A stretch of 64,000 bases of DNA from Uliginosibacterium gangwonense DSM 18521. GTDB taxonomy: Bacteria; Pseudomonadota; Gammaproteobacteria; Burkholderiales; Rhodocyclaceae. A program made the translations under genes and the position numbers. Numbering within the stretch: the stretch's first letter is position 1; every line of letters starts with the position of its first letter. This document shows, in pieces, positions 1-64,000 of the stretch. A model generated the notes under the pieces. That model ran no database searches. It was not told the origin of the DNA and saw nothing but the letters and a program-made list of their open reading frames with translations. Location of the stretch: the NCBI RefSeq assembly GCF_000373965.1, contig NZ_KB892835.1:255954-319953 (forward strand), read 5' to 3'.

Positions 1-106
1 CACCATCGACTCGATTGCCGACAAGAACATCGTCCACAAGAACGCTGCTGCTCGACACAAGAGCCGTCTGTCCGCCGCCATCAAGGCGATGGGTGCAGCC
101 GCCTGA
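1..106 (+). CDS. rpsT: 30S ribosomal protein S20, C-terminal end (partial)
   Basis: The first complete codon is at position 2 and the reading frame runs to TGA at 104-106, giving 34 residues. They include the segment [12 protein letters not shown], which is the typical basic C-terminal helix of ribosomal protein S20, followed by the Ala-rich end common in this family. S20 binds 16S rRNA early in small-subunit assembly. The start lies outside the window. A strong terminator hairpin follows directly, so rpsT is probably its own transcription unit. Confidence 0.9.
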
Positions 107-126
107 GCACCGTTTCTGCTGGATTG

Positions 127-154
127 AAAAAAGGCGCCTTGTGCGCCTTTTTTT
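127..154 (+). terminator. Rho-independent terminator of rpsT
   Basis: A perfect 7-bp stem AAGGCGC / GCGCCTT (131-137 with 143-149) with a 5-nt loop is flanked by an A run before and seven or more T after. It sits 25 bases after the rpsT stop codon. Confidence 0.9.
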
Positions 155-214
155 GTATTCGGCTTGCCTAGGCAAGCCTGGGGATTTGGACTAAGATCTT
201 GGTTCCCATTGGTT

Positions 215-238
215 TAACGGCGGCTTTTGCCGCCGTTA
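215..238 (+). promoter_or_regulatory. Perfect 9-bp hairpin in the argF leader
   Basis: TAACGGCGG (215-223) pairs perfectly with CCGCCGTTA (230-238) around a 6-nt loop, followed by TGTTTT. It lies 43 bases before the argF start. It could be a second terminator after rpsT or a leader structure of argF. No arginine-rich leader peptide or ARG box was recognised, so the role is open. Confidence 0.45.
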
Positions 239-280
239 TGTTTTGTATTGCAACCTCGCTCGCGTTGGTGAAAGACGGCT

Positions 281-1207
281 ATGACCATAGCGCCCAGACA
301 CTTTCTGCAGTTCAAAGATCTCTCACGTGAAGAACTCGACTACGTGTTCAAGCGTGCGCGCTGGATCAAGGATAAATTCAAGCGCTACGAAACCTATCAC
401 CCACTGTTTGACCGCACCTTGGTCATGATCTTCGAAAAGGCCAGCACGCGCACGCGTCTGTCGTTCGAAGCAGGCATGTTCCAGTTGGGCGGTGCTGCGG
501 TGTATCTGAATACCCGTGATTCCCAACTGGGGCGCGGTGAGCCGGTTGAAGATGCCGCCCAGGTGATCTCCCGCATGTCAGACGTGGTGATGATCCGGAC
601 CTTTGAGCAGACCATCATTGAGCGCTTTGCTGCCAACTCGCGTGTACCGGTCATCAACGGCCTGACCAACGAGTTCCATCCCTGCCAGATTCTGACCGAC
701 ATCTATACCTGGATTGAGCGTAATGGCTCCATCCAGGGTAAGACTGTGGCCTGGATCGGGGACACCAACAATATGTGCAATACCTGGCTGCAAGCGGCTG
801 AACTCTTGGACTTCAAGGTGCACGTCAGCTCGCCCAAGGGCTACGAGGTTGATCCTTCCAAGGCCAACATCCAGGGCACTTCACACTACGAGCAGTTTGC
901 CGACCCGATGGACGCGGCACGTGGCGCCCATATCATCACCACCGATGTGTGGACGTCGATGGGGTTTGAAGCCGAGAATGAAGCACGACTGCGTGATTTT
1001 GCTGACTATCAGGTGGATGCAGACATGATGGGGGTGGCCGATAAGGACGCCCTGTTCATGCATTGCCTGCCTGCGCACCGTGGCGAAGAGGTGACGGCTG
1101 AAGTTATCGATGGGCCGCAAAGCGTGGTGTGGGAAGAGGCGGAAAACCGTCTGCACGCCCAAAAAGCGCTGCTGGAGTTCCTGGTGCTTGGGCGTGTGGA
1201 CAACTGA
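281..1207 (+). CDS. argF: Ornithine carbamoyltransferase
   Basis: This 308-residue protein has the full length expected of anabolic ornithine carbamoyltransferase. The enzyme joins carbamoyl phosphate to ornithine to make citrulline in cytosolic arginine synthesis. The carbamoyl-phosphate loop STRTRLSFE is near residue 55. The HPCQ motif is near residue 131. The ornithine-site segment MHCLPAHRGEEV, with its catalytic Cys, is near residue 263. The ATG at 281 is kept because MTIAPRHFLQFKDLS is the usual N-terminus. It stands alone between the rpsT terminator and a possible small RNA, so it is probably monocistronic. Nothing is missing or unusual. Confidence 0.96.
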   Translation: MTIAPRHFLQFKDLSREELDYVFKRARWIKDKFKRYETYHPLFDRTLVMIFEKASTRTRLSFEAGMFQLGGAAVYLNTRDSQLGRGEPVEDAAQVISRMSDVVMIRTFEQTIIERFAANSRVPVINGLTNEFHPCQILTDIYTWIERNGSIQGKTVAWIGDTNNMCNTWLQAAELLDFKVHVSSPKGYEVDPSKANIQGTSHYEQFADPMDAARGAHIITTDVWTSMGFEAENEARLRDFADYQVDADMMGVADKDALFMHCLPAHRGEEVTAEVIDGPQSVVWEEAENRLHAQKALLEFLVLGRVDN

Positions 1208-1288
1208 TCAACGCGTGTGTTGAGCGCTGGGTGGGGCTCCAAGCTGGATGCTGAAAGCTTTCTTAGCGGGCAGGCGCCCCTGATGACC

Positions 1289-1315
1289 GTGACCTGCAAG
1301 AATGGCGCCTATAAT
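1289..1315 (+). promoter_or_regulatory. Candidate sigma-70 promoter for a small RNA
   Basis: A perfect TATAAT (1310-1315) is preceded by GTGACC (1289-1294) at a short 15-bp spacing. No protein gene starts within the next 190 bases, but a set of stable hairpins ending in a terminator does follow. The -35 match is weak. Confidence 0.4.
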
Positions 1316-1321
1316 CAAGCC

Positions 1322-1446
1322 GATGCAGGAGGTTTCACCAAGCTCAATGCTTTGTGGATGCGATTCACCGAGAATGCTTGGTTGAAACGCGGAGGCTGAT
1401 CCAGGATCAGTGCAAGAGGGCCGCCAGCAAGGTGGCCCTTTTTCTT
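1322..1446 (+). ncRNA. Candidate structured small RNA between argF and pfkA
   Basis: About 125 nt lie between the TATAAT box and the terminator at 1417-1445. Stem 1 pairs 1332-1343 with 1376-1388 (GTTTC+ACCAAGC against GCTTGGT+GAAAC, one bulged T) and is topped by the hairpin GTGGAT-GCG-ATTCAC. Stem 2 is CTGATC-CAG-GATCAG at 1396-1410. Stem 3 is the terminator. An ATG at 1347 could open a 12-residue peptide, but its AGGAGG is 14 nt away. Start and end are inferred. No known RNA family was recognised. It could instead be a long leader of pfkA if the terminator acts as an attenuator. Confidence 0.45.
1417..1445 (+). terminator. Rho-independent terminator before pfkA
   Basis: AGGGCCGCC (1417-1425) pairs with GGTGGCCCT (1431-1439), nine pairs with one G-U, loop AGCAA, followed by TTTTTCTT. 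It lies 66 bases before pfkA and 210 bases after argF, further from argF than a simple argF terminator would be. Confidence 0.85.
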
Positions 1447-1511
1447 GTCGCAACCTGGAAACCAAGACTCGGCAACATAGAATTTTCTTTGCTTATTGAA
1501 GAGGTCTGCAG

Positions 1512-2498
1512 ATGATCAGCAAGATTGGGGTTCTAACCAGTGGTGGCGATTCGCCAGGCATGAACGCGGCCATCCGCGCGGTGGTGCGGGCAGGTTTGTC
1601 CAATGGCCTGGAAGTGTTTGGTATCCACGATGGTTACATGGGGCTACACAAGGGGCGCATTGAAAAGCTGGAGCGCAAGAGCGTCTCCGACGTACTCAGC
1701 CGGGGCGGCACCATTCTGGGTTCTGCCCGCTTCCCGGATTTCAAAGAGGAATCCGTGCGCCAGGAAGCCATCGCCAACCTGCAAAAGCATGGTATCGATG
1801 CGCTCGTGGTGATCGGCGGGGACGGCTCCTACATGGGCGCCAAGAAGCTCACCGAAATGGGCTACCCCTGTATCGGTCTGCCGGGCACCATCGACAACGA
1901 TATTGCCGGTACAGATTTCACCATCGGTTTTGATACAGCGGTCAACGTGGCGCTGGATGCCATCGACCGTCTGCGTGACACCTCCTCTTCGCACAAGCGG
2001 ATTTCCGTGGTCGAAGTGATGGGCCGCCACTGTGGTGACCTCGCCATGTGGGCCGCTGTGGCCGGTGGCGCCGAAGCGGTGGTGGTGCCTGAGCAGGATT
2101 TTGACAAGCATGCGCTGTTCCGCAAGATTGATGACGGCATTGCCCGTGGCAAGCGCCACGCCCTGGTGGTGATCTGCGAACATGTGACGGATGTGAATGC
2201 GCTGGCCAACCAGATTGAAGGGCGCACCGGCCTGGAAACCCGCGCCACCATCCTGGGGCACATCCAGCGCGGCGGCTCACCTACTGCGCGAGACCGCATT
2301 CTGGCCAGCCGTATGGGCGCCTACGCTGTCGACCTGCTCATTGCCGGGCATGGTGGGCGCTGCGTGGGGCTGCTGAATAACCAGCTGGTGCACCATGACA
2401 TCATCGAGTGTATTGAAACCATGAAGCGCCCCTTCGATCAGGAAATGTACAAGCTCAGCGAGTATCTGGAAGGCTTCCCCGCCAGCACCGCTAAGTGA
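1512..2498 (+). CDS. pfkA: ATP-dependent 6-phosphofructokinase
   Basis: This 328-residue protein is of the normal length for bacterial PfkA, the cytosolic enzyme that phosphorylates fructose 6-phosphate to the 1,6-bisphosphate in glycolysis. The nucleotide loop [14 protein letters not shown] is at residues 6-19. The GGDGS motif follows near residue 101. The catalytic segment GTIDND, with its Asp base, is near residue 125. The allosteric and substrate region [11 protein letters not shown] is near residue 169. The Gly in GGDGS suggests ATP rather than pyrophosphate use. The ATG at 1512 follows a purine-rich GAAGAGG. It probably forms its own unit, with a hairpin after the stop. Confidence 0.95.
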
Positions 2499-2549
2499 TC
2501 TTTGGTGATCCGCTCGAAGTGCGTGTATCGTGAAATACCGTAGTACCCA

Positions 2550-2579
2550 CCCCACCCGGCGAGCGGCAGCCGGGTGGGG
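2550..2579. terminator. Strong GC hairpin after pfkA
   Basis: CCCCACCCGGC (2550-2560) pairs perfectly over 11 bp with GCCGGGTGGGG (2569-2579) around an 8-nt loop. There is no T run, so it may slow polymerase or protect the pfkA mRNA end rather than terminate efficiently. Confidence 0.6.
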
Positions 2580-2606
2580 CACTATATCGCCGCAAGGAAC
2601 CCCAAC

Positions 2607-2834
2607 ATGGTAGAGACAGTTATCTTTGGTCTCAGCGTCAGTGAATTTGAAGATTTATGCCTCAAAATCTTCGTCACCGGCCTGATCACCTACATGGTTT
2701 TCATCATCGCCAATCTTGCCTACGAATCCAAGGCAGGCAAGACGGGCACGATCTGGTTGTTTTTGGCGCTCGGGCTGGGGATGTTTGGTTTTATCTCCAA
2801 GTCCTTGATTGCCAAGATGCTGGGCATTCACTGA
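2607..2834 (+). CDS. DUF2788 family small membrane protein
   Basis: This is a 75-residue protein with two hydrophobic segments (about residues 17-35 and 48-66) separated by the charged loop ESKAGKTGT. The pattern matches the DUF2788 family of beta- and gammaproteobacteria, whose function is unknown. The ATG at 2607 is chosen because AAGGA lies 8 bases upstream. An upstream GTG at 2574 in the same frame falls inside the hairpin arm and has no ribosome site. It probably sits in the inner membrane. It may be cotranscribed with ppnP, 63 bases downstream. Confidence 0.8.
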   Translation: MVETVIFGLSVSEFEDLCLKIFVTGLITYMVFIIANLAYESKAGKTGTIWLFLALGLGMFGFISKSLIAKMLGIH

Positions 2835-2897
2835 AGCACTGCATCGTTATAATCACAGTCGTCACAACCCTGACATCAACAATTCTGAGGATTTGGA

Positions 2898-3218
2898 ATG
2901 AGTCAAAACCAGTTCGACGGCGTCTCGGTCGTCACCAAGGCCAATGTCTACTTTGACGGCAAGTGCGTCAGCCACAGCATCGTGCTGGCCGATGGCACCA
3001 AAAAGTCGGTCGGGGTGATCATGCCTGCCAAGCTCACCTTCAACACCGGCGCCCCCGAGATCATGGAAACCGTCGTCGGCGCCTGCCGCGTGCTGCTTAA
3101 GGGTGAAACCGAGTGGAAGACCTACGGTGAAGGCCAGCGCTTCAACGTGCCGGGAAATTCCAGTTTCGAAATCGAAGTGGTGGGCGAGCCCTACCACTAC
3201 ATCTGTCATTTCGCTTAA
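2898..3218 (+). CDS. ppnP: Pyrimidine/purine nucleoside phosphorylase
   Basis: This 106-residue single-domain cupin matches the PpnP (YaiE, formerly DUF1255) family. The family cleaves many nucleosides to the free base and ribose 1-phosphate. Features seen are the beta-rich pattern with [13 protein letters not shown] near residue 14, [12 protein letters not shown] near residue 39, and the conserved end [17 protein letters not shown]. Length and ends match the family exactly. AGGATTTGG precedes the ATG. It lies between the DUF2788 gene and yajQ on the same strand. Confidence 0.9.
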
Positions 3219-3268
3219 TTGTTCTGCCAAGGGGCAGGCTTGATAGAGCCTGCCCGATCGAGATCATC

Positions 3269-3760
3269 ATGCCTTCATTTGACGTTACCAACGAAATCAA
3301 CTGGGTCGAAGTGAACAATGCCCTCGACCAAGCCAACAAGGAAATCTCCACGCGATACGACTTCAAGGGCTCAGACGCCCGGGTCGAACTCGACGAGAAG
3401 AACAAGACCCTGACATTGCATGCCGATAGCGAATTCCAGCTTGATCAGGTATGGGATGTGCTGATCGCCAAATTCGCCAAGCGCGGCGTTGATATCCGCT
3501 GCATGGAAAAGAAGGATGTCGAAAAAGTCAGCGGTAACAAGGTCAAACGCAGCGTCATCATCAAGGCTGGGATCGACTCCGATCTGGCCAAGAAAATCGT
3601 GCGCCTCGTCAAAGACAGCAAACTTAAGGTACAGGCCTCCATCCAGGGTGACACCGTGCGCATCACCGGTGCCAAGCGCGATATCCTGCAGGAAGCCATT
3701 GCCCTGCTGCGCAAATCCATTGACGATTTCCCCCTGCAATTCGGCAATTTCCGGGATTAA
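3269..3760 (+). CDS. yajQ: YajQ family nucleotide-binding protein
   Basis: This is a 163-residue protein with the family start [22 protein letters not shown], the segment STRYDFKG near residue 27, and the conserved end [18 protein letters not shown]. YajQ proteins fold into two ferredoxin-like lobes. They bind nucleic acids, and in Xanthomonas and Pseudomonas a homologue binds cyclic di-GMP. Whether this copy does so cannot be seen from the sequence. It is the last gene of the plus-strand run and is followed by a 500-bp gap. Confidence 0.93.
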
Positions 3761-4261
3761 CCCCGGGCCTGCTATGTCTGCCCTACCTGGTGCTGATTGT
3801 GCCGGGTTGGGTGATGCGTTCGATCCGCCTGGCATGGTGCATCTGCGCACCACATATGCCACCCCGGCCCCGCCTCAACCTCATCCCGCCAAGAATGCAA
3901 TATGCGTATTGCATTCTTCGGCAGGTCTGTGGTGTTTGCCGACTCCCCGTTTCAGTGCCGAGTGAGACTTGGCGTGTATTCGTGACCAATATGATTGTAT
4001 AAGCTGTCTTCGCCGGGGGGCATTACATTTTTTGGCAGGTGAACCGGTGGATTGTGACGCCATTGCAAGACCGCTTTTGCCAAGAGTAGTCGTAAGACAT
4101 CTCTCCCTTCCGTTGTGCTGGTCGGCAAGTGCGCCACTCATTCTTTTTGGCAAGCCGTCTGTCAGTGTGACATATTTAACAGTGTGAGCGGTATCAACAT
4201 GTAAAACAAAATGATTTAGTTTAGTGCCTCCTATTTGGTCGAATTTTTAGTGGGGGCAGAA
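3761..4261. other. 500-bp intergenic region with no supported gene
   Basis: Short frames exist on both strands, but none has a ribosome site or a recognisable product. The region holds a perfect palindrome at 3891-3918 and, near its end, a possible promoter for the GH30 gene: TTGGCA (4147-4152), 17 bp, ACATAT (4170-4175). Confidence 0.5.
3891..3918. repeat. Perfect 12-bp inverted repeat
   Basis: AAGAATGCAATA (3891-3902) and TATTGCATTCTT (3907-3918) are exact reverse complements around TGCG. No T run follows, so this looks more like a binding site or a transcript-end hairpin for yajQ (about 130 bases upstream) than a classical terminator. Confidence 0.6.
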
Positions 4262-6355
4262 ATGTACGGTATAGCAAAGCGGCTGCGGTGGGTTGTGCCA
4301 TGCGTGGCGCTGGCAATCTTGCTGGGTTGCGGAGGTGGCGGTGGGGGAAGTGGTGGCGGGGCGGACAGCAGCGCAAGCAGCACAGGCTCCACAAGCAGCA
4401 CAGGCACGAGCACAAGCACCAGCGCCTCCACCACGGTAACGTGGCAAGCGCCTGCAGCGATTACCTATGGCACTGCGCTGGGTGTCGCGCAGCTCAATGC
4501 TACCGCCAATGCGGCAGGTACATTTACCTACTCCCCGGCTGCAGGCACTGTTCTGACTGCGGGTGCGCACACCCTCTCGGTTACCTTTACCCCGACTGAT
4601 ACCAGCAAGTACTCTGCCGTCACAAACACGGTATCTCTCACGGTGAATAAGGCAGTCCCGGTGATCACCTGGGATACCCCGCAACCCGTTACCTATGGTT
4701 CCTGGCTGAACGCGTCGGCACTGAGTGCAACGGCCAGTACAGACGGCAGCTTTACTTATTCCCCCACCTCAGGCACAGCGATTCAAACGCTTGGAAGCAT
4801 GACCCTGACGGCAAGCTTTACCCCTAAGGATACTAATAACTACGCAAGCACAACGGCAACCCAAACCCTCACGGTGAATAAGGGTGTGCCTAGTTTGTCC
4901 TGGCCCACGCCCACCGCAATCGTGCAGGGCGCCAGTTTGAGCGCGGCACAACTGAACGCTAAGAACGTGTACAGCTTGCCCGGCAAATTCAGCTATACAC
5001 CCGCAGCCGGCACCAGTATCAACACGGCAGGCTCTGCGATTCTTACCGCAACCTTTACGCCAACGGATACCGCGCATTACAACACGGCAACCGTCTCCAC
5101 TGTTTTAAGCGTGCTGCCTGCCAGTGATACGGCATACGTAAATTGGTCCAGCGCGGGGCAGACGATTCGTGGGTTTGGTGGATCGGAGGCTTGGTCGTGG
5201 ATCATGCCTGCTGCAAAAATCAAAGCGCTCTATGGTACTGATTCAGCCAGCCTGGGTCTGAGCATCATGCGCGTACGCATTGCGCCCAGCACATGGAACA
5301 GTACCAATCAGACCGCAGATACCAGCGCATGGAGTGCGGAGCTGACCAATGCAAAAGCTGCACAGGACCTGGGGGCAACAATCTTTGCTACGCCCTGGAC
5401 GCCGCCGGCAAGCATGAAAACCAACAACAATAGCCGCAGCAACAAGCTATACAGCGGCAACCTCAATACTTCCAGCTACGCAGATTATGCAAAGTATCTG
5501 AATGCATATATCAACTACGCGACATCCTCTGGCGTCAACTTGTATGCCATTTCAATGCAGAATGAGCCGGACTGGGACCCTCAGGACTATGAGTCCTGCC
5601 TGTGGTCGGCAGATCAGATGGATACCTGGGCTGCAAATTACGGCGCTGCGGCGATCGGTAGTTCGAGCGTCAAACTGATGATGCCGGAGTCCTTCTACTT
5701 CGCTCCTGCCATGTCGGATATGGCATTGAAAGACAGCAAAGCGGCTGCAGCCGTCTCCATCATCGGTGGGCATCTGTATGGCTCCGACCCGACCTATCCC
5801 ACGCTGGCCAAGCAAATGGGCAAGGAAGTCTGGATGACCGAGCATTTCCTGGATTCAACCGCAAAGTCCGACACTGCCACCTCATGGGCGACCAACATGG
5901 CGGATGCCCTGGCCGCAGCTAAGGAGATTCACACCTCAATGGCTGTCGGCCAATATAACGCCTACGTATGGTGGTGGATGGTCAGCTCCAACGATAACAA
6001 GCCCACCGGGTTGATTGATGGCAACAACAATCCCACCTATTTCGGGATCGCGATGAAGCACTTCTCCCGCTACATTCGTCCGGGATATGTGCGATATGAC
6101 GCCACAGCCAACCCCACCAATGGCGTGTATCTGTCTGCCTACGCGGGAAGCGGGCACTATGTGCTGGTGTTGATCAATTCCAATGCCAGTTCAGTGAGTC
6201 TGCCGATTCAACTCAGCAATCAGGCTGTGACTACATTGACTCCGTACCAGACCACATCAGCCAGCAGTTTTGCCCAGTTGAGCCCCATCTCGGTGGGGAG
6301 TGGCAGCTTTACGGCGACGCTGCCTGCCAACAGTATTACCACCTACGTTCAATAG
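4262..6355 (+). CDS. Secreted GH30 (xylanase-like) lipoprotein with Ig-like repeats
   Basis: This is a 697-residue protein. A lipoprotein signal ends in ILLGC with Cys23, followed by a Gly/Ser/Thr linker to about residue 60. Three repeats of about 80 residues (ITYGTAL..., FTPTDTSKY, LTVNK) look like MBG/Ig-type spacers. The catalytic GH30 part starts at IRGFGGSEAWSW near residue 305. It carries the acid/base Glu435 in MQNEPDWD, the nucleophile Glu527 in WMTEH, and a beta domain ending in LPANSITTYVQ. The closest family known to me is the GH30_8 glucuronoxylanase XynC. The arginine that contacts glucuronate after the WWY motif in those enzymes seems replaced (WWWMVSSND), so specificity may differ. 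The ATG at 4262 is chosen for the signal peptide. Confidence 0.85.
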   Translation: MYGIAKRLRWVVPCVALAILLGCGGGGGGSGGGADSSASSTGSTSSTGTSTSTSASTTVTWQAPAAITYGTALGVAQLNATANAAGTFTYSPAAGTVLTAGAHTLSVTFTPTDTSKYSAVTNTVSLTVNKAVPVITWDTPQPVTYGSWLNASALSATASTDGSFTYSPTSGTAIQTLGSMTLTASFTPKDTNNYASTTATQTLTVNKGVPSLSWPTPTAIVQGASLSAAQLNAKNVYSLPGKFSYTPAAGTSINTAGSAILTATFTPTDTAHYNTATVSTVLSVLPASDTAYVNWSSAGQTIRGFGGSEAWSWIMPAAKIKALYGTDSASLGLSIMRVRIAPSTWNSTNQTADTSAWSAELTNAKAAQDLGATIFATPWTPPASMKTNNNSRSNKLYSGNLNTSSYADYAKYLNAYINYATSSGVNLYAISMQNEPDWDPQDYESCLWSADQMDTWAANYGAAAIGSSSVKLMMPESFYFAPAMSDMALKDSKAAAAVSIIGGHLYGSDPTYPTLAKQMGKEVWMTEHFLDSTAKSDTATSWATNMADALAAAKEIHTSMAVGQYNAYVWWWMVSSNDNKPTGLIDGNNNPTYFGIAMKHFSRYIRPGYVRYDATANPTNGVYLSAYAGSGHYVLVLINSNASSVSLPIQLSNQAVTTLTPYQTTSASSFAQLSPISVGSGSFTATLPANSITTYVQ

Positions 6356-6381
6356 ACTTAAAATTACGCCAGTCAACGGAT

Positions 6382-6433
6382 ACCCGGCCATTCAATCAAT
6401 GCTGATTGCGTGGTCGGGTGCGCCCTACTTTTT
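6382..6433 (+). terminator. Probable terminator of the GH30 gene
   Basis: ACCCGGCCA (6382-6390) pairs with TGGTCGGGT (6411-6419), with one G-U pair. The inner ATCA/TGAT pairing is also possible, and a CTTTTT run follows at 6427-6433. It lies 26 bases after the stop codon. Confidence 0.65.
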
Positions 6434-6490
6434 CGGCGATAGCGATTTACGCCTGACGCGGTAACCTAGCCTACATGGCTATTTCGTTGT

Positions 6491-7519
6491 TCAATCGTTG
6501 TTTATTAGAAAATCATTTTCAGCAGTGCTCTGGATTTGATGCCATTTTTCCCAATATTCCTTTTCCTTTTTGCACGCAAAATTATCAACAATTCTCGGCT
6601 TCCAAGCGGTAACCTCTGGGCGTTCGGCACGGCCAAAGACGCAGCGGTGTGCATGTTGCACAATGAGCTTTTGAAACGCCAATGCGGAATTCATAGTAAG
6701 AACAGTGCCTTTTGAAGGAGGTCTATGCCCAACCTTTGTATACATAAGGTGTTTTGGGCTAATCGGCATAAATATTTCAGTGCCTGGATTTGCCCATCCT
6801 CCATCGAAGTTATATTTTTCTGGGCTTTGATAATTAAGACGGATTACAGGATCATCGCTGGTTAGCCAATCAACGCCTGATGGGCTAAGCAAGATGGTCC
6901 ATTTATGCTGGAGCAACACACTGGCAGTCTCATCTAGTAAGCGCTTCATACACAATAACCAGTGTTGGCGCCCACATTGTATTTCGTAAATAACCTTATC
7001 GGGCGTGATAGTAAGCCGGTCTGGGAATAGCTCATTAAGGAATTGATCGTTTCTTGTTGCGTATTTGTCGTTGTTGTGTGGTTTCTCAAGGCCTTCGAGC
7101 AGTTTAGGCAGAGACTCTGTTATGAAGTCTGGTAGTTCCTTGCTACACCAAGTTAGATATTGAAAAAATCGGGTAGGAGTTCTGAGGTCTTGGGCTGCGA
7201 GTAGGCATATAAGATTATGCCAATCGCTCTTTTCAAGATAGGAGCCTGAAATAGCCTTGTCTACTGATTCAGTTGCAGGGGTTTCAAATGTACTTTCGAA
7301 CCAGTTTTCAATGTCGTCACTTTCGCTGCCTGCAATTAAGCGTGTGTAAAGGTGCTTTTGGAATGCTACGCTCTTGACCGAAAAACGCTTCCAGAGTTCG
7401 GTATTCTCATGTTTAACAAGAGTGCGATAAACAGAAATTTTATTCTCATGATCCCCCCAGCGTTTGAGGTAGCTGCGTGGAACATAGTGATTGTTGCTTG
7501 TCAGTTGAGCTTGGCCCAC
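6491..7519 (-). CDS. DUF4238 family protein
   Basis: This is a 342-residue protein starting near NNHYVPRSYLKRW, the hallmark of DUF4238. A DWLTSDDPVI segment near residue 217 is typical of the family's later part. Family members are widespread, and their biochemical role is not established to my knowledge. The start is GTG at 7519 with GGAGAG five bases before it. Its codons are clearly richer in A and T than those of its neighbours, and it stands alone, which suggests horizontal acquisition. No toxin, nuclease or membrane motif could be seen. Confidence 0.7.
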   Translation of the reverse strand: MGQAQLTSNNHYVPRSYLKRWGDHENKISVYRTLVKHENTELWKRFSVKSVAFQKHLYTRLIAGSESDDIENWFESTFETPATESVDKAISGSYLEKSDWHNLICLLAAQDLRTPTRFFQYLTWCSKELPDFITESLPKLLEGLEKPHNNDKYATRNDQFLNELFPDRLTITPDKVIYEIQCGRQHWLLCMKRLLDETASVLLQHKWTILLSPSGVDWLTSDDPVIRLNYQSPEKYNFDGGWANPGTEIFMPISPKHLMYTKVGHRPPSKGTVLTMNSALAFQKLIVQHAHRCVFGRAERPEVTAWKPRIVDNFACKKEKEYWEKWHQIQSTAENDFLINND

Positions 7520-7692
7520 GTTCTCTCCATGCTTTTTGTCTGTGGCATGTGTCGCTGTGAGTAGGGTACTGCCTGCTGAGTAAGGTTATAGCACGTCGAA
7601 ACGGGTAACGTGAATTGCCAGTGCGCCTTGGGCCAGATGCTTTGCATGGCAGAATCGCGTAGCATTCCTCTATTGCGGCAAACTCCTGAGCC

Positions 7693-8928
7693 ATGATTCT
7701 GAACTTTGTCTGGTTGTTTTTCTTTTTCGCCGCCTTCCTCGCCTGCCTGGTGCAATGGCTGGTGTTGGGGGATGCCACGGTTTTCAACCATGTGCTGCAG
7801 GAAGCCTTCGCCATGGCGAAGACGGCTTTTGAGATCGCCCTGGGGCTCACCGGGGTGTTGAGCTTCTGGCTCGGGATCATGAAGGTGGGCGAGAAGGCGG
7901 GGGCGGTGGCTTTGTTGGCCCGCTTGGTTGATCCGCTGTTCCGCCGCCTGTTCCCTGGTATTCCTGCAGGCCATCCGGCCTCGGGTGCGATGCTCTTGAA
8001 CATCGGCGCCAACATGCTGGGGCTGGACAATGCGGCGACGCCGATGGGCATCCAGGCCATGCGGGCGATGCAGGAACTCAACCCGGACAAGGAGCGCGCC
8101 AGTGACGCGCAGATCCTGTTCCTCACGCTCAACGCCAGCGGGCTGACGCTGATCCCCGTCAGCATCATGACTTACCGCGCCCAGCTTGGCGCGGCCAATC
8201 CGGCGGACGTGTTTCTGCCCATTCTGCTGGCGACCTTTTTCAGCACGCTTGCGGGCTTGCTTGCGGTGAGCTTTGTGCAGAAGATCCGCCTGCATCATCC
8301 CGTGGTGCTGGCGTGGCTGCTGGGCATGTGTACGGCGGTATTCGGCACACTCTGGTACTTCGCCCGCCTGAGTGCCGCGCAACTGGCGACGACCAGCGCC
8401 TTCGTCAGCGGCTTTACCCTGTTTGCCATCATCGTCGCCTTTCTCGCCCTGGCAACGTGGCGGCGGGTACGGGCATTTGATGTGTTTGTAGAAGGTGCCA
8501 AGGAAGGGTTTCAGACTTCGATAGCCGTGTTGCCCTATCTGGTGGCCATCTTGGTCGGCATCGCCGTATTCCGCGCCAGCGGAGGTATGGATTTGCTCAT
8601 GAAGGGGGTGAGTGCGGCACTGGCGGTATTTGGCGTGCCTGCGGATGTGGTGCCCGCCCTGCCGACTGCCTTGATGAAGCCACTTTCCGGCAGTGGCGCA
8701 CGCGGCATGATGATTGACGCGATGAAAACCTACGGGGCGGACAGCTTCATTGGCCGCCTGTCCTGCATGTTCCAAGGCGCGGCAGATACCACCTTCTACA
8801 TCGTGGCCGTGTACTTCGGCGCGGTGGGGGTGAAATACACCCGCCACACCATTCCCTGCTGTCTGATTGCTGATGTCACCGGCGCAGTCGCCGCGATTGG
8901 TATTGCCTATCTGTTCTTCCCGCCCTGA
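7693..8928 (+). CDS. Fused SpmA/SpmB-type nucleoside-recognition membrane protein
   Basis: This is a 411-residue protein with about ten hydrophobic segments. The N-terminal half matches SpmA (NIGANMLGLDNAATPMG, then LTLNASGLTLIPVSIMTYR). The second half matches SpmB (VFRASGGMDLL, then LMKPLSGSGARGMMID and FQGAADTTFYIVAVYFG). In Bacillus these are two spore-maturation proteins with Gate (nucleoside recognition) domains. In non-sporing proteobacteria the fused form is common and its substrate is unknown. It probably acts as an inner-membrane transporter. The first ATG fits the first membrane segment. A long open frame on the opposite strand is a shadow of it. Confidence 0.85.
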   Translation: MILNFVWLFFFFAAFLACLVQWLVLGDATVFNHVLQEAFAMAKTAFEIALGLTGVLSFWLGIMKVGEKAGAVALLARLVDPLFRRLFPGIPAGHPASGAMLLNIGANMLGLDNAATPMGIQAMRAMQELNPDKERASDAQILFLTLNASGLTLIPVSIMTYRAQLGAANPADVFLPILLATFFSTLAGLLAVSFVQKIRLHHPVVLAWLLGMCTAVFGTLWYFARLSAAQLATTSAFVSGFTLFAIIVAFLALATWRRVRAFDVFVEGAKEGFQTSIAVLPYLVAILVGIAVFRASGGMDLLMKGVSAALAVFGVPADVVPALPTALMKPLSGSGARGMMIDAMKTYGADSFIGRLSCMFQGAADTTFYIVAVYFGAVGVKYTRHTIPCCLIADVTGAVAAIGIAYLFFPP

Positions 8929-9018
8929 TTGGTGCCCCGTTATTTTGTGTAGCAGGCTGCAAACCATGCATGGGATCGGCTATGCTGGTAGGGCATAATT
9001 TCTTTAGGGAGTGTTCCC

Positions 9019-9198
9019 ATGGATGTTTCCGCTTTGAGTTCCGCCGCATCGAATGCCCAACTTGGCACTGTGCAAAGTGCAGTCCAGGTGGACGTGCTCA
9101 AGCAAGCCATGGACATGCAAGCCCAGCAGGTGCAACAACTGCTGCAATCTGTACCGACGCCAGGGCAGGCCGGTGGGGTGATCAATACCTACGCGTGA
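9019..9198 (+). CDS. YjfB family putative motility protein
   Basis: This is a 59-residue protein, MDVSALSSAASNAQLG... ending in GGVINTYA. The family shows the start MD(V/I)SALSSA, a central LKQAMDMQAQQVQQLLQSVP helix and the end INTYA, all present here. YjfB proteins are linked to motility genes by annotation in Bacillus and proteobacteria. The function is not well defined. AGGGAG precedes the ATG by 8 bases. A strong terminator follows 27 bases after the stop, so this small gene is transcribed on its own or with the SpmAB-type gene upstream. Confidence 0.85.
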   Translation: MDVSALSSAASNAQLGTVQSAVQVDVLKQAMDMQAQQVQQLLQSVPTPGQAGGVINTYA

Positions 9199-9224
9199 TA
9201 AAGGCTTCTGCGTTGTGCCAACAG

Positions 9225-9254
9225 AAAGGCTCCTTGATTGGAGCCTTTGTTTTT
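9225..9254 (+). terminator. Terminator of the YjfB-type gene
   Basis: AAAGGCTCC (9225-9233) pairs perfectly with GGAGCCTTT (9240-9248), loop TTGATT, followed by GTTTTT. Confidence 0.9.
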
Positions 9255-9289
9255 GCCAAGAATCTATTTGGTGATAAATTGAACCATGT

Positions 9290-9664
9290 TTATGTGCTTG
9301 TACAGTCACTGACCGTTAAGGCGTCAAGCTCTGCATTGAGAGCAATTTGTGCGTCCGATTGTTCTTTTCTACTTGGAGTGGCGGGCCGCTGTTGATAGTA
9401 AGCAGCGAAGACTGTCGCGATCATGTGTATTGCATCATGGCGCCCCAGGCCCTCACCTTGAAGGCGGTCCAATGCTCGAATAGCGGGCCGAAAACCAGAA
9501 GCAATTTGATTTTCGACATATACGTGAAGGTAGGCGTGCTGCTTTGACGCCTTGATGCGAGCCGAATCGTGAAAGTTCTTGGCAAGCCTCGTTTGCTCAT
9601 CAAGAGATAGTTTCACCCAAGTGTTAAGATCAGGTGGAATGTTTGGGTTGTAGTACGTAGTCAT
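9290..9664 (-). CDS. DUF1841-like protein
   Basis: This is a 124-residue soluble protein. The central segment HAYLHVYVENQIASGF, followed by ALDRLQGEGLGRHDAIHMIATVFA (about residues 43-90), resembles DUF1841 proteins, which share a histidine-containing HxxxHxxxENQ...GLxRHxAIHxI pattern. The function of that family is unknown. The ATG at 9664 is the only reasonable start. Codon use is poorer in GC than in the neighbouring core genes. The assignment is by pattern only. Confidence 0.55.
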   Translation of the reverse strand: MTTYYNPNIPPDLNTWVKLSLDEQTRLAKNFHDSARIKASKQHAYLHVYVENQIASGFRPAIRALDRLQGEGLGRHDAIHMIATVFAAYYQQRPATPSRKEQSDAQIALNAELDALTVSDCTST

Positions 9665-9793
9665 GCAGAAGGCCTAACGAGCGTGTGAGAAATTGTTTAA
9701 TCAATAATAAAGTGAATGCCTCATGGCCGATAAAAGACGGTATCTACGAGCTGGATTGCGTATTTGGTCTTGTGCGATGTATTGTGCAAAAAA

Positions 9794-10264
9794 TCATTTG
9801 ACGTAAATGCTCTTCCTGGCTTCATGCGAACTCGAAAACATAGCCACATAATTCATAACTTGTGGGTCTTCCCGCATTGTTTTTACGAAATAGTAGTTCA
9901 GGTTCCCATCGGTAAAAACCCCGTATTTATCTATAATTTTTTTGCGGTACTCATTTGAGCATTGCTCATACAGGACATCTCGTGTGTCGTTGTAGTTGTC
10001 TATTTCTTCTTGCGACATATGAAGATGTCTGTCAGTGCTGTAAATAGCTTGTGCGACAACCATTTGAGCGAGATCGGTCGCATGATTAGCCATGCAGCCG
10101 CCTAAATCTAATAGAGGATCGTCCGTGGAAACTCGACGTAACTCAAATTCCTTTCTTTCCTGTATTTTCCTCTCTTTTAGTTGGACGTCTTCCACGTGTG
10201 ACTGCCACCACCACGCAACTCCTGCTGTGATTGCAAGCATCACAAGTATGCTTCCTTTGCTCAT
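9794..10264 (-). CDS. Hypothetical membrane-anchored protein
   Basis: This is a 156-residue protein with one N-terminal hydrophobic segment (ILVMLAITAGVAWWW, residues 6-20). A charged, coiled-coil-prone stretch (VQLKERKIQERKEFELRR) follows, then a soluble domain with two Cys. ATG 10264 is preferred over ATG 10327 because AAGGAG lies 8 bases upstream and the membrane segment then begins at the N-terminus. I do not recognise the family. Its base composition is AT-rich compared with the surrounding genes, like the DUF4238 gene nearby. Confidence 0.65.
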   Translation of the reverse strand: MSKGSILVMLAITAGVAWWWQSHVEDVQLKERKIQERKEFELRRVSTDDPLLDLGGCMANHATDLAQMVVAQAIYSTDRHLHMSQEEIDNYNDTRDVLYEQCSNEYRKKIIDKYGVFTDGNLNYYFVKTMREDPQVMNYVAMFSSSHEARKSIYVK

Positions 10265-10509
10265 GCCATGAACTCCTTCGATCTCTTGAGCACTAACGCT
10301 GGAGGTAAGTGACTGTCCGAATGTCACAAGCGTGGAAGATAGCCAGAGAGCAGGGCGACATCCTCTGATCCTTTTTTACCCCTGCCGTCTAGCTAGGAAC
10401 GACTGGAAGGCAACTGAGGCCAAATTGTTCGCAGCGGCTGTGTGGCCGAACCCAGTCTTTCCATGCTGCATCAATACCCATCAGCCCGTCAAGGCTGCAG
10501 CGTTTAGTG

Positions 10510-11463
10510 CTAGGCATCGTTCGATTCGAAGTAGCGCAGCACGCGATTGGGCATCCAGTCGAGGTTGCCGGGGAAGGTGCCGCTTACGAAGCCGACGTGT
10601 CCGCCTTCTTCCGGTTGGTCGAGTACGACCATGGGTGATACGTCGAAGCGGGTGGGGAGGGCTTGGGCGGGGAGGAAGGGGTCGTTGCGGGCGTTGAGTA
10701 CCAGGGTGGGGAGCTGGATGTGTTGCAGCAGGGGTTTGGCCGAGGCGCGCCGCCAGTAGTCTTCTGCATTCCTGAAGCCATGCATGGGGGCGGTGTAGGC
10801 GTCGTCGAACTCGCGTAGCGTGCGGGCTTTTTGTGCGTGCTCGGCATTGAAGAGGCCGGGGAAGCGTTTGGCTTTGTGGCGTACTGCCTTTTGCAGGGTG
10901 CTCAGGAAGTATTGGGTGTAGACGCGGTTGAAGCCTTGCCCCAGTACATGGCCGGAGATGCTCAGATCCATCGGTGCGGAAATGGCGGCTGCTTTCTGGA
11001 TGTATTTGTAGGCTTTGGGGCCGCGTGTGCCCAGCCAGCATAACAAGGCGTTGCCACCCAGCGATACGCCTGCGGCATAGCGGGGGACGCCGGGGTAACG
11101 CTGGGCGAGCTTGCGCAGAATCCAGTCCAGTTCGTCTGCGTCCCCGGAGTGGTAGGCGCGGGGCAGTTTATTGGGTTCGCCCGAGCAGCCCCGGAAGTGT
11201 ACGACTACGCCATTCCAGCCGCGTGCGTAGGCGGCCCGCATCAGGGAGCGTGCGTAGTGGCTGCGGCTGGAGCCTTCCAGGCCGTGAAAGAGGATCAGCA
11301 GGGGCTTCTTGTCTTGGGTGGGCAGGAAATCCAGGTCGATGAAGTCCCCGTCTGGGGTGGCCCAGCGTTTGCGTCGCAACTTGGGCCGCGAGCCTTTGAT
11401 GAGCAGCGGCCAGATTGTCTGGGCGTGCGGCCCTTTGAGCCAGGAGGGGGCTTCGTAGTGCAT
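10510..11463 (-). CDS. YheT family alpha/beta hydrolase
   Basis: This is a 317-residue alpha/beta hydrolase. The family signature WLKGPHAQTIWP is at residues 8-19. The oxyanion region HGLEGSSRSHYA is near residue 59. The nucleophile elbow GVSLGGN is near residue 133. A likely acid is in NARNDPF, and the catalytic His lies in EGGHVGF near residue 291. E. coli YheT is a member of unknown substrate, annotated as a putative esterase. It is the last gene of the long minus-strand run that starts at ilvE. No clear ribosome site precedes the ATG. Confidence 0.88.
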   Translation of the reverse strand: MHYEAPSWLKGPHAQTIWPLLIKGSRPKLRRKRWATPDGDFIDLDFLPTQDKKPLLILFHGLEGSSRSHYARSLMRAAYARGWNGVVVHFRGCSGEPNKLPRAYHSGDADELDWILRKLAQRYPGVPRYAAGVSLGGNALLCWLGTRGPKAYKYIQKAAAISAPMDLSISGHVLGQGFNRVYTQYFLSTLQKAVRHKAKRFPGLFNAEHAQKARTLREFDDAYTAPMHGFRNAEDYWRRASAKPLLQHIQLPTLVLNARNDPFLPAQALPTRFDVSPMVVLDQPEEGGHVGFVSGTFPGNLDWMPNRVLRYFESNDA

Positions 11464-11496
11464 GGGCAGTAGAGGTGGGGGGTATAATTCCCCAGT

Positions 11497-11928
11497 CTAG
11501 TGCACGGTGCGGGGGGAGTCCTGCAGGAGCAGACCGTCGGTATCAGGCGAGGGAGAGGTGTGATGGATCAGCAACTGCCAGCCCTGTGGGCCACGGGTGT
11601 AGACATTGGTGGTGATCAGCGGTGGGGCGATGGTGTCTTCCCCCTCTACCGTGATGTGTTGCAGCACGCAGTGCACGGCCATCAGCATGGCTTGGGTACA
11701 TACGGGGTGGCTGATGCGCACATTGAACTTCATCCCGGTTTCAAACAGTTGCTTCCATGATTCGCGGATGGCAGCCAACCCGGTAAAGCGGGAGCCGCCC
11801 GGGTGGACGCAGACGGCTTCTTCGTCTTCGGCCCAGACGGACATCATGGCATCGAGGTCGCTACGCGAAAAGGCGTCATAAAAGGCGCGCTCGGCATCTT
11901 CAGGGGTAGGGAAAGGTGGTTTGTCCAT
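11497..11928 (-). CDS. NTF2-like (SnoaL/DUF4440-type) protein
   Basis: This is a protein of about 143 residues with the cone-shaped NTF2-like pattern: a starting helix AERAFYDAFSRSDLDAMMSVWAEDE, the turn CVHPGGSRFTGLAAIRESW, and late strands ending in WQLLIHHTSPSP. Such proteins are small-molecule binders or isomerases, and many are uncharacterised. The start is uncertain. ATG 11928 is chosen, ATG 11940 and TTG 11946 are in frame, and none has a strong ribosome site. It lies between the thioesterase and YheT genes on the same strand. Confidence 0.75.
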   Translation of the reverse strand: MDKPPFPTPEDAERAFYDAFSRSDLDAMMSVWAEDEEAVCVHPGGSRFTGLAAIRESWKQLFETGMKFNVRISHPVCTQAMLMAVHCVLQHITVEGEDTIAPPLITTNVYTRGPQGWQLLIHHTSPSPDTDGLLLQDSPRTVH

Positions 11929-12024
11929 GATTGATTCCATTGCCAAATTGATCCACTCTGCTGTGCCAAATGGGGAATGGATGGGTTTGGAAACGAGACT
12001 GCGTGGTGTTCCAAACCTGCAATC

Positions 12025-12468
12025 CTACACCTTGAGCGCGACAAACACTCCTTCCATCCGCGCGGCAAGCTGTTCGCCCGTGCGGACTTCGATGCTCAGG
12101 GGCAGGCGGGCTTTGCCTTTCTCGTGCAGGCGGAGGAGGAATTCGTCCCAGTCTGTTTCAGGCGGGTAGGCGACCTGGGCGGTAAAACTGTCGTTGATGG
12201 GGCGGAGGTAATTGATGCTGCTGCGCTGGATCACCAGATGCGGCAGGGGCTTGAACTCATCCAGGCGCACACGCAACAGACTCCAGCCTGCCAGGGTGGC
12301 AAGCGTGGCAATGCTGCCGCCGAAGGCTGTACCACGGTGGTTGATATTGGGGGCCAGCGGGGCAGACAGGGCGATGAACTCGGGGGATGCCTGCAGAACT
12401 TCGACCTGCATGGCGGCTGCTAGCGGGATGTGGGTGTGCAGGTAGCTTCTCAGCGCCTCAATGTTCAT
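12025..12468 (-). CDS. YiiD C-terminal-type (hotdog) thioesterase
   Basis: This is a 147-residue single hotdog domain. The segment NINHRGTAFGGSIATLATLAGWSLL, at about residues 41-65, matches the putative thioesterase domain first seen at the C-terminus of E. coli YiiD. Such domains hydrolyse acyl-CoA or acyl-carrier thioesters, and the substrate here is unknown. Its ATG overlaps the stop of the DUF998 gene in an ATGA junction, so the two are translationally coupled. Confidence 0.8.
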   Translation of the reverse strand: MNIEALRSYLHTHIPLAAAMQVEVLQASPEFIALSAPLAPNINHRGTAFGGSIATLATLAGWSLLRVRLDEFKPLPHLVIQRSSINYLRPINDSFTAQVAYPPETDWDEFLLRLHEKGKARLPLSIEVRTGEQLAARMEGVFVALKV

Positions 12469-13028
12469 GCTTCAGGCTTTCTCAGCAGCAGTTGGATGGA
12501 AATGCAGCACACCCATATTAGCAGAGCCCCCACGGTCAGGCGGATGCCGAGCCCGGTTGGCAATATGCCTTGTACCGAACTGGCCAGCATCAGGGCGCCT
12601 GCGCTCCAGGATATGGTGCGCGGATACCGCAGTATGGGTCTGCTCAAGGAATGGGGGAGCAGCACCATGCTCATCAGGCTACAGATGAGTGCTACGCCGA
12701 TCAGGGTAAGGTGAGTCGATTTGGCCCAATCGATCTGGATGGCGCCGATGGCCAGAAAACAGAGAGAGGCGATGAAGATGGGCCCGAGCAACATTTGCCA
12801 GACGTGCTGGCCCGCCAGTGCCACACCCAAGGCGGCAACAGATAAGGCCAACAGGCAGAATGCGATATGCATGGTCTCGCCCTGGTGGCCAAAATACAGC
12901 TCACTCATGAGCTGGTGATAGGGGTTGTATCCTGGTTGAATATGCTGGAGCCATGCCACGATCAGCACGAAGCCCAAGGCGCAGGCAATGCTCAATGCAG
13001 GATATAACTTGGATTGGTAGTGAAACAT
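12465..13028 (-). CDS. DUF998 family membrane protein
   Basis: This is a 187-residue protein with six hydrophobic segments. An early YNPYHQLMSELYFGHQGETMH loop follows the first helix, which is the DUF998 pattern. Family members are integral inner-membrane proteins without an established activity. It starts 6 bases after the waaF stop and overlaps the thioesterase gene by 4 bases, so it belongs to the same transcript. No strong ribosome site precedes the ATG. Confidence 0.75.
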   Translation of the reverse strand: MFHYQSKLYPALSIACALGFVLIVAWLQHIQPGYNPYHQLMSELYFGHQGETMHIAFCLLALSVAALGVALAGQHVWQMLLGPIFIASLCFLAIGAIQIDWAKSTHLTLIGVALICSLMSMVLLPHSLSRPILRYPRTISWSAGALMLASSVQGILPTGLGIRLTVGALLIWVCCISIQLLLRKPEA

Positions 13029-13034
13029 GGGTTG

Positions 13035-14048
13035 TTATGGGGTAATGCTGGCGGCAACCTGCGCCGGTTCAATCTTGTTCAGGCAGTTCAGGTGGCCCAG
13101 CGGGCACTCGCGCTTGAAGCAGGGGCTGCACTCAAGCTTGAGGCTGATCACCTGCGCCTTGTCTGACAAGGGCGGGGTGTAGCCTGGGCTGGATGAGCCG
13201 AACAGTGCTGTGAGAGGGGTGCCGAGCGCGGCGGTTACATGCATCAGCCCGGAATCGTTGGTGACCACGTGGCGGGCCATGGCCAGCAGATGGACCGCCT
13301 GGGCCAGATTGGTGACGCCACAGAGATTGCGTGCCGCCCCTTCGGAGAGACGCACGATTTCTTCCCCGACCGGGGCATCTTTCTTCGATCCCAGTAGCCA
13401 CACCGGGGTTCCCTGATCCACAAGGGTGCGGGCCAGGGCGGCAAAATGCTTTTCCGGCCAACGCTTGGCCGGGCCGAATTCAGCGCCAGGACAAAAGATC
13501 ACTGGGGCGGGAGATATCTTCAGCCCCAGGTTTTGTAAGGTCTCCTGAACCGCTGCAGCGTCCACATCCAATTGTGGGTAGGGCAGGGGGCGTGGCAGCG
13601 CTGTGCCGGGCTGTTCGGCCAGAATCGCGTAACGCTCGACCTGCAAAGGGGTGGCTGTCTGGTCCAGCGTGTGGCGCAGGTTGATGAGGCCATAGCGCGA
13701 TTCGCCAGTGAAGCCCACGCGTAGCGGGATGCCCGCAAGGAACGGAATCAGTGCCGATTTGAGGGAGTTGGGCAGCACGTAGGCCGCATCGTAAGCACGC
13801 GCCTTGATCTGGCGAGCCAGCGCCCAGCGGTCCCGCAGACGCAACTGGCCGTGGGCAAAGGGGTTGTCCAGCACCTCGCCGTTGATCTGTGGCATGGCAT
13901 GTAACACGGCAGCTACCCAAGGAGGGGCCAGGGCGTCGATGACCGCTTCGGGATGATACTGGCGCAGACGCATGAACAGCGGCTGGGCGGCTACGGTGTC
14001 GCCGATCCACGACGGGGCAATGATGAGGATGCGCTTGAGGGTATTCAT
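13035..14048 (-). CDS. waaF: ADP-heptose:LPS heptosyltransferase II
   Basis: This is a 337-residue GT9-family glycosyltransferase. The start ILIIAPSWIGDTVAAQPLF is the usual WaaF N-terminus. The nucleotide-sugar site shows CPGAEFGPAKRWP near residue 186 and TNDSGLMHVTAALGTP near residue 263. The end has the Cys-rich segment CSPCFKRECPLGHLNCL typical of this family. The enzyme adds the second heptose to the LPS inner core on the cytoplasmic face of the inner membrane. Its start overlaps the CYTH gene by 4 bases. The neighbourhood ilvE / zinc-finger / waaF is conserved in betaproteobacteria. Confidence 0.93.
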   Translation of the reverse strand: MNTLKRILIIAPSWIGDTVAAQPLFMRLRQYHPEAVIDALAPPWVAAVLHAMPQINGEVLDNPFAHGQLRLRDRWALARQIKARAYDAAYVLPNSLKSALIPFLAGIPLRVGFTGESRYGLINLRHTLDQTATPLQVERYAILAEQPGTALPRPLPYPQLDVDAAAVQETLQNLGLKISPAPVIFCPGAEFGPAKRWPEKHFAALARTLVDQGTPVWLLGSKKDAPVGEEIVRLSEGAARNLCGVTNLAQAVHLLAMARHVVTNDSGLMHVTAALGTPLTALFGSSSPGYTPPLSDKAQVISLKLECSPCFKRECPLGHLNCLNKIEPAQVAASITP

Positions 14049-14557
14049 TGGCGTGCCAAGAGGTCGACGTAGGCGTCTTCAATCAGATTTTCTTCTGTAA
14101 TACCAAGTGTGGCGAGCAGGTGAGTCGCTTCTTCAACACCGGCTTGTTGTGCTTCATTCTCGGCCAGCACCACTTCCAGTTCCATGAAGCTGCCCAAACC
14201 TTCCACCCGATCCAGGTGCACACGGGTGCGCCCCACCATGTAAAGGGTGCGCTGCTTGATGACACGACCGCTCAGGCCATAGGCATGGGTCAGTGTGGCC
14301 AGCAGCCCGCTAGGGTCTTGCGTGGGAGTGCGCAGGTAGAACGAGGTTTTGGGGCCAGCCTGATCCGGGCGCTGGTAGAAAATCAGCTCGCCTGCGCCGG
14401 CAGCAAACATCCGCAGCTTGAGCCTGCCATTGGGACAAGGGAAAAAGCAATCATCCTGCGCAATCTGTTCCGGGCCTTGGGTGGCGATTGCGCGGACCTT
14501 GTGCTCAAGTGCCGCCAGATCGGCAACGGCTGCTTTGATTTCAATGTTCTGGGCCAT
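14045..14557 (-). CDS. CYTH domain (CyaB-like) protein
   Basis: This is a 170-residue protein with the CYTH start NIEIKAAV (ExEx(K/R) motif at residues 4-8), then LKLRMF, ELIFYQR, and the later VHLDRVEGLGSFMELEVVL strand pair. CYTH proteins form a triphosphate tunnel and act as class IV adenylate cyclases, thiamine triphosphatases or inorganic triphosphatases. The sequence does not tell which. It is coupled to waaF by an ATGA overlap, although no functional link to LPS is known. Confidence 0.82.
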   Translation of the reverse strand: MAQNIEIKAAVADLAALEHKVRAIATQGPEQIAQDDCFFPCPNGRLKLRMFAAGAGELIFYQRPDQAGPKTSFYLRTPTQDPSGLLATLTHAYGLSGRVIKQRTLYMVGRTRVHLDRVEGLGSFMELEVVLAENEAQQAGVEEATHLLATLGITEENLIEDAYVDLLARQ

Positions 14558-14703
14558 GGGCGGGCGGCAGTATAGGCGTTGGTGGGCAGGCAGACGGGCG
14601 CCTATTGTAGTGGCAGAGGTTGCGGGAGAAGCGACCTGAATTGCTACAAATCGTTTTCCTGCATGCCCATCAGGTGCCGCGTATTTGCCGCGATACGCGT
14701 CCC

Positions 14704-14901
14704 TCAGTGCCCTTTTGGCGCCTCACCATGCAGCGTGTATTGGGCGCCACAGTAGGGGCATTTGGCTTCCCCTGTTTGGGCGACATCCAGGAACACGCGC
14801 GGATGGCGGGCCCACAACGGGGCATCGGGCATCGGGCAGTGCAGCGGCAGATCGTGGGCGGTAACGGCGATAGGCTGATTCTTGTCTTTGTTTTCGGCCA
14901 T
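14704..14901 (-). CDS. Small zinc-finger protein (zf-CHCC type)
   Basis: This is a 65-residue protein. It contains HCPMPDAPLWARHPRVFLDV and then KCPYCGAQYTL, giving the Cys-His-Cys-Cys zinc-binding pattern of the zf-CHCC family, which also includes the NDUFS6 subunit of mitochondrial complex I. The bacterial function is unknown. ATG 14901 is chosen because AAGGAGA lies 5 bases upstream. Longer in-frame starts would run into the hairpin after ilvE. It lies between ilvE and the CYTH/waaF pair, as in many betaproteobacteria. Confidence 0.85.
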   Translation of the reverse strand: MAENKDKNQPIAVTAHDLPLHCPMPDAPLWARHPRVFLDVAQTGEAKCPYCGAQYTLHGEAPKGH

Positions 14902-14932
14902 GAGATTCTCCTTGGGGTGAGCGTAAAGCGGG

Positions 14933-14958
14933 CGGGTCACCTGCGGGCAGGTGACCCG
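14933..14958 (-). terminator. Hairpin between ilvE and the zinc-finger gene
   Basis: CGGGTCACCTG (14933-14943) pairs perfectly over 11 bp with CAGGTGACCCG (14948-14958) around a 4-nt loop. It sits 11 bases after the ilvE stop. On the minus strand the following bases are CCCGCTTT, too few T for a sure terminator. It may lower expression of the genes downstream. Confidence 0.55.
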
Positions 14959-14968
14959 ATGCGGTCGA

Positions 14969-15889
14969 TTACACGAAGTGCAGCCAGTCGTCGTGCTCAG
15001 GCAGGCGGCCACCTACCAGGTCGAAGAAGCGGGCCTGGATCTTGGCGGTGATCGGGCCACGGCGGCCTTCGCCAATCTGGCGGTTGTCCAGTTCGCGGAT
15101 CGGGGTGACTTCGGCGGCTGTGCCGGTGAAGAAGGCTTCGTCGGCGATGTAGATGTCGTCACGGGTCAGGCGGCGGGTACGCACTTCCACGCCCAGTTCG
15201 CGGGCCAGGGTGTGCACTGTGTCACGGGTGATGCCGGTGAGTGCGGAGGCGATTTCCGGCTCGTAGATCACGCCATTCTTGACGATGAAGAGGTTTTCCC
15301 CGGCGCCTTCGGCCACAAAGCCTTCTGTATCGAGCAGCATGGCTTCATCGTAGCCATCCTGCGTGGCTTCCAGGTTGGCCAGGATGGAGTTGGCGTAGGT
15401 GGAGGCGAGCTTGGCGCGCGGCATGGTCACGTTGACGTGGTGACGGGCAAAGGACGAAGTCTTGATGCGGATACCCTTTTCCAGACCTTCGGCGCCCAGG
15501 TAGGCGCCCCAGGGCCAGGCGGCGATGGCCACATGCACGGTGGAGCCACGGGTGGAGATGCCCATCTTCTCCGAGCCGTAGAAGGCGATCGGGCGCAGGT
15601 AACAGCTTTCCAGCTTGTTGGCGCGCACCACTTCCTTTTGGGCTTCGTTGATGGTTTCCTTGTCGAAAGGAATCTTCATCATGTAGATGTGGGCAGAGTT
15701 GAACAGGCGGTCGGTGTGTTCCTTGAGGCGGAAGATGGCCGTGCCACGGTTGGTGTTATAGGCACGCACCCCTTCAAAGACCGACAGGCCATAGTGCAAG
15801 GAATGGGTGAGTACGTGGATGGTGGCTTCGCGCCAGGGCACCAGTTTGCCATCCATCCAGATAAAGCCATCGCGGTCGGCCATCGACAT
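14969..15889 (-). CDS. ilvE: Branched-chain amino acid aminotransferase
   Basis: This is a 306-residue fold-type IV PLP enzyme. It transfers the amino group between glutamate and the 2-oxo acids of Val, Leu and Ile. Features are the start FIWMDGKLVPW, THSLHYGLSVFEGVRAY near residue 28, the lysine segment RAKLASTYANSILAN near residue 158, LLDTEGFVAEGAGENLF near residue 185 and the late FFTGTAAEVTPI. ATG 15889 is chosen because GAGGAG lies 8 bases before it. The GTG three codons upstream overlaps that site. It heads the minus-strand run. Confidence 0.94.
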   Translation of the reverse strand: MSMADRDGFIWMDGKLVPWREATIHVLTHSLHYGLSVFEGVRAYNTNRGTAIFRLKEHTDRLFNSAHIYMMKIPFDKETINEAQKEVVRANKLESCYLRPIAFYGSEKMGISTRGSTVHVAIAAWPWGAYLGAEGLEKGIRIKTSSFARHHVNVTMPRAKLASTYANSILANLEATQDGYDEAMLLDTEGFVAEGAGENLFIVKNGVIYEPEIASALTGITRDTVHTLARELGVEVRTRRLTRDDIYIADEAFFTGTAAEVTPIRELDNRQIGEGRRGPITAKIQARFFDLVGGRLPEHDDWLHFV

Positions 15890-16049
15890 GAGTTCCACTC
15901 CTCGTATACAAACTTGTAAAGGGTGAATTTTAGCGCAACCGGGCTTGCTACGGATGGGGTTTATCGTCGGGTTCCTGAACCTCTTGTCCGTGAGCCGGGC
16001 AGCGGCTTGTGATGCATCGCGCTAGAATACTTCTTTTGCGGAGGCTGCG

Positions 16050-16496
16050 ATGATCTGGAAACCCGATGTGACGGTGGCAGCGCTGGTTGAGCGCGACGGG
16101 CGTTTTCTGTTCGTGGAAGAACACACCGTTGATGGCGTTCGCCTGAATCAGCCCGCCGGGCACCTGGACGAGGGTGAAACCCTGATCGCCGCGTGTGCCC
16201 GCGAGGCGCTGGAGGAAACTGCCCATCGTGTCGCGGTAGAGTCTCTCGTGGGGGTCTATCATTGGCGCAGGCCTGCAGGGGATATCACCTATGTGCGTTT
16301 CGCCTTCGCTTGCCGCGATCTGGGCGAGGAAACCGGGCGGGCGCTGGATACGGGCATCATCCGCGCGGTGTGGCTCACTCCCGAGGAGTTTGCAGCCCAA
16401 TCCGAACGCCATCGCAGCCCGATGGTATTGCGTTGTCTACAGGATTACCTCAAGGGGGCGCGTTACCCCCTGGATGTGATTCATCACTACGAATGA
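16050..16496 (+). CDS. nudJ: NUDIX hydrolase, NudJ-type
   Basis: This is a 148-residue protein with the Nudix box [22 protein letters not shown] at residues 37-58. All Glu ligands for Mg are present (REALEE core). The start [22 protein letters not shown] and the end LDVIHHYE match the NudJ family, which removes phosphate from thiamine pyrophosphate intermediates and nucleoside di/triphosphates in E. coli. GGAGG lies 5 bases before the ATG. The gene sits directly before mnmA, an order also seen in E. coli (nudJ-mnmA). Confidence 0.9.
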
Positions 16497-16510
16497 AAGA
16501 AGAGAAGCAG

Positions 16511-17620
16511 ATGGATGGTCAAGGCATGAAGGTGGTGGTGGGGATGTCTGGCGGCGTGGATTCCGCCGTGGCGGCGCTGCTGCTCAAACGCCAGGGATAC
16601 GACGTGACCGGCCTGTTCATGAAGAACTGGGAAGATGACGACGACGGCGAATATTGCTCCACGCGCCAGGATCTGGTCGATGTGGCCTCGGTCTGCGACG
16701 TGCTGGGGATCGAGCTTGAAGTGGTTAACTTCAGCAAGGAATACAAGGATCGGGTCTTTGCCGACTTCCTGCGTGAATACGAAGCGGGCCGTACGCCCAA
16801 CCCGGATGTGCTGTGCAACAGCGAGATCAAGTTCAAGGCCTTTCTCGATCACGCCATGGCATTGGGCGCAGAGAAGATCGCTACCGGGCATTACGCCGGG
16901 GTGCGTGAGTGGAATAATGATGGACGCATTGAGTATCAGCTCCTCAAGGCAGAAGATGGCACCAAGGACCAGAGCTATTTCCTCTACCGCCTCAATCAGG
17001 CCCAACTCTCCCGGGTGATCTTCCCCCTTGCTGGCGTGTATAAGCGGGACGTGCGTGCTTTGGCTTCTGAGGCCGGGCTGCATGTGTTCAACAAGAAGGA
17101 TTCCACCGGCATCTGCTTTATCGGTGAGCGCCCATTCCGCGAATTCCTGATGCGTTATCTGCCTACAAAACCGGGCGAAATTCGTTGTCTGGATGACGGG
17201 CGGGTACTTGGAGAGCACCAGGGCTTGATGTATCACACCATCGGCCAGCGCAAGGGGCTGATGATTGGCGGTATCAAGGGCAACGATGTAGCGGGCGACC
17301 ATGAAGCCTGGTATGTGGCAGCCAAGGATATCCCGAACAACGTGCTCTACATCGTGCAGGGGCATGACCACCCTGCCTTGCTGCGCGAGCGCCTGACGGC
17401 CATTGACCTGAACTGGATTGCGGGGCGTGAGCCGCATGCTAATTGGGTGTATGCCGCCAAGCCGCGTTACCGTACACCGGATCAGCCCTGCGAGGTCGAC
17501 TCGGTCAGTGCCGAACGTGCCGAGATCGCCTTTGCCACGCCACAATGGGCGGTGACGCCTGGGCAATCGGTCGTGCTGTATGAAAGCAAGGTGTGCCTTG
17601 GCGGTGGGATCATCGCCTGA
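16511..17620 (+). CDS. mnmA: tRNA-specific 2-thiouridylase MnmA
   Basis: This 369-residue cytosolic enzyme thiolates U34 of tRNA-Lys, -Glu and -Gln. The ATP PP-loop [10 protein letters not shown] is near residue 11. The catalytic Cys pair lies in [14 protein letters not shown] (about residue 98) and [12 protein letters not shown] (about residue 199). The C-terminal beta-barrel reaches [13 protein letters not shown] 16511 is chosen because AGAAGAG lies 6 bases upstream. ATG 16493, which overlaps the nudJ stop, is the alternative and would add six residues. It is coupled to nudJ. Confidence 0.95.
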
Positions 17621-17636
17621 TCTGTTTTCTCTTTCT

Positions 17637-17666
17637 CCCCGATCACGCGTTGCTGCATGATCGGGG
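17637..17666 (+). terminator. Hairpin after mnmA
   Basis: CCCCGATCA (17637-17645) pairs perfectly with TGATCGGGG (17658-17666). No T run follows, so termination here would be weak or factor-dependent. It contains two GATC sites. Confidence 0.5.
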
Positions 17667-17703
17667 CTTGCATTCCCTTCCCCTTCCCTGATCTCCCCGT
17701 GCT

Positions 17704-18484
17704 GCTCAATGATTGAGCAGACCTCTTTTCCCCATCTCAATCAACAGCTTGAGTGTCTCACCCACACCTTGTCCACAAGCCTGCCAACAGTAACAGGGGA
17801 CAAAATCGGGTTTTCCCCTTTGATTCAAGCATGATTTCGAGTGATTCTGGCGGTCATGGCACTTGCTCAATTATTGATCAATGCGGATTTTTGTTGATTT
17901 ATCAATGGTTTGAGTGGATGCCTCACACCTTGTCCACAAGGCTGCCAACACTATCAGGGGACAAAATTCAGCTTGGCTCTGTTTTTATTGGGTCAAAAAC
18001 TGAAATTCCTGTTTGTCATGGCAGAAACCCTGGATTGGTCAATAATGAATCAGAAGGGGATTTTTAAGATCTATCAATGACTTGAGTGCTTGCCCCACAC
18101 CTTGTCCACAAGGCTGCCAACATTATCGGGGGACAAAATGCAGCTTGGCACTGATTTTTATGGGAAAAATCTTTAATTCTTGTTTGTCATAGTGAAAACA
18201 CCGGATTGAGCAGAAATGAATCAAAAACGAATTTTCCTGATCTATCAACGGCTTGAATCGGTGCCCCACACCTTGTCCACAAGGCTGCCAACATTATTAG
18301 GGGACAAAATACTGCGCAGCATGGTGCTCTCCAAGAGGCAGCGTGGCTGCGGAAAACCCGTGGGCTGATATTGTTTGTGCTGGGCAATGATTGAGCAATG
18401 CGAAATTGTGTCATCTTTTCAAGGCTCTAAGGGCTTCCCCCACACCTTGTCCACAGGCCTGCCAACACGAACAGGGGACAAGTT
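17704..18484. repeat. Array of five ~170-bp tandem repeats with DnaA-box-like cores
   Basis: Five degenerate units fill the gap between mnmA and the next gene. Each has a 44-bp core, at 17763-17806, 17924-17967, 18096-18139, 18267-18310 and 18441-18484, so the spacing is 161, 172, 171 and 174 bp. The core reads CACACC, TTGTCCACA, CTGCCAACA, six variable bases, then GGGGACAA(AAT). Four of the five contain the palindrome CTTGTCCACAAG. TTGTCC and GGACAA form a second inverted pair. Each core is preceded by an AT-rich stretch, with ATCTATCAA or a close variant in units 2-4 and CTTGAGTG-like bases. Units 1 and 5 begin with CAATGATTGAGC (a perfect palindrome in unit 1). TTGTCCACA differs by one base from the enterobacterial DnaA box and equals the actinobacterial one. 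No protein reading is conserved across units. Confidence 0.85.
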
Positions 18485-18530
18485 GGTCCTTCTCTTCTAC
18501 CAAACGCGTTGCGCGATGTGGCGCGGCGAA

Positions 18531-18554
18531 AAAAGAGGGCTTTCGCCCTCTTTT
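18531..18554 (-). terminator. Terminator of the secreted protein gene at 18582
   Basis: AAAAGAGGGC (18531-18540) pairs perfectly with GCCCTCTTTT (18545-18554), loop TTTC. On the minus strand it ends in a T run and lies 28 bases after the stop codon. Its symmetry would also let it work on the plus strand, where it closes the repeat array. Confidence 0.85.
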
Positions 18555-18581
18555 GTGGTGCGGCTGTTTGCCTCGCGCCTG

Positions 18582-19937
18582 TCAGTAGGATTTGGCGAAG
18601 GGATAGAAGGGGTTGAAGCCCTTGGCGCCAAAGATCAGCCAGGCGGTGCCTGCTGCGCTCGTGGCGGTCTTCATGCGGAAGTAGGTGTTGCTTGTGCCAC
18701 GGTCGGAGTAGCGCAGACCCCCATCGCTTTGCTGGCGTGCAACCAGGGTGCCAAGATAGGTGTCGATCTTGCTCTGGATGGCAGTGGTGCCCCATGCTTT
18801 TGCGGCATAGAACGCCTTGGCCATCTTGAGGGCGACGACCATCTGCCCGGTGCCTTCATACCATGTATCCTGGATCTTGTCGTTCACGATGGCCAGATCG
18901 CCATTGGTGTAGGCACTGGCCGAAAAATAGTCCCACCAGCTATTGAAATAGGTGCCTTGGTTTGCGCGTTCGCGGCTGTTCACGAAATCGACACCGCTAT
19001 TGTATTCAAATGGGCTGGGCGAGGTTTCTACTGCCCATTTGACAAGTGAATAATAGGCGTTGTTGTAGTCATCCCCCATGGCAGCACTCCCCCAATTGAG
19101 CATATCGGTGGGGAACTTGCTGTCGTTGCGGCCACCGTTGAAGCGCAGCTCGCCTGCATTCCAGACTGTATTGGTGAGGAAACTCGTGACGCTGGCCCGG
19201 GCGCTGTCGATGGAATAGTCCCCGGTGAGTGTCTGGTTGGCCTTGGCATACAGGGTGGCGTTGTTCTTGATGCCGGTCAGCAGGGCGTATACATCCAGAT
19301 TATGTTCGGTGGAGCCGACCGACTGCAGTCGATTGGAGGCGAAGTTGACGCCGCCATCGCCGCCCCATTGGGTTTTCCACTGGATGGTGGAAACGTAACG
19401 GGCCACGTTGATGATCATGTCATCATAGCTTGTATCGCTGGGGTATTTGGTTCTGTAGGCCAGCGCGGCAAGCCCTACCCAGACACTGGGGCCGACATCT
19501 GTGTAGGGCTCTGCTTCCGCGCCAGAAGTGGCGCTGTTGCCGGTGCAGGTATAGGCAGTCGCCCAGGAGCCCTCGGATTTTTGCAGGCTTTTGAACTTGT
19601 TGAGGATAGCTTGCGCCTTGGCGACCGAGGTGTTGCCCGAACGCGTGTCTTGCAGGTAGGCCATGACGGCAAGTGCCTGATCATAGGTATAACCGTAGTT
19701 GTCGACCGCCCTTGGTGTGACGAGTTTATAGACGCCATTGACCAGGGTGTAATTGTCGTTGTAGTCGTTGCGGAAAGAGGCGATGCAGCCCAGCCCGTAT
19801 TGGCTGTCGAGCCAGCCATAGGCGTTGGTGACGGCTGTGGATATCTGTGCCGTGGTGGCCGCGCCTACCGAACTGGCGGCCGATGTGGCTGCAACGGCGG
19901 CCAGCGCGGCCAGGGTGTTGCGAACGATTGTCTTCAT
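18582..19937 (-). CDS. Secreted protein of unknown function, probably alpha/alpha toroid
   Basis: This is a 451-residue protein. A signal peptide ends near ASSVGAA (residue 27). The rest is rich in Tyr, Trp, Asn and Asp, with repeated helix-pair motifs (NAYGWLDSQYGLG, YDQALAVMAYL, VWVGLAALAYRTKYP, YYSLVKWAVE, GQMVVALKMAKAF, TAWLIFGAKGFNPF). This pattern suggests an alpha/alpha barrel like six-hairpin glycosidases or terpenoid-cyclase-fold proteins. I do not recognise a family and can name no catalytic residues. It is likely periplasmic or secreted. Its own promoter region upstream is AT-rich, and a terminator follows. Confidence 0.6.
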   Translation of the reverse strand: MKTIVRNTLAALAAVAATSAASSVGAATTAQISTAVTNAYGWLDSQYGLGCIASFRNDYNDNYTLVNGVYKLVTPRAVDNYGYTYDQALAVMAYLQDTRSGNTSVAKAQAILNKFKSLQKSEGSWATAYTCTGNSATSGAEAEPYTDVGPSVWVGLAALAYRTKYPSDTSYDDMIINVARYVSTIQWKTQWGGDGGVNFASNRLQSVGSTEHNLDVYALLTGIKNNATLYAKANQTLTGDYSIDSARASVTSFLTNTVWNAGELRFNGGRNDSKFPTDMLNWGSAAMGDDYNNAYYSLVKWAVETSPSPFEYNSGVDFVNSRERANQGTYFNSWWDYFSASAYTNGDLAIVNDKIQDTWYEGTGQMVVALKMAKAFYAAKAWGTTAIQSKIDTYLGTLVARQQSDGGLRYSDRGTSNTYFRMKTATSAAGTAWLIFGAKGFNPFYPFAKSY

Positions 19938-20258
19938 CTGTCTTCCTTTGGTGATGGGCGCGGAGCCCCTGGAAGACCTCGCAACCTCCGCTCACGTACA
20001 GGCTGGCCGAATGATAGCGATATCTTGCAAAGTGCTCCGCCATACAGAGCCCGCCGACGGGCGGGCCATCCTTGTTTTGCAGTTCTGGCGCCAAAGGGGC
20101 GCTGACTGCATTTTTTGTGATGACGCTTCTGTGTGAAAGCTCTTTCAAACCATGCTGCACTTCCAAGCTCCAATCTCCGCCAAGATTGCGCTACAGGCAT
20201 GTATTAACCACAAGATAAATATGAAAATTATTTGTGTATTGGGTTTCTCCTTGAAAAA

Positions 20259-20270
20259 GAAAGCGCTTAC
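20259..20270. promoter_or_regulatory. LacI-type operator-like site
   Basis: GAAAGCGCTTAC contains the palindrome AAGCGCTT and resembles operators of LacI-family sugar regulators. It lies in an AT-rich gap about 320 bases upstream of the secreted protein gene and close behind the RlmN-like gene. It is a single site and may be chance. Confidence 0.25.
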
Positions 20271-20369
20271 ATTTTGAGCAAAAAAATGTGTCTGATTTTC
20301 ACCAGACGAAATGGATGCTACGCATCTCCCTGCATGATGAATAGCCGTGACACAGTTTTTTGCAAAAAT

Positions 20370-21431
20370 CTATACCTTGCTGTGCTCGGATTGATCTTGG
20401 ATGGGCGCTCCGCGCTGCAAAACCCGGATTTTCCCCAGGCTTTCCCGCGCCCGTAGCTGCCCACAGCCCCCGTCAATATCCTGCCCGGCCGAGTTGCGCA
20501 GTTTGGTCAGGATGCCGCGCCGGTGCAGGCTCCGGGCGATTTCGGCGGCACGCTCTGGTGCCGGGCGGCGAAATTCCAGCCCCTCATTGGTGTTGTAGGG
20601 GATCATGTTCATGATGGCGTACTTGCCTTTGAGCAGCCGCACGATAGCATCGAGTTCCTCTTCGCTGTCATTGATGCCCTCCAGCAGCGTCCATTGGTAC
20701 TGGATCGGGTAGCCTGTGCTGCGGGCGTAGGCCTCGGCCAGTTCCACGAGTTCGGCGGGGTCGATACGCGGCGCGCGCGGCAGGAGCTTCTCGCGCAAGG
20801 CTGCATTGGTGGTGTGCAGCGAGAGTGCCAGCGCTGGCTTGACTCGCCCTTGCGGCAGGCGCTCGAACACGCGGTAATCGCCCACGGTGGAAAACACCAG
20901 ATTCTTGTGGCCGATATCACCAAGACTCCCCAGCACGTCAATGGCTTGGAGTACGTTGTCCAGATTGTGGACGGGTTCCCCCATTCCCATGAAGACGACT
21001 TTCTTCACATGTCTTTGCTGGCGTGCGAGGACTACCTGGGCCACGATCTCTGCGCTACCCACCTGGCGGATCAGGCCATCGCGCCCGGTCATGCAGAACA
21101 CGCATCCCACCGCGCACCCCACCTGCGTGGAAACGCACAAGCCGTCGCGCGGCAGGAGCACGCTTTCCACCGTCTGGCCGTCGTTGAGGCCGACCAGCAG
21201 GCGGGCCGAACCATCTTCGCCAGGGTGCTGGCTGCGTAACGTGGTCAATGCCTGCAATGTGTCGGCCAGCGCGGGTAGATCCTTGCGTACCGCCAGGGGC
21301 AGGGCGTGCTCGGCAGCGCGTGGCCCCGCATCCAGGGGCTGGGCGCGTACCCAGGCACGCAGGATGCGTTGGATGTGGCAGTCTTTGGCGCCCAGTGCAT
21401 GCAGGCGTTCTTCAATGGTGTGGATACGCAT
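20370..21431 (-). CDS. RlmN/Cfr family radical SAM methyltransferase
   Basis: This is a 353-residue protein with the radical SAM cluster motif CAVGCVFC near residue 97, the GEP motif in VFMGMGEPVHNLDNV near residue 131, LSLHTTN, and the C-terminal DIDGGCGQLRARE, whose Cys is the methyl-carrying residue of RlmN enzymes. RlmN methylates A2503 of 23S rRNA. The main bacterial rlmN usually lies beside ndk or ispG, whereas this copy is isolated, so it may be a paralogue. ATG 21431 is preferred because the family N-terminus starts there. A GTG-type extension of 39 residues has no homologous look. Confidence 0.82.
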   Translation of the reverse strand: MRIHTIEERLHALGAKDCHIQRILRAWVRAQPLDAGPRAAEHALPLAVRKDLPALADTLQALTTLRSQHPGEDGSARLLVGLNDGQTVESVLLPRDGLCVSTQVGCAVGCVFCMTGRDGLIRQVGSAEIVAQVVLARQQRHVKKVVFMGMGEPVHNLDNVLQAIDVLGSLGDIGHKNLVFSTVGDYRVFERLPQGRVKPALALSLHTTNAALREKLLPRAPRIDPAELVELAEAYARSTGYPIQYQWTLLEGINDSEEELDAIVRLLKGKYAIMNMIPYNTNEGLEFRRPAPERAAEIARSLHRRGILTKLRNSAGQDIDGGCGQLRARESLGKIRVLQRGAPIQDQSEHSKV

Positions 21432-21612
21432 GGAACTCTTGTTGAAACAGGGGCGCCGGAATCCGGCATCCGGGCCGACATGGTAGCTAAAAACCACTTG
21501 CTTTGGTGTGGGGCAAATGTGGCAAGGTGGGGCCGCCTGTCTGGGCAATAGTGTTTTTGATGATAATGTCCTACCGTTATGCTTCCAAATAACAGCATAG
21601 GGGGCAGAGGCG

Positions 21613-22410
21613 ATGGTGCAGGAAAATCTGTTGGGGACTTCTGAAGAAACAATGGCTTCGCTGTTGGGCGTCCCCCTGTTTTCAACCCGATGGTATGTGC
21701 CAAAATATCGCCCTATGGAAGGCTCTCAGTGGAGGGTGACAGAATGCCCTTTCCACCTTGAGCGTGGTTACCACAGCGGCACTTGGGCCGTCGGTGCGTT
21801 ACCGATCCTGATGCGGCGTGCAGCCCATGACCAAGCCACATGGCAGACCTGGATGTCATTTTCCCCACAGGAAATCGAAAGCCAGGAACTTGCCTGCACG
21901 CATGCTCACGGGCATATGGTGGTAATGGGCCTGGGTTTGGCATGGGTAGCGATCAACATGGCCTTTCAGCGTGCCGTGACCCGTGTGACTGTGGTGGAAA
22001 GGGATATGGAAGTCATCCAGTTGCTGGATGTCTGCTCGACGCTCTCAGATATCCCTCTTTGGGTGCGTACCAAGATCCGCATCGTCAAGGCTGATGCCCT
22101 GGAATGGCGACCAGATTTGGCGGTGGATGTGCTCTATGCCGATATCTGGCGTACTTTCGACGAACCCGGCACGCTGCAGCAAGTGCAACAGATGCAGGCC
22201 AATGTGCAGGCAGACAGCGTGTACTTCTGGGGGCAGGAGATCGTTCTGGCCCATTTGCTGGGTGAGACTAGCTGGCAAGATCTGCCCGCTGCCGATCTGC
22301 GCCAGCGCATCCAGGCCGTGAGCCGCCTCCCCTTGCTGGTGCCTGAGCACGGCTATGCGCAGATGATCCGGCAAGTCATGGAGAACCGACGCTTGCATGT
22401 GGCGTCTTGA
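21613..22410 (+). CDS. Spermidine-synthase-like SAM-binding protein
   Basis: This is a 265-residue protein with a Rossmann methyltransferase core: GHMVVMGLGLAWVAINMAF (motif I, residues 100-118), RVTVVERDMEVIQLL (motif II with an acidic end), IVKADALEW, and DVLYADIWRTFDEP. This resembles the SpeE-like half of polyamine synthases, but the usual decarboxylated-SAM and polyamine pocket residues are not evident. The substrate is unknown. AGAGGCG precedes the ATG. Its 3' end overlaps the converging DUF2917 gene by 35 bases. Confidence 0.6.
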   Translation: MVQENLLGTSEETMASLLGVPLFSTRWYVPKYRPMEGSQWRVTECPFHLERGYHSGTWAVGALPILMRRAAHDQATWQTWMSFSPQEIESQELACTHAHGHMVVMGLGLAWVAINMAFQRAVTRVTVVERDMEVIQLLDVCSTLSDIPLWVRTKIRIVKADALEWRPDLAVDVLYADIWRTFDEPGTLQQVQQMQANVQADSVYFWGQEIVLAHLLGETSWQDLPAADLRQRIQAVSRLPLLVPEHGYAQMIRQVMENRRLHVAS

Positions 22411-22726
22411 CCGGCCCCAGGGTGGGTAGGCGAATCGGCCAGAGTGCCTGGACTGCGTGGCTCAGCCTGCTGGCCAAGCTCTGCGGCCAGCTTGCTTGGC
22501 GTTCCAGGCGGATAGTGGCATGTGGCAACCCTTCCATCACCGCCAGTCCGCCTGTGGTGAGGGTATAGCTGTGACCCGGATGGAGCAGGATGTCACGGGC
22601 ATCTCCTTCGATGCTCAACCAGATATTGCCTGCCAGGCAGTTGATCTCCATTCCACGGGCATGCTTCAGGGCCAGTGTGTGGCCTGTGTCGAGTGTAACG
22701 ATGCTTTTCCCGAATGAAATCCACAT
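22376..22726 (-). CDS. DUF2917 family protein
   Basis: This is a 116-residue protein. The N-terminal 75 residues form a small beta-rich, cupin-like domain with GMEINCLAGNIWLSIEGDARDILLHPGHSYTL, the DUF2917 signature. The rest is a variable tail. The function is unknown. AGGAGG lies 8 bases before the ATG. The gene diverges from the MocR regulator, an arrangement common in betaproteobacteria, so that regulator probably controls it through the sites between them. Confidence 0.78.
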   Translation of the reverse strand: MWISFGKSIVTLDTGHTLALKHARGMEINCLAGNIWLSIEGDARDILLHPGHSYTLTTGGLAVMEGLPHATIRLERQASWPQSLASRLSHAVQALWPIRLPTLGPVKTPHASVGSP

Positions 22727-22753
22727 TTTCCGATCCTCCTACGTAGTGGCGAC

Positions 22754-22767
22754 ACTGTGATCACAGT
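22754..22767. promoter_or_regulatory. Perfect 14-bp palindrome near the DUF2917 start
   Basis: ACTGTGATCACAGT reads the same on both strands. It contains TGTGA and TCACA without the 6-bp spacer needed for a CRP site, so it is not a normal CRP box. It lies 28 bases upstream of the DUF2917 ATG, where a repressor could act. Confidence 0.45.
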
Positions 22768-22787
22768 CTAGGGAATTCGCTTGGGGC

Positions 22788-22873
22788 GGTACAGATACAA
22801 AAAAAATGAATTGTGATCGGTACAGTTTGAAAACCGATAAACTGTACTGCTCCAATTGTGGGGTGACTGTACC
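22788..22873. promoter_or_regulatory. Cluster of four MocR operator half-sites
   Basis: GGTACAG occurs at 22788-22794 and 22819-22825, and its complement CTGTAC(C/T) at 22842-22848 and 22867-22873. The two inner copies form a perfect 9-bp inverted repeat GTACAGTTT / AAACTGTAC (22820-22828, 22839-22847). MocR/GntR proteins such as PdxR and GabR bind paired direct or inverted half-sites between divergent genes, which is the arrangement here. Confidence 0.65.
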
Positions 22874-22926
22874 TGTCCAAATGCTCTGGTGCTGCCCATA
22901 ATCCGGTCAATGCGGGAGGCAAGGGA

Positions 22927-24360
22927 ATGGATCAACAGACACTGCGCTATGAGCAATTGGCCGAGGAACTGGCCGGTTTGATCGCCACCCGCGTGCTGCG
23001 GGTGGGCGAACGCCTGCCTTCCGTGCGGCGTTTGGCACAGGAAAAACGCCTCTCCATCTCTACTGTGGTCCATGCTCTGCGTCTGCTGGAAGAGCGTGGC
23101 TGTGTGGAAGCGCGCCCGCAATCGGGCTATTTTGTGCGCCCGGGCTGTGGAGTGCCATTGCAGGCACCACGTGCCACACCGCCTGCACGCGCGGTCAAGG
23201 TCGATGTCAGCAGCCGCATGATGGAGGTGCTGGCCTTGAATCATCAGGCCGACCTCATCCCCTTTGGCGCCGCATTGCCCTCTGCCGAGGTCTTGCCGAT
23301 TGCCAGTCTGCAACGTTTGTATAGCCAGGTCGGGCGCCGTGCCGATAGGTTGCTGGCCACCGCCAGCCATACCTCTATCAACCACCCCGAACTGGTACGG
23401 CAATTTGTACGCCGCTCCCTTGCCTGGGGGCAGCCGCTGGCCGCAGATGAACTGATTGTGACCAACTCCTGTACCGAATCCTTGTCGCTATGCCTGCGTG
23501 CCGTCACGCGGATGGGGGATACGGTCGCAGTTGAGTCACCGGCTTATCCCCTGATGCTGCAGTTGCTTGAAAACCTGGGGTTGAAGGCTTTGGAAATCCC
23601 AACCCATCCCCAGCACGGCATGTCTGTGGATGCACTGGACATTGCCACACGGGAACGCCGGGTGGCCGCATGCCTGCTGGTGAGCAACTTCTCCAATCCG
23701 CTGGGCTGCGTGGTGCCCGACCATGAGAAGCAGCGCCTGGCGCAAATGATGGCTGAGCGCAATATCCCGGTGATTGAGGATGACATTTTTGGCGACCTCA
23801 ATTTCGGCGCCCATCGCCCCTGGCCGATCAAATCTTTCGACACTGCGGGCAATGTAATGCTCTGCGCATCTGTCTCCAAAACCATCAGCCCTACCTTGCG
23901 CCTGGGCTACGTAGCCGCCGGGCGCTACCATGCTCAGGTGCTGGCACAGAAGACATTGACCGCCGGAGCCACCAACCCCATCACCCAGGCGGTGGTGGCC
24001 GCATTCATGGAATCCGGTGCGTACGAACGCCATCTGCGCGGATTGCGCCGGGCATATGAAAAACAGGTACTCGCCATGGCAGAGGCCGTGATGCGCCACT
24101 TCCCGCCAGGGACTTGTCTATCCCAACCGCAAGGGGGCTTTGTGCTGTGGGTGGAGTTGCCGGAGCCCGCCAACGCCAATCAGCTCTACGAAGCCGCACT
24201 GGCCGAGGGGATTGCATTCTTCCCCGGCGAACTGTTCTCCGCCAGCGGCCGCTACCGCAATTGCCTGCGCCTGAGCAGCGGTTGCCCGTGGTCGCCCGTG
24301 CAGGAAGATGCGGTGCGGCGTTTGGGTACTCTGGCTACCCGCCTGGTAGAAGCAGCGTGA
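22927..24360 (+). CDS. MocR-type transcription regulator (GntR-HTH plus aminotransferase domain)
   Basis: This is a 477-residue protein. Residues 1-75 are a GntR winged helix (LRVGERLPSVRRLAQEKRLSISTV). Residues 110-470 are a fold-type I aminotransferase-like domain. The PLP-site lysine is probably Lys318 in ASVSKTISPTLRLGYV, with SNFSNPLGC and DDIFGDLNF upstream. Such proteins sense PLP or amino-compound ligands and regulate a divergent gene. Here that is DUF2917, with the half-site cluster between them. GGGAGGCAAGGGA precedes the ATG. The ligand cannot be told from sequence. Confidence 0.9.
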   Translation: MDQQTLRYEQLAEELAGLIATRVLRVGERLPSVRRLAQEKRLSISTVVHALRLLEERGCVEARPQSGYFVRPGCGVPLQAPRATPPARAVKVDVSSRMMEVLALNHQADLIPFGAALPSAEVLPIASLQRLYSQVGRRADRLLATASHTSINHPELVRQFVRRSLAWGQPLAADELIVTNSCTESLSLCLRAVTRMGDTVAVESPAYPLMLQLLENLGLKALEIPTHPQHGMSVDALDIATRERRVAACLLVSNFSNPLGCVVPDHEKQRLAQMMAERNIPVIEDDIFGDLNFGAHRPWPIKSFDTAGNVMLCASVSKTISPTLRLGYVAAGRYHAQVLAQKTLTAGATNPITQAVVAAFMESGAYERHLRGLRRAYEKQVLAMAEAVMRHFPPGTCLSQPQGGFVLWVELPEPANANQLYEAALAEGIAFFPGELFSASGRYRNCLRLSSGCPWSPVQEDAVRRLGTLATRLVEAA

Positions 24361-24426
24361 CGTAAAGAACTCGCTTTATGACTTTGAACTAAATCGATGC
24401 CATCACGGCATCTGCAGGGGGCAAGC

Positions 24427-24801
24427 ATGAAGAGGATGTTTTATCAGGTTTATGTGAAGAACGCTGATGCGGCCATTGCACTGTATCTACAGGCCTTTGA
24501 TGCAGCACTGCTCAACGAGATGAGAAGCGCAGAAGGGCTGATCGTTCACGCAGAGATAGACATATTCGGCCATGTCCTCGCACTCAGCGAATCTGATCTA
24601 CCCCAAGGGCAGCAGATCACGGGAAATACCATGCAATTCTGCATCCAGTTTCAGCCAGATGAAGCCGCAACCATCAAGCGCGCCTATCAGGCACTAGAGG
24701 AGGGCGCAAGGATCAATCACCCCCTGGGAAAGTGCTTCTACAGCGAGTGCATGACAGATCTGACCGACAGATTCGGTGTGCGTTGGTGCATGTTTATTTG
24801 A
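24427..24801 (+). CDS. VOC/PhnB-like protein
   Basis: This is a 124-residue single-domain protein with the beta-alpha-beta pattern of the VOC fold: QVYVKNADAAIALYLQAFDA at the start, EIDIFGHVLALSES in the middle, and DLTDRFGVRWCMFI at the end. The end DxFGVxW is typical of the PhnB-like subgroup. The function is unknown. ATG 24427 is chosen because AGGGGGC precedes it. A frame extending ten residues upstream lacks a site. Confidence 0.7.
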   Translation: MKRMFYQVYVKNADAAIALYLQAFDAALLNEMRSAEGLIVHAEIDIFGHVLALSESDLPQGQQITGNTMQFCIQFQPDEAATIKRAYQALEEGARINHPLGKCFYSECMTDLTDRFGVRWCMFI

Positions 24802-24825
24802 GGGCGGTCCCTCTCGACGGAGGGG

Positions 24826-25242
24826 TTAGCCGAAAGTTCGGCGCTGATATGCATGAATGGTTATACCTGTTTCCGATTTAGTGATCTGAAATTTCCCTTC
24901 ACTCTCCAGTGCGGCAACGATGCCCTGGGTGTCTTGTGTTTTCTCATATCCGACATCCTCAATTGGCCTATACCGTGCCGGGATGAAAACGGACTCAATC
25001 CATTTGTATTCGAACGGTTGAAACTTCCCATCCGCAAATCTTGTAGGCATCAGATCCCGATCGGAAGGAAAAGACTGCCAAATCGAGTGTTCGGAATCAA
25101 CGAACTTCCAGCTCGCTCGATCAATCACTAGCCCTGCACTGACGACCGCCCGAAACAGGCGAAGCCACTTCGCATCACTCATGAAGGACGCATCGTATTT
25201 TGCCAAAGCTTTCTGATACTCGACATCCGCGCTCGCTTGCAT
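24826..25242 (-). CDS. Conserved hypothetical protein (possibly DUF6678)
   Basis: This is a 138-residue protein with the segment KWLRLFRAVVSAGLVIDRASWKFVDSE, then TRFADGKFQPFEYKWIESVFIPARYRPIED. It resembles small proteins I associate with DUF6678, but I am not certain of the family. There is no signal peptide, membrane segment or catalytic motif. It converges on the VOC gene with 24 bases between stops. Its neutral, Trp-rich composition would suit an immunity- or adaptor-type protein, but nothing nearby supports that. Confidence 0.55.
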   Translation of the reverse strand: MQASADVEYQKALAKYDASFMSDAKWLRLFRAVVSAGLVIDRASWKFVDSEHSIWQSFPSDRDLMPTRFADGKFQPFEYKWIESVFIPARYRPIEDVGYEKTQDTQGIVAALESEGKFQITKSETGITIHAYQRRTFG

Positions 25243-25645
25243 GGCCTAACCTGATTTCGGCTAATGTGTTATAGGTTTCAGTATTGATACATAACATCGG
25301 TCGTGCCCCCTACATGGCACGACCGACCCGCGAAGACTGTCTTCCAGAATGGCTTTGCACGATTTAGCTGTAAATATGAACAGCATTAACAGAATCGACA
25401 AAAACCTCACTCTACAGATTCTTGTTTCGGAGCACCGAACGGCTGCTTTGAAACGGCAAGCCTGATCGTTCGCTCATAGCTGCTTGCTGTCATTCTAGTC
25501 CAATAGCATCAACGCTTGCAAAGGAGAGGATATGCTTGGGGAGGGCGTGGATCGATGGTGGTTGATCCTTCGTTATCTCCGTCCAGTGGAGTTTTCGCGA
25601 GGCCAGGGGACTTGTTTTGCTGCGGCTTGTCTGCGGCGCAGGATT

Positions 25646-25674
25646 TTGAAGTAACGGATTATTTGAAAATAACA
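25646..25674 (+). promoter_or_regulatory. nemR promoter
   Basis: TTGAAG (25646-25651), a 17-bp spacer and ATAACA (25669-25674) form a sigma-70-type promoter. The operator begins at the next base, so a bound repressor would block polymerase. Confidence 0.55.
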
Positions 25675-25691
25675 CTAGACGACCGGTCTAG
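25675..25691. promoter_or_regulatory. NemR-type operator, copy 1
   Basis: CTAGACGACCGGTCTAG has arms CTAGAC and GTCTAG and a central GACCGGTC. It adjoins the nemR -10 box. CACTAGACGACCGGTCT is repeated exactly 684 bases downstream before the curA-like gene. Confidence 0.75.
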
Positions 25692-25711
25692 TTGTGGTTA
25701 TGATGTTTCTC

Positions 25712-26308
25712 ATGAACTCCGAACGCCCTGATACCCGCCAACACATCCTCGACTGTGGCCAATTGCTGGTTGCCAGCAAAGGCTTTGTGGGGGTGGGTTT
25801 GAGCGAAATTCTCAGTAGCGCAGGGGTGCCCAAGGGCTCCTTCTACCATTACTTTGCGTCAAAGGAAGTGTTTGGCTGCGCGTTGCTGGAGACGTATTTT
25901 GATTCTTATATGGCGCGCCTGGATGGCTTGTTTGCCCGCCCCGGTCTGACTGCGGGGCAACGCATGGAGTTGTATTTCCAGCGCTGGATTGAGACTCAGT
26001 TTTCGGAGGACTATGCCGAGCGCTGCTTGATTGTGAAGCTGGCGGCAGAGGTGTCTGATTTGTCAGAGGCCATGCGCACCATCATGATGAAGGGCACCGA
26101 ACGCATCCTTGGCCGCCTGACGGAGTGCATTAGCGAAGGCGTGGCGGAAGGCTCCATCAAGAGCGCTCTGGCTCCCGCTGATTGCGCTACGTGGCTGTAT
26201 GAGGCGTGGTTGGGTGCCAGCCTGCTGACCAAGCTGCGTCGAGACCGCAGCGTGTTCGATGCAGCCCTGAAGCACACCCAGAACCTGCTTGGCTTGAAAC
26301 AGGGCTAG
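25712..26308 (+). CDS. nemR: NemR-type TetR-family repressor
   Basis: This is a protein of about 198 residues, closely patterned on E. coli NemR: DTRQHILDCGQLLVASKGFVGVGLSEILSSAGVPKGSFYHYFASKEVFG for the HTH (residues 8-56), then CLIVKLAAEVSDLSEAMRTIMMKG and WLGASLLTKLRRD. E. coli NemR senses reactive chlorine and electrophiles through Cys and releases the nemA/gloA promoter. Here Cys occurs at CLIVKL, as in NemR. The start may be ATG 25712, 25703 or 25700. Two identical operators suggest self-control and control of the two genes downstream. Confidence 0.82.
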   Translation: MNSERPDTRQHILDCGQLLVASKGFVGVGLSEILSSAGVPKGSFYHYFASKEVFGCALLETYFDSYMARLDGLFARPGLTAGQRMELYFQRWIETQFSEDYAERCLIVKLAAEVSDLSEAMRTIMMKGTERILGRLTECISEGVAEGSIKSALAPADCATWLYEAWLGASLLTKLRRDRSVFDAALKHTQNLLGLKQG

Positions 26309-26356
26309 GCTTCCCATACCAGTCGCCCAACATCGATACATATTAATTTGGTTACG

Positions 26357-26373
26357 CACTAGACGACCGGTCT
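26357..26373. promoter_or_regulatory. NemR-type operator, copy 2
   Basis: CACTAGACGACCGGTCT repeats 17 bases of copy 1 exactly and lies 49 bases before the curA-like start. This is strong evidence that both transcripts answer to the same repressor. Confidence 0.75.
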
Positions 26374-26421
26374 GTTATGAACCCGGTTCCAGGCTACAGA
26401 TCACTACAAGGAGAAATACCC

Positions 26422-27447
26422 ATGAGCGCACCACAACAGAATCGCCGTATCGTGCTGGCTTCCCGCCCGGTGGGCGAACCGACTGCCGAGAATTTTCGCC
26501 TGGAAACGGTGCCGGTGCCCAGCCCGGCCGAAGGGCAGGTGTTATTGCAAGCGTTGTATCTGTCTCTGGACCCCTATATGCGGGGGCGGATGAGTGATGC
26601 CAAGTCTTACGCAGCACCGGTTGAACTCAATGCCGTGATGGTCGGTGCAACGGTATGCCGGGTGGTTGAATCGCGCCACGCTGATTATGCAGAGGGCGAA
26701 CTCGTATTGGCCTATACCGGCTGGCAGGATTATGCCCTGGCTGATGAACGTGGCATGCGGAAGCTGGGGCAGTTGGCACATCCCTCTGCGGCCCTTGGGG
26801 TGCTGGGCATGCCGGGGCTGACAGGTTATATGGGTCTGCTGGATATCGGTGAGCCCAAGGCAGGCGAGACGGTGGTGGTGGCCGCGGCCAGTGGTGCCGT
26901 GGGGTCTGTGGTGGGGCAGGTGGCCAAGATCAAGGGCTGCCGTGTGGTAGGTATTGCCGGTGGGCCCGAGAAGTGTCGTTATGTGGTGGAAGAACTAGGG
27001 TTTGACGCCTGCATAGACCACCGTGCTCCTGATCTGGCTGAGCAACTGGCGGCTGCATGCCCAAATGGTATCGATGTGTACTTTGAAAACGTAGGCGGCG
27101 CAGTATTTGATGCGGTGCTTCCGCTACTCAATACTAAAGCCCGTGTGCCACTGTGTGGTCTGATCTCGCAATACAATGCCACCGGCCTACCGGTGGGCGA
27201 GGATCGCATGCCGCACCTGATGGTGCAATTGCTCAAGCGGCGTATCCGGATGCAGGGTTTTATCGTGTTTGATGACTACGGCCATCGTTATGGCGAATTC
27301 TTTGATACGATGAACGCATGGCTGGCAGAAGGCAAGATCAAATTCCGTGAAGATATCGTCGAAGGTCTTGAGAACGCGCCACAAGCCTTTATCGGCCTGC
27401 TCAAAGGAAAGAATTTCGGCAAGCTGGTTATACAACTGAACAAGTGA
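26422..27447 (+). CDS. curA: CurA/AcuI-like NADPH-dependent 2-alkenal reductase
   Basis: This is a 341-residue zinc-independent medium-chain dehydrogenase. The N-terminal LDPYMRGRMSD (near residue 49) is the signature of the curcumin reductase/leukotriene-B4 reductase group. The nucleotide site is AAASGAVGSVVGQVAKIKG (near residue 154), and DVYFENVGGAVFDAVLPLL is near residue 221. These enzymes reduce activated C=C bonds of enones and alkenals using NADPH. AAGGAG lies 9 bases before ATG 26422. It sits under a NemR operator, so a role in electrophile defence is likely. Confidence 0.88.
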   Translation: MSAPQQNRRIVLASRPVGEPTAENFRLETVPVPSPAEGQVLLQALYLSLDPYMRGRMSDAKSYAAPVELNAVMVGATVCRVVESRHADYAEGELVLAYTGWQDYALADERGMRKLGQLAHPSAALGVLGMPGLTGYMGLLDIGEPKAGETVVVAAASGAVGSVVGQVAKIKGCRVVGIAGGPEKCRYVVEELGFDACIDHRAPDLAEQLAAACPNGIDVYFENVGGAVFDAVLPLLNTKARVPLCGLISQYNATGLPVGEDRMPHLMVQLLKRRIRMQGFIVFDDYGHRYGEFFDTMNAWLAEGKIKFREDIVEGLENAPQAFIGLLKGKNFGKLVIQLNK

Positions 27448-27492
27448 CACTCCCTTTCCCTTCAGTTTGAAAATAGAAAAAGGAAATGACAA

Positions 27493-28170
27493 ATGAAAGT
27501 ATTGATGGTTTTGACCTCGCACGACCAGCTGGGCAACACGGGCAAGAAAACTGGCTTCTGGCTTGAGGAGTTTGCTGCTCCTTACTATGTTTTCAAGGAT
27601 GCTGGTGCAGACATCACCCTGGCGTCTCCGCTGGGCGGCCAGCCCCCGCTCGACCCTAAGAGCGATGAGCCTGATTTCCAGACCGCAGCCACAGCGCGCT
27701 TCAAGGCTGACCCTGCAGCAATCGCAGCTTTGGCGAGCACGATCAAGCTTGCCAATGTGAAGGCCGAGGGTTATGACGCAGTGTTCTACCCCGGCGGCCA
27801 TGGCCCCTTGTGGGATTTGGCGGAAGACAAGAATTCGATCGCGCTGATTGAAACGGTGCATGCCTCAGGCAAACCGCTGGGTGCCGTGTGTCATGCTCCA
27901 GGCATTTTTCGCCATACGCGTGGTAAGGATGGCGCTCCCCTGGTCAAGGGCAAGCGAGTGACAGGCTTTACCAATACGGAAGAGGATGGGGTGCAACTGA
28001 CCGACGTGGTACCTTTCCTCGTGGAAGATATGCTCAAGGCCAATGGCGGCCTGTATTCCAAGGGGCAAGACTGGCTGCCGTATGCAGTGGTCGAGGGCAA
28101 TCTGATTACGGGTCAGAACCCGGCCTCCTCCGAACTGGTAGCCCAGCGCATGCTGGAACTACTGAAATGA
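27493..28170 (+). CDS. DJ-1/PfpI-family (Hsp31-like) protein
   Basis: This is a 225-residue protein of the class I glutamine-amidotransferase-like fold. The segment GGHGPLWDLAED is near residue 96, and the nucleophile elbow AVCHAPGIF, with its Cys, is near residue 134. GFWLEEFAAPYYVF is near residue 22 and carries the conserved Glu. Relatives act as glyoxalases or chaperones against methylglyoxal and other carbonyls. AAAAAGGAAATG precedes the ATG. It follows curA by 45 bases and is surely in its transcript. With nemR it forms an electrophile-response module. Confidence 0.88.
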   Translation: MKVLMVLTSHDQLGNTGKKTGFWLEEFAAPYYVFKDAGADITLASPLGGQPPLDPKSDEPDFQTAATARFKADPAAIAALASTIKLANVKAEGYDAVFYPGGHGPLWDLAEDKNSIALIETVHASGKPLGAVCHAPGIFRHTRGKDGAPLVKGKRVTGFTNTEEDGVQLTDVVPFLVEDMLKANGGLYSKGQDWLPYAVVEGNLITGQNPASSELVAQRMLELLK

Positions 28171-28200
28171 CTCTTCTCCTCAAGTGAGCAGTGCTCACAG

Positions 28201-28299
28201 AGAACCCGTTTAGGTTCTGTAGCGAGAGGGCGTCAGCGGGGTGCGGAGCAGCGCAGAAACCCCGATCACGTCCTCGTAGTAAGATCATAAACAGGTTCT
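28201..28299. repeat. 100-bp element with nested inverted repeats
   Basis: The outer arms AGAACCCGTTTA (28201-28212) and TAAACAGGTTCT (28288-28299) pair in 11 of 12 positions. Inside, CGGGGT (28237-28242) pairs with ACCCCG (28259-28264), topped by TGCG/CGCA. AGAACC can also pair locally with GGTTCT at 28213-28218, so two exclusive folds exist. A palindrome GTGAGCA-G-TGCTCAC (28184-28198) lies just upstream. It follows the DJ-1 gene and precedes a strong terminator. It may be a 3'-UTR-derived RNA, a mobile palindromic element or a regulatory switch. Confidence 0.6.
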
Positions 28300-28308
28300 G
28301 AGGATTAT

Positions 28309-28345
28309 GGGGCAATCACGTTAGGTGATTTGTCCCGTTTTTTTT
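28309..28345 (+). terminator. Terminator of the nemR-curA module
   Basis: GGGGCAATCAC (28309-28319) pairs with GTGATT and GTCCC (28325-28336), with one bulge and one G-U, and eight T follow (28338-28345). Confidence 0.85.
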
Positions 28346-28360
28346 GCCGTTTTTAACCCG

Positions 28361-28585
28361 TTACTCCGGCCAGCGGGTATCCAGATAGAGTTCTTCCACC
28401 TTGGCGCGCGCCCAGGGAGTATGCCGCAGGAATTTCAGGCTGGATTTGATGCTGGGGTCGAACATGAAGCAGCGTACCTCAATGTGTCGCCCCAACTGCT
28501 CCCAGCCGTAGTAGTCGACCAGACGGGTCAGGATGAATTCCAGCGTCAGTCCGTGCAGCGGATTGTTGGCTTGGGGCTGAGTCAT
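28361..28585 (-). CDS. VF530 family DNA-binding protein
   Basis: This is a 74-residue protein with [28 protein letters not shown] (residues 8-35) and [29 protein letters not shown], matching the VF530/DUF2132 family throughout. The Vibrio fischeri member is described as a small DNA-binding protein. Its cellular role is unclear. It overlaps the NYN gene by 4 bases (ATGA), so the two are cotranslated. It meets the terminator of the opposite operon. Confidence 0.85.
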
Positions 28586-29319
28586 GCGCCTGCCTTGGCC
28601 TTGCGGCGGTCACGCAGATAGGTGATGCGGTCGTCCCGTAATTCGAGGTCGAACAGATCAATCGCCTTGAACAGATCCACCAGTTTCTTGAAGCCGTAGT
28701 TGCGGGCATCGAATGAGGCCTGATTGGCAATGTGGCTGCCCACGTAACTCAAAGGCGCCCAGCCGTCGTCGCCTTCTGCGGCCTGCACGGCATTGCGCAG
28801 CAGGTTGACCAGGCGCGCATCGCCCTTGAGTTCCTTGCTGCTGCGTTTGCGCACGGTGGCGCTGGGGCCGGATTCAACGGTGGCCTCTTCCATGTCGAGA
28901 TAGAGAAACTTGGAACAGGCGTTGACGAAGGGCGTCGGCGTCTTGCGTTCGCCAAAGCCGATCACCATCTTGCCATCGGCCTGCAGGCGGGTTGCCAGCG
29001 GGGTGAAGTCCGAATCCGATGAGGCGATTGCGAATACATCCACCTTGCGGGTGTAGAGCGCATCCATCGCATCCACGATCAAGGCCATGTCCGTGGCATT
29101 CTTCCCCTTGGTTAGATCCAGCTGGTGGATGGGCTGGATGGCATATTCATGCAGAATGCGCTCCCAGGAGGACAGGCGCTCCCCTTTCCAGTTGCCATAG
29201 GCACGCCGGATGCTCACCGTGCCAAACCCCGCCAGTTCATTGAGGATGACCTCGATGTGGCTGGCGGGCGCGTTGTCGGCGTCGATAAACAATGCTACAA
29301 AACGGTCGGGCACGCTCAT
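28582..29319 (-). CDS. NYN domain protein with LOTUS/OST-HTH domain
   Basis: This is a 245-residue protein. Residues 1-150 form a PIN-like NYN domain with the acidic residues [11 protein letters not shown] (12-22), [15 protein letters not shown] (near 86) and [18 protein letters not shown] (near 111), the expected metal ligands of an RNase site. Residues 165-235 ([13 protein letters not shown]... [11 protein letters not shown]... [14 protein letters not shown]) fit an OST-HTH/LOTUS RNA-binding domain. The combination suggests an RNA-directed nuclease. GAGGAG lies 6 bases upstream of the ATG. Pairing with VF530 by overlap is noted. Confidence 0.85.
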
Positions 29320-29397
29320 AGCGGACTCCTCAAAGGCTAATGTTGCATTGTAGTGGTTGATGGCAGGTTTGGCGTGAGGTGCAGCATCGAAGCCTGA

Positions 29398-30024
29398 TTA
29401 TTCCAGCGGTTCCCACTCTGCCGAACGCAGCCGGAAGGCCATAGCCGCGAGCCGCAAGCCTGCCGCAACAACGAATCCCACGATGGCGGCGATTTCATGA
29501 TGAACGCCTGCCGAGTGCAGGCCCACCACGGCGGTGGCACCTCCTGCTGCGGCCATGGCGTAGAGTTCGCCGGGCAGAAAGATCAGCGGGATGTCGTTGC
29601 ACAGAATATCGCGCAGCACCCCACCCACAACACCGGTGATCACGCCCATCAAACCCGCCACCAGCCAGGGCACGCCCGCGTCCAGCGCGATCTGGGTACC
29701 GGAAACCGTGAAAAGTGCCAGTCCGATGGCATCCGGGATCAGGAACAGGCGCACTGGCAGGCGCACTGCACGCACCAGGAAGAAGGCGGCCAGCGCTGCG
29801 ATGAGCGCCACGAAGAGGTAGCTTTGATCAGTGATCCAGAATACCGGGCGACCGAGCAGCAGATCGCGCACCGTACCGCCGCCTGCCGCTGTTGCCAGCC
29901 CTGCGGCGCAGGCGCCCACCACATCCATGCCCTTGCGCCCTGCATCCAGCACCCCGGTGATGGCCGCAAGGGCAACACCTGCCAGCATGGTCCAGTAGAT
30001 CAAAGTGGCTGCGGTAATCATCAT
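29398..30024 (-). CDS. TRIC/YadS-type (UPF0126) cation channel family protein
   Basis: This is a 208-residue membrane protein with seven hydrophobic segments arranged as two repeats. The signatures are AAGGGTVRDLLLGRPVFW (near residue 47) and VVGGVLRDILCNDIPLIF (near residue 132). The G-G-x-x-R-D motifs and inverted repeats are those of the trimeric intracellular cation channel/UPF0126 family, whose prokaryotic members conduct K+ or Na+. No ribosome site is evident before the paired ATGs at 30024 and 30021. Confidence 0.88.
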   Translation of the reverse strand: MMITAATLIYWTMLAGVALAAITGVLDAGRKGMDVVGACAAGLATAAGGGTVRDLLLGRPVFWITDQSYLFVALIAALAAFFLVRAVRLPVRLFLIPDAIGLALFTVSGTQIALDAGVPWLVAGLMGVITGVVGGVLRDILCNDIPLIFLPGELYAMAAAGGATAVVGLHSAGVHHEIAAIVGFVVAAGLRLAAMAFRLRSAEWEPLE

Positions 30025-30137
30025 CTATATCTGCAAGAATGGAGACGGGAATTGTATGCTCGTCAGCGTATTCTGCGTATTGCAATCGCTATGCTGGATA
30101 ATAGGCGCGTTTTTGCACCCCGACAGAGGATATGACC

Positions 30138-30614
30138 ATGACCCCTGAGACTACCCGTGAGCCCGTTGGCACGCTGCTTCTGCGCACCCTGGCCATGCCG
30201 GCGGATACCAACCCCAGTGGTGATATCTTTGGTGGCTGGCTGATGTCACAGATGGACATGGCCGGGGCGATCCATGCCTATGAATTGGCTGAGGGCCGCG
30301 TGGTTACGGTGGCGGTGGACGCCATCACTTTTCTGCGCCCGGTGGCGGTGGGGGACGTGGTGTGCTGCTATGGCCACTGCAGCCATGTGGGGCGCAGCTC
30401 CATCAAGGTGAAGATGGAGGTGTGGGTCAAGAAGGTGATTACCGGCAGTGTCGGCGAGCGTTATTGCGTGACTGAAGCCACCTATACTTATGTGGCCGTT
30501 GACGCTCAGGGTAAATCCAGGGCTGTTCCCCGCGAGAACAACCCTTTGCTGGATGAATCGCTGGCGGCCCTGGCTACCGTTGCGGTAGCCGAAGGCCAAG
30601 CCTACAAATCTTAA
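30138..30614 (+). CDS. yciA: Acyl-CoA thioesterase YciA
   Basis: This is a 158-residue hotdog thioesterase. LAMPADTNPSGDIFGGWLMSQMDMAGAIHAYE (residues 15-46) carries the catalytic Asp in the helix, followed by DAITFLRPVAVGDVVCCYG. YciA hydrolyses a wide range of acyl-CoAs and forms hexamers in other bacteria. ATG 30138 is preferred because AGAGGA ends 7 bases before it. ATG 30132 would lie 1 base from that site. Its stop overlaps the stop of the converging dehydrogenase gene. Confidence 0.92.
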   Translation: MTPETTREPVGTLLLRTLAMPADTNPSGDIFGGWLMSQMDMAGAIHAYELAEGRVVTVAVDAITFLRPVAVGDVVCCYGHCSHVGRSSIKVKMEVWVKKVITGSVGERYCVTEATYTYVAVDAQGKSRAVPRENNPLLDESLAALATVAVAEGQAYKS

Positions 30615-31606
30615 AACCCGACCAACACCCCTTTGCCAATTGCCTGCCCGCTGGCAACCCAGTCATGGGCGGCGGTGAGGTTGGCCGGGGTGAGCGGGCC
30701 GAAGTTACGTGTCAGGGTACTGTGTAGCTCGCCCGCATCCACCAGCGCAGCCACCTCGGCCAGCAGTTTGCCTTGCTCGGCCAAGTCTGGCGTGTTGAAG
30801 ATAGGGCGGGTGAACATCAATTCCCAGTGCAGTGAGATGCTCTTGCGCTTGAGCAGGCGCACATCAATGCTGGTCTCCGGGTCATCAATCAGCGCAAATT
30901 TGCCTTGTGGCGCAATCGCGCTGACCAAGGCTTCATAGTGCTGGCTGGTGTGCGTCAGGCAAATGGCATAGTCCACCTGGGGGCGGCCGATGCGGGTGAG
31001 TTCCTCTGCGATATTCTTGCTGTGGTCGATCACTTCGTGGGCGCCCATCTTGCGTACCCAATCCTGGGTTTCCGGGCGGGAGGCGGTGGTAATCACTTCC
31101 AACTGGGTCAGTTTGCGGGCGAGCTGGATGAGGATTGAGCCGACCCCACCCGCACCGCCCACAACCAGCAGGCGTTTGCCTGCGCCACCGTTGCGGGCAA
31201 TACCCAGGCGCTCAAACAATAGTTCCCAGGCGGTGATGGTGGTCAGCGGAAGCGCGGCCGCGTGGGCCAGGTCAAGCGTCTTGGGGGCGTAGCTGGCGAT
31301 GCGTGCATCCACCAGATGCAGTTCGCTATCGCTGCCCGGACGGGCAATCGACCCCGCGTACCAGACCCGCTCACCTACGGCAAAGCCTTTGACCTCTGCG
31401 CCCAGCGCTTCGACGACACCCACGGCGTCCCAGCCCAGCACCTTGATCTCACCTGCAGGCACCACGGTATTGGCGCGCACCTTGAGGTCGACCGGGTTGA
31501 CTGAGACGGCTTGCACCTTGACCAAGAGATCATGTGGGCCGGGTGTGGGGGTGGGGAGGTCAAAGCTGGCGAAGGCTTCGTTCTGGCGGTATCCGATTGC
31601 TTTCAT
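30611..31606 (-). CDS. Zinc-independent alcohol dehydrogenase/quinone reductase family
   Basis: This is a 331-residue medium-chain dehydrogenase/reductase starting MKAIGYRQNEAF, with SVNPVDLKVRANTV (near 40), GWDAVGVVEALGAEV, and the NADPH loop LLVVGGAGGVGSILIQLARKL (near 152). The Cys zinc ligands are absent, as in the YogA/ZADH quinone-oxidoreductase group. The substrate is unknown. ATG 31606 has CGGAG 7 bases upstream. An earlier in-frame start lacks a site. It diverges from a LysR gene with a long dyad between them. Confidence 0.85.
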   Translation of the reverse strand: MKAIGYRQNEAFASFDLPTPTPGPHDLLVKVQAVSVNPVDLKVRANTVVPAGEIKVLGWDAVGVVEALGAEVKGFAVGERVWYAGSIARPGSDSELHLVDARIASYAPKTLDLAHAAALPLTTITAWELLFERLGIARNGGAGKRLLVVGGAGGVGSILIQLARKLTQLEVITTASRPETQDWVRKMGAHEVIDHSKNIAEELTRIGRPQVDYAICLTHTSQHYEALVSAIAPQGKFALIDDPETSIDVRLLKRKSISLHWELMFTRPIFNTPDLAEQGKLLAEVAALVDAGELHSTLTRNFGPLTPANLTAAHDWVASGQAIGKGVLVGF

Positions 31607-31658
31607 GTAAAGACTCCGGTTGAAGTGTGATGGCGTCACTGTGCCAGAGTCTTGAAAA

Positions 31659-31703
31659 ACAAACGATATGTGCGAAACTGCGCTTATCGCAAATATGGTT
31701 TGT
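31659..31703. promoter_or_regulatory. LysR-type dyad between adh and lysR
   Basis: The left arm ACAAACGATATGTGCGA (31659-31675) mirrors the right arm TCGCAAATATGGTTTGT (31687-31703) in 14 of 17 positions around 11 bases. It spans the first ATG of the LysR frame (31668) and lies 53 bases from the dehydrogenase start, as expected for a LysR binding site. Confidence 0.6.
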
Positions 31704-32624
31704 CAATTGAAAACATCTGAACCCCTTTCTTCCAATCTGGATCTATCTGCCCTGCGCCTTGCGCTGCGGGCGGTGGAGTTGGGTAGCGTGGCTGCCGTGG
31801 CGCGTGAGCTCGACATGCTACCCGCGACGGCTACCGCTGCCATTCGCCGCCTGGAGCAACAGTTGGGCAGCGCTTTGTTCACCCGGAACAATCGCGCCCT
31901 GCGTACTACGCCAGAGGGTGAGGCCTTTTTGCTGCGGGCGCGGGACGCTTTGGCGATGCTTGACGATGGCATGGGCGCCTTGCGTGCCCCGATTTCAGAG
32001 GTCAGCGGCTTGTTGCGTCTGTCAGTGCCGGTTGATTTGGGCGTGCAAAGCCTGCTGCCCTTGCTGGATGAATTTCTGGCACTTTATCCACAGGTGCAAC
32101 TGGAGCTTTTCATGAGCGATCGGCTCAGTGACTTGGGGCGTGAGCCGGTGGATGCCGCTATTCGCTATGGGCGCCCGGAACAACCCGGCCTGATTGTGCG
32201 CAAGTTGAAAGACAATGAACGCATCCTTGTCGCAGCGCCAGCATACCTTGCACGCAAAGGCGTGCCTGTATCCATAGAGGATCTGGCGCTGCATGATGCC
32301 ATTGGCTTGCGCATCGCCGGACGACCGGCCGATTTATGGGAATTGCATGAGGCAGGGCGTGTCGTGCAGGTGCGTCCTCGGCTGCGTCGCAGCACGGACA
32401 ACGGCATGGCGGCTCACCTGTGGGCGGTGGCCGGGCAGGGGATTGCCGTCAAATCGCGGCTGGATGTGCTGGCGGATCTGGTAAGCGGGCGCCTGTGCCA
32501 TGTGTTGCCTGCAGTGAATGCCGGGGCCTATCCACTGGTGTTGGCGTTGGCAAGGGGCGCACACCTGAGCGCACGGGTAAGGGCGTTGGGGGATTTCCTT
32601 CAGGCGCGTCTGGAAGGGCGCTGA
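31668..32624 (+). CDS. LysR-family transcription regulator
   Basis: This is a LysR protein of up to 318 residues. The winged helix starts at LDLSALRLALRAVELGSVAAVARELDMLPATATAAIRRLEQQLG (about 24-68). The effector domain follows (GLLRLSVPVDLGVQSLLPLL, AAIRYGRPEQPGLIVRKL, AVAGQGIAVKSRLDV). The start is uncertain. ATG 31668 and ATG 31695 both lie in the operator dyad, and no ribosome site is visible. The HTH does not need the first 20 residues. It is divergent to the dehydrogenase and probably regulates it. Confidence 0.88.
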   Translation: MCETALIANMVCQLKTSEPLSSNLDLSALRLALRAVELGSVAAVARELDMLPATATAAIRRLEQQLGSALFTRNNRALRTTPEGEAFLLRARDALAMLDDGMGALRAPISEVSGLLRLSVPVDLGVQSLLPLLDEFLALYPQVQLELFMSDRLSDLGREPVDAAIRYGRPEQPGLIVRKLKDNERILVAAPAYLARKGVPVSIEDLALHDAIGLRIAGRPADLWELHEAGRVVQVRPRLRRSTDNGMAAHLWAVAGQGIAVKSRLDVLADLVSGRLCHVLPAVNAGAYPLVLALARGAHLSARVRALGDFLQARLEGR

Positions 32625-32632
32625 AATGCGTG

Positions 32633-32703
32633 AGGCGATACCTGTTTTAAGGTATCGCCTGCTTGGGGTTTCTACCGGTGCAGCATACTGCCCGGTAGAA
32701 ACC
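32633..32703. terminator. Two consecutive hairpins between converging genes
   Basis: AGGCGATACC (32633-32642) pairs perfectly with GGTATCGCCT (32651-32660). GGTTTCTACCG (32667-32677) pairs perfectly with CGGTAGAAACC (32693-32703). Neither has a long T run. They separate the LysR gene from the converging small protein gene. Confidence 0.65.
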
Positions 32704-32743
32704 TTGTTCCCAGTTGCCTTGGGATATTCGCAGATTTCACGGC

Positions 32744-33058
32744 TCACTTTTCCAGCACTTCAACGCTCTTCACATTATTCTGTGCATCCAGATCGATATA
32801 GACGGTCTGACGTCCCACCAGGGTGTCCGTTGTGTCATAGACCGCAGAACGGCTGCCATCGGCCCAGGTGGTAATGTTCTCGGGGTCATGCAGGTTCTTG
32901 ATGATGCTGCTGAGTGAATCGCCGACATGGATCGATTGAATCTGATCTTGTGTCAGCATATGCCCGGTGAGCAAAGATGCACTGGCGATGCCCGGTGCGG
33001 CAAAGCCTGCGATACCCAGAGCGAAGACGAGAGACGAGAGGATTGAGCGTGTTTTCAT
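32744..33058 (-). CDS. SmpA/BamE-like secreted small protein (paralogue B)
   Basis: This is a 104-residue protein with a signal peptide ending near GIASA (residue 27). The mature part is IHVGDSLSSIIKNLHDPENITTWADGSRSAVYDT..., then TVYIDLDAQNNVKSVEVLEK. The two-helix-plus-sheet pattern with VGDSLSSIIKNLxxP resembles SmpA/BamE/OmlA domains, but no lipobox Cys is present, so it is probably periplasmic. It is about two-thirds identical to the gene 45 bases upstream. GGAGTTCAT precedes the ATG. Confidence 0.7.
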   Translation of the reverse strand: MKTRSILSSLVFALGIAGFAAPGIASASLLTGHMLTQDQIQSIHVGDSLSSIIKNLHDPENITTWADGSRSAVYDTTDTLVGRQTVYIDLDAQNNVKSVEVLEK

Positions 33059-33103
33059 GATATGAACTCCTGTTGTGTTGGGGGATACGTCAGTGATGAG
33101 CGA

Positions 33104-33418
33104 TTACAGTGCCAGCACTTCAACGGTAACAACCTTGTCTTGTGCATCCAGATCGATATAGACCTTTTGGGGGCCAACCTGGCTGTCACCTGTGTCATAG
33201 ACAGCAGAGCGGGAGCCATCTGCCCACTTGGTAATGTTGTTGGGCTTGCCCAGATTGCTGACAACTTCCTGCAGCGATTCGCCAGCGTGGAGCTTGTCCA
33301 ACTGCTGTTGGCTCACAAGGCGGCTGGACAGCAGGGAAGCGCTGGCAACGCCTGGTGCAGCCAGACCGGCAAGGCTCAGGGCGATGATGGCGGAAGCTAC
33401 AATGGAACGTGTTTTCAT
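33104..33418 (-). CDS. SmpA/BamE-like secreted small protein (paralogue A)
   Basis: This is a 104-residue protein beginning MKTRSIVASAIIALSLAGLAAPGVASA, a signal peptide nearly the same as that of its neighbour. The mature domain is LHAGESLQEVVSNLGKPNNITKWADGSRSAVYDTGDS..., then KVYIDLDAQDKVVTVEVLAL. The pair is a recent tandem duplication, since the signal peptides and the WADGSRSAVYDT core are conserved. The function is unknown. AGGAGTCCATC precedes the ATG. It is transcribed first, and a palindrome lies about 55 bases upstream. Confidence 0.72.
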   Translation of the reverse strand: MKTRSIVASAIIALSLAGLAAPGVASASLLSSRLVSQQQLDKLHAGESLQEVVSNLGKPNNITKWADGSRSAVYDTGDSQVGPQKVYIDLDAQDKVVTVEVLAL

Positions 33419-33471
33419 GATGGACTCCTGTTCAGTTGGGTGGCAGTAATGTCTGCCGGTGAAATGAAGTC

Positions 33472-33483
33472 TATGCGCGCATA
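33472..33483. promoter_or_regulatory. Palindrome upstream of the SmpA-like pair
   Basis: TATGCGCGCATA is a perfect 12-bp palindrome, flanked by CTAAGT and ACTTAG-like bases, 54 bases before the first gene. It may be an operator. Confidence 0.4.
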
Positions 33484-33628
33484 CTTAGAGCAGACTTAAG
33501 CGAAGCAATAAATCTTTGTTCGCCAGGATTGATTGCGAGGGTGGGCAGATTCCTGGCCTTTTTGGTCTGTGTGGCTTGACCTTGATGGCGTAGGGGTGGA
33601 GTATTCGCCGCTTCAATAAGCTTATAAG

Positions 33629-33668
33629 AATGGTTCTGGCGTCGTTAAGCCGTCTTGCCAGAGCCATT
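33629..33668 (+). promoter_or_regulatory. 12-bp hairpin upstream of the spermidine-synthase-like gene
   Basis: AATGGTTCTGGC (33629-33640) pairs with GCCAGAGCCATT (33657-33668) with one G-U. T-rich DNA follows. No plus-strand gene lies upstream, so it may be a leader structure for the gene at 33701 or the end of an unseen transcript. Confidence 0.4.
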
Positions 33669-33700
33669 GCATTCCATTTTGTTGCAATTTTTCAGTCAAG

Positions 33701-34606
33701 ATGCCCGTAACCGCTTTGCTCGATGAATACATGCGTGAAGGCTGGATCAGCCTGCCCGCCAATCTTTTTGATGAAAGTGGTGTGGTACGCCTGCATGAGC
33801 CCGAGGATAAAGACCGCAAACGCCTGATTCACGAATTGCGCGAGGGCATCTATCCCAAGCCCTTTGTGCTGGATGATGGCAAGATCCGCCGCCTGTATTT
33901 CAATTTCCACCTGATCCAGAGCGAGATGCAGATTGCTGCGCCAGATGCCTTGCAGGTAGCCTATACCCAATGCATGATGGGTTTCCTGCTTTTCAACCCC
34001 AGGCCCAAGCATGTGCTGATCGTAGGCCTGGGAGGCGGATCGCTGAGCAAATATTGCTATCGGCAGCTTGGCCGCAGCAAGGTTACCACTCTTGAGATCG
34101 ATGCAGGCGTGATCGCCTGTCGGGACTGGTTCATGGTGCCGCGCGACGACGCGCGGATGCAGGTTATGTGTGCGGAGGCTGGTGCCTACTTTGCCACCGA
34201 GCCTGCGGCGGGAGGGAAAGCCGATGTCATCTTGCTGGACGCCTACGACGAGGAGGGCTTGGCACCACAAACCGGCAAGCAAGGGTTTTACGACAATTTG
34301 CGTCGCCACCTCAAGCCTAAAGGCATACTGGTGGTCAACATCTCCGGCCATAGCCTTGTTGCCAACGCACATATCGACCTGATCAGTGAGACGTTTGCCG
34401 GGCGCAGTTTCACGGTGGATGTGCCTGCGGATGGTAATCGTATTGTTTTTGCATTCAATGATCCAGAATACCCGCCTGCCTGGAAAAGCCTTGTGAATGT
34501 GGCGCGCACGCTGGAGGCGCAGCATCCGTTTGATTTTCAGAGTTTGCTGCGGGAAATGGAGCAGGGCGCCAAACGCCAGAAGCGCAAAGGGCTTGGGCGA
34601 GTCTAG
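33701..34606 (+). CDS. Spermidine-synthase-like protein
   Basis: This is a 301-residue protein with PKHVLIVGLGGGSLSKYCYRQLGRSKVTTLEIDAGVI (residues 105-141, SAM loop), VMCAEAGAYFA, ADVILLDAYDEEG, and a late GHSLVANAHIDLI. The GxGGGSL and D-A-Y-D motifs are those of spermidine synthases and related aminopropyl transferases. The N-terminal 90 residues differ from SpeE, so true polyamine activity is not certain. It stands alone. No ribosome site is clear. The frame and length fit the annotated family of SpeE-like methyltransferase-fold proteins in betaproteobacteria. Confidence 0.75.
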   Translation: MPVTALLDEYMREGWISLPANLFDESGVVRLHEPEDKDRKRLIHELREGIYPKPFVLDDGKIRRLYFNFHLIQSEMQIAAPDALQVAYTQCMMGFLLFNPRPKHVLIVGLGGGSLSKYCYRQLGRSKVTTLEIDAGVIACRDWFMVPRDDARMQVMCAEAGAYFATEPAAGGKADVILLDAYDEEGLAPQTGKQGFYDNLRRHLKPKGILVVNISGHSLVANAHIDLISETFAGRSFTVDVPADGNRIVFAFNDPEYPPAWKSLVNVARTLEAQHPFDFQSLLREMEQGAKRQKRKGLGRV

Positions 34607-34676
34607 TCGGACATGCTCCGGTGTTAGTCACATCAGTGCAGGTGTCAATACTACATTTGCGCTGGTGGCGGCGTTG

Positions 34677-35585
34677 TCAAGGAATGATGTGGATGACCTT
34701 GGCAACGATGTTGTCTGCTGGCAAGAATCCCCAGATACGGCTATCTGCTGACTGGCTACGGTTGTCGCCCATCACGAAATAGTTTCCTGAAGGGATTGTG
34801 CAGTCGATGCCGTTATTGGCGATGGTGCAGCCTTGCACTGTTGCGGCGGACAGAGTTGTCTGGACGGTGGGAATTTCAGATGAAAACTGAATGTCATGAT
34901 ATTGCCCGGGCAGCTTTTCCAGCTTGTGTGAAAACGCCTGGCTCCAGTCGACCGCCAGCGTTCCTTTGTCTTCAAGTGCTACGGTCTGGCCATTGAGGGT
35001 GAGCGTATAGTCACGATAGCTGATCCTGTCGCCGGGCAGGCCAATGATGCGTGAGACAAAACGTAAATCAGGGGTAGATGGCCTTTCATAGACGACAATA
35101 TCCCCTCTGTTCGGTGATTGTGAAAGCGGCCTTCTCGCCAATGTGATGCCGTAACTGCCATAGTGCCCATAGCCCCACTTGCTGGTGACAATATATGAAC
35201 CTACAGGGAGGGTGGGCTGCATTGAGCCAGATGGAATGTGATATGGCTCCAGCCCAAAGCTGCGGATCAGCAAGGCGATGAGGGCATACCCTAGGGCGCA
35301 GCCCAGCAAACCATACCAGCGGCTGTAGTGGGGGCGTGGTTTATCATCCGGATAATGTTTGGCTAGGCGGTAGATATAGGTTGAGCACACGAAGGCCGAG
35401 CAGAGTACCAGGATGGCGTCCCAATAAGGTGGGTGATGCAGATAGTATATGTAGGTGCCTGTAACCCCTAGCGCAAGAATGATGTAGACGACAGCCTGCC
35501 AAAGGCGGGCTACATAAAGGAATCCAAGTGGGGCAATAAAAAAGCCGAGGAGTGCAGCGATGTTCTGATTGGGTCTGGAATTCAT
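34677..35585 (-). CDS. Signal peptidase I family protein lacking the catalytic lysine
   Basis: This is a 302-residue protein with about four N-terminal membrane helices (residues 8-105), then a peptidase S26 domain. The nucleophile Ser121 is in HIPSGSMQPTLPVG. The box that normally reads (I/V)KRxxGLPGD reads FVSRIIGLPGD here, so the general-base Lys is Ser178. The final box GNYFVMGDNRSQSADSRIWGFLP is intact. Either the enzyme uses another base or it is inactive. It is probably a paralogue of the essential lepB. It overlaps chaN by 4 bases. Confidence 0.82.
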   Translation of the reverse strand: MNSRPNQNIAALLGFFIAPLGFLYVARLWQAVVYIILALGVTGTYIYYLHHPPYWDAILVLCSAFVCSTYIYRLAKHYPDDKPRPHYSRWYGLLGCALGYALIALLIRSFGLEPYHIPSGSMQPTLPVGSYIVTSKWGYGHYGSYGITLARRPLSQSPNRGDIVVYERPSTPDLRFVSRIIGLPGDRISYRDYTLTLNGQTVALEDKGTLAVDWSQAFSHKLEKLPGQYHDIQFSSEIPTVQTTLSAATVQGCTIANNGIDCTIPSGNYFVMGDNRSQSADSRIWGFLPADNIVAKVIHIIP

Positions 35586-36427
35586 CTGGAAGGCCTTGGC
35601 ATCCGTTCAGTCAATTCTGCACACGGATCGGGCCGTTCCTGTGCAGGGGTGAGCAGGGCGAGATTAAAGTGGTTGCGCATGGATTCTGTGCCGGATTCCA
35701 GCAAACCAATGGAATACGCCTCCGCTTGATTTGTCGTATCCAGCCAGCGGGGCACCCCAATATCCTTGCGGACGTGGCCATTGCCAGCGAGCAGGATGAC
35801 GCCGTGCTCGCGATGAGCCTGGATCATTTGCGCCATGAATTGATCCCGGGCGATTTGCGCAGGGACCATGCGTGCAGCCTGGGCTGTGCCAAGCAGGCCG
35901 CAATGCGCAGCGATGATCTCATCTGTTTGCTGGCGCAGGATGTCATCCGGGATCTCAGCGGCGAAACCCGAAGGGCCGAGCCCTTGGCTGATGATGGTGC
36001 GTGTCTCGGCTCTTGAGACATTGGCGGCAATCAGCGGGAGGTGATACCGGATGGCCAACTCAATATAGGGGCGGTAGAGCTGCCAGTCCCATCCCGTGCT
36101 TTGGCCGATGGCAATGATCTGGTCGGCAGTCACATCCGCACGCGCCATGGCTGAATCAATGGCGGGCTGGGTGTCGCGGTCGAACTGCTCCATCAGGAGG
36201 GCCGGGCGTGCGCCCTCTTGCAGATAATCCGCCAGCGCCTTGGCCCGCAGGGCGTGCTGCCGGGCGTTGTCATGCACTTCGCCCAGCAGGATCAGGTGAT
36301 GGGTGCGCAGGCTGGCGCCAAGTTGCGCCTGCGACGCGGCGTCGTCAAAGTGCCCAGGGGTCATGGGGAATGTGCTGCACGCGCAGGCTATGCTGCCCAA
36401 CACCATGCAGATGAACCTGCGCAGCAT
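35582..36427 (-). CDS. ChaN family lipoprotein
   Basis: This is a 281-residue protein starting MLRRFICMVLGSIACACSTFP, a lipoprotein-type signal with Cys15 or Cys17 as the anchor. LILLGEVHDNARQHALRA (about 45-62) and ILLAGNGHVRKDIGVPRWL (about 216-234) are the two conserved ChaN/DUF399 boxes with the heme-contacting Tyr/His region. Campylobacter ChaN binds two hemes and is thought to take part in iron uptake. It is likely an outer-membrane-facing lipoprotein. It is the first gene of a pair with the signal peptidase paralogue. Confidence 0.85.
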   Translation of the reverse strand: MLRRFICMVLGSIACACSTFPMTPGHFDDAASQAQLGASLRTHHLILLGEVHDNARQHALRAKALADYLQEGARPALLMEQFDRDTQPAIDSAMARADVTADQIIAIGQSTGWDWQLYRPYIELAIRYHLPLIAANVSRAETRTIISQGLGPSGFAAEIPDDILRQQTDEIIAAHCGLLGTAQAARMVPAQIARDQFMAQMIQAHREHGVILLAGNGHVRKDIGVPRWLDTTNQAEAYSIGLLESGTESMRNHFNLALLTPAQERPDPCAELTERMPRPSR

Positions 36428-36442
36428 GCAAGGCCTCTGGCT

Positions 36443-36721
36443 TTATACCGCCGCAGCTTCGCCTTGTGCAGGCAGGTTGCGCTTGGGTTCTGAGACCAGA
36501 ATACTCAGCAGGGTCTGCGCGTGGGCAGCCGCTTCGCGCCCCAGCGGCGTGAGGTAGCCACCGTCCGCCTGACTGACCAGCCCTTTGGCGTATAGGCGCT
36601 GAGTGGCGGCGATGACCTCGGCGTCCGCATTCTTGTGGATCTTGAGTCCTTGCTGATTGGTGGTCAGGTCGTAGCGCAACAGCGTGTTCAGTTCCTGGGC
36701 CAGGTCGGTGGTATAGGGCAT
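36443..36721 (-). CDS. TIGR02647 family protein
   Basis: This is a 92-residue protein with DLAQELNTLLRYDLTTNQQGLKIHKNADAEVIAATQRLYAKGLVSQADGGYLTPLGREAAAHAQTLL. It matches TIGR02647 proteins of proteobacteria end to end except for the variable tail. The wing-like GLVSQADGGYLTPLG suggests a winged-helix fold and perhaps DNA binding. The function is unknown. ATG 36721 has AAGGAGA 7 bases upstream. It diverges from the Zur-type gene, and both could share the operator between them. Confidence 0.85.
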   Translation of the reverse strand: MPYTTDLAQELNTLLRYDLTTNQQGLKIHKNADAEVIAATQRLYAKGLVSQADGGYLTPLGREAAAHAQTLLSILVSEPKRNLPAQGEAAAV

Positions 36722-36806
36722 GGGTGTCTCCTTCATTGTGATCCTTGTAACCGTCAGCGTACCACCAATTTCCGGCAGTACAAGGCGCACGGTGATAAAG
36801 CTTATT

Positions 36807-36821
36807 TGCAACAGGGTTGCA
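36807..36821. promoter_or_regulatory. Candidate Zur operator
   Basis: TGCAAC-AGG-GTTGCA is a perfect 6-bp inverted repeat with a 3-bp spacer. It lies 30 bases before the Zur-type start and 85 bases before the divergent TIGR02647 gene. Fur-family proteins bind such AT-flanked dyads and often regulate themselves. Confidence 0.5.
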
Positions 36822-36851
36822 TTAGCGTCTGGCTTGTGATGAAATGAAGCC

Positions 36852-37301
36852 ATGTCTGAGATTCCAAGCGATACTTCCTCTCTGGCAGAGCGCATCCGGG
36901 CGCTGGGCGCCCGCGTGACGCCCGCCCGGATTGCCGTGCTGCGTGAGCTTCAGCTGGCTGAGCGCGCCTTGAGTCATCACGACGTGGAGCATGCGCTGGC
37001 TGCCGAAGGTTTCGACCGCGTCACCCTCTATCGCGTGCTCGATTGGCTCGTCGAGATGGGGCTGGCGCACAAAAATATTGATGCCGACCGTGTCTCCCGC
37101 TTCAGTCTGGCCTCTGTGCAGACCCAGGCACATCGTGACCATGCCCACTTCCGTTGTGAAGGCTGCGGCAAGGTTTTTTGCCTGGAAGACATCCCCATCC
37201 AGCCGCCGCCCCTGCCATTGGGCTTTTCCGGCAAGACAGTGGACTTCTGTATCACCGGGCAATGCGCACGGTGCGATGATAGCCATAAGGATAAAAAATG
37301 A
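36852..37301 (+). CDS. zur: Fur-family regulator, probably Zur
   Basis: This is a 149-residue protein. The winged helix is LGARVTPARIAVLRELQLAERALSHHDVEHAL (residues 18-49) with DRVTLYRVLDWLVEMGLAHK. The dimer domain has HAHFRCEGCGKVFCLED (a Cys-x-x-Cys zinc site) and a second pair CARCDD near the end. The neighbours are a ZIP transporter and a CobW GTPase, so zinc rather than iron is the likely signal (inference). It overlaps the ZIP gene by 4 bases. Confidence 0.82.
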   Translation: MSEIPSDTSSLAERIRALGARVTPARIAVLRELQLAERALSHHDVEHALAAEGFDRVTLYRVLDWLVEMGLAHKNIDADRVSRFSLASVQTQAHRDHAHFRCEGCGKVFCLEDIPIQPPPLPLGFSGKTVDFCITGQCARCDDSHKDKK

Positions 37302-38092
37302 CATTGGCTTATGTTGTGCTCGCCACTTTTACAGGTGGCGTGTTGAGCCTTTTGGGTTCCATGCTGTTGATTACCGGTTTCCCCCAGCGCTGGTTGCCGC
37401 GTCTCGTGGGGTTTGCAGCCGGGGTGTTGCTGGCGGTGGCATTGCTTGAAGTATTGCCGGAAGCATTTGAGTCTGGCGTTGAGCCGCATCAGCTTTTCAT
37501 GACCTTGCTGGTGGGGCTGCTCGCCTTCTATGGCCTTGAGCGTGCTGCATTGTGGCGGCATGCCCACGTTGATGAGCATGGGCATGATCATTATTGCCCG
37601 ACCGACTCCCACTCGCATGGCATGAGTGACCGCCTGGGCAAACCGACCGTGCTGTCGGTGATGCTGGGGGATGGTTTCCATAATTTTGTCGATGGCGTAT
37701 TGGTGGCGGCGTCTTTCCTCGTCAATCCGGCCTTGGGCTGGAGTACCGCGTTTGCCATCGTTGCCCATGAAATTCCGCAAGAAGCGGGCGATTTTGTGAT
37801 TATGCGCACGGCAGGTTTGTCCAAGCTGCGTGCCTTGAGCCTGAATGCAGCCTCTTGTGTCATGTCCATTTTCGGTGGGATCGTTGGCTGTCTGGCGCTG
37901 GTGCATCTGCAAGGGGCCTTGCCTTACATCCTGTGTGTTTCTGCGGCAAGCTTCCTCTATATTTCGATTTCTGATCTGTTGCCGATGCTGCGCCGTGAAT
38001 CTCATCGGCATACTTCGATGTGGCAGACGGTTGCCATGATTCTCGGGGTTGTCGCGGTGGCTGTTGGGGTGGGTTTGCATGGTCACCACTGA
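37298..38092 (+). CDS. ZIP family metal transporter
   Basis: This is a 264-residue protein with eight hydrophobic segments and a His-rich loop HAHVDEHGHDHYCPTDSHSHG (near residue 87). Helices IV and V show the ZIP metal path residues: GDGFHNFVDGVLVAASFL (near 124) and IVAHEIPQEAGDFVIM (near 150). Such proteins import Zn2+ across the inner membrane. It is translated directly after zur (ATGA overlap). The stop overlaps the CobW start by 14 bases, so zur-zip-cobW is one operon. Confidence 0.9.
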   Translation: MTLAYVVLATFTGGVLSLLGSMLLITGFPQRWLPRLVGFAAGVLLAVALLEVLPEAFESGVEPHQLFMTLLVGLLAFYGLERAALWRHAHVDEHGHDHYCPTDSHSHGMSDRLGKPTVLSVMLGDGFHNFVDGVLVAASFLVNPALGWSTAFAIVAHEIPQEAGDFVIMRTAGLSKLRALSLNAASCVMSIFGGIVGCLALVHLQGALPYILCVSAASFLYISISDLLPMLRRESHRHTSMWQTVAMILGVVAVAVGVGLHGHH

Positions 38093-39158
38093 AGATCGGC
38101 GGATTCCCGTCACCTTGCTCACCGGTTTTCTGGGTAGTGGCAAGACGAGTCTGCTCAATACCATGCTACGCGATGCCTCCATGCGTGGCTGCGCAGTCTT
38201 GATCAACGAAGTAGGGGCGGTGGGGCTGGATCACCTCTTGGTCGAAGAGGTCTCGGAAGAGATTACCCTGCTGGAATCTGGCTGTCTGTGCTGCGCCGTG
38301 CGGGGGGATTTGACCCGCAGTCTGCGCGAGCTGTTCATGCGCCGCCTGCGTCGTGAGATTGATGCGCTGGATCGGGTGGTGATTGAAACCACCGGTCTGG
38401 CTGATCCCGCCCCGGTGATCCACACCTTGATGCGCGATTTCTTCATTGCCGAGCGTTTCCGTCTGGAAGGCGTGGTGTGCACGGTTGACGTGCGCAATGT
38501 GCACTGGCAACTCAGCCAGCATGAAGAGGCCATCAAGCAACTGGCCATGGCTGATCGCGTGGTACTCACCAAATGTGATCTGGCCGATAGCCTGATGATT
38601 GCCGAGGCCGAAGAGCGCGTCAGCACCTTAAATCCAGTCGCCGCCTGTTGGCAAAGCGAACCGGGAAAGATGCCTGCGGGCCTGCTCGAAGGGATGAGCC
38701 TGTACTCAGCGGCAGGCAAGCCAGAGGCCGTTGAGCGCTGGCTGGGGGAGGCCGCATCACGCGAACAGCAGCGTCTGCAGCAGAAACAAGGTGTGTTTGG
38801 GCATGCCCAAACCGTGCCAAATATTCATGATGAACGCATCACCACGCATGTGCTGAGATTTTCCCAGCCTTTTGCTTGGGCGAATTTCTCCCGGGCGATC
38901 GAGATGCTGCAATCCATGGTGGGTGAGCGCCTGCTGCGCATCAAGGGCTTGGTGGCCGTGCAGGGGGAGGATGCCCCACGCGTTTTCCATGCGGTGCAGC
39001 ACGAATCTTATCCTGAGACTTCATTGGCCGCATGGCCGGATGCAGATCGGGATACTCGTTTGGTATTCATCGTCTGCGATCTGCCGCGCAAATCCCTGGA
39101 AGTTGCTTTCTCCGGGTTTGGCGGACAAGCACCTTTGCCGGAGTCTAGCGCTGGGTGA
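38079..39158 (+). CDS. CobW/COG0523 family GTPase (zinc-type)
   Basis: This is a 359-residue G3E GTPase. The P-loop TGFLGSGKTSLLN is near residue 15, and NEVGAVGLDHLL is near 43. The metal motif ESGCLCCAVRGDL (CxCC) is near 71, ETTGLADPAPV near 104 and TKCDL near 164. The C-terminal CobW_C domain follows. These proteins act as metal chaperones that hand zinc to client enzymes during scarcity. Placement after zur and a ZIP transporter supports this. ATG 38079 is inside the ZIP gene. The end overlaps the converging WYL gene by 14 bases. Confidence 0.88.
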   Translation: MVTTEDRRIPVTLLTGFLGSGKTSLLNTMLRDASMRGCAVLINEVGAVGLDHLLVEEVSEEITLLESGCLCCAVRGDLTRSLRELFMRRLRREIDALDRVVIETTGLADPAPVIHTLMRDFFIAERFRLEGVVCTVDVRNVHWQLSQHEEAIKQLAMADRVVLTKCDLADSLMIAEAEERVSTLNPVAACWQSEPGKMPAGLLEGMSLYSAAGKPEAVERWLGEAASREQQRLQQKQGVFGHAQTVPNIHDERITTHVLRFSQPFAWANFSRAIEMLQSMVGERLLRIKGLVAVQGEDAPRVFHAVQHESYPETSLAAWPDADRDTRLVFIVCDLPRKSLEVAFSGFGGQAPLPESSAG

Positions 39159-39843
39159 TCTTGATATGATTTTGACGTTCCAGTTCGTCAAAATAATCAT
39201 TCAGGCGTTGCCCCGGTTGATCTGGATAGCGCTCAATGAGCACTTCCATTTGCTGGATGCGATCAACCCGGAAGTGGCGAAAGGTGTCGCGTAGCTGACA
39301 CCAGCCGATGAGTGTCCAGGCATGTCCCCAGAAGAACAGACCCAGCGGCCAGAGGTCGCGCTCTGAGGGGGTGCCGTCTTCCCGAACATAGGCCATGTGC
39401 ACAACATGCTTTTGGCGTATGCTGCGCCGCAGTTCGGTCAGGAAGGGCGGGCGGTTGTCCGGGTAAGAGGGGATGAACAGCTGCGCCTGCTGCGCTTCGC
39501 GGCGCAGCAGTTCAGGCAGTACGTTGTGGATTTTAGCGAGTGCGGCGGTAGCCGCCTGAGCCAGATCAGCATCTCCCCAGGCCTGCACCATGCGCGAGCC
39601 GACCAGCAAAGCCTCCAGTTCGGCAGGGTCAAACAGCAGCGGCGGCACATCCATCCGGTAGCGCAGGCGGTAGCCAACGCCCGCCTCACCTTCAATCGGG
39701 ACACCAGAGAGGGTGAGATCCTGAATATCCCGGTACAGGGTGCGTAATGACACCTGCAATTGCTCTGCCAGCCAGGCGCCGGTAACGATGCCACGGCTGC
39801 GCAGCAGCTCTACCAGACGGAAAAGACGATCAGCACGACGCAT
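39145..39843 (-). CDS. YafY/WYL-type transcription regulator
   Basis: This is a 232-residue protein. The N-terminal HTH is RLFRLVELLRSRGIVTGAWLAEQLQVSLRTLYRDIQDL (residues 6-43). A VGYRLRYRMDVPPLLFDPAELEALLVG linker follows, then a WYL domain (LWPLGLFFWGHAWTLIGWCQLRDTFRHFRVDRI, about 163-196), a ligand-binding SH3-like fold. Such regulators control stress or defence genes, and here the target is unknown. The two VOC genes upstream on the same strand are candidates. Confidence 0.88.
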   Translation of the reverse strand: MRRADRLFRLVELLRSRGIVTGAWLAEQLQVSLRTLYRDIQDLTLSGVPIEGEAGVGYRLRYRMDVPPLLFDPAELEALLVGSRMVQAWGDADLAQAATAALAKIHNVLPELLRREAQQAQLFIPSYPDNRPPFLTELRRSIRQKHVVHMAYVREDGTPSERDLWPLGLFFWGHAWTLIGWCQLRDTFRHFRVDRIQQMEVLIERYPDQPGQRLNDYFDELERQNHIKITQR

Positions 39844-39872
39844 GATGAAAGTGTAACCTCTTTGTGCTGAGC

Positions 39873-40265
39873 CTATTCCGGTTTATGGCAAACCGCTTCT
39901 ATGTTGTAACCATCTGGATCAAAGATGAAGGCGGCGTAATAATTGGCGTGATAATGGGGGCGCAGCCCTGGCGCGCCATTATCTTTGCCCCCGGCGGCTA
40001 GCGCAGCGGCATAGAAGGCACGCACTTCGGCCTGATTGGCAGCATGAAAGGCAACGTGCACGCGTGGGGTTTGCGGAGTGCCCAGGGCGATCCAGAAGTC
40101 TCCGCCCGGATCATCCTGAGGGACTGCGTCCCGATCCGCGCCAAAACCGGTGGCAATGTTTTCGATATGCATGCATGTTCTGTAGCCGAGCGGAGCCAGC
40201 GCAGTCTCGTAGAACGTCTTGGAACCTTGCAGGTCCGTTACGTTGATGCCCATGTGGTCAATCAT
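39873..40265 (-). CDS. VOC family protein
   Basis: This is a 130-residue glyoxalase-like protein starting MIDHMGINVTDLQGSKTFYETALAPLGY, with VHVAFHAANQAEVRAFYAAAL and the end YYAAFIFDPDGYNIEAVCH. His4 and the late Glu of NIEAV are the usual metal ligands. The substrate is unknown. AGGGAGC precedes the ATG. It lies 30 bases upstream of the WYL regulator. Confidence 0.82.
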   Translation of the reverse strand: MIDHMGINVTDLQGSKTFYETALAPLGYRTCMHIENIATGFGADRDAVPQDDPGGDFWIALGTPQTPRVHVAFHAANQAEVRAFYAAALAAGGKDNGAPGLRPHYHANYYAAFIFDPDGYNIEAVCHKPE

Positions 40266-40288
40266 GTTGATGCTCCCTTTCGTTTGGT

Positions 40289-40657
40289 TCAGTGTTGGGA
40301 ATGCAGGCCGATGACGTTACCTTCGCTGTCGCGGAAGGTGGCGATGTAACCGATGTGCTCCGATAGCAGTGTTTTGGGCAGCAAGACTTGCCCCCCCGCT
40401 GCTGCAACGCGAGACAAAATGGTAGCAAGGTCGTCTCCGCCATTCAGGTAGATGCGCACACCATCCGGATTGGGGCGCAGCCCTTCCATGGCGATGATGC
40501 CGCCGCCTACGCCAGGGCATTCATATGAGAAGACGGCCATCTGGATATCGGGAAAGCTCGTGTCAATCTTCAGCTTTGCAGCCAGAATGGTTTCGTAAAA
40601 GGCGACAGCACGCTCAAAATTGGCAGCAGGAATTTCAAACCAGTTGATTGCATTCAT
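40289..40657 (-). CDS. VOC family protein
   Basis: This is a 122-residue protein starting MNAINWFEIPAANFERAVAFYETIL, with the segment GVGGGIIAMEGLRPNPDGVRIYLN and the end YIATFRDSEGNVIGLHS. This is the common bacterial VOC type sometimes found next to WYL or sigma factors. ATG 40657 is chosen with AAGGAAG 6 bases upstream. The downstream VOC gene follows after 23 bases, so both form a pair. Confidence 0.82.
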   Translation of the reverse strand: MNAINWFEIPAANFERAVAFYETILAAKLKIDTSFPDIQMAVFSYECPGVGGGIIAMEGLRPNPDGVRIYLNGGDDLATILSRVAAAGGQVLLPKTLLSEHIGYIATFRDSEGNVIGLHSQH

Positions 40658-40744
40658 GTGTGCTTCCTTACAGTGTGGGTGACAGGAGCCGTCATGATGC
40701 GTGGGGCCTGCTGACAGCGTGGTGTCAGCAGGCAATGGAGCGGG

Positions 40745-41860
40745 CTACTTGGTGAAGTCTTCCACCGGGATGGGTTTGCCGGTCAGGAACCCCTGGATCA
40801 ACATGAAGCCCATCTCCCGGCAGACCTCGGCTTCTTCCTCGGTCTCCACCCCTTCGGCCAGGGGGATTGAACCCAGATCCAGTACCAGGCGTACCAGATC
40901 GCGTACCACGTGGCGTTTGCGTTCGCTGGCGTGATGGATGTCGTGGATCAGCCCCATGTCGAACTTGATGAAGTGTGCAGGGGTGTCTCCCAACTCATTC
41001 AGCCGGGCTTGCCCGGCGCCAAAATCGTCATACGCGAAGCGCACCCCAATCTCTTTGAGGCGCTCGGCGAGTGCCTTCATCTGCACGGTTTCGGTGACCG
41101 CTGTTTCATGCACCTCCACCACCAGTTCCAGTTTGGGGAATTGGGACAGAATGTTGCGCAGCGAATAGTAGAACGTGTCGGTAAAGGTTTCCTTGGGGTG
41201 GGTGTTGACGAAAATCGGTGTGCCTTCAATATGTGGGGCGATGCTGCGCAAACCATATTCTCGGAAGGCCACGCTGAGTTCTACTTCTCGCCCCAAGGCG
41301 CTGGCCAACTCGAACAGGCGCAAGGGGGAGGTGGGCAGCGGGGGCATCTTGGCCCGTCCCAATAATTCATAGGCAAATAGCGAACCATCCTGGGCGCGGA
41401 CAATGGGTTGCGCCGCGCCAGCCAGCCCCTTGCCCCCCAGCAGGGCGTAAAATTCTTCCTCATGCGGCACAAAGAACTCTGATAGTTCTGCGTCCGGCGA
41501 GATGACGATGGTGTGCATTGAGGAGTCAATAAATGCATCCCCCTGTTCGTCGTCGTGGAGTTGCAGGCGGAATTCTGCGGTGCCAAAGTGGATGATGTCA
41601 CCTTCGCCAAGCAGGCAAGAGCCTTCGATACGCTCCCGATTCACAAAGGTGCCGTTGGTGCTGTTCAGGTCCGTCAGCCGCATGCGCGTGCTGATGTCCA
41701 GGGTGATGACCGCATGGCGGCGGCTCAAGCCTACGGCCGTGACGACCAGATCGTTATCTGCGTCACGACCAATTCGGAATGGAAAGCCTTTGATCTGGGT
41801 GGTGACATGCGAGCCATCCGCAGCGACGGATTCCAGAAACCATTGTTTTTCCACGAGCAC
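40745..41860 (-). CDS. FHA-EAL protein (putative cyclic di-GMP phosphodiesterase)
   Basis: This is a 371-residue cytosolic protein. Residues 25-105 are an FHA domain (RIGRDADNDLVV, LSRRHAVI, LNSTNGTFVN), which binds phosphothreonine. Residues 135-370 are an EAL domain. The EAL motif reads YELLGR. VNTHP, VVEVHET, FAYDDFGAGQARL, FIKFDMGL, LAEGVETEEE and QGFLTGKP follow, so the metal and catalytic residues appear present. It would let a kinase signal act on cyclic di-GMP. The start is GTG 41860 or GTG 41854, with GGAGAG upstream. Confidence 0.88.
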   Translation of the reverse strand: MLVEKQWFLESVAADGSHVTTQIKGFPFRIGRDADNDLVVTAVGLSRRHAVITLDISTRMRLTDLNSTNGTFVNRERIEGSCLLGEGDIIHFGTAEFRLQLHDDEQGDAFIDSSMHTIVISPDAELSEFFVPHEEEFYALLGGKGLAGAAQPIVRAQDGSLFAYELLGRAKMPPLPTSPLRLFELASALGREVELSVAFREYGLRSIAPHIEGTPIFVNTHPKETFTDTFYYSLRNILSQFPKLELVVEVHETAVTETVQMKALAERLKEIGVRFAYDDFGAGQARLNELGDTPAHFIKFDMGLIHDIHHASERKRHVVRDLVRLVLDLGSIPLAEGVETEEEAEVCREMGFMLIQGFLTGKPIPVEDFTK

Positions 41861-42116
41861 AGACTCTCCAAGACGATACGTAATGGGATTCTAGCCAAAG
41901 CAACTCCGTAACAGTCAGAAGTTTATGTGGGGCGCCGATGTGTGGAGGCCATGCTCACCTCGGACGCGTGTTCTTGCACCTGCATTTGTGGTGGATTGGG
42001 CACAAGGGGCTATGCCCTAAAGGCTAGGGCGCCCATGGTGCTTTAAAACCTGCGTGGCAGCAGGTGTTTACCCTTGTGGCGGGGTGGTAGAAGCTACTAC
42101 CACCCATAAGGGCGGG
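41861..42116. other. Gap with one long hairpin
   Basis: The only clear structure is the stem 42082-42090 (GGGTGGTAG) with 42097-42105 (CTACCACCC), extended by CCCTT/AAGGG at 42071-42075 and 42108-42112. It would end the transcript of the small membrane protein gene. No gene was seen. Confidence 0.55.
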
Positions 42117-42278
42117 TTACTGGAACCATTGTTCGTGGTATGCGAACAAAAACAAAGCAGCCAGCAGGTAGGGAACGACGGCGCTCAGTAGTGCGTTGAG
42201 CCACAGCTGCGCTTTTTTGCTCAGATGCACGGTGGGCAGATGGATCGTGTGGTGATGCGCGTGTACGGCAGTTCTCAT
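42117..42278 (-). CDS. Small His-rich membrane protein
   Basis: This is a 53-residue protein with MRTAVHAHHHTIHLPTVHL, then KKAQLW, then a hydrophobic helix LNALLSAVVPYLLAALFLFAYHEQWFQ. AAAGGAG ends 7 bases before the ATG, one of the best ribosome sites in the window, and a hairpin follows the stop. It has one membrane segment with a His-rich, probably cytoplasmic, N-terminus. I recognise no family. The His cluster could bind metal, but this is only a guess. Confidence 0.6.
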   Translation of the reverse strand: MRTAVHAHHHTIHLPTVHLSKKAQLWLNALLSAVVPYLLAALFLFAYHEQWFQ

Positions 42279-42657
42279 GATGATCTCCTTTGTTTAATGT
42301 GCGGAATGCGTGACCAGGAGCCGACAAGGCTCAAATGTGTGACTTCAGCGCGATGGCTCTGGGCACATGGGGCTGTCGTCAAAGGACAGCTCTCTGGGCA
42401 TACACGCAAGGAGATGGCTGACTGCCGCCAGGTGCCTTGCGTTTGCCCCGCCGATATTGCGGTTGGACATGGGACACCTATTGGTTAAGGGTTGTGAGCG
42501 AGTCTGCTTTGCAAGACCGGCAGGTTGCCAATACAGCGCTTGCAAGTGGCTGACTGTATTAAGGTTTTGCCGCGATCTTCAATTCAATCCTCATGCTTGA
42601 ACTATAGGTGGTTTTCTGGTCGAATTGGCTCAATTCACTGTTCAAGGAAATTGAACA
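42279..42657. other. Intergenic region upstream of the LysR gene
   Basis: Small frames were seen on both strands, but none has a convincing start. A perfect dyad GTTCAA-GGAAA-TTGAAC (42640-42656) ends next to the lysR ATG and may be the regulator's own operator. Its centre also serves as the ribosome site AAGGAAA. Confidence 0.45.
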
Positions 42658-43578
42658 ATGCCCTCAATGGATTATTTTTCCGAACTGCAAACCTTCCTTG
42701 TCGTCGCCGAGTTGGGTTCATTTTCCGCCGCTGCCAAACGGCTTGGGCTGGCACGCTCCACGGTGAGCATGCAGATCCAGGCACTGGAGCGTGCGCTGGG
42801 CTTGCCCTTGTTTCACCGCACCACCCGCCATGTGTCCTTAACGGCAGATGGCGAGCGCTTTGCCGAACGTGCCGGGGTGCTGGTGGGCGGCTTGGCCGAT
42901 TTGACCGCAGAATTCTCGCAGCGCGCCGGGCGGGTGGCCGGGCGGTTGCATGTGCAGATGACTGAATCCATCGCCAACACGCTGGTGCTGCCACGCATGG
43001 ATGAATTCCTGCGTCCCTATCCTGATCTGGCCTTGCGGATCTCACTCTCCGAGCGTGCGCCGGATTTGGCCGAGGAGGGGATCGACGTAGCCCTGCGCCT
43101 CTCAGACAAAAAAGACTCGGCCTACCGCTACAAACGCTTTGGACAGGTGAACTTCGTGATGGCCGCCAGCCCGGCCTATCTGGCGCGATTTGGGGTGCCC
43201 CGGCATCCCAACGACTTGTTACGCCATCAGACCATCGACTTCTTTGATGCTGATGCGGGGCGAGCCATTGATTATGTGCTGGTCAAAGGGCGCGAGAAGA
43301 TCAAGGTGGTGGCCGATGGCGACCTTGCGGTCGACAACGCGCGGGCAGGGCTGACCTGTGCGCTGGCCGGGTTGGGCATCTATGAAGACTTTGACTTCCT
43401 GCTCCACCCTCATTTGCAGGAGGGCAAGCTGGTGCGCGTACTGCCTGACTGGAAACGCCCCGGTCCGGCCGTGCTAGCGCTCTACCCGACCGGGCGGCAG
43501 AATTCTGCCCCGGTGAGAGCCTTTTTGCGGTTTCTGGATAACGTACTCAGCCCTGCACTCAAGAATGCAATGGGCTGA
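42658..43578 (+). CDS. LysR-family transcription regulator
   Basis: This is a 306-residue protein with an HTH at residues 6-65 (LQTFLVVAELGSFSAAAKRLGLARSTVSMQIQALERALG) and an effector domain (GRLHVQMTESIANTLVLPRM, IDVALRLSDKKDSAYRYKRF, GLTCALAGLGIYEDFDF). It resembles the CrgA/PerR-like group. The target is unknown, because the neighbour on the other side is a converging gene and the small membrane protein lies divergent. Confidence 0.9.
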   Translation: MPSMDYFSELQTFLVVAELGSFSAAAKRLGLARSTVSMQIQALERALGLPLFHRTTRHVSLTADGERFAERAGVLVGGLADLTAEFSQRAGRVAGRLHVQMTESIANTLVLPRMDEFLRPYPDLALRISLSERAPDLAEEGIDVALRLSDKKDSAYRYKRFGQVNFVMAASPAYLARFGVPRHPNDLLRHQTIDFFDADAGRAIDYVLVKGREKIKVVADGDLAVDNARAGLTCALAGLGIYEDFDFLLHPHLQEGKLVRVLPDWKRPGPAVLALYPTGRQNSAPVRAFLRFLDNVLSPALKNAMG

Positions 43579-43585
43579 CAAGCGA

Positions 43586-44041
43586 CTAGATGTCTTGCGA
43601 TGAGGCGTCAGACTTGGCAGGGACGATACGACGACGGTGGATTTGCCGCCCATACCCCAGCATCAGCCAGCCCCAGCCTGTGCGTAGCGTGCCAAACAGG
43701 CCCACCGCAATCAATGCGCCGTTGAAAAATGCCCCGACCAGGATGAAGTACAGCAGCAGCAAGGTGCCCAACCAGATGGCGCAGGTCCAGAAACTGCGAT
43801 TGAGCCAGTCAAAATGCGAGGCCAACAGTGGATAGGCCAAGGCTGACTTGTGCTCACGACGATAGATCAGCATAGCCAATAGTGCGGGCCAGCCAATCAG
43901 CGCCATGCCGATTTTCGTCCACGCAAACAGCATGGCAAGCCCCAGGCCAAAGGCTTGCAAGCCATACATCCAGTGCGCCAGCCGCTGCAGACGGCGGAAT
44001 TGCGGATCTGTCTTTGTTTCGGTTGAGGTGAGGTCACTCAA
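43586..44041 (-). CDS. Hypothetical membrane protein
   Basis: This is a 151-residue protein with four hydrophobic segments (about 28-44, 46-60, 83-100, 103-120) and the aromatic segment FDWLNRSFWTCAIW. It ends in a basic tail GRQIHRRRIVPAK. The pattern resembles small inner-membrane proteins with a DUF4870-like layout, but I do not recognise it firmly. The start is TTG 44041 with GGAG 8 bases upstream. No ATG exists before the first membrane segment. Confidence 0.6.
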   Translation of the reverse strand: MSDLTSTETKTDPQFRRLQRLAHWMYGLQAFGLGLAMLFAWTKIGMALIGWPALLAMLIYRREHKSALAYPLLASHFDWLNRSFWTCAIWLGTLLLLYFILVGAFFNGALIAVGLFGTLRTGWGWLMLGYGRQIHRRRIVPAKSDASSQDI

Positions 44042-44377
44042 AGGGGCTGCTCCAAAATGGGTATGGCAAGGCTTGGTATGTGTGGCTTCTCAGACCACAG
44101 TGCCGCTTGCCGTAATGCTAAATGCGCGGCCCCCGGATTGCCAATGTATTTCATGCTACCCATTCACCTGACGCAATGTTTGGTGAAATGCATGAAGCCG
44201 TCCGCATCAGATTTCGTGCCCCGTTCTGGCAAGTGAAATTCTATGTTCCGTGCTCACCCAAGGTGAGCTGTCACGCTGCCTGAATGGGCAGGTCTTCACC
44301 CGTATTCGGGGCGTAATACACGCTTATTGCACCTAATGCTTTGTTTTTAATAGGGTCTCTGCCTTGGAAAAAGAATC
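44042..44377. other. Gap between the membrane protein gene and the psrA promoter
   Basis: About 340 bases contain no frame with a ribosome site and no strong hairpin. The region upstream of psrA is AT-rich toward its end. Confidence 0.4.
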
Positions 44378-44406
44378 TTGCAATTCCTGATTTCTAGGAT
44401 TAGGAT
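44378..44406 (+). promoter_or_regulatory. psrA promoter
   Basis: TTGCAA (44378-44383), a 17-bp spacer and TAGGAT (44401-44406) form a sigma-70-type promoter. The operator starts at the last base of the -10 box. Confidence 0.55.
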
Positions 44407-44423
44407 TCAAACAAACGTTTGAA
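44406..44423. promoter_or_regulatory. PsrA-type operator
   Basis: TTCAAAC-AAAC-GTTTGAA is a perfect 7-4-7 inverted repeat. The PsrA consensus in Pseudomonas is (G/C)AAAC-N2-4-GTTTG/C, and CAAACAAACGTTTG fits it exactly. It lies between the -10 box and the psrA ATG at 44439, so it implies autorepression. Confidence 0.75.
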
Positions 44424-44438
44424 TGTTGATCTATCTCA

Positions 44439-45113
44439 ATGAATGACACCAAGTTGATCGATACCCGAACCCGCATCCTGGATGTGGCAGAACGCCTGTT
44501 CATGGATAGCGGCTACGAGGGCACCTCGATGCGCCAGATCACCGGCGAGGCGGGGGTGAATCTGGCGGCAGCGAATTACCACTTCGGCAGCAAGGAGGCT
44601 TTGCTGCAAGAGGTGTTCAAGCGTCGCCTGGAATGGCTGAATAAAGAGCGCCTGCGGGTGCTGGATGAAATGGAGACGCAGGCCGGTGGGCAGCCCCTCA
44701 AGCCTTCGCAGATTGTGGATGCATTTTTTGGCACGCTGTTACGTATGGGGGCTCATCCCACTCAAGGTGGCGAAACCTTTCTGCGCCTGCTGGGGCGCAC
44801 CCATACCGACCCCAGTGGGCTCATCAAAACCCTATTTGCGGCGGAATACAGTGACGTGTTGGAGCGCTACAAGACGGCGCTTTTCCGTGCCCTGCCAGAA
44901 GTGCCGAAAGCTGAAATCGTATGGCGTCTGCATTTCATGCTTGGGGCGACTTCCTATGCCATAGCAGGTACCGATGCGCTGGATCTGGTCACTGATTGGC
45001 AATTGACTGAGGACGACAAAATACATAGTTCCGAGCGCCTGCTGCCCCGATTGATGTCGTTTCTGATAGGCGGATTGCGTGCCCCGTTGCCACCTCCGCC
45101 AGACAAAAGTTGA
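44439..45113 (+). CDS. psrA: PsrA-type TetR-family regulator of fatty-acid metabolism
   Basis: This is a 224-residue protein. The HTH region LDVAERLFMDSGYEGTSMRQITGEAGVNLAAANYHFGSKEALLQEVFKRRL (about 11-61) and the later EIVWRLHFMLGATSYAIAGTDALDL match Pseudomonas PsrA closely. PsrA represses beta-oxidation genes and is released by long-chain fatty acids or acyl-CoA. It is the first gene of the cluster, with fadE 65 bases downstream. A PsrA-like box overlaps its own promoter. No further copy of the box was found before the later genes. Confidence 0.88.
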   Translation: MNDTKLIDTRTRILDVAERLFMDSGYEGTSMRQITGEAGVNLAAANYHFGSKEALLQEVFKRRLEWLNKERLRVLDEMETQAGGQPLKPSQIVDAFFGTLLRMGAHPTQGGETFLRLLGRTHTDPSGLIKTLFAAEYSDVLERYKTALFRALPEVPKAEIVWRLHFMLGATSYAIAGTDALDLVTDWQLTEDDKIHSSERLLPRLMSFLIGGLRAPLPPPPDKS

Positions 45114-45178
45114 AAAGCGACGGAGGAGACGTAGTAGCTGCATAACATATAAATATTCACCAAACAGAGAGTCGCGCC

Positions 45179-47533
45179 ATGTCCACTACCATTGTGTTGA
45201 GCTTATGTGTTTTGAGTGTTGTCGTTATAGGGGTTGGCTTGATCATGGTTCGCCCATTGCGGCGTGCCATGATCAGCCGCCCCGTTTTTTCTGCATACAA
45301 AAAGATCCTGCCGCAAATGTCGGATACCGAGCGGGAGGCACTGGAAGCCGGTACCGTATGGTGGGAAGGCGAATTGTTTGGCGGGCGCCCGAACTGGAGC
45401 AAGCTGATGGCATATCCCGTGCCCAAACTCAGTGCTGAGGAACAGGCGTTCCTCGATAATGAGGTCAGCCAAGCCTGTGCCATGGTACAGGATTGGGATG
45501 TGACACAGAATCGCTATGACATCACCCCGCAAGCCTGGCAATTCCTCAAGGATAAAGGCTTCTTTGGCATGATCATCCCCAAACGCTATGGCGGCCTGGA
45601 ATTCTCTGCCTATGCCCATTCCGAGGTGGTCTCAAAACTCTCTACACGCTCCTCGGCGCTGTCGGTGACGGTGATGGTGCCCAATTCCCTCGGGCCAGCC
45701 GAACTGCTGCTGCACTACGGCACTGAGGCACAAAAGAACTACTATCTGCCTCGTTTGGCCAAGGGGATTGATGTGCCCGCATTCGCGCTGACCAGCCCCT
45801 GGGCGGGGTCGGATGCTGCCTCGATTCCAGATTATGGCGTAGTCTGCAAAGGCATGTGGCAAGGGCAGGAAGTGCTGGGAATGCGGGTGACATGGGACAA
45901 ACGCTATATTACCCTGGCCCCTGTGTGCACTGTATTGGGCCTGGCTTTCCGCCTCTACGACCCGGAAGGGCTGCTGGGCAACAAGCGGGATCTTGGGATT
46001 ACCTGCGCATTGGTGCCGCACGATCACTCCGGTGTGGAAATTGGCCGCAGGCATTTCCCGCTCAATGCCATGTTCATGAACGGGCCAACACGTGGAAAAG
46101 GTGTATTCATCCCGATGGACTTTGTCATTGGCGGGCAGGCCATGGTCGGCCAGGGGTGGAGAATGTTGATGGAATGTCTGGCGGCGGGCCGTTCGATATC
46201 CCTGCCTGCATCCAACACGGGTATGTCCAAGCTGACCGCTCGTGCCGTGGGCGCATATGCCCGCGTGCGTAGCCAGTTCAAGATGGCGGTGGGACGCTTT
46301 GAAGGCGTGGAAGAAGCACTCACCCGTATCGGCGCCCACACCTACATGATGGATGCCGCCCGTGTGATGACCGCCGGGGCAATTGATCTGGGCGAGAAAC
46401 CCTCCGTCGTCTCTGCGATCGTCAAATACCATATCACCGAGCGTGCCCGTCAAGTGGTCAATGATGGCATGGACATCATCGGTGGCAAGGGCATTTGTCT
46501 GGGACCGTCGAATTTCCTGGGGCGCGCTTATCAGCAGATTCCGGTTGGTATCACCGTGGAAGGGGCCAACATTCTCACCCGCAGCTTGATCATCTTTGGC
46601 CAAGGGGCGATTCGTTGCCACCCCTATGTGTTACGTGAAATGCAGGCTGCATCAGATGTAGATGTCGCACGTGGGCTGGCAGAGTTTGATCGTGCCTTGT
46701 TTGGCCACATTGCCCATACCATGGGTAACGGTTTGCGGGCACTCTGGACTGGGCTGACAGGTTCACACTTCGTGAAGGTGCCTGCAAACGTGGCGCCCGA
46801 AGCACGCCGCTATTATCAACAGGTTACCCGATTTGCATCGGCGTTTGCATTCCTTTCCGATGTATCGATGCTGGTGCTCGGTGGCGGTCTGAAGCGGCGC
46901 GAGAAAATTTCCGCACGGCTGGGTGACATCCTGGCCCAGATGTATCTGATCAGCGCCACACTCAAGCGCTATGAGGCAGAAGGCAGACAAGCGGCTGATG
47001 CGCCTCTGATGGATTGGTCTATCTGGGACGCTATGTACAAAACCCAGCAGGCATTTGACGGGGTGTTGGCCAATTTCCCCAGCCGGGCGATTGCGGCGCT
47101 GGTCCAGCGGATCATCTTCCCCTTTGGTCATCCCTATGTTGTGCCTTCTGACAAGGTCGGCCACGAAGTTGCCAAGCTGCTGATTGCCCCCTCTGCAACG
47201 CGTGATCGCCTAACCCGCAATTGCTATGTGGCACCCACAGCAGAGGATGCGGTAGGGGCGGCCGAGTTGGCGCTGCACGCTACCTTGGAGGCCGAACCAC
47301 TCGAAGCGCGGATTCGTGACGCAGAAAAGGCGGGGCACTTCTCAGGCAATCCGCTTGCTAATGTGCGCGACATTGCCCGCGTTGCACTGGATGCAGGGGT
47401 TGTGACCCAGGCTGAATACGAGGTTCTGGCTCGGCGTAATCAACTGCGTGACATCGTGGTCCGTGTAGACGACTTCCCCTTCGATTTCGGCCAGCAGGCA
47501 CAGGCCTTAGACCCATTGGGTAAGGCTGCGTGA
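45179..47533 (+). CDS. fadE: Acyl-CoA dehydrogenase FadE
   Basis: This is a 784-residue protein. A hydrophobic N-terminus (residues 4-26) would tether it to the inner membrane. Acyl-CoA dehydrogenase domains follow (KDKGFFGMIIPKRYGGLEFS near 122, LTSPWAGSDAAS near 206, EGVEEALTRIGAHTYMMDA near 375, HITERARQVVNDGMDIIGGKGI near 420). The large C-terminal DUF1974-type part fits the E. coli FadE form of about 800 residues. It performs the first oxidation of acyl-CoA to 2-enoyl-CoA. It is followed by fadI after 10 bases. Confidence 0.93.
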   Translation: MSTTIVLSLCVLSVVVIGVGLIMVRPLRRAMISRPVFSAYKKILPQMSDTEREALEAGTVWWEGELFGGRPNWSKLMAYPVPKLSAEEQAFLDNEVSQACAMVQDWDVTQNRYDITPQAWQFLKDKGFFGMIIPKRYGGLEFSAYAHSEVVSKLSTRSSALSVTVMVPNSLGPAELLLHYGTEAQKNYYLPRLAKGIDVPAFALTSPWAGSDAASIPDYGVVCKGMWQGQEVLGMRVTWDKRYITLAPVCTVLGLAFRLYDPEGLLGNKRDLGITCALVPHDHSGVEIGRRHFPLNAMFMNGPTRGKGVFIPMDFVIGGQAMVGQGWRMLMECLAAGRSISLPASNTGMSKLTARAVGAYARVRSQFKMAVGRFEGVEEALTRIGAHTYMMDAARVMTAGAIDLGEKPSVVSAIVKYHITERARQVVNDGMDIIGGKGICLGPSNFLGRAYQQIPVGITVEGANILTRSLIIFGQGAIRCHPYVLREMQAASDVDVARGLAEFDRALFGHIAHTMGNGLRALWTGLTGSHFVKVPANVAPEARRYYQQVTRFASAFAFLSDVSMLVLGGGLKRREKISARLGDILAQMYLISATLKRYEAEGRQAADAPLMDWSIWDAMYKTQQAFDGVLANFPSRAIAALVQRIIFPFGHPYVVPSDKVGHEVAKLLIAPSATRDRLTRNCYVAPTAEDAVGAAELALHATLEAEPLEARIRDAEKAGHFSGNPLANVRDIARVALDAGVVTQAEYEVLARRNQLRDIVVRVDDFPFDFGQQAQALDPLGKAA

Positions 47534-47543
47534 GGATATCTTA

Positions 47544-48830
47544 ATGGCATTCAAACCGGTCTATGTTGTAGATGGCACGCGGACGCCGTTCCTCAAATCC
47601 AGGAATATGCCCGGCCCGTTTGCTGCGGCTGATCTGGCCACGATAGCAGGGCGAGCCTTGTTGGCACGCCAGGTTTTCGCACCCGATGAGCTTGACGAAG
47701 TCATACTTGGTTGCGCTTCGCCTTCCCCTGACGAAGTCAACATCGGGCGTGTGGTGGCCCTGCGTATGGGCTGTGGGCAGAAGGTGCCCGGTTGGACGGT
47801 GATGCGTAACTGTGCCTCGGGTATGCAGGCGCTGGATTCCGCGATCACCAACATCCAGGCAGGTCGCTCGCAGTTGGTGCTGGCCGGTGGCGTGGATGCG
47901 CTCTCGCGTGCACCGCTGTTTTTCAGCGAAGCCATGGTGCGCTGGTTGGCAGGGTGGTATGCAGCCAAAGGCGCAGGGTCAAGGATGCAAGCTTTGCGTC
48001 GGTTCCGGTTGGCAAATCTCGCACCTGTCATTGGCATCGTAAAGGGGCTTACCGACCCGGTGGTTGGCCTCCTCATGGGGCAAACTGCTGAAAATCTTGC
48101 CTGGCGTTTTGGCATCAGCCGTGAAGATATGGATGCATATTCCGTGCGCAGCCACCAACGCCTGGCGGCAGCGCAGGATGCAGGGCACTTTGTGGCAGAG
48201 ATGCAAGCCCTGGTGGATGAAAGGGGTAACGTCTATGCTTCTGATGATGGTTTGCGCAGGGACTCTTCACTTCCGAATCTAGCCAAACTGAAGCCATTTT
48301 TTGATCGCAAGTATGGCAGAGTGACCGCAGGCAACAGCTCCCAGATCAGTGATGGAGCCAGTTGGCTGATCCTGGCCTCGGAAGAGGCCGTGGATAAATT
48401 CGGCTTACAGCCGCTGGGCAAGATCAGCGATAGCCAATGGGCAGGATTGGCGCCTGAACAGATGGGCCTGGGGCCGGTGCATGCCACCACGCCAATTTTG
48501 CAGCGTCATGGGCTACACCTGAACGATGTGGATGCCTGGGAGATCAATGAAGCCTTTGCCGCGCAGGTGCTTGGCTGTTTGCGAGCCTGGAATGATAAAG
48601 CGTATTGCACCGAGCAATTGGGCCTTGATGATGCTTTAGGCATGGTAGATGAAACCCGCCTCAATATGGATGGTGGCGCTGTTGCGATGGGCCACCCCGT
48701 TGGCGCAAGTGGTGCACGCATTGTGCTGCATCTGCTGCATGTATTGCACCGCACCGGAGGTAAGCGAGGCGTGGCGAGCATCTGTATTGGCGGCGGCCAG
48801 GGTGGCGCCATGTTGGTGGAGACCCAGTGA
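47544..48830 (+). CDS. fadI: Acetyl-CoA acyltransferase FadI
   Basis: This is a 428-residue thiolase of the long FadI type. The nucleophile Cys is in MRNCASGMQALDSA (near 92). WEINEAFAAQVL and GGAVAMGHPVGASGARIV carry the His, and CIGGGQGGAML the second Cys. It cleaves 3-ketoacyl-CoA to acetyl-CoA and a shortened acyl-CoA. It lies directly upstream of fadJ with a TGATG junction, so the two subunits of the fatty-acid oxidation complex are coupled, as in the fadIJ operon of E. coli. Confidence 0.92.
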   Translation: MAFKPVYVVDGTRTPFLKSRNMPGPFAAADLATIAGRALLARQVFAPDELDEVILGCASPSPDEVNIGRVVALRMGCGQKVPGWTVMRNCASGMQALDSAITNIQAGRSQLVLAGGVDALSRAPLFFSEAMVRWLAGWYAAKGAGSRMQALRRFRLANLAPVIGIVKGLTDPVVGLLMGQTAENLAWRFGISREDMDAYSVRSHQRLAAAQDAGHFVAEMQALVDERGNVYASDDGLRRDSSLPNLAKLKPFFDRKYGRVTAGNSSQISDGASWLILASEEAVDKFGLQPLGKISDSQWAGLAPEQMGLGPVHATTPILQRHGLHLNDVDAWEINEAFAAQVLGCLRAWNDKAYCTEQLGLDDALGMVDETRLNMDGGAVAMGHPVGASGARIVLHLLHVLHRTGGKRGVASICIGGGQGGAMLVETQ

Positions 48831-50776
48831 TGATCATGAATGAATTGTTATGGCAGCATTGGCAAATTTCGCGTGATGCTCAGGGCATTGTATGGCTGAC
48901 GCTCAACTGTGCCAACAGCTCCACCAATACGCTGGGTGGTGCGGTGATCGCCGAGCTGGGGCAGGCCATTGATCTGCTGGAGGCTGAACGCCCCAAGGCG
49001 CTGATCATCCGTTCTGGAAAAGAGGCTGGATTCATTGCCGGCGCGGATGTGGAAGAGTTTTCGCGCCTTGCAGATGGGGCGGCCGCACGTACGATGGTGG
49101 AACGTAGCTGGAAGCTTTTCGCTCGCATTGAGGCGCTGCCGTTCCCAACGTTGGCACTGATCCGTGGGCACTGCATGGGCGGCGGCCTGGAGTTGGCACT
49201 GGCTTGCCGCTATCGTCTGGTGGTCGATGAACCAGGAACCCGTCTGGCATTGCCTGAAGTCATGTTGGGGATTGTGCCCGGATGGGGTGGCATGCTGCGT
49301 CTGCCGCGCCTGATCGGCCCGGCGATGGCGCTGGATATGATGCTGACCGGCAAACAGATTGATGCCAAACAGGCGCGTAAACTTGGTCTGGCAGACGACT
49401 GCGTGCCACCCAGAGTAATGGATAACGCTGCACGCATTATGGTATTGTCTGGAGCCCCAGCACATCGACCCAGTTTGCCTCAAAGATTGCTCAATGGTCC
49501 GCTCAAGGCATTGGTGGCGGCCCAGGCGCGTAAAGCGCTCGTCAAAAAGGCCCGCCAAGCGCAATACCCCGCACCCTACGCCATCATTGATACATGGCAG
49601 AATTTTGGAGGCAATTCCCTGGCTGTTCCCGCAGGTCATCCCGCGTCATTTGAACACTTGCTGCAACAGGGCACCGCCATGAATCTGGTGCGGGTGTTCT
49701 TTCTGCAACAGCGCCTGAAGGCATTGGGCAAGCAGGGGGTTTCCAGCAAAGTACGCCATGTGCATGTAGTGGGGGCTGGCGTGATGGGGGGCGATATTGC
49801 TGCGTGGTGCACCCTGCGCGGAATGACTGTGACTTTGCAGGATCAAAGTATTGAACGCATTGCTCCGGCCATCAAGCGTGCAGCAGAGGGTTTTGCGAAA
49901 AAATACCGGGGAGATCGCAAGGAAGTGCGCTTTGCACTGGACCGCCTGATTGCCGATCCTCGTGGTGATGGCCTTGGCCGTGCAGATGTCATTATTGAGG
50001 CGATCTTTGAAAACCTTGATGCCAAGCATGCACTGTTCCGCGAGATTGAACAACGAGCGCGCCCTGAAGCCATTTTGGCGACCAATACTTCCAGTCTGCG
50101 TCTGGAAGATATTGCCCAGGCATTGCAGAAACCCGAGCGTCTGGTGGGTATCCACTTCTTCAACCCTGTGGCAATGATGCCCCTTGTGGAAGTGGTACAG
50201 GGCGCGCAAAGTGGAGAGCCAGAATTGGCACGAGCCATGGCTTTTGTGCAGCAGCTTGATAAGTTGCCGTTGCCAGTAAAAAGCGCACCGGGCTTTCTCG
50301 TCAATGCAGTGCTTGGTCCCTATATGCTTGAAGCTATGCGCTGTGTGGAAGAAGGTATTGCACCTGAAACCGTGGATGCTGCGATGCTTGCCTTTGGCAT
50401 GCCAATGGGCCCGATTGAACTCGCCGATACTGTGGGCCTCGACGTGGCCCTGGCGGCAGGCAAGGCGCTGACCGGTGCGGCAGAAGTTCCAGGCAAACTT
50501 GCCGGGCATGTAGCAGCCGGAGAACTGGGGCGCAAGACAGGTACGGGCTTTTACTATTGGCGTGACGGTAAACCTGTCAAGGGCAGACCGGTTGCGGGGC
50601 CGACGGGATTGGCGAATCGGCTGCTACAACCCCTTCTTGCCGCCAGCGAGCGTTGTGTGGAGCAAGGTATTGTGGCGGATGAAGACCTTGCTGATGCGGG
50701 TATCATTTTTGGAACAGGTTTTTCCCCCTGGACGGGGGGGCCACTGCATCATCTGCATAGCGGGCCACAGCTATGA
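48830..50776 (+). CDS. fadJ: Multifunctional FadJ (enoyl-CoA hydratase / 3-hydroxyacyl-CoA dehydrogenase)
   Basis: This is a 648-residue protein. Residues 1-190 are a crotonase domain (GADVEEFSR, RGHCMGGGLELALACRYR, PEVMLGIVPGWGG) with both catalytic Glu. Residues 300-480 are the NAD-binding dehydrogenase part (VVGAGVMGGDIAAWC, TNTSSLRLEDIAQ, LVGIHFFNPVAMMPLVEVV with the catalytic His). The C-terminal 3HCDH domains follow (GMPMGPIELADTVGLDVAL, GRKTGTGFYYW). It hydrates enoyl-CoA and oxidises the product with NAD. The start is ATG 48830, sharing a base with the fadI stop. The upstream GTG 48827 is less likely. Length is slightly under E. coli FadJ (714). Confidence 0.92.
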   Translation: MIMNELLWQHWQISRDAQGIVWLTLNCANSSTNTLGGAVIAELGQAIDLLEAERPKALIIRSGKEAGFIAGADVEEFSRLADGAAARTMVERSWKLFARIEALPFPTLALIRGHCMGGGLELALACRYRLVVDEPGTRLALPEVMLGIVPGWGGMLRLPRLIGPAMALDMMLTGKQIDAKQARKLGLADDCVPPRVMDNAARIMVLSGAPAHRPSLPQRLLNGPLKALVAAQARKALVKKARQAQYPAPYAIIDTWQNFGGNSLAVPAGHPASFEHLLQQGTAMNLVRVFFLQQRLKALGKQGVSSKVRHVHVVGAGVMGGDIAAWCTLRGMTVTLQDQSIERIAPAIKRAAEGFAKKYRGDRKEVRFALDRLIADPRGDGLGRADVIIEAIFENLDAKHALFREIEQRARPEAILATNTSSLRLEDIAQALQKPERLVGIHFFNPVAMMPLVEVVQGAQSGEPELARAMAFVQQLDKLPLPVKSAPGFLVNAVLGPYMLEAMRCVEEGIAPETVDAAMLAFGMPMGPIELADTVGLDVALAAGKALTGAAEVPGKLAGHVAAGELGRKTGTGFYYWRDGKPVKGRPVAGPTGLANRLLQPLLAASERCVEQGIVADEDLADAGIIFGTGFSPWTGGPLHHLHSGPQL

Positions 50777-50861
50777 ATCATGCGTTAATTTTTTAAAAAT
50801 ATATGGAATACGGACCATAGAGTCCGATTACAACCCGATGTCCTACAACAGGAGACAACAC

Positions 50862-52157
50862 ATGAAATGCAAACGTATCGCTTATTTTGTGGCGCTGGCA
50901 AGTGGTATGCTTGGCAGTAGCACGGTTTTTGCCTCGGGCTTTCAGCTGCTGGAGCAAAATGCCAGCGGGTTGGGGAATGCCTACGCAGGCTCTGCCGCAG
51001 TCGCTGACGACGCCAGCACAGTTTTCTACAATCCGGCAGGGATGACTCAGCTGCGTGACCATGAAGTCTCGCTGGGTGGGGCTGTGATCAAGGCCAGCTA
51101 CAAATTTTCCGACAACGGATCGAGTGTGGCGCCTGCGAGTACGGGGGGCAATGGTGGAGATGCGGGCAGTACGGCGGTTCTTCCCAATGCATACATGTCT
51201 TGGGGATTGAATCGGAATTGGTATCTTGGTCTCGGGTTGGGTGCTCCGTTTGGACTGAAGACGGAATATGACAATGACTGGGTTGGGCGCTTCCAGTCCA
51301 TCAAGTTTGATATCAAGACCGTCAATATCAATCCCTCTGTAGCTTGGCGCATAGATGATCAGGTATCCGTGGGTGTTGGATTGAACTGGCAGCGCATGAA
51401 GGCGGATTATGAACGCATGGCTGCCGTAGCCAGTAGTTCTCTGCCCTCCGGGTTCTGGCCGCTGGTGCAGAATACGCGCCTGCATCTTTCAGTGGATAAC
51501 GATGCGATTGGCTGGAACGCCGGCGCCTTGTTCAAACTCAGTGATGCAACCCGTGTAGGTTTGTCATATCGTTCCGCCATCAAGCACAAACTTGATGGCA
51601 CGCTGACTTCCACCAACCAGGCAATCTCGCCGGATGTGAATGCCAGAGTTGACATCACGCTTCCGGATACCCTGATCCTGAGTGCTGTTCACAAGCTCAA
51701 TCCGCATTGGGATTTGTTGGGCGATGTATCCTGGACCGGCTGGAGCAAGATAGACCAAGTAGATATCTGGCGCACCAGCGGTACTGCATCCGGGCAGACC
51801 TCACCAGCCCAGACGCTTGATGTCAGGTTCCGTGATACGTGGCGCGTGTCATTTGGGGCCAGACAGATGCTCAATGAGCAATGGCAGATGAAGTATGGTG
51901 TTGCCTACGATCAGGCCCCCGTGCGTGGTGCGGATAGCCGCCTTGTTTCCTTGCCTGATAATGACCGCATCTGGCTCTCGATTGGTACGCAATATCGCTT
52001 TGGTGCAGGCTCGCGTGTAGATCTTGGATTGGCCTATCTGATTGTGCGTGATACCAAGGTTGACAATAATCAGTCTGCCAGTGGGCGCGGCCATATTGTT
52101 GGAAACTATACCGGTAGCATTGGCGTGGTGGGGCTGCAGTATTCCCTGGCGTTCTAG
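50862..52157 (+). CDS. fadL: Long-chain fatty acid outer-membrane transporter FadL
   Basis: This is a 431-residue outer-membrane protein. The signal peptide MKCKRIAYFVALASGMLGSSTVFASG leads into the FadL start FQLLEQNASGLGNAYAGSAAVADDASTVFYNPAGM (residues 27-61), the hatch region with the NPAGM motif. Beta-barrel strands end in VGLQYSLAF with a terminal Phe. It lets long-chain fatty acids cross the outer membrane. ATG 50862 has AGGAGA 7 bases upstream. Longer in-frame starts overlap fadJ without a site. It sits 85 bases after fadJ. Confidence 0.92.
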   Translation: MKCKRIAYFVALASGMLGSSTVFASGFQLLEQNASGLGNAYAGSAAVADDASTVFYNPAGMTQLRDHEVSLGGAVIKASYKFSDNGSSVAPASTGGNGGDAGSTAVLPNAYMSWGLNRNWYLGLGLGAPFGLKTEYDNDWVGRFQSIKFDIKTVNINPSVAWRIDDQVSVGVGLNWQRMKADYERMAAVASSSLPSGFWPLVQNTRLHLSVDNDAIGWNAGALFKLSDATRVGLSYRSAIKHKLDGTLTSTNQAISPDVNARVDITLPDTLILSAVHKLNPHWDLLGDVSWTGWSKIDQVDIWRTSGTASGQTSPAQTLDVRFRDTWRVSFGARQMLNEQWQMKYGVAYDQAPVRGADSRLVSLPDNDRIWLSIGTQYRFGAGSRVDLGLAYLIVRDTKVDNNQSASGRGHIVGNYTGSIGVVGLQYSLAF

Positions 52158-52197
52158 CAAGATTACCGCGTAATCAACTCCCTACATTACAAACAGA

Positions 52198-52221
52198 CGG
52201 CGTGTCCTATAGGGCACGCCG
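52198..52221. promoter_or_regulatory. 10-bp hairpin between fadL and the FadN-type gene
   Basis: CGGCGTGTCC (52198-52207) pairs with GGGCACGCCG (52212-52221), one G-U, loop TATA. No T run follows, so it may set transcript stability or partial termination inside the cluster. Confidence 0.55.
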
Positions 52222-52254
52222 GGGAGTGCCTCACCCCTCAACAGGAGACAGTAC

Positions 52255-54639
52255 GTGAGCAATTTCATCATCCGCAAAGTGGCTATTCTGGGTGCGGGTG
52301 TGATGGGCGCGCAGATCGCAGCCCATTGTGCCAATGCAGATGTGGCTTCGATCTTGTTCGATTTGCCTGCCAAAGATGGCGATCCCAACGGCATTGCAAA
52401 ACGTGCCCTGGATAGCTTGCGAAAACTTGAGCCTTCTCCTTTGGCGACAACTGATCGGGTGCAATATATCGAGCCTGCCAATTATGAACAGCATATCGGT
52501 AGGCTTTCTGAATGTGACCTCATCATTGAGGCGATTGCCGAGAAGATGGAGTGGAAGCTCGATCTGTATCGCAAAGTTGCCCCGTATATTCGCCCGGATG
52601 CTATTTTTGCGACCAATACTTCGGGCCTGTCGATCAACAGTCTCGCGGAAGGCTGTCCTGCAAGTCTGCGGCCTCGTTTCTGTGGCGTGCACTTTTTCAA
52701 TCCTCCGCGTTACATGTCCTTGGTGGAATTGATTCCCTGCCATGGCACGCAGGCGAAATTGCTGGATGAGCTGGAAGAATTTTTGACCACCACATTGGGC
52801 AAAAGCGTGGTGCGCGCGCCGGACAACCCCAATTTTCTGGCTAACCGTGTAGGCGTGTTTTCAATTCTGGCAGTGATGCATCATACCGAACGCATGGGCT
52901 TGCGTTTTGATGAAGTGGATGCCATCACCGGTACCTTGATCGGTCGCCCAAAGAGTGCTACCTATCGAACCGCAGATGTCGTGGGCCTGGATACGATGGC
53001 CCATGCCATCAAGACCATGACGGATAATCTTCCACACGACCCATGGGCACAGCACTTTTCAGCACCTGCCTGGCTGCATGCACTGGTAGCCAAGGGGGCG
53101 CTTGGCCAGAAGACGGGGGCAGGACTCTATCGTAAGGAAGGCAAGCAGATCAAGGTACTTGATCCGCATACATTGGAGTACCGCGACAATGGTGCGGTGG
53201 CGCCCGATGAACTGGTTGAGATTCTCAAAAACAAGGATGTGGCCAAGCGTTTTGCGCTGTTGCGTGCGAGTGATCACCCGCATGCCCAATTCCTGTGGGC
53301 GATTTTCCGCGATGTGTTCCACTACGTGGCATATCAACTTGTGCATATCGCACGTAATGCACGTGATCTGGACTTGGCAATGCGTTGGGGGTTTGGCTGG
53401 CAGCAAGGCCCGTTTGAAATATGGCAGGCAGCAGGTTGGAAAACGATTGCCGCCGCTATCCAGGATGACATTGTTGCTGGGCGTAGCATGAGCAGTGCGC
53501 CATTGCCTCCCTGGGTATTTGATGTCGATGGCGTGCATACAGATCAGGGCTCTTTTGATGCCCGGAATGGCACCATGCAGGCGCGATCAGTGCTTCCGGT
53601 GTATCAACGGCAAATCTTCCCCGAACCTGTGTTGGGCGAGAAGATTGATGCCGGGCATACGATATGGGAAAACGAAGAAGTCAGGATGTGGTCGCCGAAT
53701 GATGACGATGGCAAGCATGTGCCGGTACTCTCATTCAAGAGCAAGATGTGCGCAGTCGGCCCCGTGGTGCTGGATGGCATCATTGAGGCAGTCAAGCGCG
53801 CTGAACACGAATACAAGGGCTTGGTGATCTGGCAGCCTGCTGCGCCGTTTTCAGTAGGAGCCAATCTCAAGCAGATTCGCCCGGTGCTGGAGGCTGGCGA
53901 TTTTGCAGGACTGGAGGCCATTGTCGCCAAATTCCAGCAGATGTCGCAAACCTTGAAATATGCACAGGTGCCGGTGATTGCTGCCGTGAATGGCATGGCC
54001 TTGGGCGGGGGCTGTGAAATCGTGATGCATGCCACGCGGGCAGTGTGTGCGCTGGAGAGTTATATCGGCCTCGTGGAAGTAGGAGTCGGCCTGATTCCAG
54101 CCGGTGGAGGTTGCAAGGAGTTTGCGTTGCGCAGTGCCCAGGCTGCGGCACGGACGGCGACGAATGATCCTATGAATTGGCTGCAAAACATCTTCCAGAC
54201 CATTGCGATGGCCAATGTCTCCAAGAGCGCACGTCAGGCCAGGGAGATGGGATTGTTGCGCGAACAGGATATTGTCATCATGAATCCTGCAGAACTTTTA
54301 TATGTGGCACGCAAGACGGCGCTGGGTCTGGCCGCCAGCTCATATCGCCCAGCTCTGCCGCCAGCAGGCATTGCCGTTGCCGGGCGCGGAGGAATTGCCA
54401 CGCTGGAAATGATGCTAGTGAATATGCGCGAAGGCGGCATGATTTCGGCACATGACTATCGCGTATCAAAAGCTGTCGCCACCGCCTTGTGTGGTGGGGA
54501 GGTTGAAAGTGGTGCTGTCGTCAGCGAGCAATGGTTGCTGGATGTAGAGCGGGCACTGTTTGTCGATCTGCTGCGTACCGAAGAAACCAAGGCGCGCCTG
54601 ATCCACATGCTTGAAGTTGGCAAACCCTTGCGCAATTGA
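52255..54639 (+). CDS. FadN-type 3-hydroxyacyl-CoA dehydrogenase / enoyl-CoA hydratase
   Basis: This is a 794-residue protein. The domain order is the reverse of FadJ. NAD-binding (KVAILGAGVMGAQIAAHCAN) is at residue 6, and SLRPRFCGVHFFNPPRYMSLVELI carries the catalytic His near 142. Two 3HCDH C-terminal domains lie in the middle. The crotonase domain is at about 500-640 (VIAAVNGMALGGGCEIVMHA, YIGLVEVGVGLIPAGGG). This is the layout of Bacillus FadN, which works with FadA and FadE. The start is GTG 52255 with AGGAGA upstream, and fadA follows after 15 bases. Confidence 0.92.
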   Translation: MSNFIIRKVAILGAGVMGAQIAAHCANADVASILFDLPAKDGDPNGIAKRALDSLRKLEPSPLATTDRVQYIEPANYEQHIGRLSECDLIIEAIAEKMEWKLDLYRKVAPYIRPDAIFATNTSGLSINSLAEGCPASLRPRFCGVHFFNPPRYMSLVELIPCHGTQAKLLDELEEFLTTTLGKSVVRAPDNPNFLANRVGVFSILAVMHHTERMGLRFDEVDAITGTLIGRPKSATYRTADVVGLDTMAHAIKTMTDNLPHDPWAQHFSAPAWLHALVAKGALGQKTGAGLYRKEGKQIKVLDPHTLEYRDNGAVAPDELVEILKNKDVAKRFALLRASDHPHAQFLWAIFRDVFHYVAYQLVHIARNARDLDLAMRWGFGWQQGPFEIWQAAGWKTIAAAIQDDIVAGRSMSSAPLPPWVFDVDGVHTDQGSFDARNGTMQARSVLPVYQRQIFPEPVLGEKIDAGHTIWENEEVRMWSPNDDDGKHVPVLSFKSKMCAVGPVVLDGIIEAVKRAEHEYKGLVIWQPAAPFSVGANLKQIRPVLEAGDFAGLEAIVAKFQQMSQTLKYAQVPVIAAVNGMALGGGCEIVMHATRAVCALESYIGLVEVGVGLIPAGGGCKEFALRSAQAAARTATNDPMNWLQNIFQTIAMANVSKSARQAREMGLLREQDIVIMNPAELLYVARKTALGLAASSYRPALPPAGIAVAGRGGIATLEMMLVNMREGGMISAHDYRVSKAVATALCGGEVESGAVVSEQWLLDVERALFVDLLRTEETKARLIHMLEVGKPLRN

Positions 54640-54654
54640 ACTGGAGGCTGAATC

Positions 54655-55857
54655 ATGAGCAGACAAATACAAGATGCATACATCGTTGCCGCAACGCGCA
54701 CTCCGGTTGCCAAGCGCAAGGGTGGTTTTCGCAACGTTCGGCCAGATGACCTGCTCGCACATGTGCTGCGTGCCGTGACGGCCAAGGTGCCTGGCCTGGA
54801 ACTCGGTGAGATTGCTGATGTGATTGTCGGCTGCGCGATGCCGGAGGCCGAGCAGGGCATGAATGTCGCCCGAATTGGGGCTTTGCTGGCAGGGTTTCCC
54901 GATACGGTTCCGGGGATCACCATCAATCGTTTTTGCTCATCCGGCCTCAATGCCGTGGCGGATGCGGCGGCACGTATCCAGCTTGGCGAGGCGGATGTCA
55001 TGATTGGTGCAGGTACCGAATCCATGAGTGTGATGCCGCAGATGATGGGCAACAAGGTGGCCATGAACCCTGCAGTGTTTTCACAGGCGGAAAATGTCGG
55101 AATTGCTTTTGGCATGGGCCTGACTGCCGAGCGGGTCGCGCAGAAATATGGGGTTTCCCGCCAGGATCAGGATGCTTTTGCGATGGAGTCCCATCGGCGT
55201 GCCTGTGCTGCAATAGCTGCCGGGTTGTTCCGTGACGAGATTTCGCCCTATCTTGTAAGGGAACATCTGCCGGATCTGCAAAGCAACGCGGTTCGCGTTG
55301 TTGAGCGCTGGATTGAGCAGGATGAAGGCCCGCGTGCCGACAGTTCATTGGAAGGTCTTGCCAAGCTCAAGCCGGTGTTTGCTGCGCAAGGAAGCGTGAC
55401 AGCAGGCAACAGTTCGCAGATGTCTGATGGGGCGGGTGCTGTGCTCCTGATGAGTGAGGCCGCCATCAAACGTTATGGTGTTACGCCCATCGCACGCTAT
55501 TGTGGTTTCAGTGTAGCGGGTGTGCCGCCTGAGGTGATGGGGATCGGCCCGGTCGAAGCCATTCCAAAATTGCTGCGCCAGACCGGTGTATCTCAAAGCG
55601 ATATTGGCTGGATTGAACTCAATGAGGCTTTTGCCGCACAGGCCCTGGCGGTGATGCGTACTTTGGGGCTGGATGCGGCCAAGGTTAATCCTCAGGGTGG
55701 TGCGATTGCCTTGGGGCACCCTTTGGGGGCCACCGGCGCCATTCGTGTGGCTACGCTGATGAGTGCAATGCAGCATGATCCTGGTTTGCGTTATGGCATG
55801 GTGAGCATGTGTATCGGCACCGGGATGGGGGCTGCAGGTCTGTTTGAACGGGTATGA
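54655..55857 (+). CDS. fadA: Acetyl-CoA acyltransferase FadA
   Basis: This is a 400-residue thiolase of the FadA type. The Cys is in [17 protein letters not shown] (near 91). [33 protein letters not shown] and the final [15 protein letters not shown] complete the active site. It partners the FadN-type enzyme. The cluster therefore has two thiolases, FadI with FadJ and FadA with FadN. GGAGGCTG precedes ATG 54655. Confidence 0.93.
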
Positions 55858-55860
55858 GCC

Positions 55861-56376
55861 ATGAAGCCTGATTTCATTCGCAGCTTGCCGCCTCGTTGGC
55901 ACGCCCCGCTGGTGCGCTGGGGATTCAATTGGCATCCCGCGTATCGTTGTATGGGGGGACGGGTTGAGTATGTGGCACCGGACATCAGCCATATCCGGGT
56001 GCGTCTGGCGCTCACGCGCTATACCCGGAATATGCTGGGGTCTTTGTTTGGCGGGTCGCTGTTTGGGATCACAGATGGCCCCCTTCCCACCATGTTGATG
56101 TGGGCTTTGGGTGGGGAATATATTGTGTGGGACAAGGCCGCTTCCATCCGCTATCGCAAACCCGGCCGTACCACGCTGTATGCTGATTTCAGGCTTTCTA
56201 CAGCGGAAATAGAAAGTATCCGGGCACGCCTGAGCGCAGAACCTGAAATTGATTGCTGCTTTCCGATTGAGATCAAGGATGAGGCGGGTGCCGTGTATTC
56301 CACGGTAGAGCGCATGGTTTATATCGCGCACAAAAACCACTATAGGCAGAAAACTGCCAAAGGAGACAATAAGTGA
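55861..56376 (+). CDS. DUF4442 family thioesterase-like protein
   Basis: This is a 171-residue single hotdog domain. TRNMLGSLFGGSLFGITDGPLPTMLMWALGGEYIVWDKAASIRYRKPGRTTLYADFRL is the DUF4442 signature. Hotdog proteins of this type are thought to act on acyl-CoA thioesters. It lies 3 bases after the fadA stop, and its end overlaps the next gene by one base. A role in releasing or managing acyl-CoA inside the pathway is an inference from position. Confidence 0.82.
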   Translation: MKPDFIRSLPPRWHAPLVRWGFNWHPAYRCMGGRVEYVAPDISHIRVRLALTRYTRNMLGSLFGGSLFGITDGPLPTMLMWALGGEYIVWDKAASIRYRKPGRTTLYADFRLSTAEIESIRARLSAEPEIDCCFPIEIKDEAGAVYSTVERMVYIAHKNHYRQKTAKGDNK

Positions 56377-56948
56377 TGATTCAAAGGCTATGGTGCTTTT
56401 CCCTGTGGGTACTGGTGGCAGGTGTTTGTCTGCCCGTCCAGGCAATGGAGTTGGCGGGCGTCAACGTGGATGAGCGCGTACATGTGGGGAACGCCGAGCT
56501 TGTCCTCAATGGTGCTGGCTTGCGTACCCGGTTGATGTTCAAGGTATATGTTGCGGCGCTTTATCTTCCACATAGAAGCAGCATTGCCGAAGACATTATC
56601 GGAAAAGCCGGATCGCGCAGGGTTGTGCTGAAGATGTTGCGCGATGTGGACGGCGATACTTTGTTGGGGGCTCTCAAGGAGGGCTTGCGAGATAATCACA
56701 GCACTGCGCAGATGCAGGCCTTGCAAGCAGGCCTAGGTGAGCTGACGCGGGTATTCCAGAGCGTGGGAACGGCCAAGACTGGAGACAGTGTGGTGCTGGA
56801 TATCGGCCCTGAAGGCCTTGTTGTAGCAATCAATGGCACGCTGCGTGGGCAGGTTGCAGATGAGGCATTTGGGCGGGCAATGCTCAAGATCTGGCTGGGT
56901 GAGAAGCCGGTGGATTCCTCTTTGAAGAAGGCATTGCTTGGCGTGTAA
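56376..56948 (+). CDS. Chalcone-isomerase-like periplasmic protein
   Basis: This is a 190-residue protein with a signal peptide ending near PVQA (residue 23). The mature part has VHVGNAELVLNGAGLRTRLMFKVYVAALYLPHRSS, the typical start of bacterial CHI-like domains, then VLKMLRDVDGDTLLGALKEGLRDN and a final LKIWLGEKPVDSSLKKALLGV. The plant CHI fold also binds fatty acids, and bacterial members are often next to lipid genes. The function is unproven. ATG 56376 shares a base with the preceding stop, and AGGAGA lies upstream. Confidence 0.82.
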   Translation: MIQRLWCFSLWVLVAGVCLPVQAMELAGVNVDERVHVGNAELVLNGAGLRTRLMFKVYVAALYLPHRSSIAEDIIGKAGSRRVVLKMLRDVDGDTLLGALKEGLRDNHSTAQMQALQAGLGELTRVFQSVGTAKTGDSVVLDIGPEGLVVAINGTLRGQVADEAFGRAMLKIWLGEKPVDSSLKKALLGV

Positions 56949-56963
56949 GGATGAGGGCATGTC

Positions 56964-58628
56964 ATGGACAAGATATGGTTGAAGAATTACCCGGTCGGTG
57001 TACCTGCTGAAATAGACCCTGATCGTTATGCTTCTGTAGTGCAGGTGTTTGAGGAAAGCTGTACCAAATTCGCCCACAATACAGCTTATATCAGCATGGG
57101 GCGAAAATTGAGTTTCGCCCAGCTTGATCTTTTGAGCCTGAGGTTTGCTACATGGCTGCAATCGGTTGGCATGAAAAGAGGTGATCGTGTCGCCCTGATG
57201 ATGCCGAATGTGCTGCAATACCCGGTCTGCCTGTTCGGGGCATTACGTGCGGGCTGTGCGGTGGTCAATTGCAATCCGCTGTATACCGCGCCAGAGCTGG
57301 AACACCAGCTCAAGGATAGCGGTGCCCGCCTGATTGTGATTGTAGAGAACTTCGCACATACCTTGCAGCAGGTTATTGCACGCACGGATGTACAACATGC
57401 TGTGGTGACTTCTATGGGGGAATTGCTTGGCCCCATCAAAGGCCGGGTGGTGGATTATGCCGTTCGACATGTGAAAAAGATAGTGCCTGCCTGGGAGTTG
57501 CCAGGGGCGATTAATCTGCGTCAGGCACTTGCAACAGGAAAAAGTGCTAGGTTTAAGCCGGTATCCCTGGGGCATCAGGATCTGGCTTTCCTTCAATATA
57601 CCGGGGGAACAACAGGCATATCCAAGGGGGCAATGCTTACGCATCGCAACATTGTGTCTAATCTTTTACAGGCGGATGCCTGGATTGAGCCGGTGACTCG
57701 CGTCGGCCGGGAGCTGATCGTGACGGCTTTACCGCTCTATCATGTCTTTTCGCTCACGGCCAACTGCCTGACTTTTCTGCGCCTGGGGGCCGCCAATCTT
57801 TTGATTGCCAATCCACGCGACATACCGGGTTTTATCAAGACGCTTGCCAAGTATCCCTTTACTGCGATTACCGGGGTGAATACCTTGTTCAATGCTTTGC
57901 TGGCCAGTCCGGAATTTGCCAAACTCAATTTTTCCAGTCTGCGCCTGACATTGGGCGGTGGCATGGCCGTGCAGGAGCAGGTGGCGAAAAAGTGGCAGGA
58001 TGTAACCGGTACGCCATTGGTGCAGGCCTATGGGCTGACCGAAACATCACCCGCTGCGTGCATCAACCCATTCAGTACAGATATCTCTTTCAATGGTTCG
58101 ATTGGATTGCCGATTTCCTCTACAGAATTATCCATACGGGATAGTAACGGGCGGGAAGTTCCACAGGGCCAGGTCGGGGAAATCTGTATTCGCGGCCCGC
58201 AGGTGATGGCGGGGTACTATAAGCGGGCCGAAGAGACGGCGTTTGTGTTTTACCCGGATCGCTTTTTGAAGACAGGTGACATCGGCTATGTTGATGAACA
58301 GGGCTACGCTTTTCTGGTAGATCGCAAGAAGGACATGATTCTTGTGTCGGGTTTCAATGTGTATCCGAACGAGGTAGAAGCAGCCGTGGCGCTGCATCCA
58401 GGGGTGCAGGATGTGGCCTGCATAGGCGTGCCGGACGCGCGTACCGGTGAGGCTGTTAAGATTTTTGTGGTGCGCAGCGACCCCAATCTTACTGCAGAGG
58501 CGCTCATTGCGCATTGCCGTACTCAATTGACTGCTTACAAAGTGCCGCATCAGGTTGAGTTCCGAGGGGATTTGCCACGTAGCAACGTAGGCAAGATTTT
58601 GCGCCGTGCATTGAAGGAGGCTGCATAA
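56964..58628 (+). CDS. fadD: Long-chain fatty acid:CoA ligase FadD
   Basis: This is a 554-residue adenylate-forming enzyme. The P-loop LQYTGGTTGISKGAMLTHRN is near residue 212, QAYGLTETSPAACIN near 354, the hinge FLKTGDIGYVDEQGYAFLVDRKKDMILVSGFNVYP near 433-467, and the catalytic Lys in RSNVGKILRRAL near the end. It activates fatty acids to acyl-CoA, the entry step of the pathway, at the inner membrane. Length and N-terminus match FadD. It starts 15 bases after the CHI-like gene, and the next ATG follows its stop directly. Confidence 0.93.
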   Translation: MDKIWLKNYPVGVPAEIDPDRYASVVQVFEESCTKFAHNTAYISMGRKLSFAQLDLLSLRFATWLQSVGMKRGDRVALMMPNVLQYPVCLFGALRAGCAVVNCNPLYTAPELEHQLKDSGARLIVIVENFAHTLQQVIARTDVQHAVVTSMGELLGPIKGRVVDYAVRHVKKIVPAWELPGAINLRQALATGKSARFKPVSLGHQDLAFLQYTGGTTGISKGAMLTHRNIVSNLLQADAWIEPVTRVGRELIVTALPLYHVFSLTANCLTFLRLGAANLLIANPRDIPGFIKTLAKYPFTAITGVNTLFNALLASPEFAKLNFSSLRLTLGGGMAVQEQVAKKWQDVTGTPLVQAYGLTETSPAACINPFSTDISFNGSIGLPISSTELSIRDSNGREVPQGQVGEICIRGPQVMAGYYKRAEETAFVFYPDRFLKTGDIGYVDEQGYAFLVDRKKDMILVSGFNVYPNEVEAAVALHPGVQDVACIGVPDARTGEAVKIFVVRSDPNLTAEALIAHCRTQLTAYKVPHQVEFRGDLPRSNVGKILRRALKEAA

Positions 58629-59597
58629 ATGGCAATTCCAGCTTTGTTGCGCGAGCGTTTGAGCCTGCCTGTGATCTGTGCGCCTATGTTCATTCTCTCC
58701 AACCCTGATCTGGTGATTGCCCAATGTCTAGGGGGGCTGGTTGGTTCGTTTCCAGCACTGAATGCGCGGCCCCTTGGAGTGCTTGAAGAATGGATTGTGC
58801 ATATCAAGACTGCATTGGCGCAGGCGCGTGAGGCTGATCCGGGCCGACGGATCGGCCCGTTTGCTGTCAATCAGATTGTCCACAAATCCAATGATCGTCT
58901 TGCGCATGATATGGAGGTGTGCGTCCGTCATCAGGTTCCCTTGATCATCACCAGCCTGAGTGCTCCGCAGGATATTGTTCCTGCTGTACACGCTTATGGT
59001 GGATTGGTGTTTCACGATGTGATCAGCGTGCGCCATGCCGAAAAAGCTCTGGAGGCCGGTGTTGATGGACTGATCCTGGTATGTGCCGGGGCTGGTGGGC
59101 ATGCGGGCACCTTGAATCCCTTTGCCCTGGTTGGCGAGGTGCGCCGTTTCTACGATGGGCCGATTGTTTTGTCCGGGGCGATTGGCAATGGCCGGGCCAT
59201 CCTTGCGGCGCAGGCGATGGGAGCAGATTTGGCGTATATGGGCACGCGCTTCATTGCCACACAGGAGGCCGGGGCCAGTCAGGCGTACAAGGATTGCCTG
59301 GTGGCTAGCCGTGCGGCGGACGTGGTGTATACGCCTTATTTCACCGGGGTGCCGGGCAACTACCTCAAAGCCAGCATTTTGGCTGCGGGTCTGGACCCTG
59401 AACATCTGCCTGAGCGCGGCAAGGATTCCATGAATATGGGTAGTTCCAGCGCCAAGGCCTGGAAGGATATTTGGGGGGCGGGGCAGGGCGTAGGCGGGAT
59501 TGATGATATCCCTGCCACCGCTGAGCTTATTGCCCAGATCCAGCGCGAATATGCCCAGGCCCGCGCTGCTTTGGTGGATGCGACCAAGTTATTTTGA
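58629..59597 (+). CDS. Nitronate monooxygenase-family flavoprotein
   Basis: This is a 322-residue FMN-type TIM barrel: LPVICAPMFILSNPDLVIAQCLGGLVGSFPALNAR at the start, GLVFHDVISVRHAEKALEAGVDGLILVCAGAGGHAG near residues 121-156, and ADLAYMGTRFIATQEAGASQAYK near 199. These are the hallmarks of nitronate monooxygenase/NAD(P)H-dependent flavin oxidoreductases. Relatives also act in fatty-acid enoyl reduction (FabK-like), and the substrate is not clear. The ATG directly follows the fadD TAA, so it is the last gene of the cluster. Confidence 0.88.
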   Translation: MAIPALLRERLSLPVICAPMFILSNPDLVIAQCLGGLVGSFPALNARPLGVLEEWIVHIKTALAQAREADPGRRIGPFAVNQIVHKSNDRLAHDMEVCVRHQVPLIITSLSAPQDIVPAVHAYGGLVFHDVISVRHAEKALEAGVDGLILVCAGAGGHAGTLNPFALVGEVRRFYDGPIVLSGAIGNGRAILAAQAMGADLAYMGTRFIATQEAGASQAYKDCLVASRAADVVYTPYFTGVPGNYLKASILAAGLDPEHLPERGKDSMNMGSSSAKAWKDIWGAGQGVGGIDDIPATAELIAQIQREYAQARAALVDATKLF

Positions 59598-59703
59598 CTA
59601 TTGGCCTGATTGAGCTTGGGCGGTTGTACAATTCCAGTGCTAGTGTTTGCCTTGTGGATAGGTTCGTCACGGGGCTGCTTCCCCCAACGACTGGAATAAG
59701 ACA

Positions 59704-60621
59704 ATGGATTCTGCCAACAGCCTCGCCGTTCGCCAGTACCTGCTTGCCTTGCAGGACAAAATTGTAGCCGCCCTTGAGCATTGCGATGGTGGCACATTCC
59801 AGACCGATACCTGGGAGCGCCCAGGCGGAGGGGGGGGTATCAGCCGGGTGATCGAAGGTGGGCAGGTGTTTGAGCGTGGCGGGGTAAATTTCTCGCATGT
59901 CATGGGTGATAAACTGCCGCCATCAGCCAGTGCGAATCGCCCGGAGTTGGCGGGGGCCGGTTTTGAGGCGATGGGCGTGTCCTTGGTGCTGCATCCGCGC
60001 AACCCCTATTGCCCCACAGTACACATGAATGTGCGCTTCTTCATTGCGCATAAGCCTGATGCTGAAGATGGAATGCTGCCTGCATGGTGGTTCGGCGGGG
60101 GCATGGATCTCACGCCCTACTATCCGTTTGAAGAGGATGTGCATCACTTTCATGCCGTATGCAAATCTGCACTCAGCCCGTTCGGGGCAGAGCTGCACCC
60201 GCGTTTCAAGGCGTGGTGTGATCGCTATTTCTTCCTCAAGCATCGCAACGAACCGCGTGGCGTGGGGGGGCTCTTCTTTGACGATTTCAACGAGTTGGGG
60301 TTTGCCGAGAGTTTTGCGCTGACCCGTAGCGTGGGGGATGCCTTCTTGGAGGCTTATCTACCAGTCATAGCACGCAGGTGTGGTTTGCCGTTTGGCGAAC
60401 GGGAGCGTGATTTCCAAGCCTACCGGCGAGGGCGCTATGTGGAGTTCAACCTGGTATGGGACCGTGGCACCTTGTTTGGGCTGCAATCGGGGGGGCGCAC
60501 GGAATCCATCCTGATGTCCATGCCACCTGAAGTCAAATGGCGTTACGCCTGGCAACCGGAGCCCGGCACGCCCGAGGCGCGGCTGTACGAAGAATTCCTG
60601 CCGCCGCGTGACTGGGTGTGA
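59704..60621 (+). CDS. hemF: Oxygen-dependent coproporphyrinogen III oxidase
   Basis: This is a 305-residue protein of full family length. The segment TVHMNVRFF near residue 103 contains conserved His. [20 protein letters not shown] (near 130), [21 protein letters not shown] (near 177) and [38 protein letters not shown] (near 240) are the HemF signatures. It carries out two decarboxylations in heme synthesis using oxygen. GGAATAAG precedes the ATG. It is not linked by function to the fatty acid genes upstream and is 106 bases away. Confidence 0.95.
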
Positions 60622-60783
60622 CGCAGTATATGTTTTGTCGGCATCATTTCGCCCATTGCAGATTGTCAAACAGGTGCTTACAAAAAAGCCGATGATTTGA
60701 CAGGAAAATGACAGATTGTTTGGCCATACTACGGCACGCATGAATCTGGTTTCCAATTATTGTGCTGCATAAGGGGAGTCTAC

Positions 60784-61638
60784 ATGGCCTTCAAAAAGTA
60801 CCTGCTGGCATTTGGCTTGCTCTGGATGGGGGTGCTGGTATTGCCTGCTGTGGCGGCAGAACCCGGCATCAATGATGTCTATAAAGCCGCCAAAGCTGGA
60901 AAGTTGGATAAGGCGCAGGAGATGATGAAGTCCGTGCTCAGCGCCCACCCCAATAGCGCGAAGGCACATTTTGTGGAAGCTGAGTTGTTGGCTAAACAGC
61001 AGGATTTTGATGCTGCGCGACAGGAACTTGGTACGGCGGAAAATCTTGCCCCAGGCTTGTCGTTTGCCAAGCCGAGGGCGGTGAGCGAGCTGCGCAGCCT
61101 GCTTGCGGCGCATCCCGCAGCGGTGGAGCTTTCTCCGCCGCCTTTCACTCCGCCCGTTGTACAGAACGAGCCCCCGCCAAGCAATATGATGGCCTCAATC
61201 CTGAGTTATATGTTTGTGCTGGTCGTGGCGGTTGGGGCTGTGGTTTTGCTGATCATGTTTATTCGTGCCTTGGTCTTGCAGCCACGTGCCCGGCCAGCCA
61301 TGCCGGGCCCAGTCGGGGGCTGGAATCCAGGTTATCCACAATCCGGCTATCCGCAGGCCCCAGGGGGTGGCATGGCTTCGGGAGTCCTCGGTGGCCTGGC
61401 GACCGGCGTAGCCGTGGGGGCTGGGGTGGCACTGGGAGAGGCGTTGGTGGATCGGGCCTTGGATAGTCATCACACGGGCTCACAAACAGGGGGTTGGGAT
61501 TCTGGCTCAAGCTCGTCCTCCAATGACACGTCTTCCTACGATATGGGCGGGACGGATTTTGGCGTCAGCGACTCATCCTCATGGGATAGCGGGAGTAGTG
61601 ACAGCTTCAGTAGTGATAGTGGTAGCAGTTGGGACTAA
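60784..61638 (+). CDS. Secreted TPR-type protein with Ser/Asp-rich tail
   Basis: This is a 284-residue protein. The signal peptide ends at AVAA (residue 26). Tetratricopeptide-like repeats follow (NDVYKAAKAGKLDKAQEMMKSVLSAHPNSAKAHFVEAELLAKQQDFDAARQEL). A Pro-rich linker leads to a transmembrane helix MASILSYMFVLVVAVGAVVLLIMFI (about 137-161). A Gly/Pro/Tyr-rich zone and another hydrophobic GVLGGLATGVAVGAGVAL stretch precede a low-complexity Ser/Asp/Gly tail with WDSGSS repeats. The function is unknown. It may be an inner-membrane protein with a periplasmic TPR. GGGGAG lies 5 bases before ATG 60784. Confidence 0.7.
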   Translation: MAFKKYLLAFGLLWMGVLVLPAVAAEPGINDVYKAAKAGKLDKAQEMMKSVLSAHPNSAKAHFVEAELLAKQQDFDAARQELGTAENLAPGLSFAKPRAVSELRSLLAAHPAAVELSPPPFTPPVVQNEPPPSNMMASILSYMFVLVVAVGAVVLLIMFIRALVLQPRARPAMPGPVGGWNPGYPQSGYPQAPGGGMASGVLGGLATGVAVGAGVALGEALVDRALDSHHTGSQTGGWDSGSSSSSNDTSSYDMGGTDFGVSDSSSWDSGSSDSFSSDSGSSWD

Positions 61639-61670
61639 ACAATCAGGCTTGCAGCTTGGATGGGAAAGTG

Positions 61671-61706
61671 GAGCGACGAAATGCATCTGGCATCGTCGCT
61701 CTTCTT
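61671..61706 (+). terminator. Hairpin after the TPR-type gene
   Basis: GAGCGACGA (61671-61679) pairs perfectly with TCGTCGCTC (61693-61701) around 13 bases, followed by TTCTTGT. It lies 33 bases after the stop. Confidence 0.6.
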
Positions 61707-61926
61707 GTATGGAGTGGACTTGCCCATGCTTTTGGCCGCCTGGGGCGTGCTTTTGACGAATTTGGAAATCCCCACGATTTGGCGGATTCTGATGATTGTG
61801 TAGGCCGGGTCTGAGCCAGAGGATGGGGCCTATCACGCTGTCTGGACAGGTGGTAGCGCTTGGCATGAGATTTTTCTCGTTCCACACGCTAGAATTCGCC
61901 TCTCATCGCCTGCATATTCATGATTC

Positions 61927-63756
61927 ATGAGCACTCCCTCGCTGAACGTTACCAAAGTCGACCTCTCCGGCCTTCTGACTGTGCTGGGGCAGCACTTATA
62001 TTCCACGCCTGCTGTAGCGCTGCGCGAGTTGGCCCAGAATGGGCATGATTCGATTACCCGGCGGCGCATGGAAGACCCCGCTTTTGCAGGGGGCGCAATC
62101 CGTGTGTGGGCGGAAAACGGCGATACAGTGATCATTGAGGATGAGGGTGCCGGGCTGACCGAGCCGGAAATCCACGCCTACCTTGCCACCCTGGGGGCGG
62201 GCTATACCCGCTTGCTGCGGGAAAAATCCAACAGCGACAAGCTGATCGGGATGTTTGGCCTGGGCTTCATTTCGGCTTTTGTTTTGGCCGATACGGTGAG
62301 CGTGATCACCACCTCGTTCCAAACTCCGCATGAGACATGGCACTACCGCAGCAACGGCGGGCAGCGTTACACGGTGGAGGCGGCTGAATCACGCCCCATC
62401 GGCACCCGCGTGATCCTGAGCCTGCGCGATCAGTTCAGCGAACTTGCGCAGAACGCCCACCTCGAATTCATTTTGTCGCGCTACTGCGTGCTGCTTTCGC
62501 ATCCGATCCATGTTGGTGGGCAGGCTCAGTCGATCAACCACGAACCGCCGCCCTGGCGCCTGCCACACGGCGAGGAGCCGGTGGTACGCATGCGGCGGCG
62601 CAAGCTCGATTTTGCCAGTCGTTTTGAGCCATCCTTTGAGCCGATCTGCACAATGGATGTACTGGCCGATGCCCAGGCCGGTGTACATGGGATGTTGTGG
62701 GTGCAGGATGGTGGCAGCTACGCTACATCCGACAACCGCAATCTCTCGGTTTTCGTGCGCGGCATGCTGCTTGACGATGACGCCCGTGATCTGCTCCCGG
62801 TGTGGGCGGGTTTTATCGGCGGGGTGATAGAGGCCGATCTGCTGACGCCGACTGCCAGTCGCGAAGATTTGCAACGGGATGAGCAATATGCGCGCGTGCA
62901 GGCCGCGCTGGAAGAAGCCGTCATCGTCGGCTTGCAGCATGTGCGTCGCCAGCAGCCGGAAGCTTGGCAGCGCATCCTGAGGCGTCATAACGAGGCGCTG
63001 ATGGGCGCTGCCCTGTGCAATCGTAGGCTGTTTGATCTGCTGGCCGATGCTGTGCATGTGGCAAGCTCGATGGGGGATCGCTACGCGGGGGATCTGGTCA
63101 GCACTGGACGCATCTACGTCTCGCTCGGCTCCGGTGGTTTTGAGGAAATGCTCTTCCGGGCCCAGCAGATCGCAGTGGCGCGGGGGGATCGCTATGCCGT
63201 GCTGCCCTTCCTCAAGCGCTGGTGCGAAGAGCGTGGTCAACGCCTGATCCAGGTTGGCACGGCAAGGGGCGATAGCAGTCTGTTCAAAGCCGCCACCTTG
63301 CCCGAGCCGGTTCAGGCCTGGCTGGGCGAACACCTGCTCGACGAAGGGGAGGAACTTGTCGTGGTGAATTTTGCCCCGGAATCCATGCCTTTTGTGCTGG
63401 TGACGGACCGCGAGGCCGAACTCAAACGCCGCTTGGAAAGTGACGAGGCGAACAAGCGTTTTGCCGAGGCCGCGCTGCGCTTGGCGCGTCTGCACACCAA
63501 CAAGCATGATGGAAGCATTGTCGCCCGCCTGTATCTGAATGCCAACTGCCCTGCCGTCAAGGCGCTGGCGGCGGCGCACGCCGCTGCACCCGGTTCTGAT
63601 CTGGCGCGGCGGGCTGAATCGGTACTGGCGATCCTGTCGGCATTCAAAACGGTGATGGCGCCAGACCTCGAGACATCCAAGCGCGATGCGGGCGCGGCAT
63701 TCCGCAGCATGGCTGCGGCCATTGAGGCGCTGCTGCAAACGGGCTCCGAACATTAA
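61927..63756 (+). CDS. HSP90-family protein (atypical HtpG)
   Basis: This is a 609-residue protein. The GHKL ATPase domain holds ALRELAQNGHDS (near residue 34, normally ELIxNxxDA), VIIEDEGAGLT (near 72, the D-x-G-x-G box) and IGMFGLGFISAFVLAD (near 107, the lid and GxxGxG box). The HSP90 middle domain follows (about 220-400, with NRNLSVFVRGMLLDDDARDLLP). The C-terminal domain is divergent. It matches an HSP90 subgroup separate from housekeeping HtpG and found in scattered bacteria. It is a presumed ATP-dependent chaperone in the cytosol, probably coupled with the next gene, which starts 21 bases later. Confidence 0.85.
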   Translation: MSTPSLNVTKVDLSGLLTVLGQHLYSTPAVALRELAQNGHDSITRRRMEDPAFAGGAIRVWAENGDTVIIEDEGAGLTEPEIHAYLATLGAGYTRLLREKSNSDKLIGMFGLGFISAFVLADTVSVITTSFQTPHETWHYRSNGGQRYTVEAAESRPIGTRVILSLRDQFSELAQNAHLEFILSRYCVLLSHPIHVGGQAQSINHEPPPWRLPHGEEPVVRMRRRKLDFASRFEPSFEPICTMDVLADAQAGVHGMLWVQDGGSYATSDNRNLSVFVRGMLLDDDARDLLPVWAGFIGGVIEADLLTPTASREDLQRDEQYARVQAALEEAVIVGLQHVRRQQPEAWQRILRRHNEALMGAALCNRRLFDLLADAVHVASSMGDRYAGDLVSTGRIYVSLGSGGFEEMLFRAQQIAVARGDRYAVLPFLKRWCEERGQRLIQVGTARGDSSLFKAATLPEPVQAWLGEHLLDEGEELVVVNFAPESMPFVLVTDREAELKRRLESDEANKRFAEAALRLARLHTNKHDGSIVARLYLNANCPAVKALAAAHAAAPGSDLARRAESVLAILSAFKTVMAPDLETSKRDAGAAFRSMAAAIEALLQTGSEH

Positions 63757-63776
63757 TCAATCTGGGATAAGACAGC

Positions 63777-64000
63777 ATGGACGTTTTTCAATGGATTTCT
63801 GATCTGGCTGACCAGATCTCCGAGCAGGGCAACCCTGCGCTGGCCTCGAAGATTTATGGCTTGTCATACCGCATGCATGTGGGGGACGTGGAGTGGATGG
63901 AGTCCGCTTACCCAGAAGTCATCGCCGCTGCCAAGGCCATGAAGCTGCCGTGGCTGGAAGTCTATGCACGCCATTGCTACATGGCCGTGCATTTCTGGCG
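63777..64000 (+). CDS. Unknown protein downstream of the HSP90-type gene (partial)
   Basis: The first 74 residues are MDVFQWISDLADQISEQGNPALASKIYGLSYRMHVGDVEWMESAYPEVIAAAKAMKLPWLEVYARHCYMAVHFW. The helical pairs with small residues at repeat-like intervals look like a TPR-type scaffold. The frame runs past the window end. Because it starts 21 bases after the HSP90-family stop, it is likely cotranscribed and may be a co-chaperone or client. I do not recognise the family. Confidence 0.65.
   Translation, partial: MDVFQWISDLADQISEQGNPALASKIYGLSYRMHVGDVEWMESAYPEVIAAAKAMKLPWLEVYARHCYMAVHFW

Follow-up and report, generated by a model that had tools for sequence, protein, structure and literature searches.

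Tandem DARS-like modules as possible DnaA-control elements in Uliginosibacterium gangwonense

A five-unit array in the window

What might a tandem array of DnaA-box-like sequences do in a stretch of DNA that carries no dnaA gene? Control of the nucleotide state of DnaA is known mainly from E. coli, in which DARS1 recharges ADP-DnaA. The stretch analysed here (the window, 64 kb of contig C2 of U. gangwonense) had been given an initial annotation that noticed five tandem repeats with cores 161, 172, 171, and 174 bp apart, and that offered a second or relocated origin, a datA-like DnaA-titration locus, a regulator-binding array, or small RNAs as their identity. A direct-repeat search reproduced the array at window positions 17704-18481, as five 97-nt copies starting at 17707, 17868, 18040, 18211, and 18385 with exactly that spacing. 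Identity to the reference copy is 71-79% for four of the five. Every copy carries TTGTCCACA, and GGGGACAA starts 27 bp after it. On the plus strand of the window, GGGGACAA is confined to the five copies and TTGTCCACA has one more occurrence, at 58876. The motif GATCTATCAA, which had been noted in two units, was found in the window at 18068 and 18239 only, and both occurrences overlap an IHF-consensus site. The unit profile R1, a sequence-only profile made from 43 units (10 from this genome and 33 from family genomes), matched the five units with E <= 5.9e-18 each, all five being training members; with default filters, no other match was found in the window up to E = 10. The features are listed in Table 1.

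Table 1. Features of the array and its flanks, in window positions
Feature	Position	Strand or direction	Details
mnmA	16511..17620	+	upstream gene, transcribed towards the array; Pfam PF03054, E=4.7e-79
Unit 1	17704..17803	+	Fis-consensus 17704-17718 (GCTCAATGATTGAGC, 0 mismatches); IHF-consensus 17739-17751 (AATCAACAGCTTG, 0); core 17769-17803
Unit 1 core, box III-like	17769-17777	->	TTGTCCACA, then 3 bp
Unit 1 core, box II-like	17781-17789	->	CTGCCAACA, then 5 bp
Unit 1 core, box I-like, inverted	17795-17803	<-	TTGTCCCCT
Unit 2	17865..17964	+	Fis 17865-17879 (0 mismatches); IHF 17900-17912 (TATCAATGGTTTG, 0); core 17930-17964
Unit 3	18037..18136	+	Fis-like 18037-18051 (1 mismatch); IHF 18072-18084 (TATCAATGACTTG, 0); core 18102-18136
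Unit 4	18208..18307	+	Fis-like 18208-18222 (1 mismatch); IHF 18243-18255 (TATCAACGGCTTG, 0); core 18273-18307
Unit 5	18382..18481	+	Fis 18382-18396 (0 mismatches); IHF-like 18417-18429 (2 mismatches); core 18447-18481
GC-rich stem-loop GAGGGC-TTTC-GCCCTC	18529..18554	.	flanking A and T runs; between the array and the 451-aa ORF; by eye
451-aa ORF	18582..19937	-	no Pfam match; convergent with mnmA

Anatomy of the unit

Each unit of about 100 bp consists of a 35-bp core preceded by two consensus sites, a 13-mer for IHF at -30 and a 15-mer for Fis at -65. The description of the cores as DnaA-box-like held: each has three box-like 9-mers arranged 9+3+9+5+9 in the orientation ->-><-, which is the geometry of DARS. 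In the window the core reads TTGTCCACA-N3-CTGCCAACA-N5-(A/G)GGGGACAA, and the geometry is the same in 5/5 window units and in 5/5 units of a second array on contig C13. IHF sites were called with WATCAANNNNTTR, which I take to be the consensus form. The IHF consensus printed in a part of PMC8682772 is TAAnnnnTTGATW, nearly the reverse complement of WATCAANNNNTTR, and the Fis consensus GnnYAnnnnnTRnnC was used as it is printed in passages of PMC4585315 and PMC8682772. The IHF consensus at exactly -30 is perfect in four of the five window units and has two mismatches in unit 5; the Fis consensus at exactly -65 is perfect in three and has one mismatch in two. In the C13 array, the Fis consensus lies at -65 or -66 (perfect in 3/5 units, one mismatch in 2/5) and the IHF consensus at -30 (one mismatch in 2/5, two mismatches in 3/5). 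On both strands of the 64-kb window there are seven perfect IHF sites, four of which are those of the array units. Because the units are in tandem, every inner IHF site is flanked by boxes to its left and right. The AT-rich stretch that had been likened to 13-mers of a DNA unwinding element (DUE) resolves into IHF- and Fis-consensus sites; no DUE was seen in the window array.

The boxes differ in strength. In the window units, box III matches 7/8 positions of the DnaA consensus, box II (CTGCCAACA) 4/8, and box I 5/8. The values for boxes II and I are 5/8 and 7/8 in C13 unit 5, and 8/8 and 6/8 in a single copy on contig C35. By the E. coli consensus alone, the window units are unexceptional: they score 16, and a score of at least 16 is reached at eight places in the window, three of them outside the units.

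Are the flanking sites a property of the core-bearing loci in general? Since circularity was to be avoided, sites in named genomes were selected on the core alone, which gave 73 matches in 67 stretches (70 with full flanks, 59 non-redundant). Of the 59 sites, 32 have the IHF consensus (<=2 mismatches) at -30, where the background per offset and strand is 0.17, and 17 have the Fis consensus (<=1 mismatch) at -65, where it is 0.81. The Fis test also peaks at -9, +2, and +29 (31, 24, and 16 of 59), peaks that were discounted because they were attributed to core letters fixed by the search pattern. In the family set (37 units, 34 non-redundant), Fis at -65 is kept in 20/34 units and the IHF consensus (<=2 mismatches) at -30 in just 2/34; a TCA(A/G)-containing block persists at the IHF position, departing from the consensus. 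Therefore, the Fis part is better kept in this family, while the IHF part is better kept in the present genome and in the named-genome set.

Comparison with E. coli DARS and datA

In E. coli MG1655, the bioD-uvrB region contains TAATACACA-TGG-TTATCCACA-GGAAT-AGTGGATAA and the rppH-mutH region contains TCTTACACC-ATG-TTATCCACA-GAAAG-CTGGGATAA, both spaced 9+3+9+5+9 with the last box inverted. From this geometry and their location, I take the two sites to be the DARS1 and DARS2 cores. The rppH-mutH region also has a second, weaker triple at L115:1636 (match listed at L115:1631). The DARS1 core, TAATACACA-N3-TTATCCACA-N5-inverted TTATCCACT, is identical in geometry to the window units. Like them, DARS1 is intergenic and has three 9-mers; unlike the window array, it is single-copy and non-tandem. 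DARS1 and DARS2 share one box spacing, with box I opposite to II and III (PMC5742627), and a passage of PMC10380432 calls the head-to-head I/II pair characteristic of and essential for DARS in E. coli. Box strength is reversed: box II is perfect in the E. coli DARS, whereas the window units are strong only at box III. With box II at 4/8 and box I at 5/8, the head-to-head pair is therefore the weak part of the window units. A perfect box II does occur at the C35 copy and at loci of the phylum-wide search such as L265, L275, L283, and L286; for these phylum loci, the best-fitting 9+3+9+5+9 register was chosen, a procedure biased towards that geometry.

The flanks recall DARS2. According to part of PMC5742627, DARS1 is active in vitro without further factors. 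DARS2 requires IHF and Fis sites on one side, with IHF closer to the core (PMC4245941). In experiments described in the latter paper, IBS1-2 was moved nearer to FBS2-3 or nearer to the core, which implies the order core-IHF-Fis for DARS2, as in the window units. These units thus have DARS2-type features, an IHF-type site near the core and a Fis-type site beyond it. DARS2 is a single 455-bp element with further DnaA boxes and the window unit is about 100 bp. No IHF consensus at -30 and no Fis consensus at -65 was found at DARS1 or at the presumed DARS2 core; therefore, the flank layout differs from that of E. coli.

R1, which contains no E. coli sequence, was also run on a control set of 44 kb of E. 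coli loci together with DNA from the dnaA region of the present genome. The best of the 34 matches is the DARS1 core, in register (10.3 bits, E=0.018), followed by U. gangwonense DNA downstream of dnaA (8.9 bits, E=0.047). A match 13 kb into locus L256 of U. gangwonense has 7.5 bits, and the second rppH-mutH triple 7.0 bits (E=0.18). The site taken as the DARS2 core scores just 2.6 bits, so in sequence as well as in site positions the window units are unlike E. coli DARS2. The margin for DARS1 is small, and its E-value would lack significance on the scale of a genome.

The E. coli region taken as datA has perfect boxes at 1745+ and 1907+, boxes with one mismatch at 1678+, 1919-, 2290-, and 2576-, and a perfect IHF site at 1810-. 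Like the window array, datA combines DnaA boxes and an IHF site away from oriC; it is not known to require Fis. A scan of the datA region found no inverted triple at 12/14-bp pitch. Among the E. coli loci, DARS comes closest to the array in core geometry, ahead of datA. In B. subtilis, which is described in part of PMC13220808 as lacking IHF, datA, and DARS1/2, several DnaA-box clusters outside oriC are discussed in the same source as affecting initiation via free DnaA.

Partner proteins

Fis is encoded in the genome (PF02954, 81 aa), between frames that look dusB-like and purH-like by eye. A DnaA-family protein of 245 aa presumably is Hda. The DnaA of U. gangwonense agrees with that of E. coli at 15 of 17 checked residues, the exceptions being H136 (F) and R398 (K); K178, D235, D269, R281, R285, L290, and GRDHTTVLHA are kept. 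Roles of D269 and L290 are described in a part of PMC5742627. A tblastn search with the 57-aa N-terminus of E. coli IhfB against 870,642 bases of the genome (at most ~17% of it) gave no hit. Since a passage of PMC10380432 describes IHF as generally present in proteobacteria, its presence was assumed here. One relative (G105) has 17 DnaA-domain matches; beyond dnaA these are mostly frames of 304-319 aa, many with equal scores. I take the extra frames to be IS21-type IstB ATPases.

Possible role of the array

With moderate confidence, I read the array as tandem DARS-like DnaA-control modules that share the DARS geometry and most probably serve to reactivate DnaA. That DnaA, IHF, and Fis bind here, and that the outcome is reactivation and not sequestration or inactivation, is inferred. 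Fis and IHF would attach beside the three-site DnaA core of each unit and bend the DNA there. By analogy with DARS, ADP would be released from ADP-DnaA bound at the head-to-head pair II/I, so that DnaA could rebind ATP. The five units and the five on C13 would increase the capacity and make it depend on the copy number of the locus, and an array away from the origin may help to set the time of chromosome copying. Of the earlier options, a locus that controls DnaA by binding it and a regulator-binding array are supported, and the element extends to IHF- and Fis-type sites.

The main rival is DnaA titration or datA-like inactivation, because the middle box of the window units is so far from the DnaA consensus. 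The strong box III would anchor ATP-DnaA, which would spread head-to-tail onto the low-affinity box II with the help of IHF; the array would then sequester DnaA or promote ATP hydrolysis after initiation. A strong box next to a degenerate one at 12-bp pitch, an IHF-type site 30 bp away, and ten units with three box-like sites each are consistent with this, and part of PMC12371093 supports chromosomal DnaA titration in E. coli. On the other hand, the units have a Fis site and, at a constant 14-bp pitch, an inverted box I, which are DARS/DARS2 traits, and the 12/14-bp triple is missing from the scanned datA region. I regard titration or inactivation as possible though rather doubtful.

Copies in the genome and distribution

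Is the array unique? With <=3 mismatches, the 35-bp core pattern occurs ten times in the 5.02-Mb genome, five times in the window and five times on contig C13, while a reversed control pattern gave no match. The C13 cores form a second five-unit array (337168-337840; L008:7104-7841). R1 added an eleventh, single copy upstream of xseA on contig C35 (L255:10474-10570, E=1.5e-4), which is more canonical, having TTATCCACA in position II. Over 110 bp, mean identity is 69% within the C2 array (10 pairs), 56% between C2 and C13 units (25 pairs), and 55% within the C13 array (10 pairs). As would be expected, the higher mutual likeness of the C2 units fits local tandem duplication at C2. The idea of a plasmid or phage element was dropped; the 802-bp array has no blastn match (E 1e-5) in 72,556 plasmid or 50,697 phage records.

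The unit is widely conserved. At E<=0.1, R1 matched 280 of 297 family genomes and 67 of 68 genera, with about 30 matches expected by chance; a strict filter loses some. At E<=0.01 it matched all 26 genomes of a non-random, hand-chosen set (mostly single-contig genomes with earlier hits, plus the present one). At E<=0.001 it matched 137 of 398 genomes drawn across the phylum, the present one included, where chance would give ~0.4. The E-values are rough, and training genomes count in all three figures. Named genomes with matches include Herbaspirillum, Trinickia, Aromatoleum, and Pseudomonas. R1 matched all 67 named stretches (131 matches in total), because each contained the core. Many of these matches lack the Fis part, running from about model position 47 on, as do the best ones in several Pseudomonas loci. 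Herbaspirillum autotrophicum has seven cores 129-194 bp apart (L233). The middle site CTGCCAACA recurs in four of these seven units and in Pseudomonas oleovorans, a recurrence that is partly selected because the scan pattern demanded YTGYCNACR. Some relatives have perfect TTATCCACA boxes within the core.

In the seven other genomes of the genus, the exact core pattern at <=2 mismatches gave no match, and R1 at E<=0.1 gave 3-9 matches in each. Two genus members have diverged three-unit arrays (L261:9858-10368 and L262:9820-10339) that adjoin frames of 746 and 769 aa with similar N-termini by eye and no Pfam match; perhaps this location is shared within part of the genus. A conserved association with mnmA was considered and rejected: R1 and the core pattern (<=6 substitutions), run on both strands, found no unit at the MnmA loci of the seven genomes (eight loci with ~1.5-kb flanks, G004 being in two pieces). 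The initial annotation had held that absence from related genomes, or wide scattering of copies, would speak against an origin or titration role. Relatives do carry units, yet none at mnmA in the seven other genus genomes. They also carry several copies at different loci, which argues against an origin and not against a role in DnaA control.

How much of this is new? According to a passage of PMC4245941, Fis and the DARS2 core occur specifically in the gammaproteobacteria close to E. coli. The distribution of DARS is given as beta- or gammaproteobacteria in part of PMC5742627, and a part of PMC10380432 states that DARS-like sequences are conserved in many proteobacteria; thus, DARS-like sequences beyond enterics are already known. 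Searches of open-licence papers showed no account of tandem DARS arrays. I suggest, only tentatively, that tandem DnaA-Fis-IHF modules form an undescribed and widespread class in beta- and some gammaproteobacteria, with arrays of five and five here and of seven in H. autotrophicum and with a recurring weak, non-canonical CTGCCAACA-like middle site, which might act as a copy-number-tunable device for DnaA recharging or sensing that is absent from E. coli. Such compact modules of ~100 bp would allow the DARS and datA concepts to be tested outside enterics, and their varying unit number could reveal any dependence of initiation timing on the number of units. A short sequence model makes it easy to score them in proteobacterial genomes.

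Neighbouring genes

As mnmA and the 451-aa ORF are convergent, neither neighbour starts at the array. The stem-loop between the array and the ORF resembles a bidirectional terminator by eye and is absent from the list of the terminator scan. The C13 array also lies between convergent frames, a flavodoxin-fold gene and a partial HAD-type frame. A nitrogenase-like frame (nifK-like by eye) is found a few kb from the C13 array.

The convergent setting of both arrays and the consensus sites at fixed offsets would suit a Fis/IHF element that structures the nucleoid or insulates transcription, with the DnaA-like boxes of minor importance. This is improbable, given that the invariant alignment columns fall mostly within the core (cores being the basis on which the units had been picked) and that some relatives have perfect DnaA boxes there. 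Does the array control a neighbouring gene? In five genera (g36, g44, g49, g57, and g67), a unit or array lies 5' of an M61-peptidase-like frame (blastp identity 63-77%, with Pfam run on the g67 copy only), as such control would predict. The convergent frames at both arrays of U. gangwonense and the different neighbours at other loci, for example L028 and L036, make it very unlikely. Tandem small-RNA genes would also appear as repeated intergenic units, and the array region has four promoter-like matches against a shuffle mean of 0.6. These matches, however, lie on both strands and at differing unit positions, the C13 array has none, the window has no Rfam family at the gathering threshold, and the conserved blocks fit protein sites; small RNAs are thus a highly improbable reading.

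Chromosomal position

The dnaA gene lies at ~445 kb on contig C1, in agreement with its noted absence from the window. GC skew was taken from sampled 10-kb pieces. On C1 it changes from mostly negative to positive around dnaA, with one positive piece near 90 kb. Nearly every piece of C2 is positive, apart from values at or just below zero near 120 and 420-440 kb, and every piece of C13 is negative, so that neither five-unit array lies at a switch in the sampled pieces. Downstream of dnaA, L009:2540-3180 contains two blocks ~400 bp apart, each reading TTATCCACAGAAACG -> TATTAGTATTAGG -> AT-rich run -> GTTAACAAC. The motif TATTAGTATTAGG lies at L009:2708 and 3110, each time paired with the DnaA box TTATCCACA. 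This region is probably the oriC of U. gangwonense, with a duplicated unwinding-type block, and it also holds the second-best R1 match of the control set. The exact TATTAGTATTAGG motif was not found in the window array or the C13 array. In single-contig relatives, the highest-scoring arrays are far from dnaA, at varying distances. Although the clustered DnaA-type boxes with an IHF-type site had suggested a second or relocated origin, the skew, the blocks downstream of dnaA, and these distances leave that proposal scarcely credible.

A preferred replichore position for the arrays was also considered and dropped, as positions vary among single-contig relatives. Four relatives have a weaker, single-copy match between hemE-like and priA-like frames (L252:10575-10684, L254:4359-4467, L258:9935-10039, and L260:734-842), the frames having been checked by Pfam for G073 only. 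Its distance from dnaA is ~15-20 kb in G073, G141, and G143, and 30 kb in G059. Boxes II and I are canonical or near-canonical in all four, and this copy is a candidate for a DARS at a fixed locus.
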